Shown here one piece after another: positions 1 through 64,000 of a stretch of 64,000 nt of DNA. Every line of letters starts with the position of its first letter. The first letter of the stretch is position 1. A program made the position numbers and the translations under genes. The notes under the pieces were generated by a model. That model was not told where the DNA came from and searched no databases. It saw nothing but the letters and a program-made list of their open reading frames with translations. This stretch comes from Isoetes taiwanensis (lineage: Eukaryota > Streptophyta > Lycopodiopsida > Isoetales > Isoetaceae): assembly GCA_021234155.1 (NCBI GenBank), contig JAJEKV010000049.1, forward strand, positions 1,207,487-1,271,486, in the 5' to 3' direction.

Positions 1-1276
1 AAATGATAATCTGCAACCACAATTTATCGAACATAGTACATAATCTTATTAGGAATCAAACAAAATATTAATTACCTGGGAGTTGCCAAAGATATGGCTT
101 TTTCTTCAAAAAACAATTCCTCTATGGAACTTACCTTTCACTAGCTCCATGTGCATCATAAATTATGTCAAACATCTAATTGCAATTCTCAATTAACTTG
201 TCCCAGCCTAGACCAACTTTGTAGCAAAAAAAATATTTAGCTACATGAAGCTTAACACTAGAGTGGTCCCGGGGACTATTCCTGATCCATGGACCAGAAT
301 TGGTCCAATTGACCCACTTCCACTTAAACCAATATATCTGAGAATAGGAGTTTCAATTTCGCGATATATCGCCATCATATCAATCTTTACTTGATTCTTA
401 ATGATCTTCGAGAATTTCAAGGCCAATGAACTCACCTATATGATGTAGTGATTGTTCAAATATTAGAGAATTTGACAGTTTCTGCAACAGTTCAAAATTG
501 CATTCTTGGGTTTTCCTAGTATAAACAGGCCTAAACCTTGCTAAAATTGGAAGTATTTGTCTATTTATAATAGAACACATTGATTTGTATGTTTTCAGCT
601 TTGGTTGCTATCATATAACATCCGTGGAAGCCGGCAAATCCTATTTTGTTCAAAAATGCTGCGTGCGGTCTAGGAATTATTTCTCTCTTATATCATGGCA
701 ATGGGGCCGCAGTGCCTCAAGGCCTGCTGGAGGGAAAAGAGAGCTCAATGGTTGGCTAGATGGAATGTGCAGGAGCACAGGTGTATACATGTGCAAACAG
801 AGGCAGATCGCCATAGCTTGAGGCAATATCTTGACGCTTGCTTCCTCAGCAAGCTTTGGGATGCCAATGATGTCAAGACAGCACACTACCAGCGCCACAT
901 AAATCCTGCATTGGAACGAGGCCCGCAATGCTACCTGCGTACCCACTTGCCCATGAAAAGGCGCAGACTCATTGCCTCCATTCGCACAGGGGCACATCAT
1001 CTTCGAATTGAGACGGGCAGATGGATTGGTGAGCCACGCCAGGACAGGCTTTGTCAATGCTGCCAAATGGGACTCATTGAGGATGAATCTCATACCCTTC
1101 AAAGTTGCCCAGCATATGATCAAATTTGGACGCACTATGCTGAGTTGGTCAGGCCTGGCCAGCCGTTACATGTGACATTGAGCACAGCATCCGTATGGGT
1201 GCTGGGATCATACCTTCAGGAGGTTATGGACATGCGAGATCAGCTATTCCCCCGGGCACACACTTGTACAGTTTGA

Positions 1277-1360
1277 CAGCATTCTTATTACTGCCACGGT
1301 TTTTCCCTCAAAAACCCTTCGGGGCGGGGGTTTTTAACCCGGACAGTAATAAGTTTGCTG
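1277..1360 (+). other. Structured RNA candidate (ENE-like stem-loop), copy 1
   Basis: The outer arms are CAGCA-TT-CTTATTACTG and CAGTAATAAG-TT-TGCTG, a near-perfect 17-bp stem. Inside it, a GG/CC step leads to a U5 tract on the 5' side facing a U5 tract on the 3' side. A C3/G-run stem follows, then an A5 bulge, then CCC-TTCG-GGG (tetraloop 1318-1321). It sits between the ORF2 stop and the LINE 3' end. The stem sequences differ from copies 2 and 3 but keep pairing. The function as an ENE is inferred from architecture only. Confidence 0.6.
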
Positions 1361-1379
1361 CGCTCCTTATGGGTCCCAT

Positions 1380-1393
1380 AGGCCGATTGGCCT
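1380..1393 (+). other. LINE 3'-terminal hairpin, copy 1
   Basis: AGGCC-GATT-GGCCT lies between TCCCAT and TCAGTGGACGATAAAA at the LINE end. It aligns with 11112-11125 (AGACC-GATT-GGTCT in LINE sense) and 6775-6788 (AACCC-AGTT-GGGTT). Both outer base pairs change together across the copies. A role in recognition by the LINE RT is inferred from known stringent-type LINEs. Confidence 0.65.
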
Positions 1394-1449
1394 CAGTGGA
1401 CGATAAAAAATCATTCTCATTCTCATTCTTATTATTACAAGTTTTGGGT

Positions 1450-4400
1450 TAATTCTTGCGGGCATGGATTTTTAACTATATGAAGTACAATCTTATGTTT
1501 TTTTGGAGTGTTCATAAGTTATATCAACTTCAAAATCTAATAGAGAATTTTCTATACAGAATTTAGGACAAAATTATATGTTAAAATGCTCCAAAATCAC
1601 CACCTGTAAGTATCACGAGGGTAATGAATGATGCATTCTTCTTATATCTACATAGAAAATTACTCTATCAACTTGCATATAGTGTAATTAGGGTTTAACA
1701 ATACAATTAACTAGATTTAAAGATGATGTAGAACCATAGGATTAACACATTAGAGATTAAAATTTTGAGTTAATTCCAAAATTATAGGCTGAAAACTCAT
1801 CATTTACTAGCTAGTGATGTTTATTGATGAATGAAAGTGAAGATCACAAAGTTTAAGTATAAGAATAAAAAATTAAACCATTTGACCTTTGGTGCGTCTT
1901 TCTCAGCTTTATAGAGAACACACTACATTTCTCCAAATAGGCCTTTCAAATAGTTCAAAATATGACAAGGGTCATATATATAGGTCCCCTATGTAGGTTG
2001 TGTGGCTTTCTTGCAAAAAAAATACGGAGAAGCATGGTTATTTTTTACTAGTATAAAACTAGTATATCCATTGCTGCTACAAAGCATTAGAGTTTTAGTA
2101 GAATAATGTTACAAGTAGGTCATCTTTTATGTACACTATATTTTCATGAATGCGAGCCTTCCTTTGCAATATAACTCTCTATTTTCATATTGAAATAACA
2201 TATTATTTGAAAGATAGGAATATAATTAAGCATGAACCATTTATGGTCCATAACTAGACCAATTGTATAGAGCATATATCTCTCACTAGCCCTATCCATT
2301 TTGTCCCCATAATGATACCATGGTTTCTTACCTTTAATAATATAATTTTTAAAAGGTGTAAGTGGAAATCCATGTAGATTCAATTGGCGAATAAATACCC
2401 TATAAATCCACAGTTGTTTGTGCTTAAACATTGCCCTCAAATTATCCAAGCTCGTCTAACCAAGAACTGTACGCATAAACTACATTCTAAAGTTGAGATT
2501 AAAACTGATCAAGATGTTGCCTCTATTAATTTTTAAACTTCCAGCCCTGTGGACCAATAATGATCTGCAAGTGGAGCTGCACGTAGCAGTCTAACTTGAC
2601 TTTTTATAGTCATAAACTTCCATATTTTTCTTTGAACTTTTTTGCATTGTTTTTATGATATGGGACATTTTGAGAATATGTTTTTTCAAAGTCACGTCTC
2701 GAGGCATAAATCTAGAATAAACATAGAAGACATATTTGAATTTGATGCTATAAAATTTAATCCAAATCTCAAGGTTATGATCAACAAACATTTTCATTAC
2801 CAAAGTAAATCAGAAGCTATTTATATCCCAAAATTCAACTTCAGATCAATTAACATAAGGAAGTTATTGATTTTTAATGGACCTATGGATCACTAATGGG
2901 CTCAGGTACAGAAACCTTTCTTGATTTCTACCATGTCTTTTGCTTTTTTAATGAGCTTGTTTTTGCATTGGTTTCATATCATTTTGAACTTTCATATTAT
3001 GATTTTTTGGAGGACATCATAGAGTAAGTTTTGCTCTATATGGGAAAATATTAATTATTATTACAAGTTACCTAAAATTGAGATCAAAAGTGAAAGTCCA
3101 AACATCAAATTCAAGGCCACCCAACATTTTTATGGAATAAAGAAACTTGTCAATTGCTTATATATCAAATACTAGCTCAAAATGCATTTCCTTGTAAAAG
3201 TTGTTGTATTTAAAGTACAACTGCCTTCTGGGAACCATAATTGGTTCTGAGGAGGCAGAAAGCAGTTTTGACCCTGTCATGTTTGAATGGCCCTATCTTT
3301 CTTCACAGACTTCGGATTGACATGTGGTGTTTTGTGTCGTTTTCCCTATCTCGTATTGAAAAATATCATGGTAATCAAAAAATTTGAAAAAATCGTTTTG
3401 TCGAGATAGTTTTACTTTATGTAAACATGAAGCTTTTGGTACTTGACCCCCTCCCCCCTGAGTTTGCTAGAGCATAACTTACAAGAATGGAAGTGTATAT
3501 ATTTTTAGGTATTTTTATAGTGGACCATGACTGCCAAGGGTTCGAATAGATTTTGTACCATTGATTTTATATGAATTTTAAAGTGAACACTGCAGATGGA
3601 CCATTTCTGGTCCATCACCTGACCACTCTAGCGTTAACTTCTTCCTAAGTTAAGCTTTCAAGTTTTGTTAAACCCTCCTCCCCCCCTCCTTTCCAATATT
3701 CTAAGCTAAGTTCTATAGGATTTTTATTCGGCCAATTACTGACAGATTTAACTAGATCATTCGAGAGGACTTTCTAGATATACACGAGCATCTATCTATT
3801 TCTAGTTCTGCTTAGAAAACTTCAATCTGACAAAGATCTAAAAACCCTCTCAAACTATTACACTCAAGGCTCCTAGGGAAATCAACCCACAAAGCTCCAC
3901 AGAAACTTGAAATTGCGCTCCGATACCAATTTTGATACAAACTGCAAACTCAATCCAGCATCTGCAACAACATTCGTTAGGAAATAAGGCAAATAGACGC
4001 AAATCCACCTCTTAAGGGCAAAGCTCACCACCCAATCGGGCTATCCTGGGCAAGAGAACCTTTAAGAAAGACTGGATCTTGGAAGAAGGGAAGGTTTAGG
4101 GAAAACAATTTAACCTCTAGAGAATCCTCAATCTAGAGAAAACACAAATTCAAGGAAAGGCTGGGCTTGGGAATGGCTTTGGCAGGAAATTGGAAAATCA
4201 TAAACGATTGAAGGCTTCTCCAAGCAATCAATCCACATCACTGAATGTATGCTAAGATTCATCAAGATATAAAATCAAAATTGGGAGGTTTATCTGGATT
4301 GAAGGCTCTAATAGTTAATCTCAAGAAGCTGTGGTTGCCAAGCTACTGTGTCGGTCGAGATGCTGGTGCAATGATTCTGTCCGCATCCACCCTTTTATAC

Positions 4401-5300
4401 ATGCCAACCTTTTCCTAAAGGTTTGATGCCTTATTTTTAGATAAAAGGCTTTTGCCCTTTATTAGGCGGCCCATAATAGTCAATTTAGTTACCCTAGATG
4501 TTTGGTTACAAGGCATGGATAAATAATTCCGACCTTTTTCTCTTTCTCTTGCTCCTATAGCCACTCCCCCGCACACTACCATATCAGAGTTGCTACCATT
4601 TTTTAAGGGCCTAAGCCAGAAAAAGACAAGCTCAAAAGATAATATACAAGTAAGCACCCTTTTCACAAAAGAAGCAACAACAATAACTATAGTGAAAGAA
4701 CTTAATAGCTGATTTGTCCATTCTCTCCAACACCACCTATCCACAATGTCTTGCATTAATAATACATATGTATTTTGTTGTTAGTTAATAGAAATCTGCT
4801 TTCATTTTTTTCAATACTTACTGTCTACGAACAAATGAAGACAAATGGTATTGGTTTTTTCTCTATGGTAGACAAACACTACAAATACTTTACAAAACTC
4901 TTGTGTTTCTATTTTTGTTTCAAGGCCTCAAAGACATCTTAACCATTGATTCAAGGTTCACAAGATAAATTCCTTCATAGACATTGCCTCCTCCACCTTC
5001 TTTTGCTTGCATCCATGCTCTCTAGGCGTTCTGAAATCCTAGGCACCATGTAGCGCAGTTTTTCGCTGGCAAAACAGTTTCTAGCATAACTTTTGATCTA
5101 GGACTTTGTTTTAGGTGAGGCTTATTGCTTTGTAAAGCGCTCTCCGGGATCTTTTCGATGGTATATGATACGCCCATGTTTGATTAATTTTTCTGTGTCA
5201 AAACAGTCATGTTCCGGCCAGCTTTGGTAGGGTTTGCAGTATTGGATATTGCGTTACAGATCTTTTAGAATAAGACTTCACAAATTGATTTGGTTTGCTC
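1450..5300. other. AT-rich intergenic sequence without a recognised gene
   Basis: No coding region is supported here. The open frames (for example 2144-2449 on the minus strand) have low-complexity, AT-driven composition and no family resemblance. Small structures are visible: a 28-nt hairpin at 3231-3258 (CTGCCT...AGGCAG with inner GAACCA-TAAT-TGGTTC) and the inverted boxes described for 248-3641. An LTR-retrotransposon PBS-like site lies at 3911-3928. Confidence 0.5.
3911..3928 (-). other. LTR-retrotransposon primer-binding-site remnant
   Basis: The minus strand reads TGGTATCGGAGCGCAATT. This resembles the common plant PBS TGGTATCAGAGC, complementary to the 3' end of initiator tRNA-Met. 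A decayed LTR element probably occupies part of this region. I could not define LTR ends, and no polyprotein remains nearby. Confidence 0.3.
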
Positions 5301-5327
5301 TAGATTCTGTCCGCTTTTATTTAACTT

Positions 5328-6831
5328 TTGTATATATCCGCTTTGATTTCATTTAGAGAGCTTCACCATGACAGAAAGGCCAGTAATAAGGAGAGATTTG
5401 GTGTAAGGATGGCCAGGAAAAAGAAAAAGCCTCCTACTCATAAATCATTGTTCACACAGGACCCTCGTCCCACAAGTGCTCGGTCTAGCATACAGCTCCA
5501 TGGTCAGGGGCAAGCTAATTCCAGTGTGATAATGGATTTGCCATCTTCTCTTTTTGGTCCCCAGCTGCCTCTTCGTATCGGCACAAGCAGGTCTGGTACA
5601 TTTACCTTCCAAGATCGGGAGGATCTCCAAAGTGCTCTAGACCCATGGTTCGAAAATAGGGGAGTTCCTCCCCTAAAAATCCGCCCACTTGTGTTAAATT
5701 CCGGTCATCTTGAAAAATTTCCGGCAATTTTCCGGCAGGAAAATAAGAAATTTCCGGCATATTACACTAGAAAATGTACTAACATATATTTTTTCCGGAA
5801 GCCTCGAATACCTAGCGACATTTTTACTGGCTAGATGCATTGCTATTTTCGAGCCCTGTGACTAGACCTGCAAGTTCAGTATTTGCCGCCTACACTTCGT
5901 GACTAGGTACGACTCATTCATTCTGAGGAAGGAATGACGGCCACATCTATGATCGTGTCTATTGAGAGCTGGACACACTTATTACAGTTAATATATGCCT
6001 TCTTTCCAGACCCTAAAGCCCAGTATATGGGCACACGTGATGCCTCAGTACAGACACTAGATACAGAATTATAGCCACAAAAGAGATACTGTGTTGAAGC
6101 GGGAGTGCAGATATTGGAAAGGGAACATGTTGAGGTGGGAGTATAGACATCTCCACAATCCCAAGTGGACCAGGAGTCGCAGTGTCGAGCTAGTAGACAG
6201 GAGCAGGCTGCCTCAGTATCTTCTATTACCAGGAGCCTGAACTTGCGTATTATAGGGGTTGCAGAGGCAGAAGATGATGCCCATTCTGTGGATGCGGCTT
6301 TGCATTTTTTCACTGATGTCATGCATGTGAAGGTTGGTGGAGCTGTCTCCGCTACTAGGGTGGGAGCGGCAAGACCTGATCGTCCTCGCCATCTTTTGGT
6401 TTAGTTTCAAGACACTCTTAGTCGCTTACATGTTCTTCAGCATGGAAACCATCTCAGAGGGACTAGGTTCTCAGTACAGGAGGACCTCTCCCCTCTTCAA
6501 TTGTGTAACCGTAAGAGGAGCTCTGCAAGGTGAGGGCAGCCTGCCTGCAAAAGAAATGGGTGGTGTATATGGGAGGTGCAACAATTATTCTAGACCAATG
6601 GCCTTTCAATCCTTGGACTGGCTATGTCTAGATAATTTTAGAAGCACAAAATTACCACTAGCATTAGCATTATCTTCTTCATGGTAGTCTTTTAATATTT
6701 GGTTATTGTGTTTGGTGATGGGGCCTAGTCCCCAGGTTTTATATGGGATGTTGCCCTTGCATGTACCGTCCCATAACCCAGTTGGGTTCCCGTTGACGTA
6801 AAAATTCATCTATCTATCTATCTCTTATATT
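5328..6831 (+). mobile_element. ORF1-only LINE derivative (half-LINE), copy 1
   Basis: This element has a LINE ORF1 followed directly by a LINE-type 3' end, with no ORF2 between them. ORF1 is broken: 5328-5650 gives a basic N-terminus (ARKKKKPPTHKSLF), 5650-5835 looks like an inserted TTCCGG-rich segment, and 6165-6631 gives the RNA-binding region (LNLRIIGVAEAEDDAH, then ARPDRPRHLLV). It ends in WPFNPWTGYV and a TAG at 6629-6631. The 3' end at 6766-6831 has TCCCATA, a hairpin, GACGTAAAAATTC and an (ATCT)n tail. A parallel element lies at 46.5-47.5 kb. The RNA-binding assignment is by resemblance to LINE ORF1 proteins. Confidence 0.6.
6775..6788 (+). other. LINE 3'-terminal hairpin, half-LINE copy
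   Basis: AACCC-AGTT-GGGTT is flanked by TCCCAT and TCCCGTTGACGTAAAAAT, in the same position as the hairpins at 1380-1393 and 11112-11125. The stem differs in sequence but is perfectly paired. An (ATCT)n microsatellite tail follows at about 6806-6823. Confidence 0.6.
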
Positions 6832-9420
6832 TCCTTTCCTTCCTCAAGCCTGCACTACCGCTAGTCTTATTTTTTTTATTAAGTATGAAATTATTCTAAG
6901 TACAAATCACATCTGAAGGAATAATAATTTACCCCCCCCCCCCCCCTTTTCTTTTAAATTTTGAACATGTTTATATCTTTTCTCTTTTTTTATTAAGAAA
7001 GTTCTAGCAATTCTGATATTTATGCTACGTAATCCACACCAGACCTTGATTATTGTCATTTTTCTCTAAAATGACAAATTGTAATCCTTCCTCTACCATA
7101 CATTTATCACAGTAACAAATTATAAATTACACTTCCATTAACAGAACAAAGTGTAACAATTCTAGAAACAAGAGTTTCATTACAGAAATAAGAATTTAAC
7201 AAGATCTTAAACCATGATTACAGAAATAAGAAGCTCCACTACAGAAACATTACAGAAACATAACATCATTACCATCACCATACTTTCAGAAAAAATAAGA
7301 TCTTAAAAAGATTATTAACAAAGTTTGACAGATCATCATGATCAACGTTTTAACAGAAAATCTAAAACACAAGCAATCAAGAGTTTGAATCTTTCCCCAT
7401 TGCAAAACCTTTTTCCATTGCTGAAATAACGCAGCATCATCAAGACCAAAATTGAAAGTGCAACCATTAAAGGTCCTCTGATTGCTGATTGCAGGTGCTA
7501 CATATTTTCCAATGGCTCTAGCACTATCTGAAAAATTCTTACTTAGCTCGCAATAGTAGGCATCATCGTAGTCATCTTCGTCGCTTGCTCCTTCACCAAG
7601 TGACCATAATCAAATTTTTTGCAACGTGACCATTGTGAGAGAAATGACAACAGGGGAAATGTTTTCTTTCAGACTTATCCTGCTACTACTTATTTTACCG
7701 TCTGCTAAATCTGAAACCCGCAATGCTAACGATAGAATGTTGGTGAGAATCTCTTTAAGGCATTTCCTAGAGTCTTCAACTCTAGCAATGTGATTCATAG
7801 AAATAAAAATGTTAAAAAATAACAACAGTAATACGACAATGAGAAAGAAGACGACAAAAACTAACCACATAAAACTTTTGCAGATGTTTGAGACTTAGGC
7901 CAAGTGACAATATCCGTACAACAAGTCGGGTCATATCTATAATAAATTTGAACATTAATAAAGCAACAATCACAATTAAAAAACAACTAGACAACTTACT
8001 TTTTATAAGATGCCGCAGACCTGTGGTGCATAACTCTCATTCCATCGATAGCTGTAGTGTCAATAGTAGCAAGTTGAGAATTTCTGTTCTTTCTAATCCT
8101 TTCACCATACTTTACAAGCTCACCTCCATCATCATGCTCTAATATCATATCACAGTCCTTAACTGCATGAAGTTCAGTTCCTTAACGGCTCAAATCCCAA
8201 ACCTCGCCAATATATAATACAACAACCTCTTCATATAGCCCATTGGATGAGTTATCTGGTGATCAATATTAGCCAAAATTTCGCTCTCAATAGCAAAACT
8301 AATAGTAGGTGCCTTCTTTTTTGGCATGTCATAGTTTCCACTCTCCCTCATCTTTTTTATCATGCCAATAAAGGCCTCCCTACTTTGACTAAACAAATGA
8401 TCAGTTAAAATGTTGAAAGGAGACTCATGCATTCCAGTTTTCAATATCCTTTTCTCTTGCTCCCTTCTCACAATTCTATGTATAGTTCTATAAAGAAAGC
8501 CTAACCTAGAAATAGAAACCATAGTTAAAAATTAAACATTAACAAATATTGAACTCATAAAAACAAGTTCCATACTTACTTTGATGGCGAATACAACTTC
8601 TTATCCCTCTTCTTCTTCACCTGATAGAAACTCAAATTAATCTGTACTACAGGCCTGCAATTAATGCAACTATAGACCTAAATTAATGCATTAACAAAAT
8701 GTTACCAAGCATGAACATAACATTAATATGAATTTACAAATTAAGATGCATTAACGGACCTAACTTAATGCAAACATGCAAACATCCATCCTTTGCAAAC
8801 CTAACTTAATTAGAACATACAAACAGATTACTTGGATAATGAACTTTGCAAGCATATCAACTCTCTAAGAGGTAACTTTTCAATAGGGATACTTGCATCA
8901 CAATGCAAAAAAATCAAATGGTGAACTCATCTGTTTGTGTCTTGAAGCGCATGCAAGCAACAAACATCAGATTTCACAACCGTTCTATTTCGCAAAAGAC
9001 TCACAAATGATATCTCTTCAAAAACGAGATATATAAATCCAAGACAAGATATGATATTCTGATGTGCATGAGGGAGACAGCCAAGGATAGCAAGCTTTTA
9101 TTATGACGGCTATGAAGAACCACCAGCGAAAATTTTAGTGGCCCCGGCGTGCCATTTGGCCACAAATTACCGGTTCAGGCAAATTACGACGGCCGGCTTG
9201 AGTAGGATGCCTTACCTATAGACTGCCTACAGATTCGCCATTCCGTGGCACTTTATTGCATATTACGACATTAGAATGGCCAATTAGATTTTTGCTAATT
9301 GGAATGGTATCGACCTTGGGGCCAATTTAGTCCCAAGTGAGAACTACATATGCTTATAGAATGGCCATTTAGGCCACTTGGCCAAATCCTGTAACGCCTT
9401 ACTTTCGCCAAATCTTAACT
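6832..9420. other. Intergenic, no gene supported
   Basis: AT-rich sequence with a C-homopolymer run near 6932-6949. The minus-strand frame 8190-8522 encodes 110 residues of reasonable composition (PFNILTDHLFSQSREAFIGM within it), and sequence to about 8640 may extend it. I recognise no family, and the frame breaks on both sides. It could be an eroded transposase or a chance frame. Confidence 0.35.
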
Positions 9421-9425
9421 CATTA

Positions 9426-9449
9426 AGAAAGAAAGAAAGAAAGAAAGCC
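9426..9449. repeat. (GAAA)n microsatellite
   Basis: About six GAAA units in a row. The surrounding 9.1-9.4 kb contains small palindromes, such as CCAATTAG-ATTTTTG-CTAATTGG near 9280-9302, but no gene. Confidence 0.8.
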
Positions 9450-11060
9450 TTTTTAACATCACACCACTAGGCAGCATCCAAATGGACATGTGACCACACA
9501 CCACACCACATTGCTTGGTTGGGCCCTGCCCCCAACCACTTTACATTGCATCTATTGGGTTTGATCCCCAACAGTTCGGAGTGCGACTTTGGGTGGCCTC
9601 TAACTCAGGACCTCCCATTGTTAGGACTAGTGTCCCACCCCCATAAATTCGCCACTTATGGGGGGCCAACATTATTAGAAATTTTTATTCCTAAATATAT
9701 CTACCAACTAAGAATAATTCCGCTCTTTTGGAATATTAAATGTCAAGGCAATTTTGAATACTCTTTACCAAGACTTCGGCATCCGATTTTCGATTCTCTC
9801 TACCAGCAGTCTGTGCATTATTGAAATACATGGGGTATGAATTCAAATACATAAAACATGTAACTTAAACACGTTTATATAGGGTAGCGACTTCTATGTT
9901 TGGCCAACTAGCTCTATATTTAATAAGGTTCTAGCTGAAAATCGCAACTTGAGCTACACATTGTTAGATATTCGGTTCACAAATCGCCAATTGGGTTGCA
10001 ACCACATTAGAAAAAAATAGGAAAAATGGCCAGTTCAGGCTACACTTTTGTGGGCATATTTTACAAGGAATGGCCAATTCATTATACTTATACAAAATTA
10101 TAGGTCCCTTAAAATTTTCCCTGAGAACCACTATTGATGCTCATGCAGAAAAGAGGAGTTGATGCAGGAATGATCATTAAGATGTGTAATACTAAGTTTA
10201 TTACAACTCATGTCAAGTCCCTTTAAAATCTCTAATCAAGTCTTCATCGTGAAACTTTCAACTTAATGTTGAAGGCTGAGGATTATGGTTTTGTACAACA
10301 CAGATATTAAGAATTGAAAGACCAGTAAGATGCTGAGTTCAATGTTTTTAAATGAATAATATGCTGAATTCAATGTTTTGAAATCAATAATACCCGCCAC
10401 TTTATCATAGCTAAAGCTGACATGGGCAATCTTTAGATGCAGGCTTTACAAATCCTAAAAATAAGCATTTCTGCCCTTCAGGGAGAAAAAGGGCCAGCCT
10501 GTCTTTAATGCTACCATGACTGAGCATTTGCTTGGATGTAATGGTGCAAGTGACCCACATATAGCATTGCAGAGGATAAGTGAAGCTATTGATAGTGGCA
10601 AGGGCTTACATATGTTATTTAGATATGTAGATCTTAGCGAGATTATTCATGCCAGTTAAAAGCGTTACTTGCACAAGTTGAGCTCATGAACTAGGAGATA
10701 GATGAGAAGCCTACACTAGACGTAGAAAAAAAGGAGCTGTTTGTGATAAGAAGCAGGAAGAATAGATTTTTCAGAGATGGTGGCACGGTAATATACTGGT
10801 AATGATGCAGGAATCTAGGCTATTTCTTGCATGTATGCTGAAATGGCTAGCTTTAATAAGTTATTTTATTTCAAAGCATGATCTATTGATGACTTCTATA
10901 GAAATCTGAACAGTAATTGAATCTATAGATTATGAGAGAACTGGCATTGCTAGATAGATTGCAAGTTGAAACAAGACGAGACTTAATGGGTGTCTATTGG
11001 AGACCTTGATCTATAACTTTTGTCATTATACGCATTCACAAGCTAGGTCTACGATTTCAC
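9450..11060. other. Intergenic, no gene supported
   Basis: No coding family is recognisable. The frame 9519-9824 on the plus strand (101 residues) lacks any domain signature. Fragments near 10.6-10.9 kb resemble eroded retroelement coding sequence with many stops. Confidence 0.35.
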
Positions 11061-11111
11061 TACAATTTAAAGGAAGGAAGGAAGGAAAGAAGGTATTTTT
11101 ATCGTCCACAG

Positions 11112-11125
11112 AGACCAATCGGTCT
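11112..11125 (-). other. LINE 3'-terminal hairpin, copy 2
   Basis: In LINE sense this reads AGACC-GATT-GGTCT. Compared with copy 1 (AGGCC...GGCCT), one G-C pair has become A-T, a fully compensated change. It is flanked by the conserved TCCCAT and GTGGACGATAAAA. Confidence 0.65.
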
Positions 11126-11146
11126 ATGGGATCCAATACAAAAGCG

Positions 11147-11231
11147 CAGCAAGCAGATTACTACACGGATTAAAAAACCCCTGCCCCGAAGGGTTTTCGA
11201 GGGAAAAACCGTGATAGCAATCAGCCTGCTG
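11147..11231 (-). other. Structured RNA candidate (ENE-like stem-loop), copy 2
   Basis: In LINE sense the outer arms run from CAGCAGGCTGATTGC to GTAATCTGCTTGCTG, with G-U pairs and few mismatches over about 22 bp, ending in CACGG/CCGTG. Then come U5 facing U6, C3/G4, an unpaired GAAAA, and CCC-TTCG-GGG. The arms differ from copy 1 while pairing is preserved. It occupies the same place in the LINE 3' region as copy 1. Confidence 0.6.
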
Positions 11232-11659
11232 ACAAACTGTTCTAATATATGAAATGCAAAAACACATAAATATATACACTCATGTACCGTACCCATAGTG
11301 CCTACTCAGCGAGCAGCCAGGCGGGGGCAAAGGTGGATGGCAAAGGTGGGCTCGCAGATCCAGTACCTCCTGAATGTACGACCCCAGAGCACGTACTGGC
11401 GGTGTGTTCATCAGCAAATGTAGGGGCAAGTCCGGCCGTACTAAGGGAACGTATCTGGCCCAGATCTGACTGAATGCTGGGCAACTCTGGAAAGTGTGAG
11501 ACTCATCCTCAATGGCACCCGTTTGACAGCACTGACAGAGCCTGTCCTGGCGGGGCTCCCCAATCCACCTGCCCGTCTCGATGCGGAGATGATGGGCACC
11601 TGTGCAACCCATATATGCACCTCCCCAGCTAAGTCGCCTCCTTTATTTGCCATATTGCT

Positions 11660-13000
11660 TTAGCCATGCATTACCATATTGAAATTACAGGGATAATATG
11701 AATTCATAGCATTCAAAAATACCTACAAGGTCTTTCAAGCCACCGTTTTCTCGCATCCTTTCTCTCATCATGAATTCTGTTCATGCAAGCTGCCAGTTCC
11801 GTCGCATATTCCTTCGAGCCTGATTAGACAACAAACATTGAATTCAACATCTTTTTTTTCCTCTACTATTTGTCGCTTTCAATTTGGCATATACTTCTCT
11901 CATTCCTTTCAACTATTCCATCTAAGCCATTAATTCCATATATTCACAAAATATACACAGAGCCGCCTAAGGTATGCCCTTCGGGCAACCCAAAAACGAA
12001 ATATTGTAAATCTAGGGCATCTTAAATAATTATCAAAACTTTTAGAAGGTGTCATAAAATTCGTCAAAACATAAAGACATTTCGTAATTTTTCCCTTTGA
12101 ATATGTAGAATCCTCCTTGCCGCTTTTACTCAATCCTCCATATAAATGGTATAAGAGCACTCATGGCATAGTATGTGTATCATTTATATGAAAAAACATT
12201 ATATCATTCATATGATATGAAAGGCATTAAAAAGGTCACCTTGGGATGCTTCTATCGGAAAGAATGTATTGAATATTCATATCACATGATATTGAATACT
12301 CATGCTATTAAGAATGCGCGGCAACACCATCAATAGAACCCATTGCCCCTGTTTAATCCTGTCCATGTTAGAGCACTATTCAATCATTGCTCCTGTTTAA
12401 TCCTGTCCATGTTAGAGCATGCTCTTCGTAAACAAACCTGTTAAGCCCAACCAAACTATTTCCTTTTTTTTTCAAAGGACCAATTACATTAGAGGATGTT
12501 AACCTAATTCTTGCATGCAAAAGATTACATCCTGATTGCACAAAGGCAAAAGCTAAATTAAAGCAATTTCCTGGCATAAAAACAGGTCAAAAGTTTAGTA
12601 AATGTCCACAAAGAGTGAACCTAAGGAAAAAAATCAATTGTATGAATCGAGCTCTTTACAACCCAATTTACAAATGTACATAATCAATGCCAAGCCGTTC
12701 CCTTGATGTGGCAATCTTAGTAACTCTTATGCTTTTGAATTGGCTATAACAAATTGGTAAATATTTTGCCGTTGCCAAACAAAATACATATGCAAAACCT
12801 TGGACAACAGACTGGATATATCTATATTCATGTCCATTCAATACCTTTTCCGCCATCCACAATTGGTGAACTGAGGGCAAGGAAAAATTGAAGCCTCCAG
12901 ATGACCCAAAGGTGGTCCCACCTGAGCTCAACAGAATCTACTATACAAGACCATGCCATGGTATCAACAAAATTGGAATACCAACGCCAGTGATAGACAT
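11660..13000. other. Intergenic, downstream of the SNF2 gene
   Basis: No gene is supported. A 27-bp direct repeat starting CTGTTTAATCCTGTCC occurs at about 12348-12374 and 12392-12418, a 44-bp period. The 3' UTR of the SNF2 gene must lie just left of 13012. I did not find a clear polyadenylation signal. Confidence 0.4.
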
Positions 13001-13011
13001 TGATGATGCTT

Positions 13012-16000
13012 TCAAACAGAGAAGAGAAAACGAAGATCCTCAGTTGTCAGACGACTTCTTTGGCTATCCCCTCCATTTTCTCCAAATGCAGAGGCAACCA
13101 TTTGCCTTTTTTTTTCCTGCTCGCATAGCACACAATGTATGTTCCCTGCTTATAATCTGTGTAAAAATGTGCTCAAGAAAATATCCAGCATACCTGCAAT
13201 GCTAAAATTCGATCTTCGATTGTGTTCTTTACTGTGAAACGGGATACATGGACTGTCCGTGTTTGTCCAATCCTATGAGCTCGATCAATAGCTTGATCTT
13301 CTGTTGTCGGGTTCCACCACACATCAAGCAGAAGCACATGGCAGGCAGCTACCATGTTTAGACCCAAGCTTGCTGCTTTAAGAGACATGATCATCACAGT
13401 CACCTGCAAGTCACTTCAAACATAACTACTCCAGTAACAAAAAACATATAGACTGCTGAGACTTTCCCATTGAGGAGAATTTTGAAGACCAAACCAATTT
13501 ATTGATAGGTAAATACCTTGGGGTTAGTATTGAATTCTGATACAGCATTGTCCCTGTCTGAAACAGTCATTGTGCCATCCAGCCTTCTAAAACTTAAGCC
13601 AGCACATTTTAACGGAGTTTCAAGGAGATCAAGCATGCTTGTCCACTGTGAAAATACAATCGCCTTCTCAGTTCGCACCTCATTAGTAATGTTACCCTCT
13701 CCCATGCCGTCTGAACCATTTGGATCAGGACTTATCTTTGGTAAGGAAAGTATTATTCTCATTACTGCCTCAATTTTAGATGAAGTTTTCCAACTTTGGC
13801 CTCTTAAAGCTAATGCTAACTTCTTTTTGCCTGCAGGCTTTGAATTACCAGTAGCAGTGCCCTTGAGAGCAGCCAACGAGTAGAGAGAGGACTGGTTCAA
13901 ATGGACACGACATTTCGGGAACGGGCAGGTCGAATCATCACCAATAGCGAGTTTTTCCGATATGCACTGTCGGCAAAACACGTGACCACAAGCACTAACA
14001 ACTGCTTCCTCAGGTGCATCCTGACAAAAAACCGGGTTAAAAAGTTGGATCCTGTATATATAAATTATGTACATATAAAGTACAAACAACTAGCAAAAGA
14101 AAGAATGAGCAGGAGAGAGAAACACAAAGTGTTATGCAAAAATAAGGCTTTACATCACAATTTAGGTAGCAGAAAAAGTGTAAACTTACAAAAAGAAATA
14201 CTACTTATCAAATGCAGTTAGAAAACCTTACAGAGCAAATTGTACATGGTGCTTGATTACTTTCCAATATATGCTGAAGGTGAATTTGTTGTGATGCTGG
14301 AAGCTTCTTCATGAATTCCACTGCATGAGTTTCCATAACTTCTGACTTATCTTCCGCCACAAGAAGTGGATGATCACATGCTTGCCGTAAACGCAAAAGC
14401 ATCCATAAAATGTTCACATAATTGCTTTGGAGAGTACCCTCTTCTGCATATGCCTGAAAAAGTTGATTAAGACTTAATATCTGCTCAGATTTCAATCAAC
14501 ATGTACAGAAACCTCCAGTTACCTCAAACTTCCTCCGTGATTCAGCTTCCAGCTTAGAGTAAAACTCACGCTCATCATCAGTAAAATCTGCCTGTTGAAG
14601 CTTCACTATCCTTGCAGGCAAGTTCACTATAGGCTTCCCATCAATTAGACAATCTGTAATACAATGAGCAGGCAAAACCTTTTAAACATTTGCTTCAGAA
14701 ATTTAAGGAATACTAGGACATAGTAAATGGTAAACAAAAAAGAGATATACTCTTGGTGCGACGAAGCATGATTGCTTGCAGCACGCCTTGAAGCTTTTTG
14801 TAACCCACAGCAGGATTCCGGACTATTGGCTCTTTTATTTCTGCCCTAAAAGACTTGTATGCGTCTAAAGGATCAAACCGTAGAAAGCGAAAATAGCTGT
14901 ACAAATCATCAATTGCATTCTGAATAGGTGTCCCAGACAAGCACCATCTTCTTTTTGCTCTTAGACCCCAGCATGCACGAGCCACTTGTGTTCTACAGTT
15001 TTTAATGCTTTGGGCTTCATCTAGAACTACTCTGAACCACGAGACTCTTGATAAAGGTGCAGCATCAGACAATAAATTTTTATCATCTGCAATTTTGTTT
15101 CGTCCCTTCATCTTTCCCTTCTTAGAATCTTCTGTTTTCTTACCAATAGTCAATCCATAATGATCCAGACTTCTCCTGTCCTCATCTTTTTCATCCGGCA
15201 AAGGTTGTTTCGGGACTTCCATGGTAACAATTGAATAAGTTGTCAACACAACATCATGCCTTGCAAGCTCATCTGGATCCTTGGTCCTGTTGCTGCCATG
15301 GTAAATAAGAATGGAGAGATCAGCTGCAGGTGTGACCTTCTGCCTCAGTTCATGTGCCCATTGCCTCAGCACACTTGTCGGGCATACAACAAGTGTGCCT
15401 GCCATAGGTCTACGTTTGCTTGATAACTTCAGATCCTCATCTTTTACTTCATCCATCTCAGGTTCAATACTTTCAATCATCTTCCTTGTTGGAGTATTTG
15501 AAAGATAGTCATCGTCTTCTTCATCAAGATCAATAGCAGAAACCTTTGATTCTGGTGATGCGTAATTCCCCTCACTGAATTTGTTAATTGGTGCCCGTAC
15601 CTTAAGGATAAGTGCAATTGTAGACACAGTCTTCCCAAGCCCCTGTTAAGACAAGACAACATTCAGCGGGACCAAGGGGCAACTAGCTTTCCGCAAACAA
15701 TATAGAACTACCTGATCATCGGCAAGGATGCCTCCTGCACATTCTATTCTTTTTTCACACTTCTCCATCCATGCAAGTGCAATTTTCTGCAAAGCAGCAC
15801 ATAATGTTACAAAACTCAAACATGTTACAGCCATTGTCAAAAAAGAAACTAACTTGGTGCTTAAGAAGTGGAACAGCCATTAGGCCTTCCTCCAGACATG
15901 CTTCCTCTTTTTCGTCTCCTGAGAGCATCCTCTGTTATTTCAACAATTTAATCAAAAAACATATCAATGTCTGGACAAAGGCCACTCAACATAAATCATT

Positions 16001-17554
16001 GGCATGCAATAATACCTGCACAATGGTACGAAGGCTTTTATCCTCTCCAACCATCCCATTAGGCGGGTTACCACCAAAAGGGGGTGGTGGCCCATGTTTT
16101 ATATCTAGTATGGACCCTGGAAGGGTTCTTTTCTCATGCTTTATCGCTTCATAATTGTATCCTCCTCCCGTTCCATAACCTACCCCCAATAGCCGGTGTG
16201 CAGATATGGTTTGTGTTGGAGTTAAAAATGTCTTTTCCATTGCCCTTAGGTGCATAACAGCAGGTGTTGTTGGTCGTTCCAGTCTTTTAGATGATTCAAG
16301 TTGCCAGTCTGTCATTTTCCGCTTGCCATGTAGAGACGGACCCAGGGACACTTTGCAATCCTCATCGTCCTCAAAATCTTCATCACTATCACTATCTATC
16401 TCTATAATTGTACCCTTCAAGCTATTGCTGGTAGTGCCATTTCGTATACTACTCTTTGCCAGCTTGCTCTTAGAATTCAGGGATGATGATGATGTCTTGC
16501 AGTCAGATGCTAAAACTGACCCATCGCTTCGCCTGGGTCTCTCATAGTCAATCGTATTGTTCACGGTCTCTGCATCTGAATCATCATCTAAACAAGCCAC
16601 CTTTTGTGCAGAGGTGGTTGAACAGGATAGTTCGCTTCCATAATCTGCTATATAAATAGCAAAGTTAAGAAACAGTTCATTGTTGCTCGGCAAGGAAGAT
16701 GGGCAAATATATACCAACCTTGATCGTGCAAAGACTCGTGTTCCTCTTCATAATATGAACCTGGTTGCATTCCTGATGCTTCCAGGGTCCAGGCTGAACT
16801 CCCAAGATCCAAGGTAGTGCCTCCAGCTTCCTGATAATCATTGTATACCATGCGCCCATTGGTGTCCTGATAGAAGTCTTCTGTAGCTCGTGGTTGTAAA
16901 AAGTTATGCTCATATATGTGACCTGCCAAATCTCCTGTTTCAGCTACATCTTGTGGCGCATTACTGCCCTCAAATCCATTGTACTCATAACCAGCTATAT
17001 CCAGCTCCTCTGGAATGGTATGGTGAGCATGATCCTCCAACTCCCTAACTTGAAAACCACCCATGGTCATCTCTTGTGGCATAGTATCTTCAACTTGCTG
17101 TTGTGGCACTTGACTTGTCTGCAGTAGAAAATACGATGTTAACCGCGTTATATTATGCATGCTTTGCATGTTAGGTCTAAATATAAACTATTATCAAAAG
17201 TTTTCAATCTAATACAATGTAAACTGATTCCAATTTCTTCCAATTTACAAGGAAATACCGAGCATAAATGACCTGCAAGGAAGGGCCTGGTTCACTGAGA
17301 ATCCTCCAAAGCGCATCCCATTCCATGTCTGGTTCATCGTTATCTCGCAATTGATCAATTCCCCCATTTGAAGATATGCCCAAAGATTTATCATCACCCT
17401 TGCCATAGCCACCACTGCTATCACCAACTGCATTAGACAATACGGCGCCATCGAATTGCATGATCGAACCTTCAATCTTATAATCCAAACCACTACAATG
17501 TTCCGAAACCTCCTTTCTGTCTTGCTGCAAGTTCTGGCAAAGTATAGTTCCCAT
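13012..17554 (-). CDS. CHR28: RING-type SNF2 family ATPase/helicase, CHR27/CHR28 (FRG1/FRG2)-like
   Basis: Eleven exons can be joined at GT/AG sites without a frame break: 17554-17273, 17118-16719, 16644-16016, 15931-15854, 15786-15712, 15642-14751, 14653-14523, 14453-14232, 14020-13517, 13403-13194 and 13116-13012, giving 1175 residues. The start ATG is preceded at once by an in-frame TAG. Residues 1-437 are acidic and low complexity. The helicase core has Walker A ADDQGLGKT (485-493), DEAQ (696-699), LSGTPIQN after it, and the C-terminal motif RAHRIGQTR (1112-1120). A C3HC4 RING lies between the lobes (C899, C902, C914, H916, C919, C922, C935, C940), as in Rad5/HLTF-like proteins. The protein ends [14 protein letters not shown]. 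Family knowledge: Arabidopsis relatives act in the nucleus in RNA-directed DNA methylation. Introns are short (75-210 bp). All key residues are intact. Assignment to CHR27 or CHR28 individually is not possible. Confidence 0.93.
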
Positions 17555-18140
17555 CTAATCTACAAATCTCATTTAAAATCCTACATATAAAAACCCAAGA
17601 GCCCAGAAGGTCAGATGGGGTCGGCAACCCAAAAAGCAACCCAGAGAACCCTAAATTGTACCGACGGAATTGTAGAGGAAAAAAAGGCGAAGGGAAGTGG
17701 AAGAGGGAAGTAAAGTAAAGGAAGGGATTCTGGGATAGTTCTACGATCGCGGGCCGACTAGTCTAGACTGGGCAGCGGCCTCTTCTCCTACGGCGAATCA
17801 TCTAGGCTAAAGCTTTACGGGGTCCAAAACTCTTCTTTACTGTGCTTTCTATGCAATTTCTTTACCTAAAGCTTAGTCAGCCACGCGTCATCCACCCAAT
17901 GGCCACCTATTTGCCAAATCAAACACCTTAGATCTTTACACGGTCTAAAATAATATATGGCGTGTTGCACTCCATAATTAATTTTGATAAAGCATTAATC
18001 TTGGTTGACTATTTATATTCCGTGCTAACTCATATATTCTCCTTGTTAATTACTTATTTATAATTACTTATTTAACAATACGGAGAATTACTTGATTACT
18101 TGTTCACCATCTAAGTAGTCTAGTAATGTGGAGCGCTTTA
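17555..18140. other. 5' region of the SNF2 gene
   Basis: This sequence lies upstream of the start codon on the minus strand and should hold the 5' UTR and core promoter. It is richer in G+C at 17.6-17.8 kb than the flanks. I see no unambiguous TATA box. No other gene is supported. Confidence 0.4.
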
Positions 18141-18145
18141 AATAT

Positions 18146-18204
18146 AGGATGCGGTCATGTTTTAAACCACATCATGTCCGGACTTTGTCATGTTAAAGCC
18201 ACAT

Positions 18205-18249
<45 letters not shown>

Positions 18250-18310
18250 TCACTTTTGTGGACAGTGCAATTCTTGTAATGTAAGGCTGGTTTAAACATG
18301 ACCACGTCCT
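18146..18310. mobile_element. MITE with an internal GA microsatellite
   Basis: The terminal inverted repeats are AGGATGCGGTCATGTTTT at the left and, reversed, AGGACGTGGTCATGTTT at the right, continuing into AAACCA on both sides. A run of about 28 GA units (18191-18246) lies inside. There is no coding capacity. Possible AT-rich target duplications at the edges are too short to be certain. Confidence 0.55.
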
Positions 18311-20480
18311 GATATTTATATGAATTATAATGACTTTAGTCACTTCTTTAACTGGGAATAGGTCTCAAGTCCTTGTAGAGGGGGGCTAACGTGAGGATAG
18401 CAAATGGAATAAGATTCTACTTTTTCCATATTAAATCTAGGTTTATTCATTCCATATATAAAGCAGTATCATTTTTGTTCTTAAAAAAAAATAGGAGGTA
18501 ATTTTTCTGGGCTGAGCACAGCCCTGGCCCTGACACGTATGTGTCCATTGCATTTTCCAATTCTAACAAAAAGAAAAATCTTCAGCCCGCCACATGCCAC
18601 AGCCAAACTGGTATATTCTCTTTCTTGCTCCTCAAGCAATCTCTCCGGTGGCTATTTACATTCCTTGCCCTGCAAGCCCTTTCCCCGCCTTTCTCAAATC
18701 TTTGGTGGGGTGGAGTTGTGGTTGAGGGGGGATGCAAAGCGCAGACCATGGCGACTGCCGAATGGCCTTGGCGGAACTCGGCCTTGAGGAGTGGCAAAGA
18801 AGAAGCGAGGTTCGGCAATAAAGAAGCGCGATTCGGCGGCAACAATGGCTATGCCATGCCTATCATAGGCCTTGGCGTATGATGGGCAGATCTGGGCGCT
18901 CCATGAGCTCATCTTCCATGCTCTTCGACCGGGCTACCGCCATTTCAATTGTGCGGGTTTGTCTCCATCCCTTTCCTCAAACACTTTCAAATCTGCGACC
19001 TTGCTAGGCGGATAACTTAATGCTTTTATGTGAGATAAACCCATTCGCGGCCGCTTATCCGTACTCTGAATCGTGCAGAGGCCATATCCGTACTCTGAAC
19101 TGTGCGGGCAAACCGCCTCCGAGTCGGATTTATCAATCCATGGCTGCCCGGAGTCCATGCTACACCGAGAGACCCCTTTGCGTAATAACTATGTCTACAG
19201 CCGCAAGAGACATAGAAAAATGTAAGAAGGAAATGACCACGAAGAATTCAAGCCTTGCAGCCCCTTTCAACGAGAACCCTTTTATAACCCATGAGCAAAT
19301 GGTTCTGTTTACTTTTGCTACAAGCGGACTCCAAATCGCCATCCTCCATAGCCAACCAACGTTATCCTTGCTCCTGCAAATCCCTAGCTTTAGTGGGTAA
19401 AATAGTTTAGATTTCCCAAAATTTCGGTTTAGTTTTTGCAATTTCCGGCCCGGGACCTCTGCTCATTATTCGATTGATGATTTTCATGCTTAATCTTGCA
19501 TCATACTGGTGGCCAGACTTCGCCCAACAAATGAATTTGGCCTCAAAATTCTTCTTAACCCTTGTCCCCACGGTATCCCCAAGTTCGCAAATTCAAGCAA
19601 AGCAAAGACTAAATTGGAAATTGGACAGATTCCAAAGATGCGATTGAATTAGAATTAGAAGCAAGAGCGAAGGAAGAAGCACAAGAAGAATAAGAAGCGG
19701 ATTGAAGAGATATGAATATCTGCAATGGCACGGGGCATGCAAGCACTCATTTGGGGGACCCAAATGACCATGGCCAACAAAACAAAGCACCCATCACAGG
19801 ATTTTGGCCTACTGTGTTCTTATCCGGTAGCTAAAATTTGTTTGTGAGAGTCACAAAACCCCACCACGAAATTGATTAAAAAAAAAGGGAAGTCGCGAAG
19901 TCCCAAGCGATCCGTGATCCCGTGATCCGGCCCATAGCCATGGCGAGAGCCATAGCCATAGCCTTCTTGAGCCTTCTTATTCGCCAGATCCCGGGCCCAC
20001 ATCGGGGCCGTCAAGGCCGTCTCTGTTGGTCGCTCCCGTTCGCGTTTTACCTATATCAAATTTATTTCTCTTTTTTATGGGAGAATGTTTTAAAGGACGC
20101 GGTTCAGATAAAGGATAACGATTAAAAGAAGCCAAATGGATAACATATTGTTTGTGAAATAGTAAAAGCCAACACGAACTGCTCTCTAACTAGAATAAAA
20201 ACCTCAACACGCCTCCATGTAGTTACAAGAAACAAAAGATCCAATAATAAGAGGAATCCAAAATATAAGATTTGTCAAAGAAAACCAAAATGGGGAGGAA
20301 TTCTAGAATGCTGAGATAAAGGTAACGTATTTTGTGGCAAGGCCCTTGAAACGATTTTGTCGCCCACTAGATCTACTGCCATAGCCAGCCAGCGATGTTT
20401 TGTAGCGGTGTCGATTAAAGAAAATTGGTTAGCTAGTTGCTCTGCACATATATATCTGATCTATATATGTTCTTATGTTT
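18311..20480. other. Intergenic, no gene supported
   Basis: Several open frames overlap at 18.5-19.4 kb but show no family signature. A short duplication, ATCCGTACTCTGAA, occurs at about 19059 and 19087. The 9-mer GCCATAGCC occurs three times between 19949 and 20386. Confidence 0.35.
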
Positions 20481-20493
20481 GTCGCGCTTATCC

Positions 20494-20780
20494 GACCGTC
20501 CGTTCGAGATCCGACGGCTCACGTGGATTTGGGACGTATCCTACGGCCCAGATGGCCTGGGAGTTTACATATAATATGTGTACCGCGGTCCTACGGTCCA
20601 GATTGATCTGATCTTGGCCGTCGGTCCGAGATCCGACGGCTCACATGGCTTGGGGACACATCCTACGGTCCACGTGGCTTTGGGAATTATATGTAATAGA
20701 TCCTACGGCTCATATTGATTTTATATGATGAGATCTTGATCGTTGATCGAGTTTAAGATCCTAAGGCTCATATTGAATGC
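20494..20780. repeat. Degenerate tandem repeat, unit about 118 bp
   Basis: The block CGAGATCCGACGGCTCAC, followed by GTGG-TTTGGG-AC-TATCCTACGG, appears at about 20508 and again at about 20627. Further decayed pieces (GATCCTACGGCTCATATTGA) continue to about 20780. It may be a MITE-derived minisatellite. No coding. Confidence 0.55.
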
Positions 20781-20820
20781 TCGTTCCTTAAGGAAAGGCT
20801 TTTAAAATTTTTTATGTTAT

Positions 20821-20884
20821 TGGGGTGATTCGAACCCTGGTCCTCAACCCCCCAAACCCCCCACTCTAACCACTAGACCAAGCA
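20821..20884 (-). repeat. tRNA-related fragment (SINE head or tRNA pseudogene)
   Basis: The minus strand has an A box TGGTCTAGTGG (20880-20870) and a B box GGTTCGAATC (20836-20827), about 35 bp apart. The arm pairing of a functional tRNA is not kept and the body between the boxes is a G-rich run. It is therefore best read as a tRNA-derived SINE head or a tRNA pseudogene. Confidence 0.5.
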
Positions 20885-21196
20885 TTAATTCTATGAAAAA
20901 TTTATGTTTCAAATATACTTAAGGGTAATGTTTTAATTAAGATAAAATAGACTATAATATTCTAGGATGTTTTGAAACTTTCAAAATGTTCCAGAAAGTT
21001 CTAAAATGTTCTAGAAATTTCTAGAATGTAAGGGAATCCAGAAGAATTAAAGGGAATATAAAGAAAATCTCATAAGTTGTAAGAGAATCTAGGAAAATAT
21101 ACAAGTCTAACGGAATCTCTTAAAATCTAATTGAATCTAAGGGAATCTTCATAATATCTAAGAGAATGTAAAAAAATCTTGATGAAATCTTAGAGT

Positions 21197-21587
21197 TTTT
21201 TTAAGATTTTGCAAAACGCGACAATAGAATGTTCTAAAATGTTTCATAATAAAGGTGTACAATATAAATCTTGAAAAAAAAAAAATATTCTAGATGCTCA
21301 AGGCAAGCGCTTTAGTCTAAAAATAGAAAATGTTTTAAAAATGTTGCACAAATCCAAAATAGATTATTTTAGAAGGTTTTAAATGCTCATGGGTTTTTAA
21401 GATTTTGCAAAGATCGACAATAGAATGTTCTAAAATATTTCATAATAAAGGTGTACAATATAAATCTTGAAAAAAAAATATTCTAGATGCCCAAGGTAAG
21501 CGCCTTAGTCTAAAAATAGAAAATGTTTTAAAAATATTGCATAGATCCAAAATAGATAATTTTAGAAGGTTTTAAATGCTCATGGGT
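21197..21587. repeat. Tandem duplication, two units of about 197 bp
   Basis: The stretch TTTTTAAGATTTTGCAAA ... AAATGCTCATGGG occurs twice in a row, with unit 2 starting near 21394. The units differ by scattered substitutions and by the length of an A run. No coding. Confidence 0.8.
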
Positions 21588-22056
21588 AAGCACCTCAATC
21601 AAAATAGAAAATTCTAAGAGAATCTAGGAGAATCCAAGAGAATCTCAGTAGAATCGTTGGTTATCTAGAGCACTATAGGGCCTTACATCGTAAGAACATG
21701 CTAAAACTGGAACAATGCGCCGTAGGACGTATTAATTTTCTTGTATATATATATCTTGAATAGTTGTCCAACAACCTGAACTCAAAGCAACTCATAACTC
21801 AAAGCAATTCAGGAAATGTTTTGGATCATTGATCCTCTTGATGACTTATAGGTACCTATTAGATCAGCCCCATTCAAAATTGATAGCTCTGGAGCAATGG
21901 AGCTACTTAAAGATCAGCTACTAAACATCTAGATAGCCACTTTATGTTTTTTCATCTCCATTAATAATGGCATCATTTACCATATTTTTTACACCTAGAT
22001 AAAAATTAAATAAATTCCAAAGACTCAGATCATTACTAAAGGATGGGACCAAGGAT

Positions 22057-22253
22057 GCAGGTTCAACTCCTGCAGGTTCTAGCACGTGGATACGGGATGA
22101 TGATGAGACACTCCTTTTTTTTGATATCTCAGTGAAGAGAAATGCTCTTTTGATTTAATGCAAAACATCTTCAGTAACAAGTCGTTATGATCAATATTCT
22201 TCTATCGTGCAGGTACTGAAAACAAGGCAACAAAATGCAGGTTCAAATCCTAC
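22057..22253 (+). repeat. Two tRNA T-arm-like (Pol III B box) fragments
   Basis: At 22057-22073 there is GCAGG-TTCAACT-CCTGC, a perfect 5-bp T-stem with a 7-nt loop. At 22237-22253 there is GCAGG-TTCAAAT-CCTAC with one mismatch. Both are followed by TTCTAGCA within 10 nt. The 180-bp spacing suggests duplicated SINE or tRNA-pseudogene pieces. No A box was located with confidence. Confidence 0.35.
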
Positions 22254-22286
22254 ATCTTCTAGCATGCATAGACGAGTTGGGGAAGA

Positions 22287-22327
22287 GAAACGTTCGCGGC
22301 GGCCGTAAGGCCGCCGCGATAAGTTTC
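22287..22327. other. GC-rich hairpin with GTAA loop
   Basis: The 10-bp perfect stem CGCGGCGGCC / GGCCGCCGCG encloses a GTAA loop, a GNRA-type tetraloop if transcribed. It is wrapped by GAAAC...GTTTC. Its G+C content contrasts sharply with the AT-rich surroundings. A second small hairpin (CTTGT-AATAATA-ACAAG) follows at once. Confidence 0.6.
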
Positions 22328-22427
22328 TTGTAATAATAACAAGGTATCGAGACACTAAGTCATTGCCCCAACTATATAGGTGTAACACTCCTCGTGTTGC
22401 ATGTACAACCTGGGACTGTTATGTATA

Positions 22428-22532
22428 CAAGAATCACCTCATGTTGCAAATTCCGGGGTGGAAACAGTGCCGACGCGCGAAACGCGGAGGCACTGCTGAC
22501 ATCCCAGAATTTGCAGCTGGAGGTGATTCTTG
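22428..22532. other. 105-nt multi-segment hairpin
   Basis: The outer 13-bp arms are CAAGAATCACCTC and GAGGTGATTCTTG. A 4x4 internal loop, a 9-bp stem (TGCAAATTC/GAATTTGCA), GGGTG/CATCCC, an internal loop GAAA opposite CTGA, CAGTGCC/GGCACTG, a GA opposite GA, and CGCG-CGAAA-CGCG follow inward. All internal loops are symmetric and two can form tandem sheared G-A pairs. It abuts the MITE at 22540. Confidence 0.55.
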
Positions 22533-22539
22533 CAATGTG

Positions 22540-22764
22540 AATGTAAGGTAAAAGCAATTTTGTGGGGCTAAATCCAGCAGAATGCTGGGTAGAATAGGAA
22601 GAATTGAGGGTAGAACAGCAGAATCGCCGGGGAAGAAGGAAAAACGGCGTGGTAAAAATTGTTGCTGCAAACGACAAAATGTTGTTTAACATTCTTTAAA
22701 AGAATGGTTGCCACATGGCAACACATTGTTGGCTTTCACAGCAGAATTGCTATTACCTTACATT
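22540..22764. mobile_element. MITE-like element with 23-bp TIRs
   Basis: The left end AATGTAAGGTAAAAGCAATT and the reversed right end AATGTAAGGTAATAGCAATT agree at 19 of 20 positions and continue a few bases. The 225-bp interior has no reading frame of note but holds a palindrome GTTGCCA-CA-TGGCAAC. No clear target-site duplication is visible. Confidence 0.5.
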
Positions 22765-22835
22765 TACGTCACCTTGCACATGTCACGTGTTCATGCGGAC
22801 ACCCTCCACGTTACAGATATCCCATATGTGATGGG

Positions 22836-23107
22836 CCTGATGGGTTAGCCCTCTAGGTAAACCCGAGATCCCATCGGGACTTGCATGAACACTAATAAGT
22901 TGCTATACGTGAGTTAAATGATGCAATGCTATAGATTCTTAAGTTCAAAACTCAAGGTAAAGAATTAAATCTGACGGCCCTGCCGGGTTAGCCCTCTAGG
23001 TAACCTGAGATCTCGTCGGGACTTGCATGAATACTGATATACGTGAGTTGAATGATGCAATGCTATAGCATTCTTAAGCTCAAAACTCAAGGTAAAGAAT
23101 TAAATCT
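22836..23107. repeat. Tandem duplication, two units of about 140 bp
   Basis: GGGTTAGCCCTCTAGGTAA begins both units (about 22842 and 22986). Both continue through GGGACTTGCATGAA and end in CTCAAGGTAAAGAATTAAAT. The second unit lacks about 12 bp. No coding. Confidence 0.8.
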
Positions 23108-23847
23108 TTATTCCCAAACACTGAGCTCAATTCTCAAAAATATAATATCATGCTATATACAATGACAATGCGTTACCCTCTAAGGATCCATATATTAAGT
23201 TTATAAAACAATAACAAGGCCTTGCTAAAGGCGCACAAGATCTCTCAGGTTTTTAACTCAGTTGAGGCTTTAAAATGCATGATGATTCTTCAAGCCTTAT
23301 GTTTATCTGCTTACACTATGAACACGTGGGGTTAGTTATAAAGACTAAGTGAGGATTTAAGGGCGCTAATAAATACCCAAGATATCATACACAAGCATCA
23401 TACATTGAACGATACATCCATGAAGACCATCCTCATATAGAACAACTTATTGCAAGAGAGTCACATTGTGCAAAACCCACATGTTGTCAATATTTTGGCA
23501 GAGATCTTAAACTAGTTGGATTATACCCAAATACCTTGTTGAAAGTCCACACAATCTTTTTACTGTGCAGCAAAAGGGCTCTCTCAGAGCATACAATCTG
23601 CCCCATATTAATCATTTTTTCTTTTAAGTTTGTTTTTGAATTCTTTTTCATTGAAGTTGTGTTGAAGCGGCAAAAGCTTTGAAGAATGAGACTGCTCATG
23701 CAAAAGACAAGAAGCACTATGCTATGTTTGTTTTAAGAGGTTCCAATCGCGGATAAACAACTCTCAGAATATAAAGACACAGAAAATGGAAGTAGTATTC
23801 ATTTGCATCTCGAAGTAAAGAATAGACAAATCCTCCCTGACGGTACA

Positions 23848-24725
23848 TATCTAGTTTGATAGTTCATAAGGAATCGATAGAAATACTTGCATTCCCCCCA
23901 TAAGGAAAGCTTATCATAGAATTCTATGACGGCCAATGTGCTATTTAAACAGATTACATGGTAAATCATCGTCTAAAATGTCTTTATAGAACTAAAACCA
24001 TCATTACGTACCATGCCCTTACAGAACCATCCCTCCCATGAGGGATGATAAACCAATGGTCAGCATCGCACTCCAATGAATGAGATCATGCCAAGTATTG
24101 CACATGCACCTAAGTTCTGGAAAGCTCTAGAACCTCCTAGAAATGCCTGGTGTAAAGAACAAGAAACAACCGCGAGTCCAAGCCACTGCAAATGGACTCC
24201 GGCTCCTGAGAATATGCACGCATGCACCATTAATACATGTCTACATGTGAGAATTATCATCAGTATATCCAGAACTAGTATATCCATGTGCATAACCATG
24301 CAATTACATAATGTGTTTATCAAATCTTAACAATACTAGCTCATAACATCATCATACAAGCACGCGCATCATGAATATATACTTTAAATGCAGGCACAAC
24401 TTTCATGAAACATTCAAGTACAAAACTTAAGAGACCGCATATATTAGCATATCCATACCGTATTCATTCTAGTACTAGAACTATAAATATTCCATCAATT
24501 GTCATTATAGCTATATCATTCAACATACAAGAAAACACTACAAGTATCTGGATGTGTCATCTAAACATTTACATGCCTAGTTTGATAGTTCACAAGGAGT
24601 CTATAGATTATCATAGGATTGTATGATAGCCAATACACTAGTTAAACAGATTACATGGTAAATCATCGCTTAAAATATCCCTATTGAACCAAAACCATCA
24701 TCATATCTTACAAAAATATCCCCTC
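23848..24725. repeat. Dispersed direct repeat, copies at 23848-24010 and 24566-24720
   Basis: Both copies contain CTAGTTTGATAGTTCA near the start and AAACAGATTACATGGTAAAT near the middle, about 75-80% similar by eye. The sequence between them has no recognisable gene. They may be parts of a decayed retroelement adjoining the gypsy remnant to the right. Confidence 0.6.
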
Positions 24726-24885
24726 TATAAGGATGCAACATCATGTACTAGTGTGTCAATTGAATCTACTAGCTATATCATTATTCGTTAAGCAACCCAA
24801 TTCTGTCATGAACCTATGTGAAAACAAGAGGAAATACGTAAGAAATACACAAAAAATACAATAAAGTTATGAAAGTACTTGTGAC

Positions 24886-25860
24886 ATCCCCTAACGTCCC
24901 CTACTTCCTCTACGATGCACACATCGTATCAGAAGGCGGAGCATTCCCCCTGTCAGCCAAACTAGCAGGGGCCATCCACCTGACACCACTCCCAGTGGAA
25001 TGAGGATGTGTCATTCACCCGTCTCCCTTCGGGTCGACCTAGCTGCGGAAGCGTGATTAAACATGAGCACATAATAACAATACATCAATACAATCACTTC
25101 GAAGGGTGAACACATCATAATCATCACATATACAACAACATCAATATGAACAATAACAACAAAGGGGAATCCTACCCAGGGCTCAGACTCAAGGGGGTTT
25201 GACTGACGGCTTGGGCCTCCAGAAGTCATTGCAGACATAATTCATGGCAAATGGATTTGGCTGGCATAAGAACATGGATGAGGGTAGTCCACTCCATCCA
25301 CCCCTCGCGTGCACACTTTGCAGAGTAGGTTGAAAAGTATTGGGGCCTGACCGTAGCCTGCCGGGTGCATAGCCAAAGGGGCTACTGCTGGGTTGCATCT
25401 CCCCAGTCCCGATGAGGAAGGAGGAGAGTCACCTCCCCTCCAGAGGCATCCATGCCCATCACAGGCGGCTAGAGGGCCACTGCTCGTATTCGACTTGAAC
25501 CTCATTGAAGGTGACGCATCACCCAAGAGGTGTCGAGCTCATGCCTTGCCCACACTCAGTGGCAAGCCATTAAGCCTAGCCCGCTTAGACCCCCGGTAGG
25601 CTTTACACACCAGAGGGGTCAATCTGTGATGGGACAAGTTCCCCCTTGTCAACCGGTCTAGCCCCGCCACCCACAACCAGGCGGGCTCCTGTGCACGAGC
25701 CGCATGTAATTGGGAACTAGTAGGCTATCTAGGATCATATGCTACACAGGCTTTAGGCCTCTACACCCCTTCCCAATACATGGAGGTCACAGAGTGAAAT
25801 ACCAACATCATCACAGAATTGAAATGAAGAATAACATCTAATCTATCTATCTAAACATCC
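24886..25860 (-). repeat. Probable 3' LTR of a Ty3/gypsy element
   Basis: This lies directly downstream (minus sense) of the gypsy polyprotein end at 25865. In plus orientation it begins TGTGACATCCCC, a typical plant LTR edge when reversed (GGGGATGTCACA). The inner edge and polypurine tract could not be placed, so the length is approximate. Confidence 0.4.
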
Positions 25861-25864
25861 AGAG

Positions 25865-26180
25865 TTAGGTTCCTTTGTTAGAGCTTATGATCTCGGGATC
25901 TGTAAGGCCTCTAAGGGAGAATTGAAATCTTCTTGTCTTCTTATAGGATCTGACAAGAAGAACCTCTGGAACAATCTCAAGGTGATCGTCCATCATTTCC
26001 AGTAACTTTGGTGTCTCCAATACTTCCTCTGGATTAGGAGTGTGTTTGTTTAGGAGACTTACATGGAAAACTCTATGGATCTTCAAGTGTGCTGGCAGGT
26101 CCAACTTATAGGATTGGTTACCTACTCTTTTGGTTATCCTGAATGGTCCAGCCCACCTTGAAGCAAGCTTCTTGCAATTG
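25865..26180 (-). pseudogene. Ty3/gypsy polyprotein C-terminal fragment
   Basis: The minus strand reads WAGPFRITKRVGNQSYKLD, then LPAHLKIHRVFHVSLL and a tail ending ISSNKGT with a stop. The motif K-L-x-L-P-x-x-x-K-I-H-x-V-F-H-V-S is the conserved segment after the integrase core in plant Ty3/gypsy polyproteins. Everything upstream (gag, protease, RT, integrase core) is missing, as sequence beyond 26180 is a tandem repeat. A dead 3' fragment. Confidence 0.8.
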
Positions 26181-26330
26181 TCGATGCAGAGCTTCGGCCA
26201 ACTTTGTCCCCTAATCGTTGATGCTGTAATCGCCGATGCAGAACTTCATCCTAATCGTCGATGCTGTAATCCTCGATGCAGAGCTCCATCTATGCAATTG
26301 TTGATGCAGAGCTTCATCTATGCACTTTTG
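26170..26330. repeat. Short tandem repeat, unit about 40 bp
   Basis: Imperfect units containing AATCGTCGATGCTGTAATC and CGATGCAGAGCTTCATC follow one another about 3.5 times. They directly replace the upstream part of the gypsy fragment. Confidence 0.7.
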
Positions 26331-26984
26331 CCGGCTTCTTGCTGCTAGAAGATATCTTCGTACTTCCTCCACCAACTGTTGCATGTCGGCTAGCATCCGT
26401 TAACGTCTTAAATAAGCATTACAGTCTTGGACCCCTGCACGATCCCTGCTGGACTTCCTTTCATGCATGCAATTATATTAATTACCTTACGATAATATTT
26501 TTATACTAACATTATAGTAGTATTGGATATATTGCTTCCAATAGTATTATATTTAACTAACTGTTATATGATAACTTTACGACCTTTAAGATATGTCATC
26601 ATACAATTATCGATGCAATACTTATTTTGAAAAGTATTTTATTTATTTATCATAGGCTACTAGCTCATTCCTAGGTGTGAATGCTTTTCCCATCATGCAT
26701 TCTATCTATTATGCAAAACCTCTCCCCACCTTAGTTTTCGCACCCGCCGGTGTCGACTAATTTGGAGACGACTTGGCCGTTATTGTTTCCATTAATTCGC
26801 TCCCCCGCAATTGCTTTGGCTACTTGCGGAAGGAACTATATTCTAAGGGTCGACTAATTTGATGACGATTCAACCCCTAAGATATAGGTAGGTTCAGTCC
26901 TAAGAATGAGCCCCCACTTTCTTCATAAGAAAATGGTCCTACATCTCAATGTATCCTATCCCCTCGATTGATGTTGTCATAACA

Positions 26985-27252
26985 TCTCATCTATTCTATT
27001 TAGCTTAAGAGGTTATATGATTCTATCTAACGCATTAATTTACTAGCCTTAGCTAACATATTTAACCGTTTATGATGGATGCAGCCATCATGTTTAACAT
27101 ATCTATCCCTAAGCGATAAGCTACTGAATTATTTAGAACAATTCTAAATTGCAAGGTTTTATCATCATGACAATTCCTTTTTTTCCTCAAAAGACTATGT
27201 GATTAATGTACTTCTTATTTTTAGATATACCTTTCATGTATTATTCCATTTT
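26985..27252. repeat. Dispersed repeat R, left part of a copy split by a LINE
   Basis: This aligns with 34185-34400 (for example CTTAGCTAA...ACATATTTAA and CATCATGTTTAACATATC). It continues after the LINE insertion at 31820-32330. The family has at least four partial copies in the window and no intact reading frame. Confidence 0.7.
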
Positions 27253-27883
27253 TTTTTTATTGAAGGTCGATATGTATATTTATATGTATAATTTATAATA
27301 CAAAAGTTACTTTTTACAGGGAAGTATAACCCATTAGTTGATATAAGTTAAAAGAGTAGACGTTAAAATCGTGTAATAGGTTCTGTTCATGATATTAGAC
27401 AAGTACTGCTGCGGAGTCAGACTAGAAGGGAGATCTAAGGTTGAAATTTGTGATCAAAAGCCTTGGCGAAGATCTTATATACGAATGACAATAAGGTGAT
27501 GGGCCGCCAGTCTGAAATAGTCCGAGGATCCTTGACAATAAGGTGATGGGCCGCCAGTCTAAATCTTTCTCATGGCACATATCACTATGATGGTGTTGCA
27601 TAGTATAGATGTATATCATGAACATTATTACAAGTTACATTTTGGTATTGCACCTTAAAAACTCCAAATTATTATCATTTTCAATAGGCTTGGAGGGCCC
27701 ATTAAAACCCCCATTTTTTAGATTTGGTGGGACCCGTAAAACCCCCAGTTAGCTCTTATTATGCCAAAGAAGACTAATTTATTGTACTTAGGGTCTATTC
27801 GCACCCATGGTTAAGTTTAGTTAAGTTAACTATTACCGTTAAGTTAAGTTAATACTAATCGGGTGATTGCCTTTGCACCAAAG

Positions 27884-28966
27884 CTACACAGAATGCACAT
27901 AAACAAGATTCAGCCTTGGCCATATTGAATCTTTCTCTGTTGTCTTTGGCCTCACATAATAACGCTCTTCCAACATCAGGATTTTGATCACAGCAGCAGT
28001 TGCAGAAGCAGGGTTCTTCATGCCCGTACATATTTGGGGGTCCAAATACTTTGAGCCACTCCAAGTTGACATTGGGATCGATCTTCCTCCATTTGATCTT
28101 TCGCACCAGTATAAATATGATCCCTGAAAATAAAAATAAGGAAAGATCCATGAGTATAGTTTAGATGACAGCATTAATCCAATTAATATCATAAGTAATC
28201 TGTTTGATGACAGCTTCAGGGTGCGTGATTTCATGATTGAAAATGAAAGTGTTACGCCCTTTCCAGATAGAATATAAATCCTCCAATCATTCGAGCTGTG
28301 AGACATAAAGAAATCCAGGGAGCTCATAGAGGATAGATTATAACCAAAGAGGTTAGAGGCTAGATCCAGCACCCATTCCGACCAAATACACTTCCTGAAG
28401 AGATGATCCTTACCCTCTTTTTGCCCCAAACATCTGGGACAGACATCAGAGTCGGTCATCTGCATTCTGTATCTCTTATGGTTTGTAGCCAACACTTTAT
28501 GCCACAGTTGGCATATGAAGGACTTGATCTTAGAAAAAAATGGACTGGACCACATAAACTTTAAATTCCTCGAGCATCTGTCAGCCTCTGTTTGCCATTT
28601 GTCATGAATAGTCATTGTGTACTCCCTCATAAGGAACCTATATGCCATTCTGACAGTCAGAATGGTTTTGCCATGGTAATTCCAGTTACCCCCTCCATCA
28701 GACCATTCTCCATGAATCAATGTGGTACAAATATTATTGTATAGATTCTCGCAAGTATCTCCTTCTTCAGCCAGGATTGAGTCTCTGAAGGGGATGATCC
28801 CATCTTCATTGTACATATCCCTGATAAGGGTAATTCCCTTGGTCCTCCAGAGCTTGGCCTGATCTGGAAAATGGCAAGCTAAACATAAAGATGGATCATT
28901 AGTAAGAATAGCAGGGTTCCAAAAAATGGATTGGTCCATAGAAAGCCCCTCTTTGCAGTTGAACAC
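27884..28966 (-). pseudogene. LINE ORF2, C-terminal zinc-binding region
   Basis: A 360-residue frame typical of the region after the RT in plant L1-like ORF2. It contains FICQLWHKVLATNHKRYRMQ and the Cys/His cluster VCPRCLGQKEGKDHLFRKC. The frame is open but disconnected from the RT by about 390 bp holding stops and a probable insertion (29.10-29.25 kb). Not functional alone. Confidence 0.75.
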
Positions 28967-29354
28967 TCCCCTGACCGAGTTCTAGGCCTTAATCCATTTC
29001 TTGATCAAAGCTGGAATGGATCTAGGGACAGTGAATGGAAAGTAAATAGAGTGAGGAAACCTTGACCTGCCTCCCATTGAGCGACAAACTTTATACAGAA
29101 AAAGGTAAATTTCCTACATAATTTAAGCTAGCAGGAAGCATTAAGCAAAAAAAACTAGTTTCCAGCCGGAAAATGTGAAGAATTCCATGGTTTTTTACCG
29201 GAAAACTTCCTGAGGATTTTTTTTTATATCGGAAATTCTTGATTTCAACAGGTAGGCTGCAAGGGTTCCCCGGAATTTGTCGTTCACTGCCTCCATCCAA
29301 AAGACCAACGTTTACTCAAGTAATGCCTAATGATGATGGAGATTGGATGCTTAC

Positions 29355-30197
29355 TCAGATTGTGGGCTGCTTAAAAAAATTCTTGGCAGCAAGTGCTAGG
29401 CCCTGCTTCTCGATGTTCATGACCCCCAGACCTCCTTCTTTCTTCTTTTTACAGCATTCCGTCATAGCTACTGGCGTCCAGCATCTTCTGTTCTGGCCAC
29501 ATGAGATATACCTGCCAATAATACTCTGCAGCTTATTAGATACTTTTTTGGGAGCCAGTATTACAGATGATTGATAGACATGAGAAGAGTAAATAACCGA
29601 GCTGGCAATGATTGCACGGCCCTGCTTAGAGATATACTTTGAATTAAGGCTATCTACCTTTCTTTGAAATTTCTCAGTGATATTTGTCCAAATGTCAGAA
29701 GGGCTGCCTTTTAAAGCAAAAGGGATGCCAAGAATTTTGGAAGAGTTGGTAGGGGTAATATACTTACAGCCCAGGAGATCAGTCGTATGCTCTCCCTTTA
29801 CCCGATCTTTGGCCAAAACTTTCGATTTAATAGGGTTGATCTTGCAGCCCGATACAGTTCCAAAGACCTCCAGAATGATTTGAGTATTGATGATCGACTG
29901 GTGGTCCATAGAAACTAGAATGAAGGTGTCATCTGCAAAATGACCATTCAAAATCTGATCCACTCCCTCATTATTATCCGGAAGATTTAAACCTTGCTTA
30001 GAGTTCTTAGCATCCTCCAATTTACAATGAAGGGCCTCCATGATAATAAGGAAAAGAAAGGGGGCCAGAGGGCACCCTTGCTTTACCCCTCTTTTCAGAG
30101 GAAAAAATGGGCTACATTCCCCGTTAATGAGGACTGAGGATCTTGAGTTGGTGAGGATAGCTCTAAATATGTGAATCACCTCGTTGGAGAAGCCCAT
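29355..30197 (-). pseudogene. LINE ORF2, RT C-terminal half (FADD catalytic motif)
   Basis: A 280-residue frame with GVKQGCPLAPFLFLI and FADDTFILV, the conserved RT motifs of non-LTR retrotransposons, then KILGIPFALKG and GRAIIASSVIY. It follows the N-terminal RT half after a stop and frame break at 30197-30225. The catalytic Asp pair is still present, but the protein cannot be made as one chain. Confidence 0.85.
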
Positions 30198-30224
30198 AGC
30201 CCTGCATCACTTAAAGAGGAAATT

Positions 30225-31499
30225 CTAGCTCACTGTATCAAAAGCCTTAGTTATATCTAGCTTGATTAGGGCAATGTCCTGATTGGAGTCCTTGGCCCAG
30301 TTGAGGCCTAGAATAGCTGTAACTACATTATCCAAAACAAACCTGTCTTTAAGATAGGCAGCCTGAGAGGAGCTAATAATCTTATCCAGAACAGGTTTGA
30401 GTCTCCTGGCAATCGTCCCTGAGATGAGCTTGTAAACCACATTAGAGAGAGATATTGGCCTGTAATCTGAGAAGGAAGCCGGCATATCCACCTTAGGAAT
30501 AAGTGTTATCAAATTGGTATTTATTCTGGCATCCATACATTTCTTGTCCCTGAACTCATTAGCTAAGCTCGTAACACAGTCCCCGATAATTGGCCATGCT
30601 TTTAGAAAGAATTCAACTGGGAGGCCACCTGGCCCTAGAGTTTTACCCTTGTCCACTCCCCTGGCTGTATGGAAGATCTCAATATTGGTGAAGGGCCTGT
30701 CTAGAGAAAGGTTGTCTTCATCTGTGACTTTATGCTGGATGTTTATGAATTCATCCATATTGTTATACATGCAGTCGTAATTGGTTCCCATAATGTTGGT
30801 AAAGTGCTCTGTGGCTGCTTTTTTAATTTGATCTTCCTCCACAATGACATCATCCCCAACCTTGATGTCAAAGATGTGATTTCTCTTAATTCTCCCTTTT
30901 GCTTTAGCAAAGAAAAACTTCGAGCTGCATCTTTCGTCATCCTTTATCTCTCTTATCTTGGCTTTGAGCCTCCACCCTTGGGCAATTATAATTTCTTCTC
31001 TTTCAATGTCTGCCCTAATATTGTCCTCCATTGCCTCTGGAGCATGAGGAAGAGATTTCCTAAGATTGTGGAGTAAAGCCATTTTCTGCTCATGGATGCT
31101 TTTGCCCCATTCCTTTAGCCAGTTCTTAATGGCCTTGGACACTGTTATCCACCAGAACATCCAGCCAGATGGTCCTCCAGGCTTGGGAAACTTAGAGATA
31201 ACCTGTTGTAACCTGTCCAGGAAGTCATCTTGATCCAACAGATTAGTATTCAGCTTAAAATAAGTTCTTTTCTTTTTAACCACATTCCTATCAGAAATAA
31301 TCAACTGCTGGGGATAGTGGTCTGAGAGAGTATACCCTTCCATGTTATCCATCCTATTACAATAATTCCAAAGATTTTCAGATAGGTAGAACCTGTCATG
31401 GAGGCAAAGGGTAGGATCACTTCTCTTATCCGTCCAGCTGTAAGAATTAGGCTTCGTCCAATATGAGATTGTGACCATTGATGAGATTCCTCCATGCAT
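30225..31499 (-). pseudogene. LINE ORF2, linker and RT N-terminal half
   Basis: A 424-residue frame. It contains TLSDHYPQQLI (end of the endonuclease domain), then a linker, then LITLIPKVDMPASFSDYRPI, RFVLDNVVTAI and LIKLDITKAFDTV, which are RT motifs 1-3 with the first catalytic Asp. It overlaps the endonuclease frame and ends in a stop just after motif A. Confidence 0.85.
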
Positions 31500-31777
31500 T
31501 TTTCTCTTGAGCCCCCAAAGGCCTGAAGTTCGTTCATAAAATTGTTAGTAACCATGTTAAGGTCACCCCCTAAAATACATTCATCAAATTCTAAATTATC
31601 TAGACTATTTTTAACTCTGTTCCAAATTCCTACCCTGTCACCTGGATTATTAAAGGCATAGATATTAACTAAAGCCATCCTTATTCCAAGCAGTGTACAC
31701 AATAAAATCTGCCACCTACCATCCCTGCCATTAACCATATACATATCAGACATATTGAGATTATTCCTCCAAGCCAC
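31301..31777 (-). pseudogene. LINE ORF2, endonuclease fragment
   Basis: The frame holds LCTLLGIRMALVNIYAFNNP and CILGGDLNMV, the GGDLN motif of the apurinic-like endonuclease of LINEs. The N-terminal part is missing (the element is truncated at about 31.8 kb), and the reading shifts to the next frame near 31.5 kb. Confidence 0.8.
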
Positions 31778-31819
31778 AGCAATTCCTGCAGAGATCCCAT
31801 TTTATATTCTAGAGATCCC

Positions 31820-32500
31820 ATGTATTATTCCATTTTATATTCTAGAGATCCCCCTTTCTTAGTTATTTACTCTCTTGGAATATTCCTATCAATTCAATTG
31901 ATGTCATCATAACAAGTTGGCCGGACTTGTTAGATTACTTCTTTTCATTCGATTGGATTATTCCTTGGAGGTATAGCTTTATACATGGTCAACAATTATC
32001 CTAGTAATGATTCCTTCTTAGCGAGGTGATCAATCTCACCAAGTGGTTTCAATATGTTGGATGTCTGTTAACAATCATGTATAATTTTAGTTACTCCTAT
32101 GCATTTCCTTCCCAATCGTTGAGGCTTAGCTCAACTTGGGGCAATCCTTTCACGAGAAAATCTAAAAATGCCTTCCAATCTTATTATGGATGTCATCATC
32201 CATAAGCCTATCATACTCGACTATATGATCGTAGCTCCTCAATCTTGCTCGCATCTCATCCACATGTTGCCTTCTTGAAGCAGCAAGGTAACGTTATTTC
32301 GCGTTGCTCGAGACTCTGAGCTCCTCCTCGATGTAGAGGTTGACTTTCTTCTTGAGAGGCTTCCCCCATTGCTGGTGTCTATGTTACTTCCCAAAAGGCT
32401 GAAGGTTCTCTTTATTGAATAAGAGTTGTCAGAATAAGAGTTGTCAAACTCAATACTTTAGGATTCTCTTTATCGCATTGCCTTCACTCTTTCTTCCAGA
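31820..32500. repeat. Dispersed repeat R, right part of the split copy
   Basis: From CCCCCTTTCTTAGTTA on, this matches 34445-34860 and 43345-43760 (shared ACAAGTTGGCCGGACTTG and TGGTCAACAATTATCC). It diverges after about 32230. No coding. Confidence 0.7.
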
Positions 32501-32518
32501 CAAGAACCATACTGTAAT

Positions 32519-32821
32519 TGGCAGGACCTTAAACCGTCACGCCTGAGGTCACAGGTTTAAGTATGGCCAATATTGGTCTAGTAATGGGGACCTTAAAATT
32601 CCATTGCCCCGTGGTCACGGGTTCAAATACGACCAACCGGTCCTATGGTAGAGACCTTAAACCTGCCATATGTACTAGATAATCACATGCAAAGCAGCTC
32701 CTATCATAAGGTATCGCGGCTAGGTAGTGGATTAAATTCCATGTGATATGTAGAATGTGATGTAGCTACTGTACTCATGATGTGATGGTGAATAGATTAA
32801 CGTCCTTCAATAAAAAAAAAA
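32519..32821 (+). mobile_element. tRNA-related SINE with 17-bp target-site duplication
   Basis: The body is flanked by AAGAACCATACTGTAAT at 32502-32518 and 32822-32838. It begins TGGCAGGACCTTAAACC and holds an A box TGGTCTAGTAATGG (32574-32587) and a B box GGTTCAAATAC (32620-32630). The unit GACCTTAAA...B box is partly repeated (B-like GGTTTAAGTAT near 32553, third GACCTTAAA near 32650), so the head looks dimeric. The 3' end is CGTCCTTCAAT plus A-run (32801-32823). It shares that 3' end with the LINEs at 27.25 and 50.67 kb. The identical flanking repeats suggest a fairly recent insertion. Confidence 0.85.
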
Positions 32822-32838
32822 AAGAACCATACTGTAAT

Positions 32839-34160
32839 GCCTAAGAAAAATCCTTATTTTGCTTAAAACTGTTCAAATGCATCATGAACAGTAATAATAA
32901 TGTGCACTTACTTGACACCATAAAACACATAATAACAAACCCTGTCCATAGGCTCGATTAGATGGTTAGCACGTATCAATCTTCAAGTATCTTTGTGAAG
33001 CCAAAACTTAAAGTAAGAACTTAAAGCCAGAACTATAAGTATCCAGTGCTTACAAAAGCTTACAAAAGGGTTAGAGGATTGATCCAGTCGGATTTGCTGT
33101 GCCGATATACACAAACTTAAAAATAAGCACCAGAATGTGCCTTATGTTTGCAGCTTCGATATGCCGTAGATTCATCAAATGCTTCAAGAAGTTATGCTGC
33201 ATTCCAAACCAAGAACCTCAAGCCTGAAAAACCTCTTGGAACCTCTCACCAACAACTCTGCATATTTTGCCTCAGCTGTCCGAATGTTACAGCATCGCCC
33301 GAAAAACTTCCAGTAAAGGCAAACCCTGGCGCAAAACCAAGCATAAAGCAAACGCATATGAGAAAGTTCAAAAATATCCCAAGTAAAGAGCTTACAAAAA
33401 CGACCTTGAACCACCTTGCCCTGAATCGATTTACAGATTGCAAGAGCTGGGTTAACCTGTATCAAAGAAAATGGTCCTGCTCCAATGATTCCTCTGGAAA
33501 TAAAAATGCTGACGAATTTTGGCGACGACTCCCAGCCGACTCTCCTCCGACTTCCACCTGCTGCCCCAGATTTAACAGGAAAAAAAATGATGGAAAGTGG
33601 AGGACAATCCCCCGCTATCCTTAGTTGTAACGATGGCCCTCTGTGCGTTACCCAAATAACCCAATGCACTGCCCATTGCCGAGCCGAGGAGAGAATTAAT
33701 GCCACCGGAAGCTTTTTTCTGATTCCAAAACTCACGCTATTTACGCCGAAAAAATGCGGACACCGGCATGAGTAATGATGGCAAAAACATTTTAAGTAAG
33801 TAGATTCACATGTTGCATAGCATGTGCAATATAATGGGTTCTAATGGTTGTGCCCCATGGTACAACCCTTTACGTCGTCGTGTACATATCGTCATAGTCG
33901 ACATTGTACTAATGATGCGGCAGTATAATATATATATTTATATTGTATATTATGCTGGAACATCACATTCTCCCCACCGTGCATTGATGATGTCCGCAGC
34001 ATCATGAGTCTTGTCACCTTGAAATCTTGCATTAACTTTACAATATATATAATTACATACTTACTAGCTTACACAAGATTTAAGCGATTAGTCCGATAGT
34101 AAAATTATATTTACTCTAGGCTTTAACAATATTTACGACATTTACATTGATGTTGGACCC
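32839..34160. other. Intergenic, no gene supported
   Basis: Overlapping frames at 33.15-33.78 kb on both strands (up to 183 residues) show no family signature or codon pattern and appear to be chance. The rest is AT-rich. Confidence 0.35.
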
Positions 34161-34184
34161 AACATCATAAATATTCTCCCCCCT

Positions 34185-37158
34185 TAAGAGGTTAGACACT
34201 TCTTACTTAAAATGTTTAATTTATTAGCCTTAGCTAAACATATATAAACTCCTCACATGATGGATGGAACCATCATGTTTAACATATCTATCCCTAAAGC
34301 AATGGGTTACCAAATTATTATAGTAATTATAACCTGGGAGATTTTGTCATCACGACAATTCCTTTTGTCTCAAAAGACTATGTGATTAATATACTTCTTA
34401 TTTTAGATGTATCTTACACGTATTATTGAAGTTCGCATCCTAGAGATTCCCCCTTTCTTACTCTCTTAGAATATTACTACCAATTGAATTGATGCCATCA
34501 TAACAAGTTGGCCGGACTTGTTAGATTACTTCTTTTCTTTATGTTGGATTATTCCTTTGAGGTACTAGCTTTATACATGGTCAACAATTATCCTAGTAAC
34601 GATTCCTTCTTAGCGAGGTGATCAATCTCACTAAGTGGTTTCAATATGTTGGATGTCCCTTCACAACTGTGTATAACTTTAGATACCCCTATACATTTCC
34701 TTCCCAATTTTTGACGCTTTGCTCAATCTTGAGGCAATCCTTTTAACGAGAATATCTGAAAATGCCTTCTAATTCCATTATGGATGTTATCATCCATATA
34801 TCCATCCTACTAGACCCTATGGCATTAGATGTTACAAGCATCACTATATATCACAATGCAAGGCAGAATTATGGTCGTCGAGATGTTGCCTTCTCAGTTG
34901 GCTCGTTGATGTCAGGTCGTCCCGGAGAATTTCGTGACATCTGTCAGCTTGAGGTTGTGGCTGTGGTTTCTGAAGATGTCTGGCCATTCCTCCTCCTATT
35001 GTTGAGGACACTCGTGTCATAAGCTCGTCAAGTGTTGTCACTGCCACAAGAGGTAGAGTTAGGTCCCGAAGATCTCCTGGTGCAAAACCTAGATGGTACA
35101 GCACTAATGATCTTGACATGACCGGTGTTATCTCTCATCCTAACATTGTGTTGGGCGAGCAATGTTCTACCTGAGGGCATTTCCTGAAGTGTTTGGAGTC
35201 AAAGCTTTGCTTGGGCTCTATTGGTCTCTGTCTCTTACTTGCTCTTCCTTCAAAAATTTGATCTTGGGCGATAGTTGTACTTCTTTGCTTCATCCTTTGG
35301 CAGCCGAAATGATAGAGTTTCTTGATCTAGACGCTAAATCCCTAGAATATGGCTCTAAACTCATGTTTCTACACTATATGCATGAGCACCCGATATATGC
35401 AATAGATGGATTTCACATCCGTTTTTCCAAATTACATAAGAAGATATACTTAAATGTTTATACTCCTTTAGGGTTTCCCTTCCTCCTATCATGTTTGATT
35501 CTTCTTACTCGATGCATATTCCTCGTTATTGTTGACTCCGGGATTCTTTGAGATGATGCTACTATACTTGACCTTCATGTACGATCTGAGCTCTTCATCC
35601 CAAGTTGCGAAGAATGTTCTTTGATGTGAACCATTGAGTAGAAATTGCTCCTCAATGTGTTTACCCATTGTGTGGAATGCGATGACCGCTCAACATCCTT
35701 ACATATGTATGCAATTGCAAGGTTGAAGATATGCAGTGCCATTGATCGCTTGAATAGGATCACCTGGTTGATGTAGTCGTCCAATCTTGCATGCATTCGA
35801 AGCTATGAGATGGCAATCAACAGATAAACAGTGTCATTTCTTCGCAAGTTGAATTTCTAAGCGCGACTCTTCTTGCTTGGACTTTGCTTTGTTGTGAGAT
35901 GCTTCCCCTGTGCTTAGAATTGTGGTCATCCCCATTGCACCTACCATAACTCCTTCGGGTCGCCTTTGAGTGATCTGTACCTACTGGCTGGGTCATCTCC
36001 TCTGTCCTTTGGGTTCGGTCCACTTGAGTCTTGCACTACTTGGCTGAAGCAGTAAAGTCGTCCTTCCTTTGCTTTCCAGGTGGTTCTGAATCTGGAACTC
36101 TTCTTCGAACAGGCTATCCTCCTTTTTGATCTCACCTCTGATGCTAATATAGGCCTTCAAGTCGGAGATGTTCCTCCCCTGATATGTGTCTTCTCTCCAT
36201 TATGATCTCCTATGTCTGGAACTGATGAAGTTATAAAAGTTTTCCTACTAGTGTAAGGGAGTTGAAAGCTCGTCCTGGTCAGCCTTGGGTGCTTTGTAGT
36301 TGTCTAGCTTAGTTGCTCCTTTTGTTGACATTGCGTGACATCCCCTTGAGCTGCTAGGCTGCAAGATCGTGGTGGTCATACCTCCCGCTTTTATATGCTC
36401 CAGTGTCGTTATGAATTCTCCTCCTCTCTGCTGAAGATTATGTTCTTGGACTCTAGGTCATGATATTAATGCAGGCTTCCCTGTCTGAAATACCCCTGCA
36501 CTTGTATGTTTCCCCGCCTTGTGTTCCATGTGCTTTGAGTCGGCGAAGGGGTCAAGATCCTCTTTTTGATGTGAGCTCGTTGGTGTGGTAGCCGAGAGCT
36601 TGACAGTCCAGAAAATTCTTGGTGCCATTGATTAACCAATATTCTTTCCATTAGATGAAGATTGATGATAGGTGGTGGTGTCCTGCGCTACTCGTTTTGT
36701 TGGTAGAGGTGTTTGCCATTGTGCTTCCCTCTCTTGGGTATGCCTTTTCAGTCTCCTCTCTTTGTCTGTCAGTACGTCGCCTGGGTCTTCAATATCTTCA
36801 AGAAGTTGTCCTCTTTCTCTTATGTGGGTCTGGCCTCGTACTCTAAAAACAAACAACTCATATATCCTAGAGTTTAAGGGCTCAAGTCAACGACTAGTTG
36901 AAAGGCTCACCTACAACATTCTGGGCTCTCTAAGCAACGGTTATGGCTCAGGTAGTGTCAATAGAGATATATCTATAGCCCTCAAGTTTATGAACATCAG
37001 AACAAGGGGTCTGGCATGAACTGCGCTTTGTTTTACCAAGCCTTCATGATGTTTGGGATATACTCTAAGATCGTAGCAAATGTTGGTTTGGTGGGGTCCA
37101 ACACTCTATACGTGGAATGACTTGGGCAGCTCTAGACTCTAGCTTCTTTCTAGGTATC
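34185..37158. repeat. Dispersed repeat R, copy A (longest)
   Basis: The part from 34401 onwards is collinear with 43313-45905 (copy C); the 5' part (34185-34400) is shared with 26985-27252. Copy A contains about 185 bp at 34955-35139 that copy C lacks. Minus-strand frames such as 36135-35941 recur in the other copies with stops, so this looks like a decayed multicopy retroelement, possibly an LTR type. I recognise no protein domain. Confidence 0.6.
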
Positions 37159-37159
37159 C

Positions 37160-39240
37160 TGATATTGAGAAGGTGAGATCTCTACCTCATTAAATTAATT
37201 TGATGCTACAGATAATACTCATACATGCCTGCTGAGGTGATTCTTATTATTGCATTTCTTGCACATAGACGATTCCTAGGAGACTGCTTTCCATGGTACC
37301 TGTAACACATCATATTATACTTAAAAGGTGAAGCAAGAACAATGTATTTTTACTATGTGATGTTCCGATTGGTCTATTGGCCAGACAAAATTAGCTTTCC
37401 TTTGGTGCTTCTGGTTAATCTTCTCAGCTCCATATGGTTTTATCACTCGAACTTCAGATGTCAATTCACATAATGGTTTTATTTTGCTTCATCATCTCAC
37501 CACCAAACAAGAGGTTCAATATCTTTTTCTCTATAAGATGCACTGGAAAAAATACAAGATGTGCTGTGAATTTCTTCCCAACTTAAAATAGGTTATCTAG
37601 GGCTATGAATGTAGCAATACGTCTTTGGTCAAGCTGTCGTCTTATACACAAGACCTTGAACATAAAAAATTTGGAAAACTAGGGCTATGATGTTTTAATT
37701 TGCCAAGCCCTGATATTGCCAAGCCAGGATTATCTCTTTCTTAAATTTCTTTTTATGCCACTATTGCTTTGGATAGTTTTTCTCTTGCTGCATCTAGAAG
37801 CAAGTAAATTGAAGAGGGATGTGGTTGCATTTTATTTGATGCGATGGTTGGATGGATCCAGGACGCGGCCAGTAAATTCCAATATTCCAAAGAGTGGATC
37901 CCTTTTGCTCTAACTCATATGCAGATCTAAGTTCCCCTTGATGCACATGGTAATTAACAACTGCATATTTGCTTCTTTTCTAGATATTTAGCTTTCTGTT
38001 GCCCATCCTTTGTTTTGAGCTTCTGTAACAGATGGGGAAAATAGTTTTGAGACTAATCGTAGATGCCCATCTCAGATGCAAACTTCATGTTCCAGATTTC
38101 GGAGCTACATTTCGGTTGCTATGTGGACGTCTTTAAGATGCTAATACCCTGGAGGTATCATGTTTTTCTGAGCCACTCTTCAAACTCCATGGACCAAGAG
38201 CAGTTCTTAGATCATATTAATTAGATTTGATGAATGTGGTACAGACCTGTCTAATAGAGCATTGGAAATTCCACAGATGATCCACGCTTCTAAAGTTTTT
38301 ATAAATCTTCTTCAGCTAGCATAAACATATCTGGTTTGCAAGCTTTGTCAAAGATGCTATATTTGGATTGGCTCCAGCTCACATAATCCAACATCTTTGT
38401 CCATCTCCTTTTTTGTTCCCCTTTGTCCATCTGCCTTTTCGTTGTTAGAATCATCACAAGTAAGAATGGAGATCAGTGCAATGCCTGAGGTGGTTAAAAC
38501 TCCTTAGGCTCGCATTCTTAAATCTAGCATTTGCAAGTTTCCAAGTAGTTGATTGGCTTTTTCTTTCTAGGTACTTGATTTTGTGCCATTGTGTAATATA
38601 GATCATCTTATTAATAGAATAGAATATGATTTTATGTAGCACTTTCAAATAATATATATGACTTCATTATGCATGGAAAAACCACTACTGTTAATGTATT
38701 GATCAATGTAATCTTAAAATTCTGCAGGATTTTTTTGGACTTTTACATGGTGGCCCTAAGGCACAAAGCATTTTCTTCAGTTTTAGGAGTATGCAGGTCT
38801 AAAAGGGGTCAGGTCGGGCTTTCATCATACAAGCATTCATTACGCATATGTGGCATGCACCTATTATGAAGGAAGTCATTACTAAGCTATAAAGGCGCAG
38901 CTTAGATAGGTTGTCTGTTCAATTTAATGAGTTCACTTTCATGCTCTGCGCTCTTCATTTATCCAGAGGTTATCTTTTCTTTTTAGCATCACTTATTAAA
39001 ACACTTACTATTGCATAACTAAGGGATTGTTCTAAATACGTTTCAATTACAGAATATTGTTTTCGACATGGTCTCACTTACAGAATACGTGCCCATTCAC
39101 AACAATATACAGTTAATGTGTAATAAAATATGATATTTGTTGCAGCAAGCATGTTACTCAGAACTTGCGGAAGCTAGGATGATCAAATACTCCCTGCATT
39201 TTATGACGCAATTCATGTAAGAGCATTTATTCTCTATTTC
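37160..39240. other. Intergenic, no gene supported
   Basis: AT-rich sequence with no recognisable coding, RNA or repeat feature beyond scattered short frames. Confidence 0.35.
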
Positions 39241-40610
39241 ATTCTAGAATGGGACTCGCATGAAACCAACAAACCGCCCGATAGATAGGCTTCTCATTCA
39301 TCTCAGCAGATTTTCTACAATGGTGGATAGTGGGTAGCCGCACACATGCAAACTACCCACGAAAATAAAGGGAAAATCCAATTATATCATTTGGACCCCA
39401 AAAATACAATGCTAACAGATGTTCGGCTGGTGTACCTGCCGAAAGCTTATCACCGGGATTAAAAAACCCCGCCCTTTCGGGTTTTCGAGGAAAAACCCTA
39501 GTGATAAACCTTCGGCAAGAGGCTTAGACAAACGCAAGGCAGAGAAATCGCTCCCAAAACCCACGAATGGAGAAGTCGAAACAAATGCCGCTCGCCAACC
39601 TGTACCTGCACATCACCAACACCACAAAAACAAAACAAAACAAACCTCCCAGAGTGGAGGGGCTGATTATGCGCGTGCCACGCGACAAATATAATAAACA
39701 AAGAAGGGGAGGGTGGGTTCAAAGAGAAAGAGGCTTCACTGAGAGAAGAAGAGGCGCCCGATGAGGAGTCGATGCGTAAACGCCCCTAAAATAGCAAACT
39801 CCCAACGGAATGGGCATGCGCACCGCGCATGCATGCAAAACATGCATGCTCGTCCCATTCTAGAATGGCGATCCAATGTCTCGGATCGATGGGATTCTAG
39901 AATGGGACTCGCATGAAACCAACAAACCGCCCGAATACCAAAGGACTTCCTTACAAACTAGGATCGAGGACGAAGGTCACAGGACAAAGGCTAAAGGCCG
40001 AAAAAGGACAGCATAAAAGAAACGCCAAATTGGCCAAACCAGGCAGGGAGAAGCCCCTCCCCTGCCTGGAAACAATTCAAAGAGAAAGAGGTACTGCTGA
40101 GAGAGAAGAGGAAGCGCCGATGAAGAGTCGATGCAGAACTAAAAAAGCGAACTCCCAACCAGAATGGGCATGCGCCGCCCGCATGCATGCAAAACATGCA
40201 TGCTCGTCCCATTCTAGAATGGCGATCCGATGTCTCGGATCGATGGGATTCTAGAATGGGACTCGCATGAAACTCAACAAACCGCCCGAATACCAAAGGA
40301 CTTCCTTACAAACTAGGATCGAGGATGAAGGTCACAGGACGAAGGCTAAAGGCCGAAAAAGGACAGCATAAAAGAAACGCCAAATTGGCCAAACCAGGCA
40401 GGGAGAAGCCCCTCCCCTGCCTGGAAACAATTCAAAGAGAAAGAGGTACTGCTGAGAGAGAAGAGGAAGCGTCGATGAGGAGTCGATGCAGAAACGCGCC
40501 TAAAATAGCGAACTCCCAACCAGAATGGGCATGCGCCGCCCGCATGCATGCAAAACATGCATGCTCGTCCCATTCTAGAATGGCGATCCAATGTCTCGGA
40601 TCGATGGGAT
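39241..40610. repeat. Tandem array of TIR-bearing units
   Basis: Three units start with ATTCTAGAATGGGACTCGCA (39241, about 39892, about 40249). Each ends with a reversed copy of that start (GCTCGTCCCATTCTAGAAT, at about 39866, 40219 and 40578). Units 2 and 3 are about 330 bp and almost identical. Unit 1 is about 626 bp with a different middle. Spacers contain GATCCGA-TGTC-TCGGATC. Inside units 2 and 3 are the inverted repeats CCAGGCAGGG/CCCTGCCTGG and GCATGCATG-CAAAA-CATGCATGC. The open frames here (113, 109 and 103 residues) are by-products of the repeat. Confidence 0.75.
39435..39519 (-). other. Structured RNA candidate (ENE-like stem-loop), copy 3
   Basis: Read on the minus strand, the arms CTTGCCGAAGGTTTATCAC and GTGATAAGCTTTCGGCAGG pair over 19 bp with G-U pairs. 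GGG-U5 then faces U6-AAU-CCC, followed by CC/GG, GAAAA unpaired, and CCC-GAAA-GGG. The arms are unrelated to those of copies 1 and 2, yet the core is the same. It lies in the middle of unit 1 of the TIR array, with no LINE tail around it. Confidence 0.6.
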
Positions 40611-40619
40611 TGGAAAGTA

Positions 40620-41730
40620 TTACATCTTTGTTTGATAAGGATGCACATCATTAACAAAGTATTAGACTATATCAAATCTCTAGGTCATTATATACTGCAG
40701 TATTTTTTTCTTTAGATTAATAGAATCCATTTATTGACCCTACAGCAATCATATGTTTCTTCTTTAGAGTAATTTTCTTCCAGAATGTATGTTTGAGATA
40801 AGTTGATAAACCAAGTCTGTCATCAGATGCGTAGTTATCATGTGCGAGAATGAAATGTTTTGGCTTTCCAGTTAAGATTGTCCCCGGACTTTGTTAGATC
40901 ACCAGTGGTGAATAGCAACAATTATGAGGTATAACTTAGCCTTTTAGTGACATGATGGCTTTGCAATGAACATATATGATTAAGGCTTTATAGTTTGCAA
41001 ATACTTATTTGCTTAAATGGATTTACAAATTTTTATATGTGCAACCTATAGAGGCAAGATTTCTAGGTATTGTTACAAGTCTTATCACAGATGCAGAAGG
41101 AAGGAGATGTGCACATATCTCAGGTCACAGGTCAGGGTGATGTTGGGCAAAATGGGTGGCATATAGAGTCACTCCTTTTCCTTGCATTGGAGTAACCATA
41201 GTCATGTTCAGCTACCTTGATGCAATCTTAGAGATTCCATTGAGCTAACTAATATATGAGAACCATTCATTTTTCTTTTTTCACACAATAATTAAAGCCG
41301 TATGATTATTCACGTCTATACCAGTTGAGCAATATGGGAGATATATTTGCTTCTAGATTCTTTTTGTTTTTATTGCATATCCAGAGTGTTCTCTGAAATA
41401 ATTATTTATGGTTATAATTGTGCGGATCTAAATGTCATTTATTGTATAATATTTGATTCATTTAAAACCCTGAAGGCACATGCTACGATGTTTTCTTTCT
41501 ATTATCCAAGATCTTGACAGTCATAATAAATATCCTTTATTATAATTTGATTTTATTGCTTTAAGCATTGGTTTTAGACCATCTAATAATTCTATTAACA
41601 CTACTATGTCCATTATAACCATATAAGACATTTTGACCGTTTACATTTTCCCTCAAGGCCCATAAATACAACTTATATTTTATGGTATGCCATTGCACTT
41701 AACTTCTGTTGCTAAAAGTGTTACTAAGGA
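40620..41730. other. Intergenic, no gene supported
   Basis: AT-rich; no coding family or repeat recognised. Confidence 0.35.
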
Positions 41731-41734
41731 TGTT

Positions 41735-43312
41735 GAGCGGTCACCGCATTCCACACAATGGGTAAACACATTGAGGAGCAATTTCTACTCAATGGTCACA
41801 TCAAAAAATATTCTTCGCAACTTGGGATGAAGAGCTCAGATTGGACATGAAGGTGCTTCGTTGTGAGATGCTTCCCCTGTGCTTAGAATTATGGTCCTCC
41901 CATTGCACCTACCATAGCTCCTTATGGTCGCCTTTGAGTGATCTGTACCTACTGGCTGGGTCATCTCCTCTGTCCTTTCGGTTCGGTCCACTTGAGTCTC
42001 GCACTACTTGGCTGAAGCAGTAAAGTTGTCCTTCCTTTGCTTTCCAGGTGTTTCTGGATCTGGAACTCTTCCTCGAACAGACTATCCTCCTTCTTGATCT
42101 CACCTCTGATGCTGATATAGGCCTTCAAGTTGGAGATGTTCCTCCCCTGATATGTGTCTTCTCTCCATTATGGTCTCCTATTTTTGGAACCGATGAAGTC
42201 ATAAAAGTTTTCCTACTAGTGTAAGGGAGCCGAAAGCTCGCCCTGGTCAGCCTTAGGTGCTTTGTAGTTGTCTAGCTTAGTGGCTCCTTTTGTTGACATT
42301 GCGTGACATCCCCTTGAGCTGCTAGGCTGCAAGATCGTGGTGATCCTCCCTCTCGCTTCTATGTGCTCCTATGACGTTATGAATTCTCCTCTCTGCTGAA
42401 GATTATGCTCTCGGACTCTAGGTCATGATATTAATGCAGGCTTCCCCGTCTGATATACCCCTGCACCTGTATGTTTCTGCCTTGCGTTCTTCCTTTTGAA
42501 ACTCATGTGCATTGAGTCGGTGAAGGGGTCGAGATCCTCTTTTTGATGTGAGCTCGTAGGTGTGGTAGCTGAGAGCTTGACAGTTCAAAAGATTCTTGGT
42601 GCCGTTGATTACCCAATATTCTTTCCATTAGATGAAGATTGATGATAGGCTGGTGGTGTCCTGCGCTACTCGTTTTGTTGGTAGAGGTGTTTGCCGTTGT
42701 GCTTCCCTCTCTTGGGTATGCCTTTTCAGTACGTCGGCTGGGTCTTCAATATCTTCAAGAAGTTGTCCTCTTTCTCTTATGTGGGTCTGGCCTCGTACTC
42801 TAAAAACAGACACTCATATATCCTAGAGTTTAAGGGCTCAGGTCAACGACTGGTTGAAAGGCTCACCTACAACATTTGGCTCTCTAAGCAAGGGATATGG
42901 CTCGGGTAGTATCAATAGAGATATATCTATAGCCCTCAAGTCTATGGACATCAGAATAAGGGGTCTGGCATGAATTGAGCTTTGTTTTACCAACTCTAAG
43001 ATCGTAGCAAAGGTTGGTTTGGTGGGGTCCAACACTCTATACATGGAATGACTTGGGCAGCTCTAGACTCTAGCTCCTTTCTAGGTATCCTGATAATAGG
43101 GAGCGTCAATGTGGAAGCTAAGTCAAACTCTATTGTAAAAACAACAGAATTAGGTCAAGGTTTACGCTTTTAGCATGAGCAGAGGTGATGTACCAACACT
43201 TGAGCTTGGGTTGCTATGCTGAGGGTCTAGATGATTATAACAAAGGGATGTTCTTGAGCACTTCTATCTAGGAGTAAGGCATTAGATTTGACTGAGAGCA
43301 AGACTTGTATTT
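41735..43312. repeat. Dispersed repeat R, copy B (5'-truncated, with local inversion)
   Basis: Sequence 41853-43280 is collinear with 35885-37155 and 44620-46060. The first 118 bp (41735-41852) match the reverse complement of 35570-35690, so this end is inverted relative to copies A and C. Copy B is followed directly by copy C. Confidence 0.65.
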
Positions 43313-46065
43313 TAGATGTATCTTATACGTATTATTGAATTTCGCATCCTAGAGATTCCCCCTTTCTTAGTTACTTACTCTTAGAATATTCCTATCAATT
43401 GAATTGATGCCATCATAACAAGTTGGCTGAACTTGTTAGATTACTTCTTTTCTTTAAGTTGGACTATTCCTTTGAGGTACTAGCTTTATGCATGGTCAAC
43501 AATTACCTAGTAACGATTCCTTCTTAGCGAAGTGACCAATCTCACTAAGTGGTTTCAATATGTTGGATGTTCGTTCACAACTGTGTATAATTTTAGTTAC
43601 TCCTATGCATTTCCTTCCCAATCTTTGACGCTTTGCTCAATCTTGAGGCAATCCTTTTAACGAGAATATCTGGAAATGCCTTCTAATTCCATTATGGATG
43701 TTATCATCCATATATCCATCCTACTAGACCCTATGACATTAGATATTACAAGCATCACCATATATCACCATGCAAAGCAGAATTATGGTCATCGAGATGT
43801 TGCCTTCTCAGTTGGCTCATTGATGTCGGGTCGTCCTGAAGAATTTCTTGACATCTGTCGGCTTGAGGTCGTGATCCTAACATTGTGCTGGGCGAGCAAT
43901 GTTCTACTTGAGGGCATTTCCCCAAGCGTTTAGAGTCGAAGCTTTGCTTGGGCTCTGTTGGTTTCTCTCTCTTACTTGCTCTTCCATTCAAAAACTTGAT
44001 CTTGGGCTATAGCTGTGCTTCTTTGCTTCATCCTTTGGCAGCTGAAATGATGGAGTTTCTTGATAGACACTAAATCCCTAGAATATGGCTCTAAACTCCT
44101 GTTTCTACACTATATGTGTGAGCACCCAAGATATGCAATAGACATATACATACATTGGGATTTCACATCCGTTTTTCCAAATTACATAAGAAGATATACT
44201 TAAATGTTTATATTCCTTTAGGGTTTCCCTTCCTCCTATCACGTTTGATTCTTCTTACTTCTTGTATATTCCTCATTCTTGTTGACTCGCGGATTCTTTG
44301 AGATGCTGCTACTATACTTGACCTTCATGTCCGATCCCCAAGTTGCGAAGAATGTTCTTCGATGTGAGCCATTGAGTAGAAATTGCTCCTCAATGTGTTT
44401 ACCCGTTGTGTGGAAATGCGCTGACTACTCAACATGCTTACATGTGTTATGCCGTTTCAAGGTTGAAGAGTGTCATTGATCTCTTGAATAGGATCACCTG
44501 ATTGATGTAGTCGTTCAATCTTGCATGCATTCAAAGCTCTGAGATGGCGATCAACAGGTAGACAGTGTCATTTCTCTGTAGGTTGAATTTCTGAGCGCGA
44601 TTCTTGTTGCTTGGACTTTGCTTCGTTGCAAGGTGCTTCCCCTATGCCTAAAATTGTGGTCGCCCCCATTGCACCTACCATAACTCCTTCTGGCCGTCTT
44701 TGAGTGATCTGCACCTACTGGTTGGGTCATTTCCTCTGTCCTTTGGGTCTAGTCCACTTGAGTCTTGCACTACTTGGCTGAAGCAGTAAAGTCGTCCTTC
44801 CTTTGCTTTCCAGGTGTTTCTGGATCTGGAACTCTTCTTCAAACAGACTATCCTCCTTCTTGATCTCACCTCTTATGCTAATATGGGCCTTCAAGTTGGA
44901 GATGTTCCTCCCCTGGTACGTGTCTTCTCTCCATCATGATCTCCTGTTTTTGTAACCGATGAAGTCATAAAAGTTTTTCTACTAGTGTAAGGGAGCTGAA
45001 AGCTCGTCCTGGTCAGCCTTGGGTGCTTTGTAGTTGTCTAGCTTAGTTGCTCCTTTTGTTGACATTGCGTGACATCCCCTTGAGCTGCTAGGCTGCAAAA
45101 TCATGGTGGTCCTCCCTCCCGCTTCTATGTGCTCCTGTGTCGCTATGAATTCTCCTCTATGCTGAAGATTATGCTCTCGGACTCTAGGTCATGATATTAA
45201 TGCAGGCTTCCCCGTCTGATATACCCCTGCACCTGTATGTTTATGCCTTGCATTGTTCCTTTTGAAACTCATGTGCGTTGAGTCGGTGAAGGGGTCGAGA
45301 TACTCTTTTTGATGTGAGCTCGTGGGTGTGATAGCCGAGAGCTTGACAATCCAAAAGATTCTTGGTGCCGTTGATTACCCAATATTCTTTCCATAAGATG
45401 AAGATTGATGATAGGCTAGTGGTGTCCTGTGCTACTCGTTTTGTCGATAGAGGCATTTGCCATTGTGCTTCCCTCTCTTGGGTATGCCTTTTCAGTCTCC
45501 TCTCTTTGTCTGTCAGCACGTCGCTTGGGTCTTCAATATCTTCAAGAAGTTGTCCTCTTTCTCATATGTGGGTCTGGCCTCGTACTCCAAAAACAGACAC
45601 TCATATATCCTAGAATTTAAGGGCTCAGATCAATGGCTGGTTGAAAGGCTTGCCTACAACATTTTGGAATTTCCAAGCGAGGGATATGGCTTAAGTAGTG
45701 TCAATACAGATATATCTATAGCCCTCAAGTCTATGGACATCAGAACAAGGGGTCTGGCATGAACTGAGATTTGTTTTACCAAGCCTTCATGATGTTTGGG
45801 ACATACTCTAAGTTCGTAGCAAAGGTTGGTTTGGTGGGGTCCAATACTCTATACGTGGAGTGATTTGGGCAGCTCTAGACTCTAGCTCCTTTCTAGGTAT
45901 CCTGATAATAAGGAGCATCAACGTGGAAGCTAAGTCAAACTCTATTGTAAAAACAACAGAATTAGGTCAAGGTTTACGCCTTTGGCATGAGCAGAGGTGA
46001 TGTACCAACACTTGAGCTTGGGTTGCTATGCTGAGGGTCTAGATGACTATAGCAAAGGGATGTTC
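43313..46065. repeat. Dispersed repeat R, copy C
   Basis: A 2.75-kb copy, directly abutting copy B in the same orientation, so B-C is a head-to-tail pair. It starts ATTTTAGATGTATCTTATAC and ends near GGGATGTTC, like the end of copy B at about 43250. Frames are interrupted throughout. Confidence 0.65.
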
Positions 46066-46518
46066 ATCTATCTCATGCTTTGCCTCTTCTTGCTCTTCCC
46101 TTTCCTCTTTAGGATTCCTAGATAGATCTTCTTTATCTTTCTGTTCTTCTTCCTTACTTGCCACTTCTTATATCCATACTCCGGAGGAGCTTGCAATACT
46201 CTTGTGCTCAATATTCTTGTAAATGTGATGTGATTTATATTGTACCTTTAGGATATTTCTATAAGTTCTTTATCTAGTTAAATAAGAGGGAAGAAATGAC
46301 ATGGCAAATTGGAGCTAAAGGGAAGCTAGAATTAAGGAGCTAAAACTGAGTGGGGGAAGAAGTGGGATTCATGAGATGCATAAAGAGGAAGGAGGATTAG
46401 AAGATGCAATCAAGGTAGAAATCATTTTAGTAACGATGAAATAGTCCGAAGCTAGATGTGTTTTCAGATAAATCAAGCACTTTTTCTAGGCAATCAGATT
46501 GATATTTTCTTGTAATGA

Positions 46519-47530
46519 AATAATTGATGAAGTTTTATGTTAATCCGGCTTTTATTATCCTGATTATGCTCACATCATTTCCTACCATTGAACCATACCC
46601 TCTTGCTGCACCTCTTTTTGGATCCCAACAACCTATTTTGATACAAACAGATGCATTCACAACTTCAGATACAGTTTTGGATATGGCTTTAGTTAAGCTA
46701 GATGCTCATATTCAATGCCTGCTGCCAACAGTCCTTGCCAGGATTCAAATGATGCAGTCTAATACCATTATCACGGGGACATCTATTCAATTGTCTTTGG
46801 AAAGAGGATACAACTCTTGGAGCTAGTGCTGGAGGTAGCAAGTAACATTAGTGTGCCACCACCAGTGTCTATCATAGTGCATACGCATGTGGACATGGTA
46901 GACATGTCCACACAGGCTTTGACTTAGGAATTGCTGCGTACTGGACATGCAAACATTCCCACTTTTGAGACAGGTAGGCCGCTAGAGGATGATTAACACA
47001 CACCGGTCCTGAGCTTGCGTATCATTGATATTGAGGAGACGAGTTGATTATCTTGCTACAAATGAGGCAGAGCATTTTTTTACCAAGGTGATGCACATAC
47101 AAGCAGATGGCATCATCTCAGCACATCGGATAGGAGCAGCACGACCTTACCGTCCTCATCATCTTCTAGTCCATTTTAGAGATGCTATTTCTAGGTTGCA
47201 TATACTCCAGAACATCTTTGCAGACGGAAAGAGGAGGTCAGGGTATCATTAGGGATCAGTGGCCTTCTGATCCATGGACAGTTTTTGTATAGGCATATTC
47301 TTCTTTATATTGTTATTTATATTTGTTCTTGTGTTTTGTGATGGTACGTAAAGCCTGATTTGATTATCCGACCTAAGGACCAAGTCATAGTTCCATCTGC
47401 ATTTTTCCCAAGCTTTGTAATGTTTCTATTATGTTTGGTGATGTTTTGAGTTGTTCTAGCCTGTTGTATGGGTCCCATGGCAAATTGGTTTCCATAAAAA
47501 TCCATTCCATTCTATTCTAGATAGTACAAA
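46519..47530 (+). mobile_element. ORF1-only LINE derivative (half-LINE), copy 2
   Basis: A decayed ORF1 (about 46520-47292) ends in DQWPSDPWTVFV and a TAG at 47290-47292, matching the DQWPFNPWTGYV end of copy 1 at 5.3-6.8 kb. The RNA-binding region keeps HFFTKVMHIQADGIISAHRI and ARPYRPHHLLVHF. The frame is broken at least twice. There is no ORF2. The 3' part shares TGTTTGGTGATG with copy 1 and ends GGTCCCATGGCAAATTGG ... ATAAAAATCC plus a (CATTC)-like tail at 47505-47520. Confidence 0.6.
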
Positions 47531-47639
47531 TACTGGCAAATTCTGATAGCAATTCCTATAAAAATATGGAAATTTGCCAAACTAGAATAAAAACACCATA
47601 AAACACATGATGATGAAGTTAATGAAGATGTTACATTAC

Positions 47640-47803
47640 CCCACAATTTGTTTGCTGTCAACTGGAGCGTCCAAAGAAGAGACGCATTCGTACTAAGGGA
47701 TGGTGGTTCATAAAGAGTCATTACGATGTAAAAAATGTCAAGAGATTGGACATAACCGTCGTAGTTGTCGTGCACCACCAACATGAGACATCACATGGAA
47801 TAT
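47640..47803 (+). pseudogene. MULE transposase C-terminal fragment (zinc knuckle)
   Basis: One frame reads RPKKRRIRTKGWW. After a frameshift the next reads RCKKCQEIGHNRRSCRAPPT and a stop. A basic RPKKxRI stretch before C-x2-C-x4-H-x4-C with GHNRRSC is the usual end of MuDR/MULE transposases. The rest of the transposase is not visible. It is interrupted at 47804 by the LINE insertion. Confidence 0.6.
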
Positions 47804-48287
47804 TTCAAAAGGATTTTTTTTTTTTTTTAGCACGCCAGCCTAACCAAGCGTGCAACCCTCCTTGCAATTCTAGGCTATCCACATAGTATGTCCACCTCAT
47901 CAAAAATTGAAGTGGCATTAATTTTTGCCGTAAGATCAATTTTTTCCAAGATCTACGACTAAGAAAATTAGAAAATGGGCAGAAATACAGCACGACGATA
48001 GAGAAGGTCACGACCCACGACCTACTCGTCGGACCTAAAAAAACAAATAGAGATCGATAAAGAAAAGCCTCCCCTTCCTTTAGTTTTATCTTTGTTGCAA
48101 ATTGCGCTGGCTATGGCTATGGCCGATGCCCTCATCCTCCTTATCTATCCTCCTTATCCTCCACGATGCCCTCATCTGAATGTGTTTACAGATAACAGAC
48201 CCATTGATGTAAACCAGATGCTTTATTATTGTTTCTATGATGATATTTGTGTTGCATGGAAGATTGTTTAGGCGGGGGATTTCATAC

Positions 48288-50404
48288 GCTGTTTGAAAAG
48301 TGCAATCCATATGCTCAATCAAGAGTTTTTGTTCTAAATCAGTCTGCTCAGTCTGCCTCCCTGTCCATATAGAACTCAAGTTATGCTCGGCCTTTGACAT
48401 ATGGTAGCATTTTTTTGAGTGTTTGCTTCCTTGTGTTTGTATCCCTTTTTATGCCGATGATCTCTGATGGAGAAGTGAGTCACTACATCAATTATAAAGG
48501 TATGTATCTATTTCGCATTTTGATTTTATTCTCAATTATGACAAAGAAAACTCCATCTGTTCAAAGTCTCAGGCATAACATCCTCTCTCCAGTGGCGGGC
48601 AAAATTCTGTTAAGAGTGCTGCACACATGGGCTATGGTAGAAGAAGTTTGATGTGCAGAAGACCTATTCATGCTTGCAAAATGGAGCTTCAGGATCCTTT
48701 TCCATCTACAGACAAACCATCTTCCTTTGAAGAATTTAGGTTTTCTAGACCAGGTATTCTCCTAAATCTTTATGCTTTTCTTTGTTCGCCTTCCTCTTTT
48801 ATTACTCTTCATAAATATGATAGCATCCTCACATTGCATATTAGTCACGGATTATTTTCCTAATATTGATTTGCTTTTGCCTTTTGGTAACGTGGAAACT
48901 CTAGCAAGTTCTTTGTCTTTTAATTGCATTCCTGCGAAACATCTCCAGTGCTTTTGTACCAAGTCTATTTCAGGATGCCCTCCAATGCACTCTCCATGGG
49001 ACCACATCTGATGCCATAAGCTGGACAAAAATACTGCATGCCTCTATAAATGAATCATATGTATTATATGAACACAAATATTACACTTTTCATACATGTG
49101 ATCTCATTATGAATTCTCCGGAGTATATCTTCGCTACTGCATAATAATTATTCTCGCATTTTCTGGTCGTAGACGGTTGTGATTTGGTCCATATTTTCAA
49201 CATATCCAATTTAGTTTCTTCTCTTCAAACAATTTGAAAAGTGCAAACCATATGCTCAATCAAGAGTTGTTCTAAATCGGTCTGCGCCCCCCGTCCATAT
49301 AGAACTCAAGTTATGCTCACCTTTACCTATGGTCGCTTATATCAAATAATGCTATTAGATCCCCACGATCTTTGGTGCCTACGTGCTTATGTGAAGAACT
49401 TTGGCGGTGTCTTTGCCGGTTCATGGAAACAACCCGCCAAGGCTTGGATTGAGGTTAACAAACCCGCTCCAAATGCAGGAGCGGGTGTTCTCTTGTTCCG
49501 GACACAAACTAGTCATCCATTAGATCCCCTCAGCCTTGAAGAGGTTACATGAAGATACCGCGGTCGGGGCAGTTTGGAGCAACTCGAGGTAAACTAGCTA
49601 CGTTTTAAATATGCGTGTCTTGTCACTTCTTGATTGAAATATCTAATTTCGGATAATGAGATGTCATGAGGCGTGCCATTAGAATGTGCCATTCAAGAAG
49701 TTCAAGAAGTTCAATATGAATAGTGCGATATACACATCTCCACCATGTGACCGAATTGGAGGTTCTTGTGCGTGGTTTTGGCTCGCCATGGCCGATTGTT
49801 TGATCGGCCTCGGTCCTTGGAAGGTCAACCTCACCTTGCCATATTTTTGCTTGCATGCATGCAGCTTGTTGTTCATAAGGGTCCGCTCGCCACATGCCAT
49901 GATCATACTTTAACACTCAAGGAGACATATTTTGCACATTCCATGACATGTATAGTGCGTGTGCAAATTGATTGACTTGCTTCAATTACATGAATTTGTA
50001 GTCAACTGTGAGACTGCATCATATGATAAGTATAAAGCTGCCTATTTCAGCTGTGATCATTTCTGTGTGTATTACAGATGTAGAATCGGTTTATTCACTT
50101 GCTGGCAATCAATCTGGTCAACTTCTGGAATCAAGATGAACTTGAACTTATAGGGAATCAAGATGAGGAAAGTGCCTATACTACACAAATGTGTCTACTG
50201 ATTGGAGGCTTAGATTCTGGCATCCAATGCAACATTTGCTAGCTTGTTCAGTGTCCCTTTGTAATCAACTTAATAATATTGTCCTTTCGGGCTATGCTTT
50301 ACACAAGTATGAATCCAATGGTTTTCAAGCAGTTGTAGTTCATAAGGTCTATGATAATACTTTTAACACTCAAGGAGACATATTTTGCACATTCCATGAC
50401 ATGC
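48288..50404. repeat. Two pairs of direct repeats inside the transduced segment
   Basis: Pair 1: GAAAAGTGCAA(T/A)CCATATG and about 110 bp more at 48288-48405 and 49229-49340. Pair 2: CACTCAAGGAGACATATTTT and flanks at 49906-49954 and 50356-50404. Between them are short open frames with exon-like edges but no recognised domain. A small hairpin CCCGCTCC-AAATGCA-GGAGCGGG lies near 49464-49486. Confidence 0.6.
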
Positions 50405-50671
50405 ATCCAAACTCTTGTGTATTTGCAGCAAATATTGGAAGATTTTAAGGAAGAAATCAGCATTGAATTATAGGCGATATATATTTAAAACACATAACAT
50501 GGTATAATGATACACGCTACAACACGTTATTTTTACTCGACAAGCTATAACCATATACGTTCACAAGAAGAGAAAAACTTAAGTACCATGTTTGGCTCTT
50601 CTAATAGTTTCTAGCTTGATCTTTGCTTGGCCACAACCTCTGGCGTGCCTTTTTGCTAGTTTTTTTTTTTT

Positions 50672-52368
50672 GAAGGACGAAAGATAAAAAGTTTATTAAT
50701 TAGATCTAAAAAGTACAAAATTTACATGTCGCATTTGACTTGTAAGCACAAAAAAATGCCACAGGAGCACGAGCCTAAAGCACATGTACTTACTTCAGAA
50801 TCCAGAATAGGAGACCAACGATAAGAATCAATTTGAAGATACTGAATCCAAATATATTTCGTCATTTCTGACTCAAGGGAACACTGTAAGTTGTTAGTAT
50901 CTTTTTCTGGGCCACCGTAACAACACCACGTGCAGATGAATAAATGCCCTGAAAGATGTGTCTGCGACGCTCCCGTATCGACAGGAGCCAATCAGAACTA
51001 AGATGGAATGCCCTCTGTTTAGCTCGAGGCCATGCATTGGGATAGAACACCAAGGGGATGCGTCGGCAGGCCAATGCACTGTTAAACAAACCTTGTAGCC
51101 AAAACTACACCGGCTGAACCTCTGTACAATGGAAGAGGCAATGCTCAAGAGTCTCAATGTCTGAAATGCAGAGCAGGCATATTGCAGATATGTGAGGATC
51201 ATAACGATGTCGAAACATGCAGGCACCTGTGGATAACCTGCCAACATAGTACAAAGAGTTTAGAGTGGAGCAACTTGTCCCAAAGCCATCGCCATGTACG
51301 ATGCAAAGTAGGCTGTGGAATCTGTAGGTGCCACCCATCTGGCAACTAGAGGGGCTGTGGTGCTAAAAGGAGGCGATATATTAATTTGACAAAGTGCTTG
51401 CCTTCGTGAATATTTTCATGACATTCCCAAGGCACCCTTTCGATAACACCAACCTACACCATAAAGGGCAAATTTTTTGTGACCTTCTCCCATACAGACA
51501 CATCCCAATGAGAGAGCAGGAACTTTGCCTGAAATTTAGGCCAAGACAGTAGGCGACCGGCTTCATACCATGCTTGAATAGAGACAACACCTGCAAGAAC
51601 CCATCGTCTCTGTGTAAGGGGATGAACTGATGCTGCCAATGGAGGTGTTGAGGGGTTTGGAGGCAGTGGTGCCCACCACCGTGGAGTCTCCAATAGGGTG
51701 TGGATGGAAGGGCATGGCCAAAAGAGGTGTTTGACTGCCTCCCATGCTGTCTAACAATCCACGCAAAAATGGAGACGCACTTGGAAAAGGCTGTGGAGGC
51801 TGAAATAATGCACAAGGTAGGACTGGTGTGACTACCTTCTTGCCTAGAGGGATATAGTGACCAAGAGCTTGTCTAAGAAGGCATGAACCAAGAGAGTCAT
51901 CTTCACCATTCAGGAGTCTCCAAATGAACATTGAAATAAAGACTTTGCTCTGCAGTAAGAAGTCCATCATACCCAAACCACCTACCTATTTTGGAAGGAT
52001 GCACTTCGATCAAGCCACCTTAATCACCGCACCTTCCTCAATACCCGCCTATATAAAGTTCCGAACTATTGCAATGAACTCACGTACTTTGATCTGTGGG
52101 GCTAGTAGTAAGGATGCCATATAGACATGGGTACTGCTAAGGACTGACTTGGCCACTGTAATGTGACCCGCAAGAGACAACTTTGTCATGGACCACCAGA
52201 ACAAGTGCTTCTCTAAACCCTTAATGATCTCCTCCCATGCAGCTTCAACAGTAACATGGATGCCAACTAGAATCCCCAACAACTTGATGGCCTGTCCATG
52301 AGCAAGTAATTTCCATGGATAATCATGAACACACGCCAGAGTCGGAGTATCCAATGGCCACAAAGCTG
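50672..52368 (-). pseudogene. LINE ORF2 C-terminal part (in several frames)
   Basis: The frame 52363-52049 has KLLGILVGIHV and TKLSLAGHITVAKSVLSSTH, the end of the RT domain. The frame near 51976 has GGLGMMDFLLQSKVF, and 51338-51105 has ICLLCISDIETLEHCLFHC, the zinc-binding tail. At least three frameshifts separate them. The RT catalytic motifs lie beyond the truncation point. Confidence 0.8.
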
Positions 52369-52381
52369 TTCAAAAGGATTT

Positions 52382-52635
52382 ACTTCTCAAAATGCATGTT
52401 CTGGTAATTAATTATCTTAAAAGGACATCCTGTATCAAAGTTGTTTGCTAATGTATCTATTTTTACGAAGCAGTGGCATTTTAGAAAATCCTAATGTATA
52501 TGAGGGGCATTTTAGTGATTTCATAGTAAATTAAAGGCATTTAGGTAAATACGCTATAATACTGTGGTATTTTGTTGACCAAGGATATTTAGAGAAATAA
52601 TTGAAATACACGGGCTATTTTGGTAAAATATGTAA
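52382..52635. other. Short AT-rich stretch right of the LINE
   Basis: Contains the continuation of the sequence interrupted at 47804. No coding feature is seen. Confidence 0.3.
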
Positions 52636-52735
52636 AAGTCGTATTTAATTAAAGTGGGACAAATCTCGAATTTTGGGACTCAGACTGAAAATGGGACTCA
52701 TACAGACAAATTTTTTTTCATTGAATCGTTGTTAG

Positions 52736-53095
52736 ATTAGGGGAGGGGAAGGGAAGGGGAGAAGTTGGGGAGAAGTTGAGAGAAATAAGGAAGGGGTTAA
52801 GTTAGAAGAAGGGGGAGGGAGGAAGTTCGAAAAGGGGGGTGAGAAGAGGGGGCAAGGGGAGGTGAGAGGAGGGTGCAAGGGAGGTGAGTTGAAAAGGGGG
52901 AGGGGGGGAGAAGAGGGGCAAGGGGAGGTGAGAGGAGGGTGCAAGGGGAGGTGAGTTCTGGAAGGGGGGTGAGAATAGGGGGCAAGGGGAGGGGTGAGAA
53001 GAGGGGGCAAGGGGCAAGGGGAAGGGGCAAGGGAGGGAGAGCAAGGGGAGGGGAGGGAAGTGGCAAGGGGAGGGAGTCTCCCCCCTCCAAAATAA
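52736..53095. repeat. Polypurine minisatellite, about 360 bp
   Basis: The plus strand is almost pure A/G, built of units like GGGGAGGTGAGAGGAGGGTG and GGGGCAAGG. It has many closely spaced G-runs of three or more. The Pro/Ser/Leu-rich frames on the minus strand are artefacts of this composition. Confidence 0.85.
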
Positions 53096-55215
53096 AAATA
53101 ATAATACAATATTCATAATATAAATAAATAAATAAATTACAAATTAATTAATTAGAGTTGTCAATGTAATTAAATATATAAATTAGAGAGACATTTACGA
53201 GTCAATATATACAATTAATTAATTTAGCCTAGACATTAACTTAGCCTTAGACCATTTCTCGCCTCGCAACGTGAGAATGTGCATGGACTGAATATTACTT
53301 TTTAGAGACGTCCCTGGCAAACATCCTGGCTTGAACTTGAAAAAGAAATAAAAAGCTCCCTGAACAGATATGAAACTTTTCCGACTACTTGAACGTTGTT
53401 GGCTCATATTAAGAACAGAGAAGCTATAAAAAAGGCACTAAAAAGATAGTCTCCAGTTTGATTTTGTGATGCAATCTTGCCTTAGCAATGCCTCTGCCGG
53501 ATCCTTTACGGAAAGAAGTCGTATTTCTGGGTGCCAAAAATCCCGCACGACCCCTGCCGCCTCTTCGCGAACTCTGCTTTGGAACTCTGCTTGCTCTTAA
53601 CTATAAGGTCGTCCAACGACATATCCAGAGCGCTTGACATGATTCTTCATCTGCTACCATGCAAGAAAGGCAATAAAGGCGATTTGCTGGCCGAAATCTG
53701 CATCAAATATTCATATTCAAAGCCACATCTTCCACATCAAACACAAAGAGAAATCCAAATCCAAAACCGGAAGCACATTTAAGCTCCATACCGAGCTCAA
53801 AACTGGAGGCCGCTGCTTATCTCTAAATCCTTTCATTCCATAGCTTATCTCGGCCAGAATTACCCTTGCGCCCATCTTAGCCAATTACCCTTGTGCTCTG
53901 GTTTGGGCAGCACCAGGGTTGAATCGAATTCAAAGTCGGCTTTTCTCCAGTGATAAGGAGTAAGAAGAGGAAGATGCAGAGGAGCATGTAAATCTGTGCT
54001 TCTTTATTTATTTTTTTCCATTCTTTTCTTTGCCTCTCCCGGCAGCGGCAACAAGGCGTAGGGCTCCGCCTCCATACAAGCACATTTGAGCGCCATATCC
54101 AAGCTCCGTTCCTTGGCTTTGATCCAAACAGGAAGAGCAGGTTTTTGCCTCTATCGCCTTTCATAGTCTCCTTTCTCTAAATCCTTCCATTCCGGTGCCT
54201 CTCTAAATTCTGCTATTTTTTTTTCCATTCTTTTCTTTGCCTTTCCCGGCAGCGGCAACAAGGCACAGGCGCAAGAAACAACGGAAGAAACAGCATGAAT
54301 GACGACTAGCAAAAGAAATGACGGCCATACCTTATAAAAAGATCTGCCATAGCCTTCTTGCTCCCGATCTTTCCTATTCTTTTTCTGCATGTATGCCCGT
54401 TTCTTGCTCCAACTCTTTCCGATTCTTTTTTGCATAGCCACGATTTTCGGCGTAAGTGTTGATTTTGCATAGCCACGATTTTCGGCGTAAGTGTTGGTTA
54501 ATCTGCCAAGCCGAAATTGATTAGCAAGCCGGTGGGAGCTATGGCGTTGGGGAGCTTCTTCCAAGTGGTACAAAAGAACTTCTGTCTCAAAGGTATGTAC
54601 CAAAGTTTAAAATTCAACCATGGGCGGGAAAAAAAGGCGGGGTATTTAAAATTCAACCATGGGCGGGAAAAAGGTGGGGTAAAATAATACGTTGAAAAAG
54701 AAAGTGTAAAATAAATGCTAATAATATAGGATTATATTTTGACGTGTCCCCAATTTCCTCTTTTCATGTGTGTGCTACTATGTTCACACGTTAAACATTA
54801 CGTTGCCATGGTGCACGTTTTCTAGGCATATATTCTTATTCTAAGGTAAAAATTTAACTTTGCGAAGATCATGATATAATTTACACCTTGTTTAACCCAT
54901 TTTGAAGGTTCAAGACACAAAATGGGGACAATGCATAGGTCTAATAGGCTCTCGTAGGTTATAATGTGCATTATAGGTGCATATGTTGCTATTTACGTGT
55001 GCATTAGGCATTACTCTTTACATAGCTAAATATGAGCCCAATGGTCCACTCTTCATATAGCTATATGGTATGGTCCATTAGAAAGGGGGAGGGTCCATTG
55101 GATATGTGTCCATTAGATAATACATGGGGAGGGTCTATTTTTCATGGAAAATACGTAGGAAATTATGGGGAGGGTATTTTTTCATAGAAAATACATAGGA
55201 TGTTTGAAGGTTATT
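53096..55215. other. Intergenic with two short direct duplications
   Basis: A 33-bp unit (CATAGCCACGATTTTCGGCG plus flanks) is repeated at 54431-54463 and 54464-54497. A 37-bp unit (AAAATTCAACCATGGGCGGG plus flanks) is repeated near 54608 and 54647. No gene is supported, although 53.5-54.6 kb is richer in G+C. Confidence 0.55.
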
Positions 55216-55219
55216 CATT

Positions 55220-55760
55220 TTCGACCTTCTCGGACTCTGAGCTTTGAAATTGCCCTTTTTTTTTACTCGAAGTCGCCTTTTTTAGGCCTGTGAGTCAGAA
55301 GACCCCTCAAGCTGCATTTTAAACTTTGTTTGTCTTTCTCCAACTTCGCGGTCGAAGACCTTGACTAAAATCTGCGTTTGGCTTTGAGCGCCGCTTTTCG
55401 ACTTCGTAATTGAGAAAGGACCATTCCAAAACTGCGTTTACGGCTTTGAGCGCCTTTCCGACTGGCAGTGAGAAAGGCCTCAATCCACAAAACTGCGTTT
55501 TTTAGCGCCTTTGAGTCGAGAAAGACGCCTTTCTGCGCTTTGGCTGCTTTCTCGACTTCGTCGAAAGGCCTTCTAAAACTGCGTTTTTGGCTTTGGTGCC
55601 TTTCGACTGAAATTGGCGAGATACTCTTCCCTAAAACCGTTTTTTAAGCTTTTGGCGCCTTTTCGACTCGTAGTCGAAAGAGCCTCAACCCTAAAACTTG
55701 CGTTTTTAAGCTTGAGCCGCCTTTCTCGACTTCTGAAGTCGAGAAAGGCTCTCTCAGCCC
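55220..55760. repeat. Degenerate satellite, unit about 65-70 bp
   Basis: Around eight units of AAAACTGCGTTTTTGGCTTT, GAGCGCC and CTTTCTCGACTTCG follow each other with much divergence. The last unit has a perfect palindrome CTTTCTCGACTTC-T-GAAGTCGAGAAAG. Confidence 0.75.
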
Positions 55761-55764
55761 CGTA

Positions 55765-57236
55765 TTTTCCAAAAATGGCTCTAAGAACCGTGTTTTATTT
55801 TAATTTTTTTGCACGTAGCATCACTTGACTAACTTGATTTTTCTTTTGCGGTCCTTATCTCGACCATATAGTACATGCTTGGGAGCAATGAAAAGACCAG
55901 TTCATTGAAGAAAGATGCCGAGAAGAGGGTGGTGACATCAGTTGGACATACAAGCACGTGGCCTATGAAGGAACTCCCTCATACAAATTTCTATCGCCTC
56001 GTAAGTTGCTCTCGTGACTTGGACAGAGCTCCACCCCGATTTTGCACTAGGTGGTTCATGTGTGAAGAGGGTGTAATCATTGTGATAATACGACCACTAT
56101 GGTTGCTTCACCCACTGTAATATATATTGTAATGAGCCCATTTATAAATATAAGGTATCTCAAAACTAGTATTTTTTGGTAATTAAGTAAACAATTTGCT
56201 TATTTTTTGTTGGAATTTGTGATCTCTTGTCTACCCACCTAAGAAAATAGAGCCAAAATGTCATGGTAAAGGAATTCACCCTCACGCGAAAAACTCTTAT
56301 TTTGGATGACAAATAAGCCCCAAAACAGGGACTCGACTCGTTATCCGACAAAAACTGGGAGAAAGCTTGGATGCACAGTAACAGTCAAAAATTCGAATTA
56401 AGGACAGTTTTTGGGTCGGGGTGCTCCTTCTTGTGTAAAATAACAGAGTTCCGCAAAAAAGTGGGAATGGAATGAGTCCCACTTTAATTAAATACGACTT
56501 GTAAGATATAAGGACATTTAGGTAATTTTCCCTCCGTTAGATCTATGCAAGCCCATGTGCAAATGTGACTACTTAGGGTTAATCATCTTTGTTTGTCCCG
56601 TCTGTCTAAAAATTTGCTTGATTTGTTTCTCTATAGGTTGTGCTCAAGTAGTATTTGTTAACAGATCTACCGTACAATGGTCCGGATATGGCAGTTCAAG
56701 AATTTGGCTATGGCTTGCTGCAAAACTTTGGCAGGACAAGCCGATGATTGCTACAAGACTTTCGTTCGGCAAAAGCTTCAACTACAAGATGCAGCCGATG
56801 AACAAGCCCTATAGATTTATTGTGAAACAAGGATTCAAGGATCCACCTCTTCAAGCAGATGATGCAAGATTTCAAGTAGAAAAGAGGCGACAATCCACCT
56901 CCTTAGCCCCCCAAAACTACCTGGCCTTGCAAGAGTTTAGGACGCAGAATCGAGCGAGGAATAGCTTTATTTGGCTGGTGGTTCATAGTTTGAGGGACTA
57001 GATGGGTTTTGAACCTCATTTTCTTCTTGATTTTGAACTAAGTAGAGACTAAGTTTGGTTTTGAGGCTTGCCGTTCTTGTTCTCGCCATGTTAGTCGAGA
57101 AAATGAAAAAAAACAAAAAATGTAACTAATTGTAAATCATTTTTTTTAATTAATTATATTGCATAATAATCATAATTTTTAAGTAATTATATTGCTTGAT
57201 TATATTAATTATTGATTACAAATTTTAGGGGGTTGC
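55765..57236. other. Intergenic, no gene supported
   Basis: The frame 56555-57001 (148 residues) has a plausible splice acceptor before it near 56636 but no recognisable domain. The frame at 55875-56120 is also unassigned. These could be captured exon fragments or chance. Confidence 0.3.
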
Positions 57237-57270
57237 CATCACCCCTCCCTCCTTTGCCCCTTTCTCTGCC

Positions 57271-57822
57271 TGTAACGTTTCTAACAGACATGCCCTTAAC
57301 CAAATAGGCAAAACCCTCTAGACGTTTATGAGTAGTCGCTTTTACCCATTTATGCCGGTGTCTTGGGAACGTGACACCAAGATCTACTCGAGTGGTCTTC
57401 CATGGGTCCGTTACAATCTCTCCCACTAGAACTATGCTCGTCCTCGAGCATCACAAGGCCATAGACCACACCATCCCATGGTGTCCAAGACTAAGTCATG
57501 AACTACCGTCCAACAGTACTCCAGGTCATACATACCCCCATGGAGAGTAGAACTTGAGCTCTGCTTTGATACCAAATGTAACATTCCTAACCGACATAAC
57601 CAACTGGGCAAAACCGTTTAGACGCAGATAACTGTTCAACGACGTCGCAATAATGACGCAGATTATCGACGTCTAGACGTCGTTAAAGGACGTCTAGATG
57701 TCATTGAACAACGATCATCCTTTGTAGTACGTTTATGAGTAGTCGCTTCTACCCATTTATGCCGGTGTCTCGGGAACATGACACCAAGATCTACTTGAGC
57801 GATCTTCCATGGGTCCATTACA
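57271..57822 (-). mobile_element. TRIM (miniature LTR retrotransposon)
   Basis: Two LTRs, 57271-57415 (145 bp) and 57577-57822 (246 bp), both begin TGTAAC and end TTACA. They share GTTTATGAGTAGTCGCTT and CCATTTATGCCGGTGTCT. The 161-bp interior has no coding. In minus sense a PBS lies 2 bp after the 5' LTR, and a purine stretch AGTGGGAGAGAT precedes the 3' LTR. Flanking 5-mers CTGCC and TTGCC look like a target-site duplication with one mismatch. It sits in a polypyrimidine tract. The 5' LTR carries about 100 extra bp with palindromes. Confidence 0.85.
57558..57574 (-). other. TRIM primer-binding site
   Basis: The minus strand reads TGGTATCAAAGCAGAGC, the usual plant LTR-element PBS complementary to initiator tRNA-Met, two bases from the LTR end. 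Confidence 0.85.
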
Positions 57823-57952
57823 TTGCCCCTCCCTTTGCCCCATTTGCCCCTTTCTTGCCCCTCCCCTTCTGCACCTTTGCCCCTCCCTCTCTGCCCCTTT
57901 AACCTTTGCCCCTCCTCCTTTGCCCCTCCCCATTTGCGCCTCAACCCAACCC
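57823..57952. repeat. Polypyrimidine tract
   Basis: Units of TTTGCCCCTCCC make a C-rich plus strand. This is the inverted counterpart of the purine tract at 52736-53095. The same tract begins left of the TRIM at 57237, so the TRIM split it. Confidence 0.8.
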
Positions 57953-57959
57953 TTTCCCA

Positions 57960-58860
57960 TTTGTTCTTTATAGATATTATTCTTTTCTCATATTGTTTCT
58001 TGTAAATCTTGTTTTTATTGTAGAATGAAAAAATTTAGTGGTGATTCAGTGACAAATTACTCATTTTTGCATGAGTCCCACTTTATTGCATGAGTCCCAA
58101 ACATCACAAGGTCCCATGCTTTAATTAAATGCCACTTCTTTGTCTTTGGTATTTTGGAATCACCAATGGATGGCCGAATACTGATCTATTTACAGTCCAG
58201 AAACAGGTAAACTCATGCATGCCTTTCTTTCTTTTCCATTTGCTTAAGTTCAATTATATTTTAAAATCAGGTATGAACGAGAAGGTAACATCAATGCAGA
58301 TTCTAAAACACGTAAAAGTCATTAAACTTGTTGCACTTTTATATGATTTTTGCTTTTTTTCTAACATGATTGTGTTCTGCAGATCTTGAAGTATTAAGGA
58401 AAGTAATAGAGAAAGTGAAGCAACAAAAATCAAGCTGCAATGTGAGCTACAGACACAGACTTATTTTTTGCTGTACACAAGAGCCTGAGCAAAAAATGGC
58501 ATTTAGAACTAGTGAAGTTTTGTTCTTGTAGCATATAGAAAACATAAGAGAAGTAAAGAAGGGCTTGGTAGAGAGATCATCATAATGCTTTTGACCTCTG
58601 TCTGTAGTTAAAAAATATTTGTGTTTGAATATATGTGTTTCTTGAAGGTTCTGGAGGTAGAGATTATCATTATAATCTTCAGGCTCCTCAGATTCTACAT
58701 TTTAACCCCATATCAATCTAACGGCCAAGAAGGGTTAGATCATAATAAACTTCAAGATCTCTAATTTAGGAATATTAAAGAAGGGCGAGCGAGGAAGGTG
58801 CAGAGAAAGTAGGGTATGGGAAGGACAAAGAGTTCGTACCAAAAAAGGTTAAAAAGGACG
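57960..58860. other. Intergenic, no gene supported
   Basis: Contains GAGTCCCA boxes at 58073-58110 that match the left inverted repeat at 52.65 kb. Otherwise AT-rich. Confidence 0.35.
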
Positions 58861-58867
58861 CCCAAAG

Positions 58868-58947
58868 TGTGCATTGTCCTTATCCCCTCAACAACAAGGA
58901 AGATGGGTGTGCATTGTCCTTGTCCCCTCAACAACAAGGAAGATGGG
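58868..58947. repeat. Tandem 40-bp duplication
   Basis: TGTGCATTGTCCTT(A/G)TCCCC and CAACAACAAGGAAGATGGG occur twice in a row with one difference. The CAACAAGGAAGATGGG part also appears inverted at about 59111-59127. Confidence 0.85.
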
Positions 58948-59123
58948 TCGCTGTTCCTAGCGGAACATGAATTTGGTGCTATCATGTGGCAGTCCCCTAC
59001 ACTCCGGAATGGAAACAGGGGCAACAATTTCGCTCATCCGGTGGAAATCAACAGTAGTCAGTGAAGATCCACTAAAGATTGGTGGAAATCATCAGCAATC
59101 GATGAAGCTCCCATCTTCCTTGT

Positions 59124-59246
59124 TGTAGGGGAAAGCAAATCGGTCCCCCATTCCGCAGTGGACACGGGACTCGCTCCCAGCTACCGCCGGTCGTGAGGCT
59201 CCCCCTGTCCACTGCGGAAGGTGGTCCCGATTTCCTTCCCCCTATA
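59124..59246. repeat. Foldback with 44-bp arms
   Basis: Left arm 59124-59167 and right arm 59202-59246 are inverted copies with a few mismatches (core CCGCAGTGGACA / TGTCCACTGCGG), separated by about 34 bp. It ends next to a copia RT motif at 59252. Confidence 0.7.
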
Positions 59247-59251
59247 CATCT

Positions 59252-59287
59252 CAGGATAAGATCATCTACATATAGTACCACTATCAA
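59252..59287 (-). pseudogene. Ty1/copia RT motif fragment
   Basis: The minus strand reads IVVLYVDDLIL, the catalytic motif of copia-type RT. Only about 12 residues are recognisable before the foldback interrupts it. The assignment rests on this short motif. Confidence 0.4.
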
Positions 59288-59486
59288 TTACCACTTATTA
59301 CTTGGAGATGGCTATATTTAATGTCAAGTCCAAAAAATGCAACAAATCACAGCAAAAGGTGGACATGATTAAGTTTGACATTCAATTCCATGTTAAATGT
59401 AGCCTTACTAATGTCAATGCATACAAAACTGAAACCAATACAAGCGATCCTATTTGAGGAGGGAATAACCAGACGTACTTACCAAT

Positions 59487-59670
59487 CCTTAACACACTGC
59501 CCCTCAAGTTTATAGTGATCCAACGGCTCAGATCAATCTTGATCAGTGTGTTACTGGAGCTATAACACACTGCTACTCCATAACACCCTAGGATGTTATG
59601 AAATGGACGGATCCAGATCGATTTTGATAATGATCGGATGGCCCAAAACTCTCGGGGCAGTGTGTTAAGG
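59487..59670. mobile_element. MITE with 17-bp perfect TIRs
   Basis: The ends CCTTAACACACTGCCCC and GGGGCAGTGTGTTAAGG are exact inverted copies. A second hairpin, CAGTGTGTTA...TAACACACTG, lies inside. It abuts the foldback element at 59673 with two bases between. No coding. Confidence 0.75.
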
Positions 59671-59672
59671 GC

Positions 59673-59806
59673 GATAACGCCCTGGCCCTCGAGTGTTACT
59701 TCAAAAAAAAATTTCGGGCCATCAAAATGGCTCGGGCGTGCGCGCACACCCTCGCCATTTTGATGGCCCTCAATTTTTTTCAAGAATACCCTCGACCGGC
59801 GTTATC
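59673..59806. mobile_element. Foldback element, older copy
   Basis: It begins GATAACGCCCTGGCCCTCG and ends GACCGGCGTTATC. The inner arms GGGCCATCAAAATGGC and GCCATTTTGATGGCCC are perfect. The flanks TAAGGGC on the left and TAC on the right are shared with the copy at 60478. Confidence 0.8.
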
Positions 59807-60477
59807 TACTCCTTGGTTCCGGTTCTCGGGTTTTATGAGGTTTGATTTAATCTGAACCGTTGGTTTGTCAGCTGTTACCAGCTAGTAACATGCCTGCGAT
59901 TGGAAATTTATGGAGATCCCTTATAACACCCTAGGATAATCAGTGGAAAACGGCATAACACCCTAGGGATTTTCGTTGGCTTCTTACCTGCTTCAGCAAT
60001 TACGAGCCTGCTTCAGACATTGAGCAATCTGCACCCAGGTTTCAAAGATTTGAGAGGTAATGGGGCTTTGCTGGACTTCATTGTGCTCCACTGGAACTCT
60101 GCCGGAACAGCGTTTCATTGTGCTTCATGCTTCGCTGAGAACAGAGTTTCGCTAAGAACAGAGTTTCGGATGCCAACAGAGTTTTGCTGAAAACAGAGTT
60201 TCGCATGCTTAAAAATAGGCTAAAAGCTTGAGTTCAAAACTAGAGCTCAAGAATCCAAAAAAAACTCTGCTCTAGCTTCGCCTGAACCGCCATAGCCGCC
60301 TCCTGCCAAAAAAAAAACTACCGCCATAGCCAAGCCAAGAAAAACTTCGGCGCCTTGCTTCCATTCCGGCGCTCCTGGCGCCCTGCTTCTCATCTTTGGC
60401 AAACCCTCGAACTTTTGATCTGGCCTTCTGCTTCCGTCGAACCCTGGAGCAAACCCTCGAACCGGGGCGTTAAGGGC

Positions 60478-60639
60478 GATAACGCCCTGGCCCTCGGGCG
60501 TTACCGGAAGAAAAAATTCTCGGGCCATGTGGCCATGGCCAAAATGGCTCGGGCGTGCGCTTACCCGAGCCATTTTGGCCATGGCCACATGGCCCGAGAA
60601 TTTTTTCTTCCGGTAACGCCCTCTGGCCAGGGCGTTATC
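60478..60639. mobile_element. Foldback element, near-perfect 162-bp palindrome
   Basis: Left arm 60478-60553 and right arm 60564-60639 pair over 76 positions with three mismatches, all adjacent (CTC against AGA). The loop is CGTGCGCTTA. The ends are GATAACGCCCTGGCC and its reverse complement. No coding. Confidence 0.9.
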
Positions 60640-60649
60640 TACACCTTCT

Positions 60650-61260
60650 CCAAGTTAATGTTGAGTGCTAAAAAAACAAGGAAAATATTTTCCAACGACT
60701 CTGCAAAAACGTTTAGCCTAAGGAGATTCTGGTATTTAGTAAACTTCGAGCTCATGTGACACGTGCCCTTCCAGGGTTGCATCCCAGCAAAACAAAGTGT
60801 GAATGTACAAGGTATCTAGCTGCAACAGCATTCCCAACTTGAATTGAACAAAGATAAAGCATGATCTACGAATTGAGTTTCACATTTATAGCCCCGACAA
60901 ATCCTCCAAAACACTGGATACAGACCCTTTAAAGGATCCCAATCCAATAAGTTCCAAAATATCTTGTGCAGCAAAGAGTTTTTGCCAAAGGATAGGCTAC
61001 AAGATCAAACTGGCCATTGGACAAGTAGGCCATAAAACACACAAAAAGGACATACAACTGCCTCTGAATTATGAAAGCAAGGAGACAAGTTGCATCTACA
61101 AACCAGGCCCATAGCTGCATAGCTTGATCATTGGTCCAAAATGCTCAAATCTCATAGGTAAGAGATAAAGCTAATTGTCTGTAGTGCATAACGTTTTTCA
61201 TATGGATATAGACGAAAAGATATTTCAAGGTATCAGATACAATCTACTAACTTTTTATCA
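60650..61260. other. 3' flank of the CONSTANS-like gene
   Basis: This should contain the 3' UTR of the gene that stops at 61268. No separate gene or repeat is recognised. Confidence 0.4.
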
Positions 61261-61267
61261 AACAACT

Positions 61268-62710
61268 TCAGTAGTATGAAGGCAAGTTGCTCCTGTCAGG
61301 GACAACAGCATAGTTCTGCTCACCTTCTGGTTCAGACCTCTTGGCAAACCTGCCTTTGACCCTAGGCCTGCTCTCAGCATATGCTTTTCTAGAGGCATAC
61401 CTTATTGTCTTCTCAAAGTTCCTATTCTTCCTTTTTTCTTTGTATCTCATGACTCTGGCCTCTCTGTCCATGCCATCTGGTGCAGCAGCATGCTGGGCAG
61501 TCTCTGATGTTGGGGAAGTGGAGGAAGAATACATGATCTTCTATACAGTAATCAAATGAAAGTCAAAAACCACAATTTTTACAAACCTTAACATGCCTTA
61601 TCAAACAACAGCCAACCAGAACAAGGCACATATAGTTTTTCCTTCCATAAGCTACGGCTTTCTTTTCTGGGGATGTTAAAATACCATCTATCTATCTTCT
61701 TTGAAATACCTCTTCCATCAAGTAGAATCAGGAGGTAAAGTTTAAACATGGAAACTTCTTCCTGCTGTTTTAACAAATTTCAGAGAAATCAAAGAGAACA
61801 AGAATCACTTATCTAAACACATCTATCTTTTTGCCATACCCCTAAAACAATAAAATAGAAATTAAGAACCAGAGCAGACAGATTTGGGCATGGCTCCTCC
61901 GTCTAACACCTCAGGGATAACTCAGTAGAAGACATAGGCGATTTTTATTTTTGCAAAGGAAAGGACCCAAAAATGAATGCATGGAAATTTTCTAACCGTA
62001 TGCTTTGGAGGTGATATTGCAGGGCCTCCAGTGCTACATTGTGTCTGTTGAGGAACCTCCGCTTCATAGACCACCGAAGTTGTAGGTCTCACAGAAGAGG
62101 ATTCGAAAAGGGCTTCAATAGACTGATCAGGAACTAAACTATCTGGAGCACCTCCGCCTTCAGGAGCAATCCTAGAAGCAAATTCTTCAAGATATAAACC
62201 AACATCATACCCAACACCATGATGAGAGTTTGGAAATTTGCACTTTATTCTGCCCTTTGATCTGCTGTCTCTGCCGGGGGACGGAGAAGAGGGAAAATAT
62301 ATTTCATCGTCTATAATCTCTTCTGCATGAGATTGAGTGCCCAAAGTCCAACTAAGACCCTGACCATCAGATTTACTTGTAAATCCCGGATCTATGACGT
62401 GCTTATGAGACTCCGTCTTTTCTTGACAGTCTACAGGGGTAATGGGGGATCTGTCGTGCTTGCTTGCTAAAGGGTTAGCAGAATGTACTTCTATGTCACA
62501 GGCACTACATAAGGCTGCAGAATCTGCCTTGCAAGTTACCACGGCAGGCTTCATTTCACAAACCGCGCATATCCAGACCCTTTCATGCCTGGAGGCCAAC
62601 TTATTCGCCTCGTGAATCTCTGCATCACAATCTGCACATAAAAACCCTGAATCTGCCTTACAGAAAAGCACCGCATCTGCTCCTTGGCACGCATCACAGG
62701 GCCTCGGCAT
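61268..62710 (-). CDS. COL: CONSTANS-like protein with two B-boxes and a CCT domain
   Basis: Two exons, 62710-61997 and 61540-61268, join at GT/AG sites in frame to give 328 residues. B-box 1 has C5, C8, C17, D20, C25, C28, H33 and H42. B-box 2 has C48, C51, C60, D63, C68, C71, H76 and H85. All zinc ligands are present. The middle is acidic and serine-rich. The CCT domain (264-306) runs from [18 protein letters not shown] to VKGRFAKR. The C-terminus has YAVVP (315-319), the Val-Pro pair that in related proteins binds the COP1 WD40 domain, then nine more residues. Two B-boxes with a CCT and one intron before the CCT fit group I COL proteins: nuclear regulators of light and photoperiod response that work with NF-Y factors through the CCT. 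No defects are seen. Confidence 0.95.
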
Positions 62711-64000
62711 AGTTCCAAATCCGATCCTGCCTAATCGACTTAAGCAACTCCTATTCTATTCAAATCAAAATGCCATAATGTGACGTTTGTGACAACTGAT
62801 TCTGCTTCTTTTACTTGAATCTGAACAAATCTTGCTCCATCGGATTCATGCAAGCAAGAACGCCATAGCCCACCATAGTTTATAAAGAATATTACAGAAT
62901 ACGGCAAATTCAAGCCAAATTGTGCTTATGGAGCAGGAAAGTCGAGCTTATGGACACTCGAGGGATTGCCTCTAGGCCATAGCCGGATTTCTATTCATTC
63001 GCCCTCATCCGAGGAGGAAACCAACGGTGAAGATGAGACCAGATGATCATTGCGAAGATCTGCTGCCACGTGTTCTCAAAAGGTCAGATTGCTTACATGT
63101 GCGAAATCTGGACCGTTGGATCGCGCCCCATGAGCTACAGGATGCCGAATTCGCGCCGTCACAGGCCAAAACAGGCCCGCAGCGTCCGTAGTTACAATTT
63201 GGTGCCCTGTTTTGGCCATTCCAAATGATAAAACGTCTAAAGATTATCATCGATATTAGCATTGTTTTTTACTGTCTAATCTTTGTCCTTTTGAAATGCA
63301 TGTTGTGGCCAGATAAGACTGAGTTCACATGCAACCATCCCTGGAGAGGGGCCCTATTTTGCCCTGTGCTATTTTGTGATGGCAGGTGATGGTGCATGTA
63401 AAAGGGTGAGCCTTTTTACATGACGATGATGGCACCTAAGGTCGTCCCAATGTAAACAACAAATAGGCGCCATTCTACCCTCACGTCCAATATTATGCCG
63501 CCACATGGCATTTTTTTGCCACATTTTCTTTTCCAGGATGGGTCACACAATGAAGTTGAAATCGAAATTTGTACAGATACATCTGGAGTAGATGGATCTA
63601 CCCTATAAGTTGATAATTTGGGGAAGAGAAGATCAATCCTATTCATTGCACGTCAAGTTAATGTGGGCCAAATTTGTTAATGTGGACCAAATTCAGGCAT
63701 TCTAGCCAATAATGCCAAGCCTCTTGTCCATCATTCTTTTGATGAATGTATTGCTTTTAATATTCTCGCCACTTCGCCTTTTTCTATTGGAGATTCCGAC
63801 CTCTAACCAATAGCTCCTTACCACGTGGCTTGAAATTTGGCCCACATTCAACTTCATGTTGTATGAATCTGCATGTGGCCCTGATTCTGGCTGTCATCTC
63901 AGCCTCTGTGCCACCATACATCGGCCAAGCTTCCAACCCTGAATCATGCAAGCTTGTGTAATCTCTGAAATGCGAGTCTAAACCACTGGATCTGTGAAAG
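62711..64000. promoter_or_regulatory. Upstream region of the CONSTANS-like gene
   Basis: G-box cores CACGTG lie at 63067-63072 (about 360 bp upstream of the ATG) and 63832-63837. G-boxes bind bZIP and bHLH factors of light signalling, which fits a COL gene, but they are common by chance. GCCATAGCC occurs at 62862-62870 and 62976-62984. No TATA box is certain and no other gene is supported to the window end. Confidence 0.35.

Follow-up and report, generated by a model that had tools for sequence, protein, structure and literature searches.

An ENE-like hairpin core common to LINE, Ty1/copia and Helitron-like transposons of Isoetes taiwanensis

What kind of RNA structure recurs three times in one stretch of a lycophyte genome, which elements carry it, and what might it do for them? 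The question is raised by the window, the whole stretch of 64,000 nucleotides of Isoetes taiwanensis DNA analysed here. A first-pass annotation made from the letters had proposed that three hairpins in it, lying in LINE 3′ regions and in a TIR element, share the design of ENEs, the elements that clamp a poly(A) tract in a triple helix and protect RNA from decay.

The hairpin in the window and in the genome

The three copies are present in the sequence at the places and on the strands given in that annotation (Table 1), and for each of them 0 of 200 shuffles reached as good a fold energy. The folds are also much as described. Next to a GG/CC step, an internal loop of facing U tracts (U5/U5 in copy 1, U5/U6 in copies 2 and 3) is followed by a bulge of A5 or A4 and by an apical hairpin, which is CCC-UUCG-GGG in copies 1 and 2 and CCC-GAAA-GGG in copy 3, so that the reported swap of the loop stands. 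The minimum-energy fold of copy 2 differs from the description, the A4 run being paired with the 3′ U tract.

Table 1. Positions of the hairpin copies, their parts, their hosts and other elements in the window
Feature	Position	Strand	Remark
ENE-like hairpin, copy 1	1277..1360	+	fold z -5.87; R1 105 bits
Copy 1, closing step of outer stem	GG 1298-1299, CC 1338-1339	+	
Copy 1, U tracts	U5 1300-1304, U5 1331-1335	+	
Copy 1, inner helix strands	CCCUC 1305-1309, G5 1326-1330	+	
Copy 1, A bulge	A5 1310-1314	+	
Copy 1, apical hairpin	1315-1324	+	CCC-UUCG-GGG
LINE protein, C-terminal part	695..1276	+	193 aa; 5′-truncated copy; adjoins copy 1
LINE copy 1, second 3′ hairpin	1373..1401	+	GUCCCAUAGGCCGAUUGGCCUCAGUGGAC
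LINE copy 1, A6 run	1405..1410	+	candidate intramolecular partner of U loop
LINE copy 1, microsatellite tail	1411..1430	+	(TCATTC)n
ENE-like hairpin, copy 2	11147..11231	-	LINE subfamily with TTCC tail; fold z -6.11; R1 101 bits
LINE copy 2, second 3′ hairpin	11104..11133	-	
LINE copy 2, A5 run	11096..11100	-	followed by (TTCC)n
ENE-like hairpin, copy 3	39435..39519	-	GAAA loop; 20-bp outer stem; fold z -7.81; R1 87.5 bits
Helitron-like unit with copy 3	39242..39894	-	5′ TCCCATCGATCC..., 3′ ...CATTCTAGAA, T after
Two more head-to-tail units, 361 and 354 bases	39895..40609	-	no hairpin; no R1 match
Second LINE	27884..31777	-	RVT_1 domain split over two frames
Presumed host gene, SNF2/RING-type helicase	13499..17169	-	likely; by eye
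Presumed host gene, B-box zinc finger protein	61922..62710	-	likely; by eye

Copies were scored with R1, a covariance model run on the window and on fetched loci. R1 was built from alignment A1, which holds 33 copies including the three of the window (window copy 3 and 32 of 73 core-pattern matches, picked by hand) and from which the structure itself was partly derived. On the window R1 gives three matches at 87.5–105 bits, and the next best, at 20.5 bits, lies on the opposite strand of copy 1. Rfam, which may not hold an ENE family, has no match over the window at the gathering threshold; a match near copy 1 with an E value of 3.3 was dismissed as chance.

Searching the 1.66-Gb genome by patterns, the exact core is found at 3,224 places (1,611 + 1,613) and the GAAA form with up to 2 mismatches at 4,061 (1,966 + 2,095), while the reversed-pattern controls give 0 in both cases; these counts are lower bounds, and the two sets may overlap. 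The observation is larger than the first-pass annotation had recorded, with thousands of core matches and covarying stems. The loops are mostly UUCG or GAAA, other variants being rarer, and the pattern tried for other GNRA loops (GBAA) has 0 matches in the genome. The GAAA loop also occurs inside the LINE, in subfamily S6, and therefore the exchange of UUCG for GAAA is no mark of element class.

Since fetching by the core could bias the loci, copies were also fetched via other parts of the elements, separate from the core (independent ASCERTAINMENT). Among LINE 3′ ends found by the tail pattern, 34 of 40 match R1 at E <0.01, 32 of these above 40 bits; the 40 are the first among 100 places listed of 3,929 matches. 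Two such ends (L058 and L063) reach just 25–28 bits, and the six that miss (L036, L044, L060, L070, L074 and L075) are, by eye, truncated from the 5′ side within the hairpin or below it. Of the LINE copies selected through their protein 8/8 match, one of the eight being the window copy and two having been selected for a long open frame; of those selected through the S5 linker 14/16 match. Of Helitron-like 3′ ends, 12/20 match; these were hand-picked from 100 listed of 1,070 matches, 4 of the 12 positives were already known by the core, and units without the hairpin have that same end. One hairpin core is common to three unrelated transposon classes, namely LINE, Ty1/copia and Helitron-like elements.

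Three classes of host

The LINE protein of the window is 86–95% identical to 149 other scored places of the genome (of 46,377 first-look candidates 150 were scored, and all matched). In a longer relative, L108, the open frame spans 1,080 aa and encodes the domains PF03372 Exo_endo_phos (5.2e-12) and PF00078 RVT_1 (1.1e-29). Judged by this endonuclease and reverse transcriptase in one ORF, the host is an APE-type LINE, of the RTE or another clade. The hairpin starts about 50 nt (L109) or about 100 nt (L108) after the stop codon, and a second hairpin, an A run and a microsatellite follow; copy 1, L108 and L109 bear out the proposed position in the 3′ UTR of a LINE that ends in a microsatellite. 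Six LINE subfamilies, sorted by eye, were seen with the hairpin in the 3′ UTR, and their tails are TTCC (S1), TCATTC (S2), TATTC (S3, S4 and S5) and AATTC (S6).

The LINE 3′ end has further parts behind the hairpin. In the second hairpin one purine-pyrimidine pair is G.U in 30, A-U in 22 and G-C in 12 of the 64 rows read among 74 LINE 3′ ends, where the pyrimidine is fixed as T in rows found by the tail. An A run of at least 4, mostly 4–6 long, stands in 71/74 of these ends, a count in which at least three loci were entered twice and two of the As came with the search anchor. The A run lies 68–73 nt from the U tract in 44 of the 45 rows, among the 74, for which this spacing was measured.

A supposed further family (L137, L140 and L142–L149) was rejected and its members are placed in LINE subfamily S6, which has a GAAA loop and an AATTC tail. 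The LINE tail is present in 7/8 loci fetched; L137 and L140, the latter identical in position with L142, were placed in S6 by eye from the sequence flanking the hairpin. The outer stem of L142–L149 is longer, the subfamily is possibly older, and L147 also carries an S2-type hairpin nearby. In L056 (94–193) the LINE hairpin is inverted relative to its own tail, as after twin priming. The second LINE of the window, with an A10 run at about 27258, is possibly a plant L1-type element and a natural contrast; near it R1 has no ENE-like match above 15 bits.

The host of copy 3, called a TIR element in the first-pass annotation, has no ordinary terminal inverted repeats. Its inverted repeat is terminal at the 3′ end and internal at the 5′ end, where several hairpins lie. 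The element begins as A|TCCCATCGATCC and ends as CATTCTAGAA|T; A precedes TC in 9/9 single 5′ ends read, while the 3′ T was part of the search term. In the window, units of 361 and 354 bases without a hairpin are followed head to tail on the minus strand (39242–40609) by one of 653 bases, and this last unit alone has the hairpin, 193 nt from its 3′ end. By the 5′ TC after A, the 3′ T, the terminal hairpins and the head-to-tail arrays, we class the element as Helitron-like; the CTRR that ends a Helitron at 3′ is absent from the units read, which end in CTAGAA, GCAAGAA, CGAGAA or CCAGAA before the T. Four subfamilies with differing stems were distinguished, H1–H4, of which H3 and H4 are one copy each (L014 and L136). 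Helitron Rep domains are common in the genome (1,813 first-look candidates, 150 scored, those listed above the cut-off). In 9 stretches beside or downstream of RepHel loci, two of them partly masked, the search for an autonomous Helitron carrying the hairpin found none; the single R1 match there (L129; E <=1, 30.3 bits) belongs to the decayed 3′ end of a LINE, which has a tail of its own.

A further host, beyond those in the first-pass annotation, is found at 31 genome places at up to 3 mismatches (L024/L096–L101). L098 encodes PF07727 RVT_2 (2.8e-76), and in L096–L101 the hairpin lies just past the pol stop and before a G-rich polypurine tract, after which comes TGTTCGAG... An RVT_2 pol followed by polypurine tract and LTR identifies the carrier, from its 3′ side, as a Ty1/copia LTR retrotransposon. 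Its U tracts are U4/U5. The outer stem of L096–L101 resembles that of LINE S3 (TTATTACTGCTAAGG), a likeness that may point to capture in one direction or the other between the LINE and copia.

Anatomy and selection on the RNA structure

The conserved parts were followed in A1 and in a second alignment, A2, of 12 real copies from 11 subfamilies, S6 being represented twice. The GG/CC step that closes the outer stem (G27-C75, G28-C74) is kept in 12/12 copies of A2 and, as G-C, in 31/33 and 29/33 of A1, and C36-G58 on the other side of the U loop in 12/12 of A2. Between them the tracts are U5/U6 in 7/8 subfamily strings and U4/U6 in the H4 copy L136; overall, U4–5 faces U5–7, mostly U5 against U6. 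The cap consists of a CC(C)UCG/CGGGG(G) helix, the A4 bulge and the CCC-N4-GGG hairpin. The ENE-like fold is adopted by all eight subfamily majority strings, in which no more than 2–3 U-A pairs form at the loop edge. As in window copy 2, the minimum-energy folds of L136, L143, L144 and L145 pair the A4 run with a U tract and close the U loop, which could reflect either a genuine switch or energy models that leave triplexes out. Of five further copies folded, four reach z values between -3.4 and -6.4; L116 (S5) has -0.59, with 54/200 shuffles as good.

Pairing is maintained through change. Of the 25 pairs in A2, 13 have changes on both sides, and 92.7% of cells are paired versus 33.6–50.8% when the structure is slid. 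The covariation score is 0.455 against 0.172 shuffled; two of five measures were reached by shuffles, the number of pairs with double changes in 10/500 and that of further pair types in 42/500. One outer-stem column, 14-87, is unpaired in 6/12 of the copies. In A1, double changes are found at 14/24 pairs, 93.7% of cells are paired versus 40.3–47.0% slid, and 0/500 shuffles reached the covariation score. The U.G wobble of the inner helix is kept in 30/33 copies of A1 and 11/12 of A2.

The first-pass annotation had named two sequence outcomes against its reading, random mismatches in the stems and U tracts that are not conserved. The U tracts are kept across the subfamilies. Differences between subfamilies are mostly compensated as well: when majority strings are compared, 159 cells differ, of which 104 changed on both sides with pairing preserved and 40 lie where one or both strings have lost the pair. 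These counts are pairwise and are not independent events. Private changes of single copies behave otherwise, only 7/72 being double and pair-keeping, and 37 of the 62 single ones break a pair; single copies are presumably mostly dead, so that neutral decay is expected in them. For this comparison 94 rows were aligned and 78 counted, the rows dropped being 9 with a rearrangement or truncation and 7 from loci fetched a second time (an earlier version with 85 rows still held duplicates); of the 74 LINE rows 6 have no subfamily and 6 more no U tract, and L030 was left out. The source lineages have kept the stems largely by compensatory change. Compensated stems, together with the kept G-C closing pairs, U tracts and U.G wobble, argue that selection acted on the RNA structure of the hairpin, as the first-pass annotation had held.

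A single-domain ENE-like module and its relation to known systems

The internal loop of the hairpin is U-rich on both strands and is directly framed by G-C pairs, the design noticed at the outset and now seen across subfamilies. A dENE has two U-rich internal loops in one hairpin, whereas all subfamilies aligned have a single U loop. In every point visible in sequence, the anatomy corresponds to a single-domain ENE. We consider it probable that the copies form one family of single-domain ENE-like RNA elements spread among unrelated transposons here, in whose transcripts the U loop would take up an A stretch. For the copia and Helitron-like transcripts this stretch would be the poly(A) tail. 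We infer that the hairpin clamps poly(A) and thereby may affect the stability of the RNA. Its presence in LINE, copia and Helitron-like elements suggests that its value lies in a step that they share, most simply survival of the RNA. A more specific proposal can be made only tentatively, and we hold it rather doubtful: a mobile RNA module would have moved between the three classes, and in the LINE it would clamp the element's own run of A4–6, 68–73 nt away between second hairpin and microsatellite, thereby shielding the end of the template and offering it to target-primed reverse transcription in the absence of a poly(A) tail.

Alternatively, the hairpin could be a signal by which the LINE reverse transcriptase recognizes its own RNA, as do the 3′ stem-loops of stringent-type LINEs. 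It does lie near the 3′ end of a LINE whose end is defined and lacks poly(A), yet the second hairpin, nearer that end and with G.U, A-U or G-C at one pair, is better suited. Moreover, the hairpin is kept with its own compensated stems in the Helitron-like element and is present in copia, for neither of which LINE target-primed reverse transcription is expected; its occurrence in three classes thus speaks against this role, which we set aside as unlikely. The same conservation might serve some other cis-acting RNA element, such as a nuclear export element or a 3′ cap-independent translation enhancer, without any clamping of poly(A). The conserved internal loops and the near-invariant apical core with its A4 bulge could form a protein site. 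However, the two U tracts that face each other within a G-C frame, as in a minimal ENE, are among the most conserved of the unpaired parts, and such a function appears improbable to us.

The pairing of the A4 run with either U tract (GGUUUU/AAAACC or AAAACCC/GGGGUUUU) could also constitute an intramolecular switch, with the hairpin closed in one state and the U loop open in the other. Some copies have such an alternative as their minimum-energy fold, and 12/12 rows of A2 share without change the A run and the following CCC, with an inserted C in S5. Nevertheless, the A run is broken up in that subfamily (AAACAA), whose majority string still folds ENE-like, as do the other subfamily strings with their few U-A pairs, and we give the switch little chance. 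Finally, compensatory changes would preserve a hairpin in DNA too, and the Helitron-like element has DNA hairpins at its 5′ end, so the structure might be a cruciform, a feature of replication or recombination, or a mere remnant without a role in RNA. The nearly invariant U.G wobble favours RNA over DNA; the prevalence of UUCG and GAAA as tetraloops and an orientation that, among copies read, is constant with respect to the reading frames of LINE and copia point the same way, which leaves this explanation highly improbable.

RNA stability elements are a little-explored route by which transposons may outrun RNA decay of the host. Here one structured element with a near-fixed core occurs, in one genome, in three classes with different mechanisms of transposition. 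The LINE makes it testable whether a triple helix guards the template end of a retrotransposon without poly(A), and the compensated subfamilies are natural mutants.

If the ENE-like reading is correct, the hairpin joins a known kind of element. The definition and position of ENEs in PMC8704770 and PMC12501189 agree with the hairpin described here; the A4 bulge lies outside the definition as it appears there. According to PMC12501189, a survey of 2016 counted about 200 ENEs, mostly in plants and fungi and strongly associated with LTR retrotransposons. ENEs in plant transposon RNAs are already known, as the first-pass annotation had stated, and one of them is in a copia. LINEs or the present core may be among the plant and fungal transposon ENEs of the 2016 survey (Tycowski et al. 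2016). In the partial literature searched, no title or abstract reports an ENE in a LINE or Helitron, and the core appears as letters in no paper.

The rice hAT element TWIFB1 (PMC10855403) has another ENE in a plant transposon RNA, a dENE of two domains, whereas the subfamilies here have one U loop. The ENEs of MALAT1 and MENbeta (PMC11411715 and PMC8704770) share the U-rich loop, and the encoded A tract downstream in the LINE offers a possible partner. Unlike in those RNAs, the A run of the LINE is mostly 4–6 long, lies beyond a second hairpin at a distance of about 70 nt and precedes a microsatellite. A close parallel is the ENE of Evade (Copia93) of Arabidopsis, which according to PMC12501189 forms a triple helix with A20 and raises RNA stability and mobility. 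Like the copia hairpin here, it belongs to a plant copia and has a U-rich internal loop, an essential G-C frame and a place in the 3′ UTR between ORF and LTR. The Evade element has, in the same source, four U-rich tracts in a long spacer. The hairpin of I. taiwanensis, known from sequence, has one U5/U5–6 loop with an A4 bulge and a near-fixed apical hairpin, and it is also found in LINE and Helitron-like elements. As far as we can tell, what is new is that homologous copies of one ENE-like module occur in three transposon classes within a single genome, and that the module is present in six subfamilies of a microsatellite-tailed LINE with a near-fixed A run behind it.
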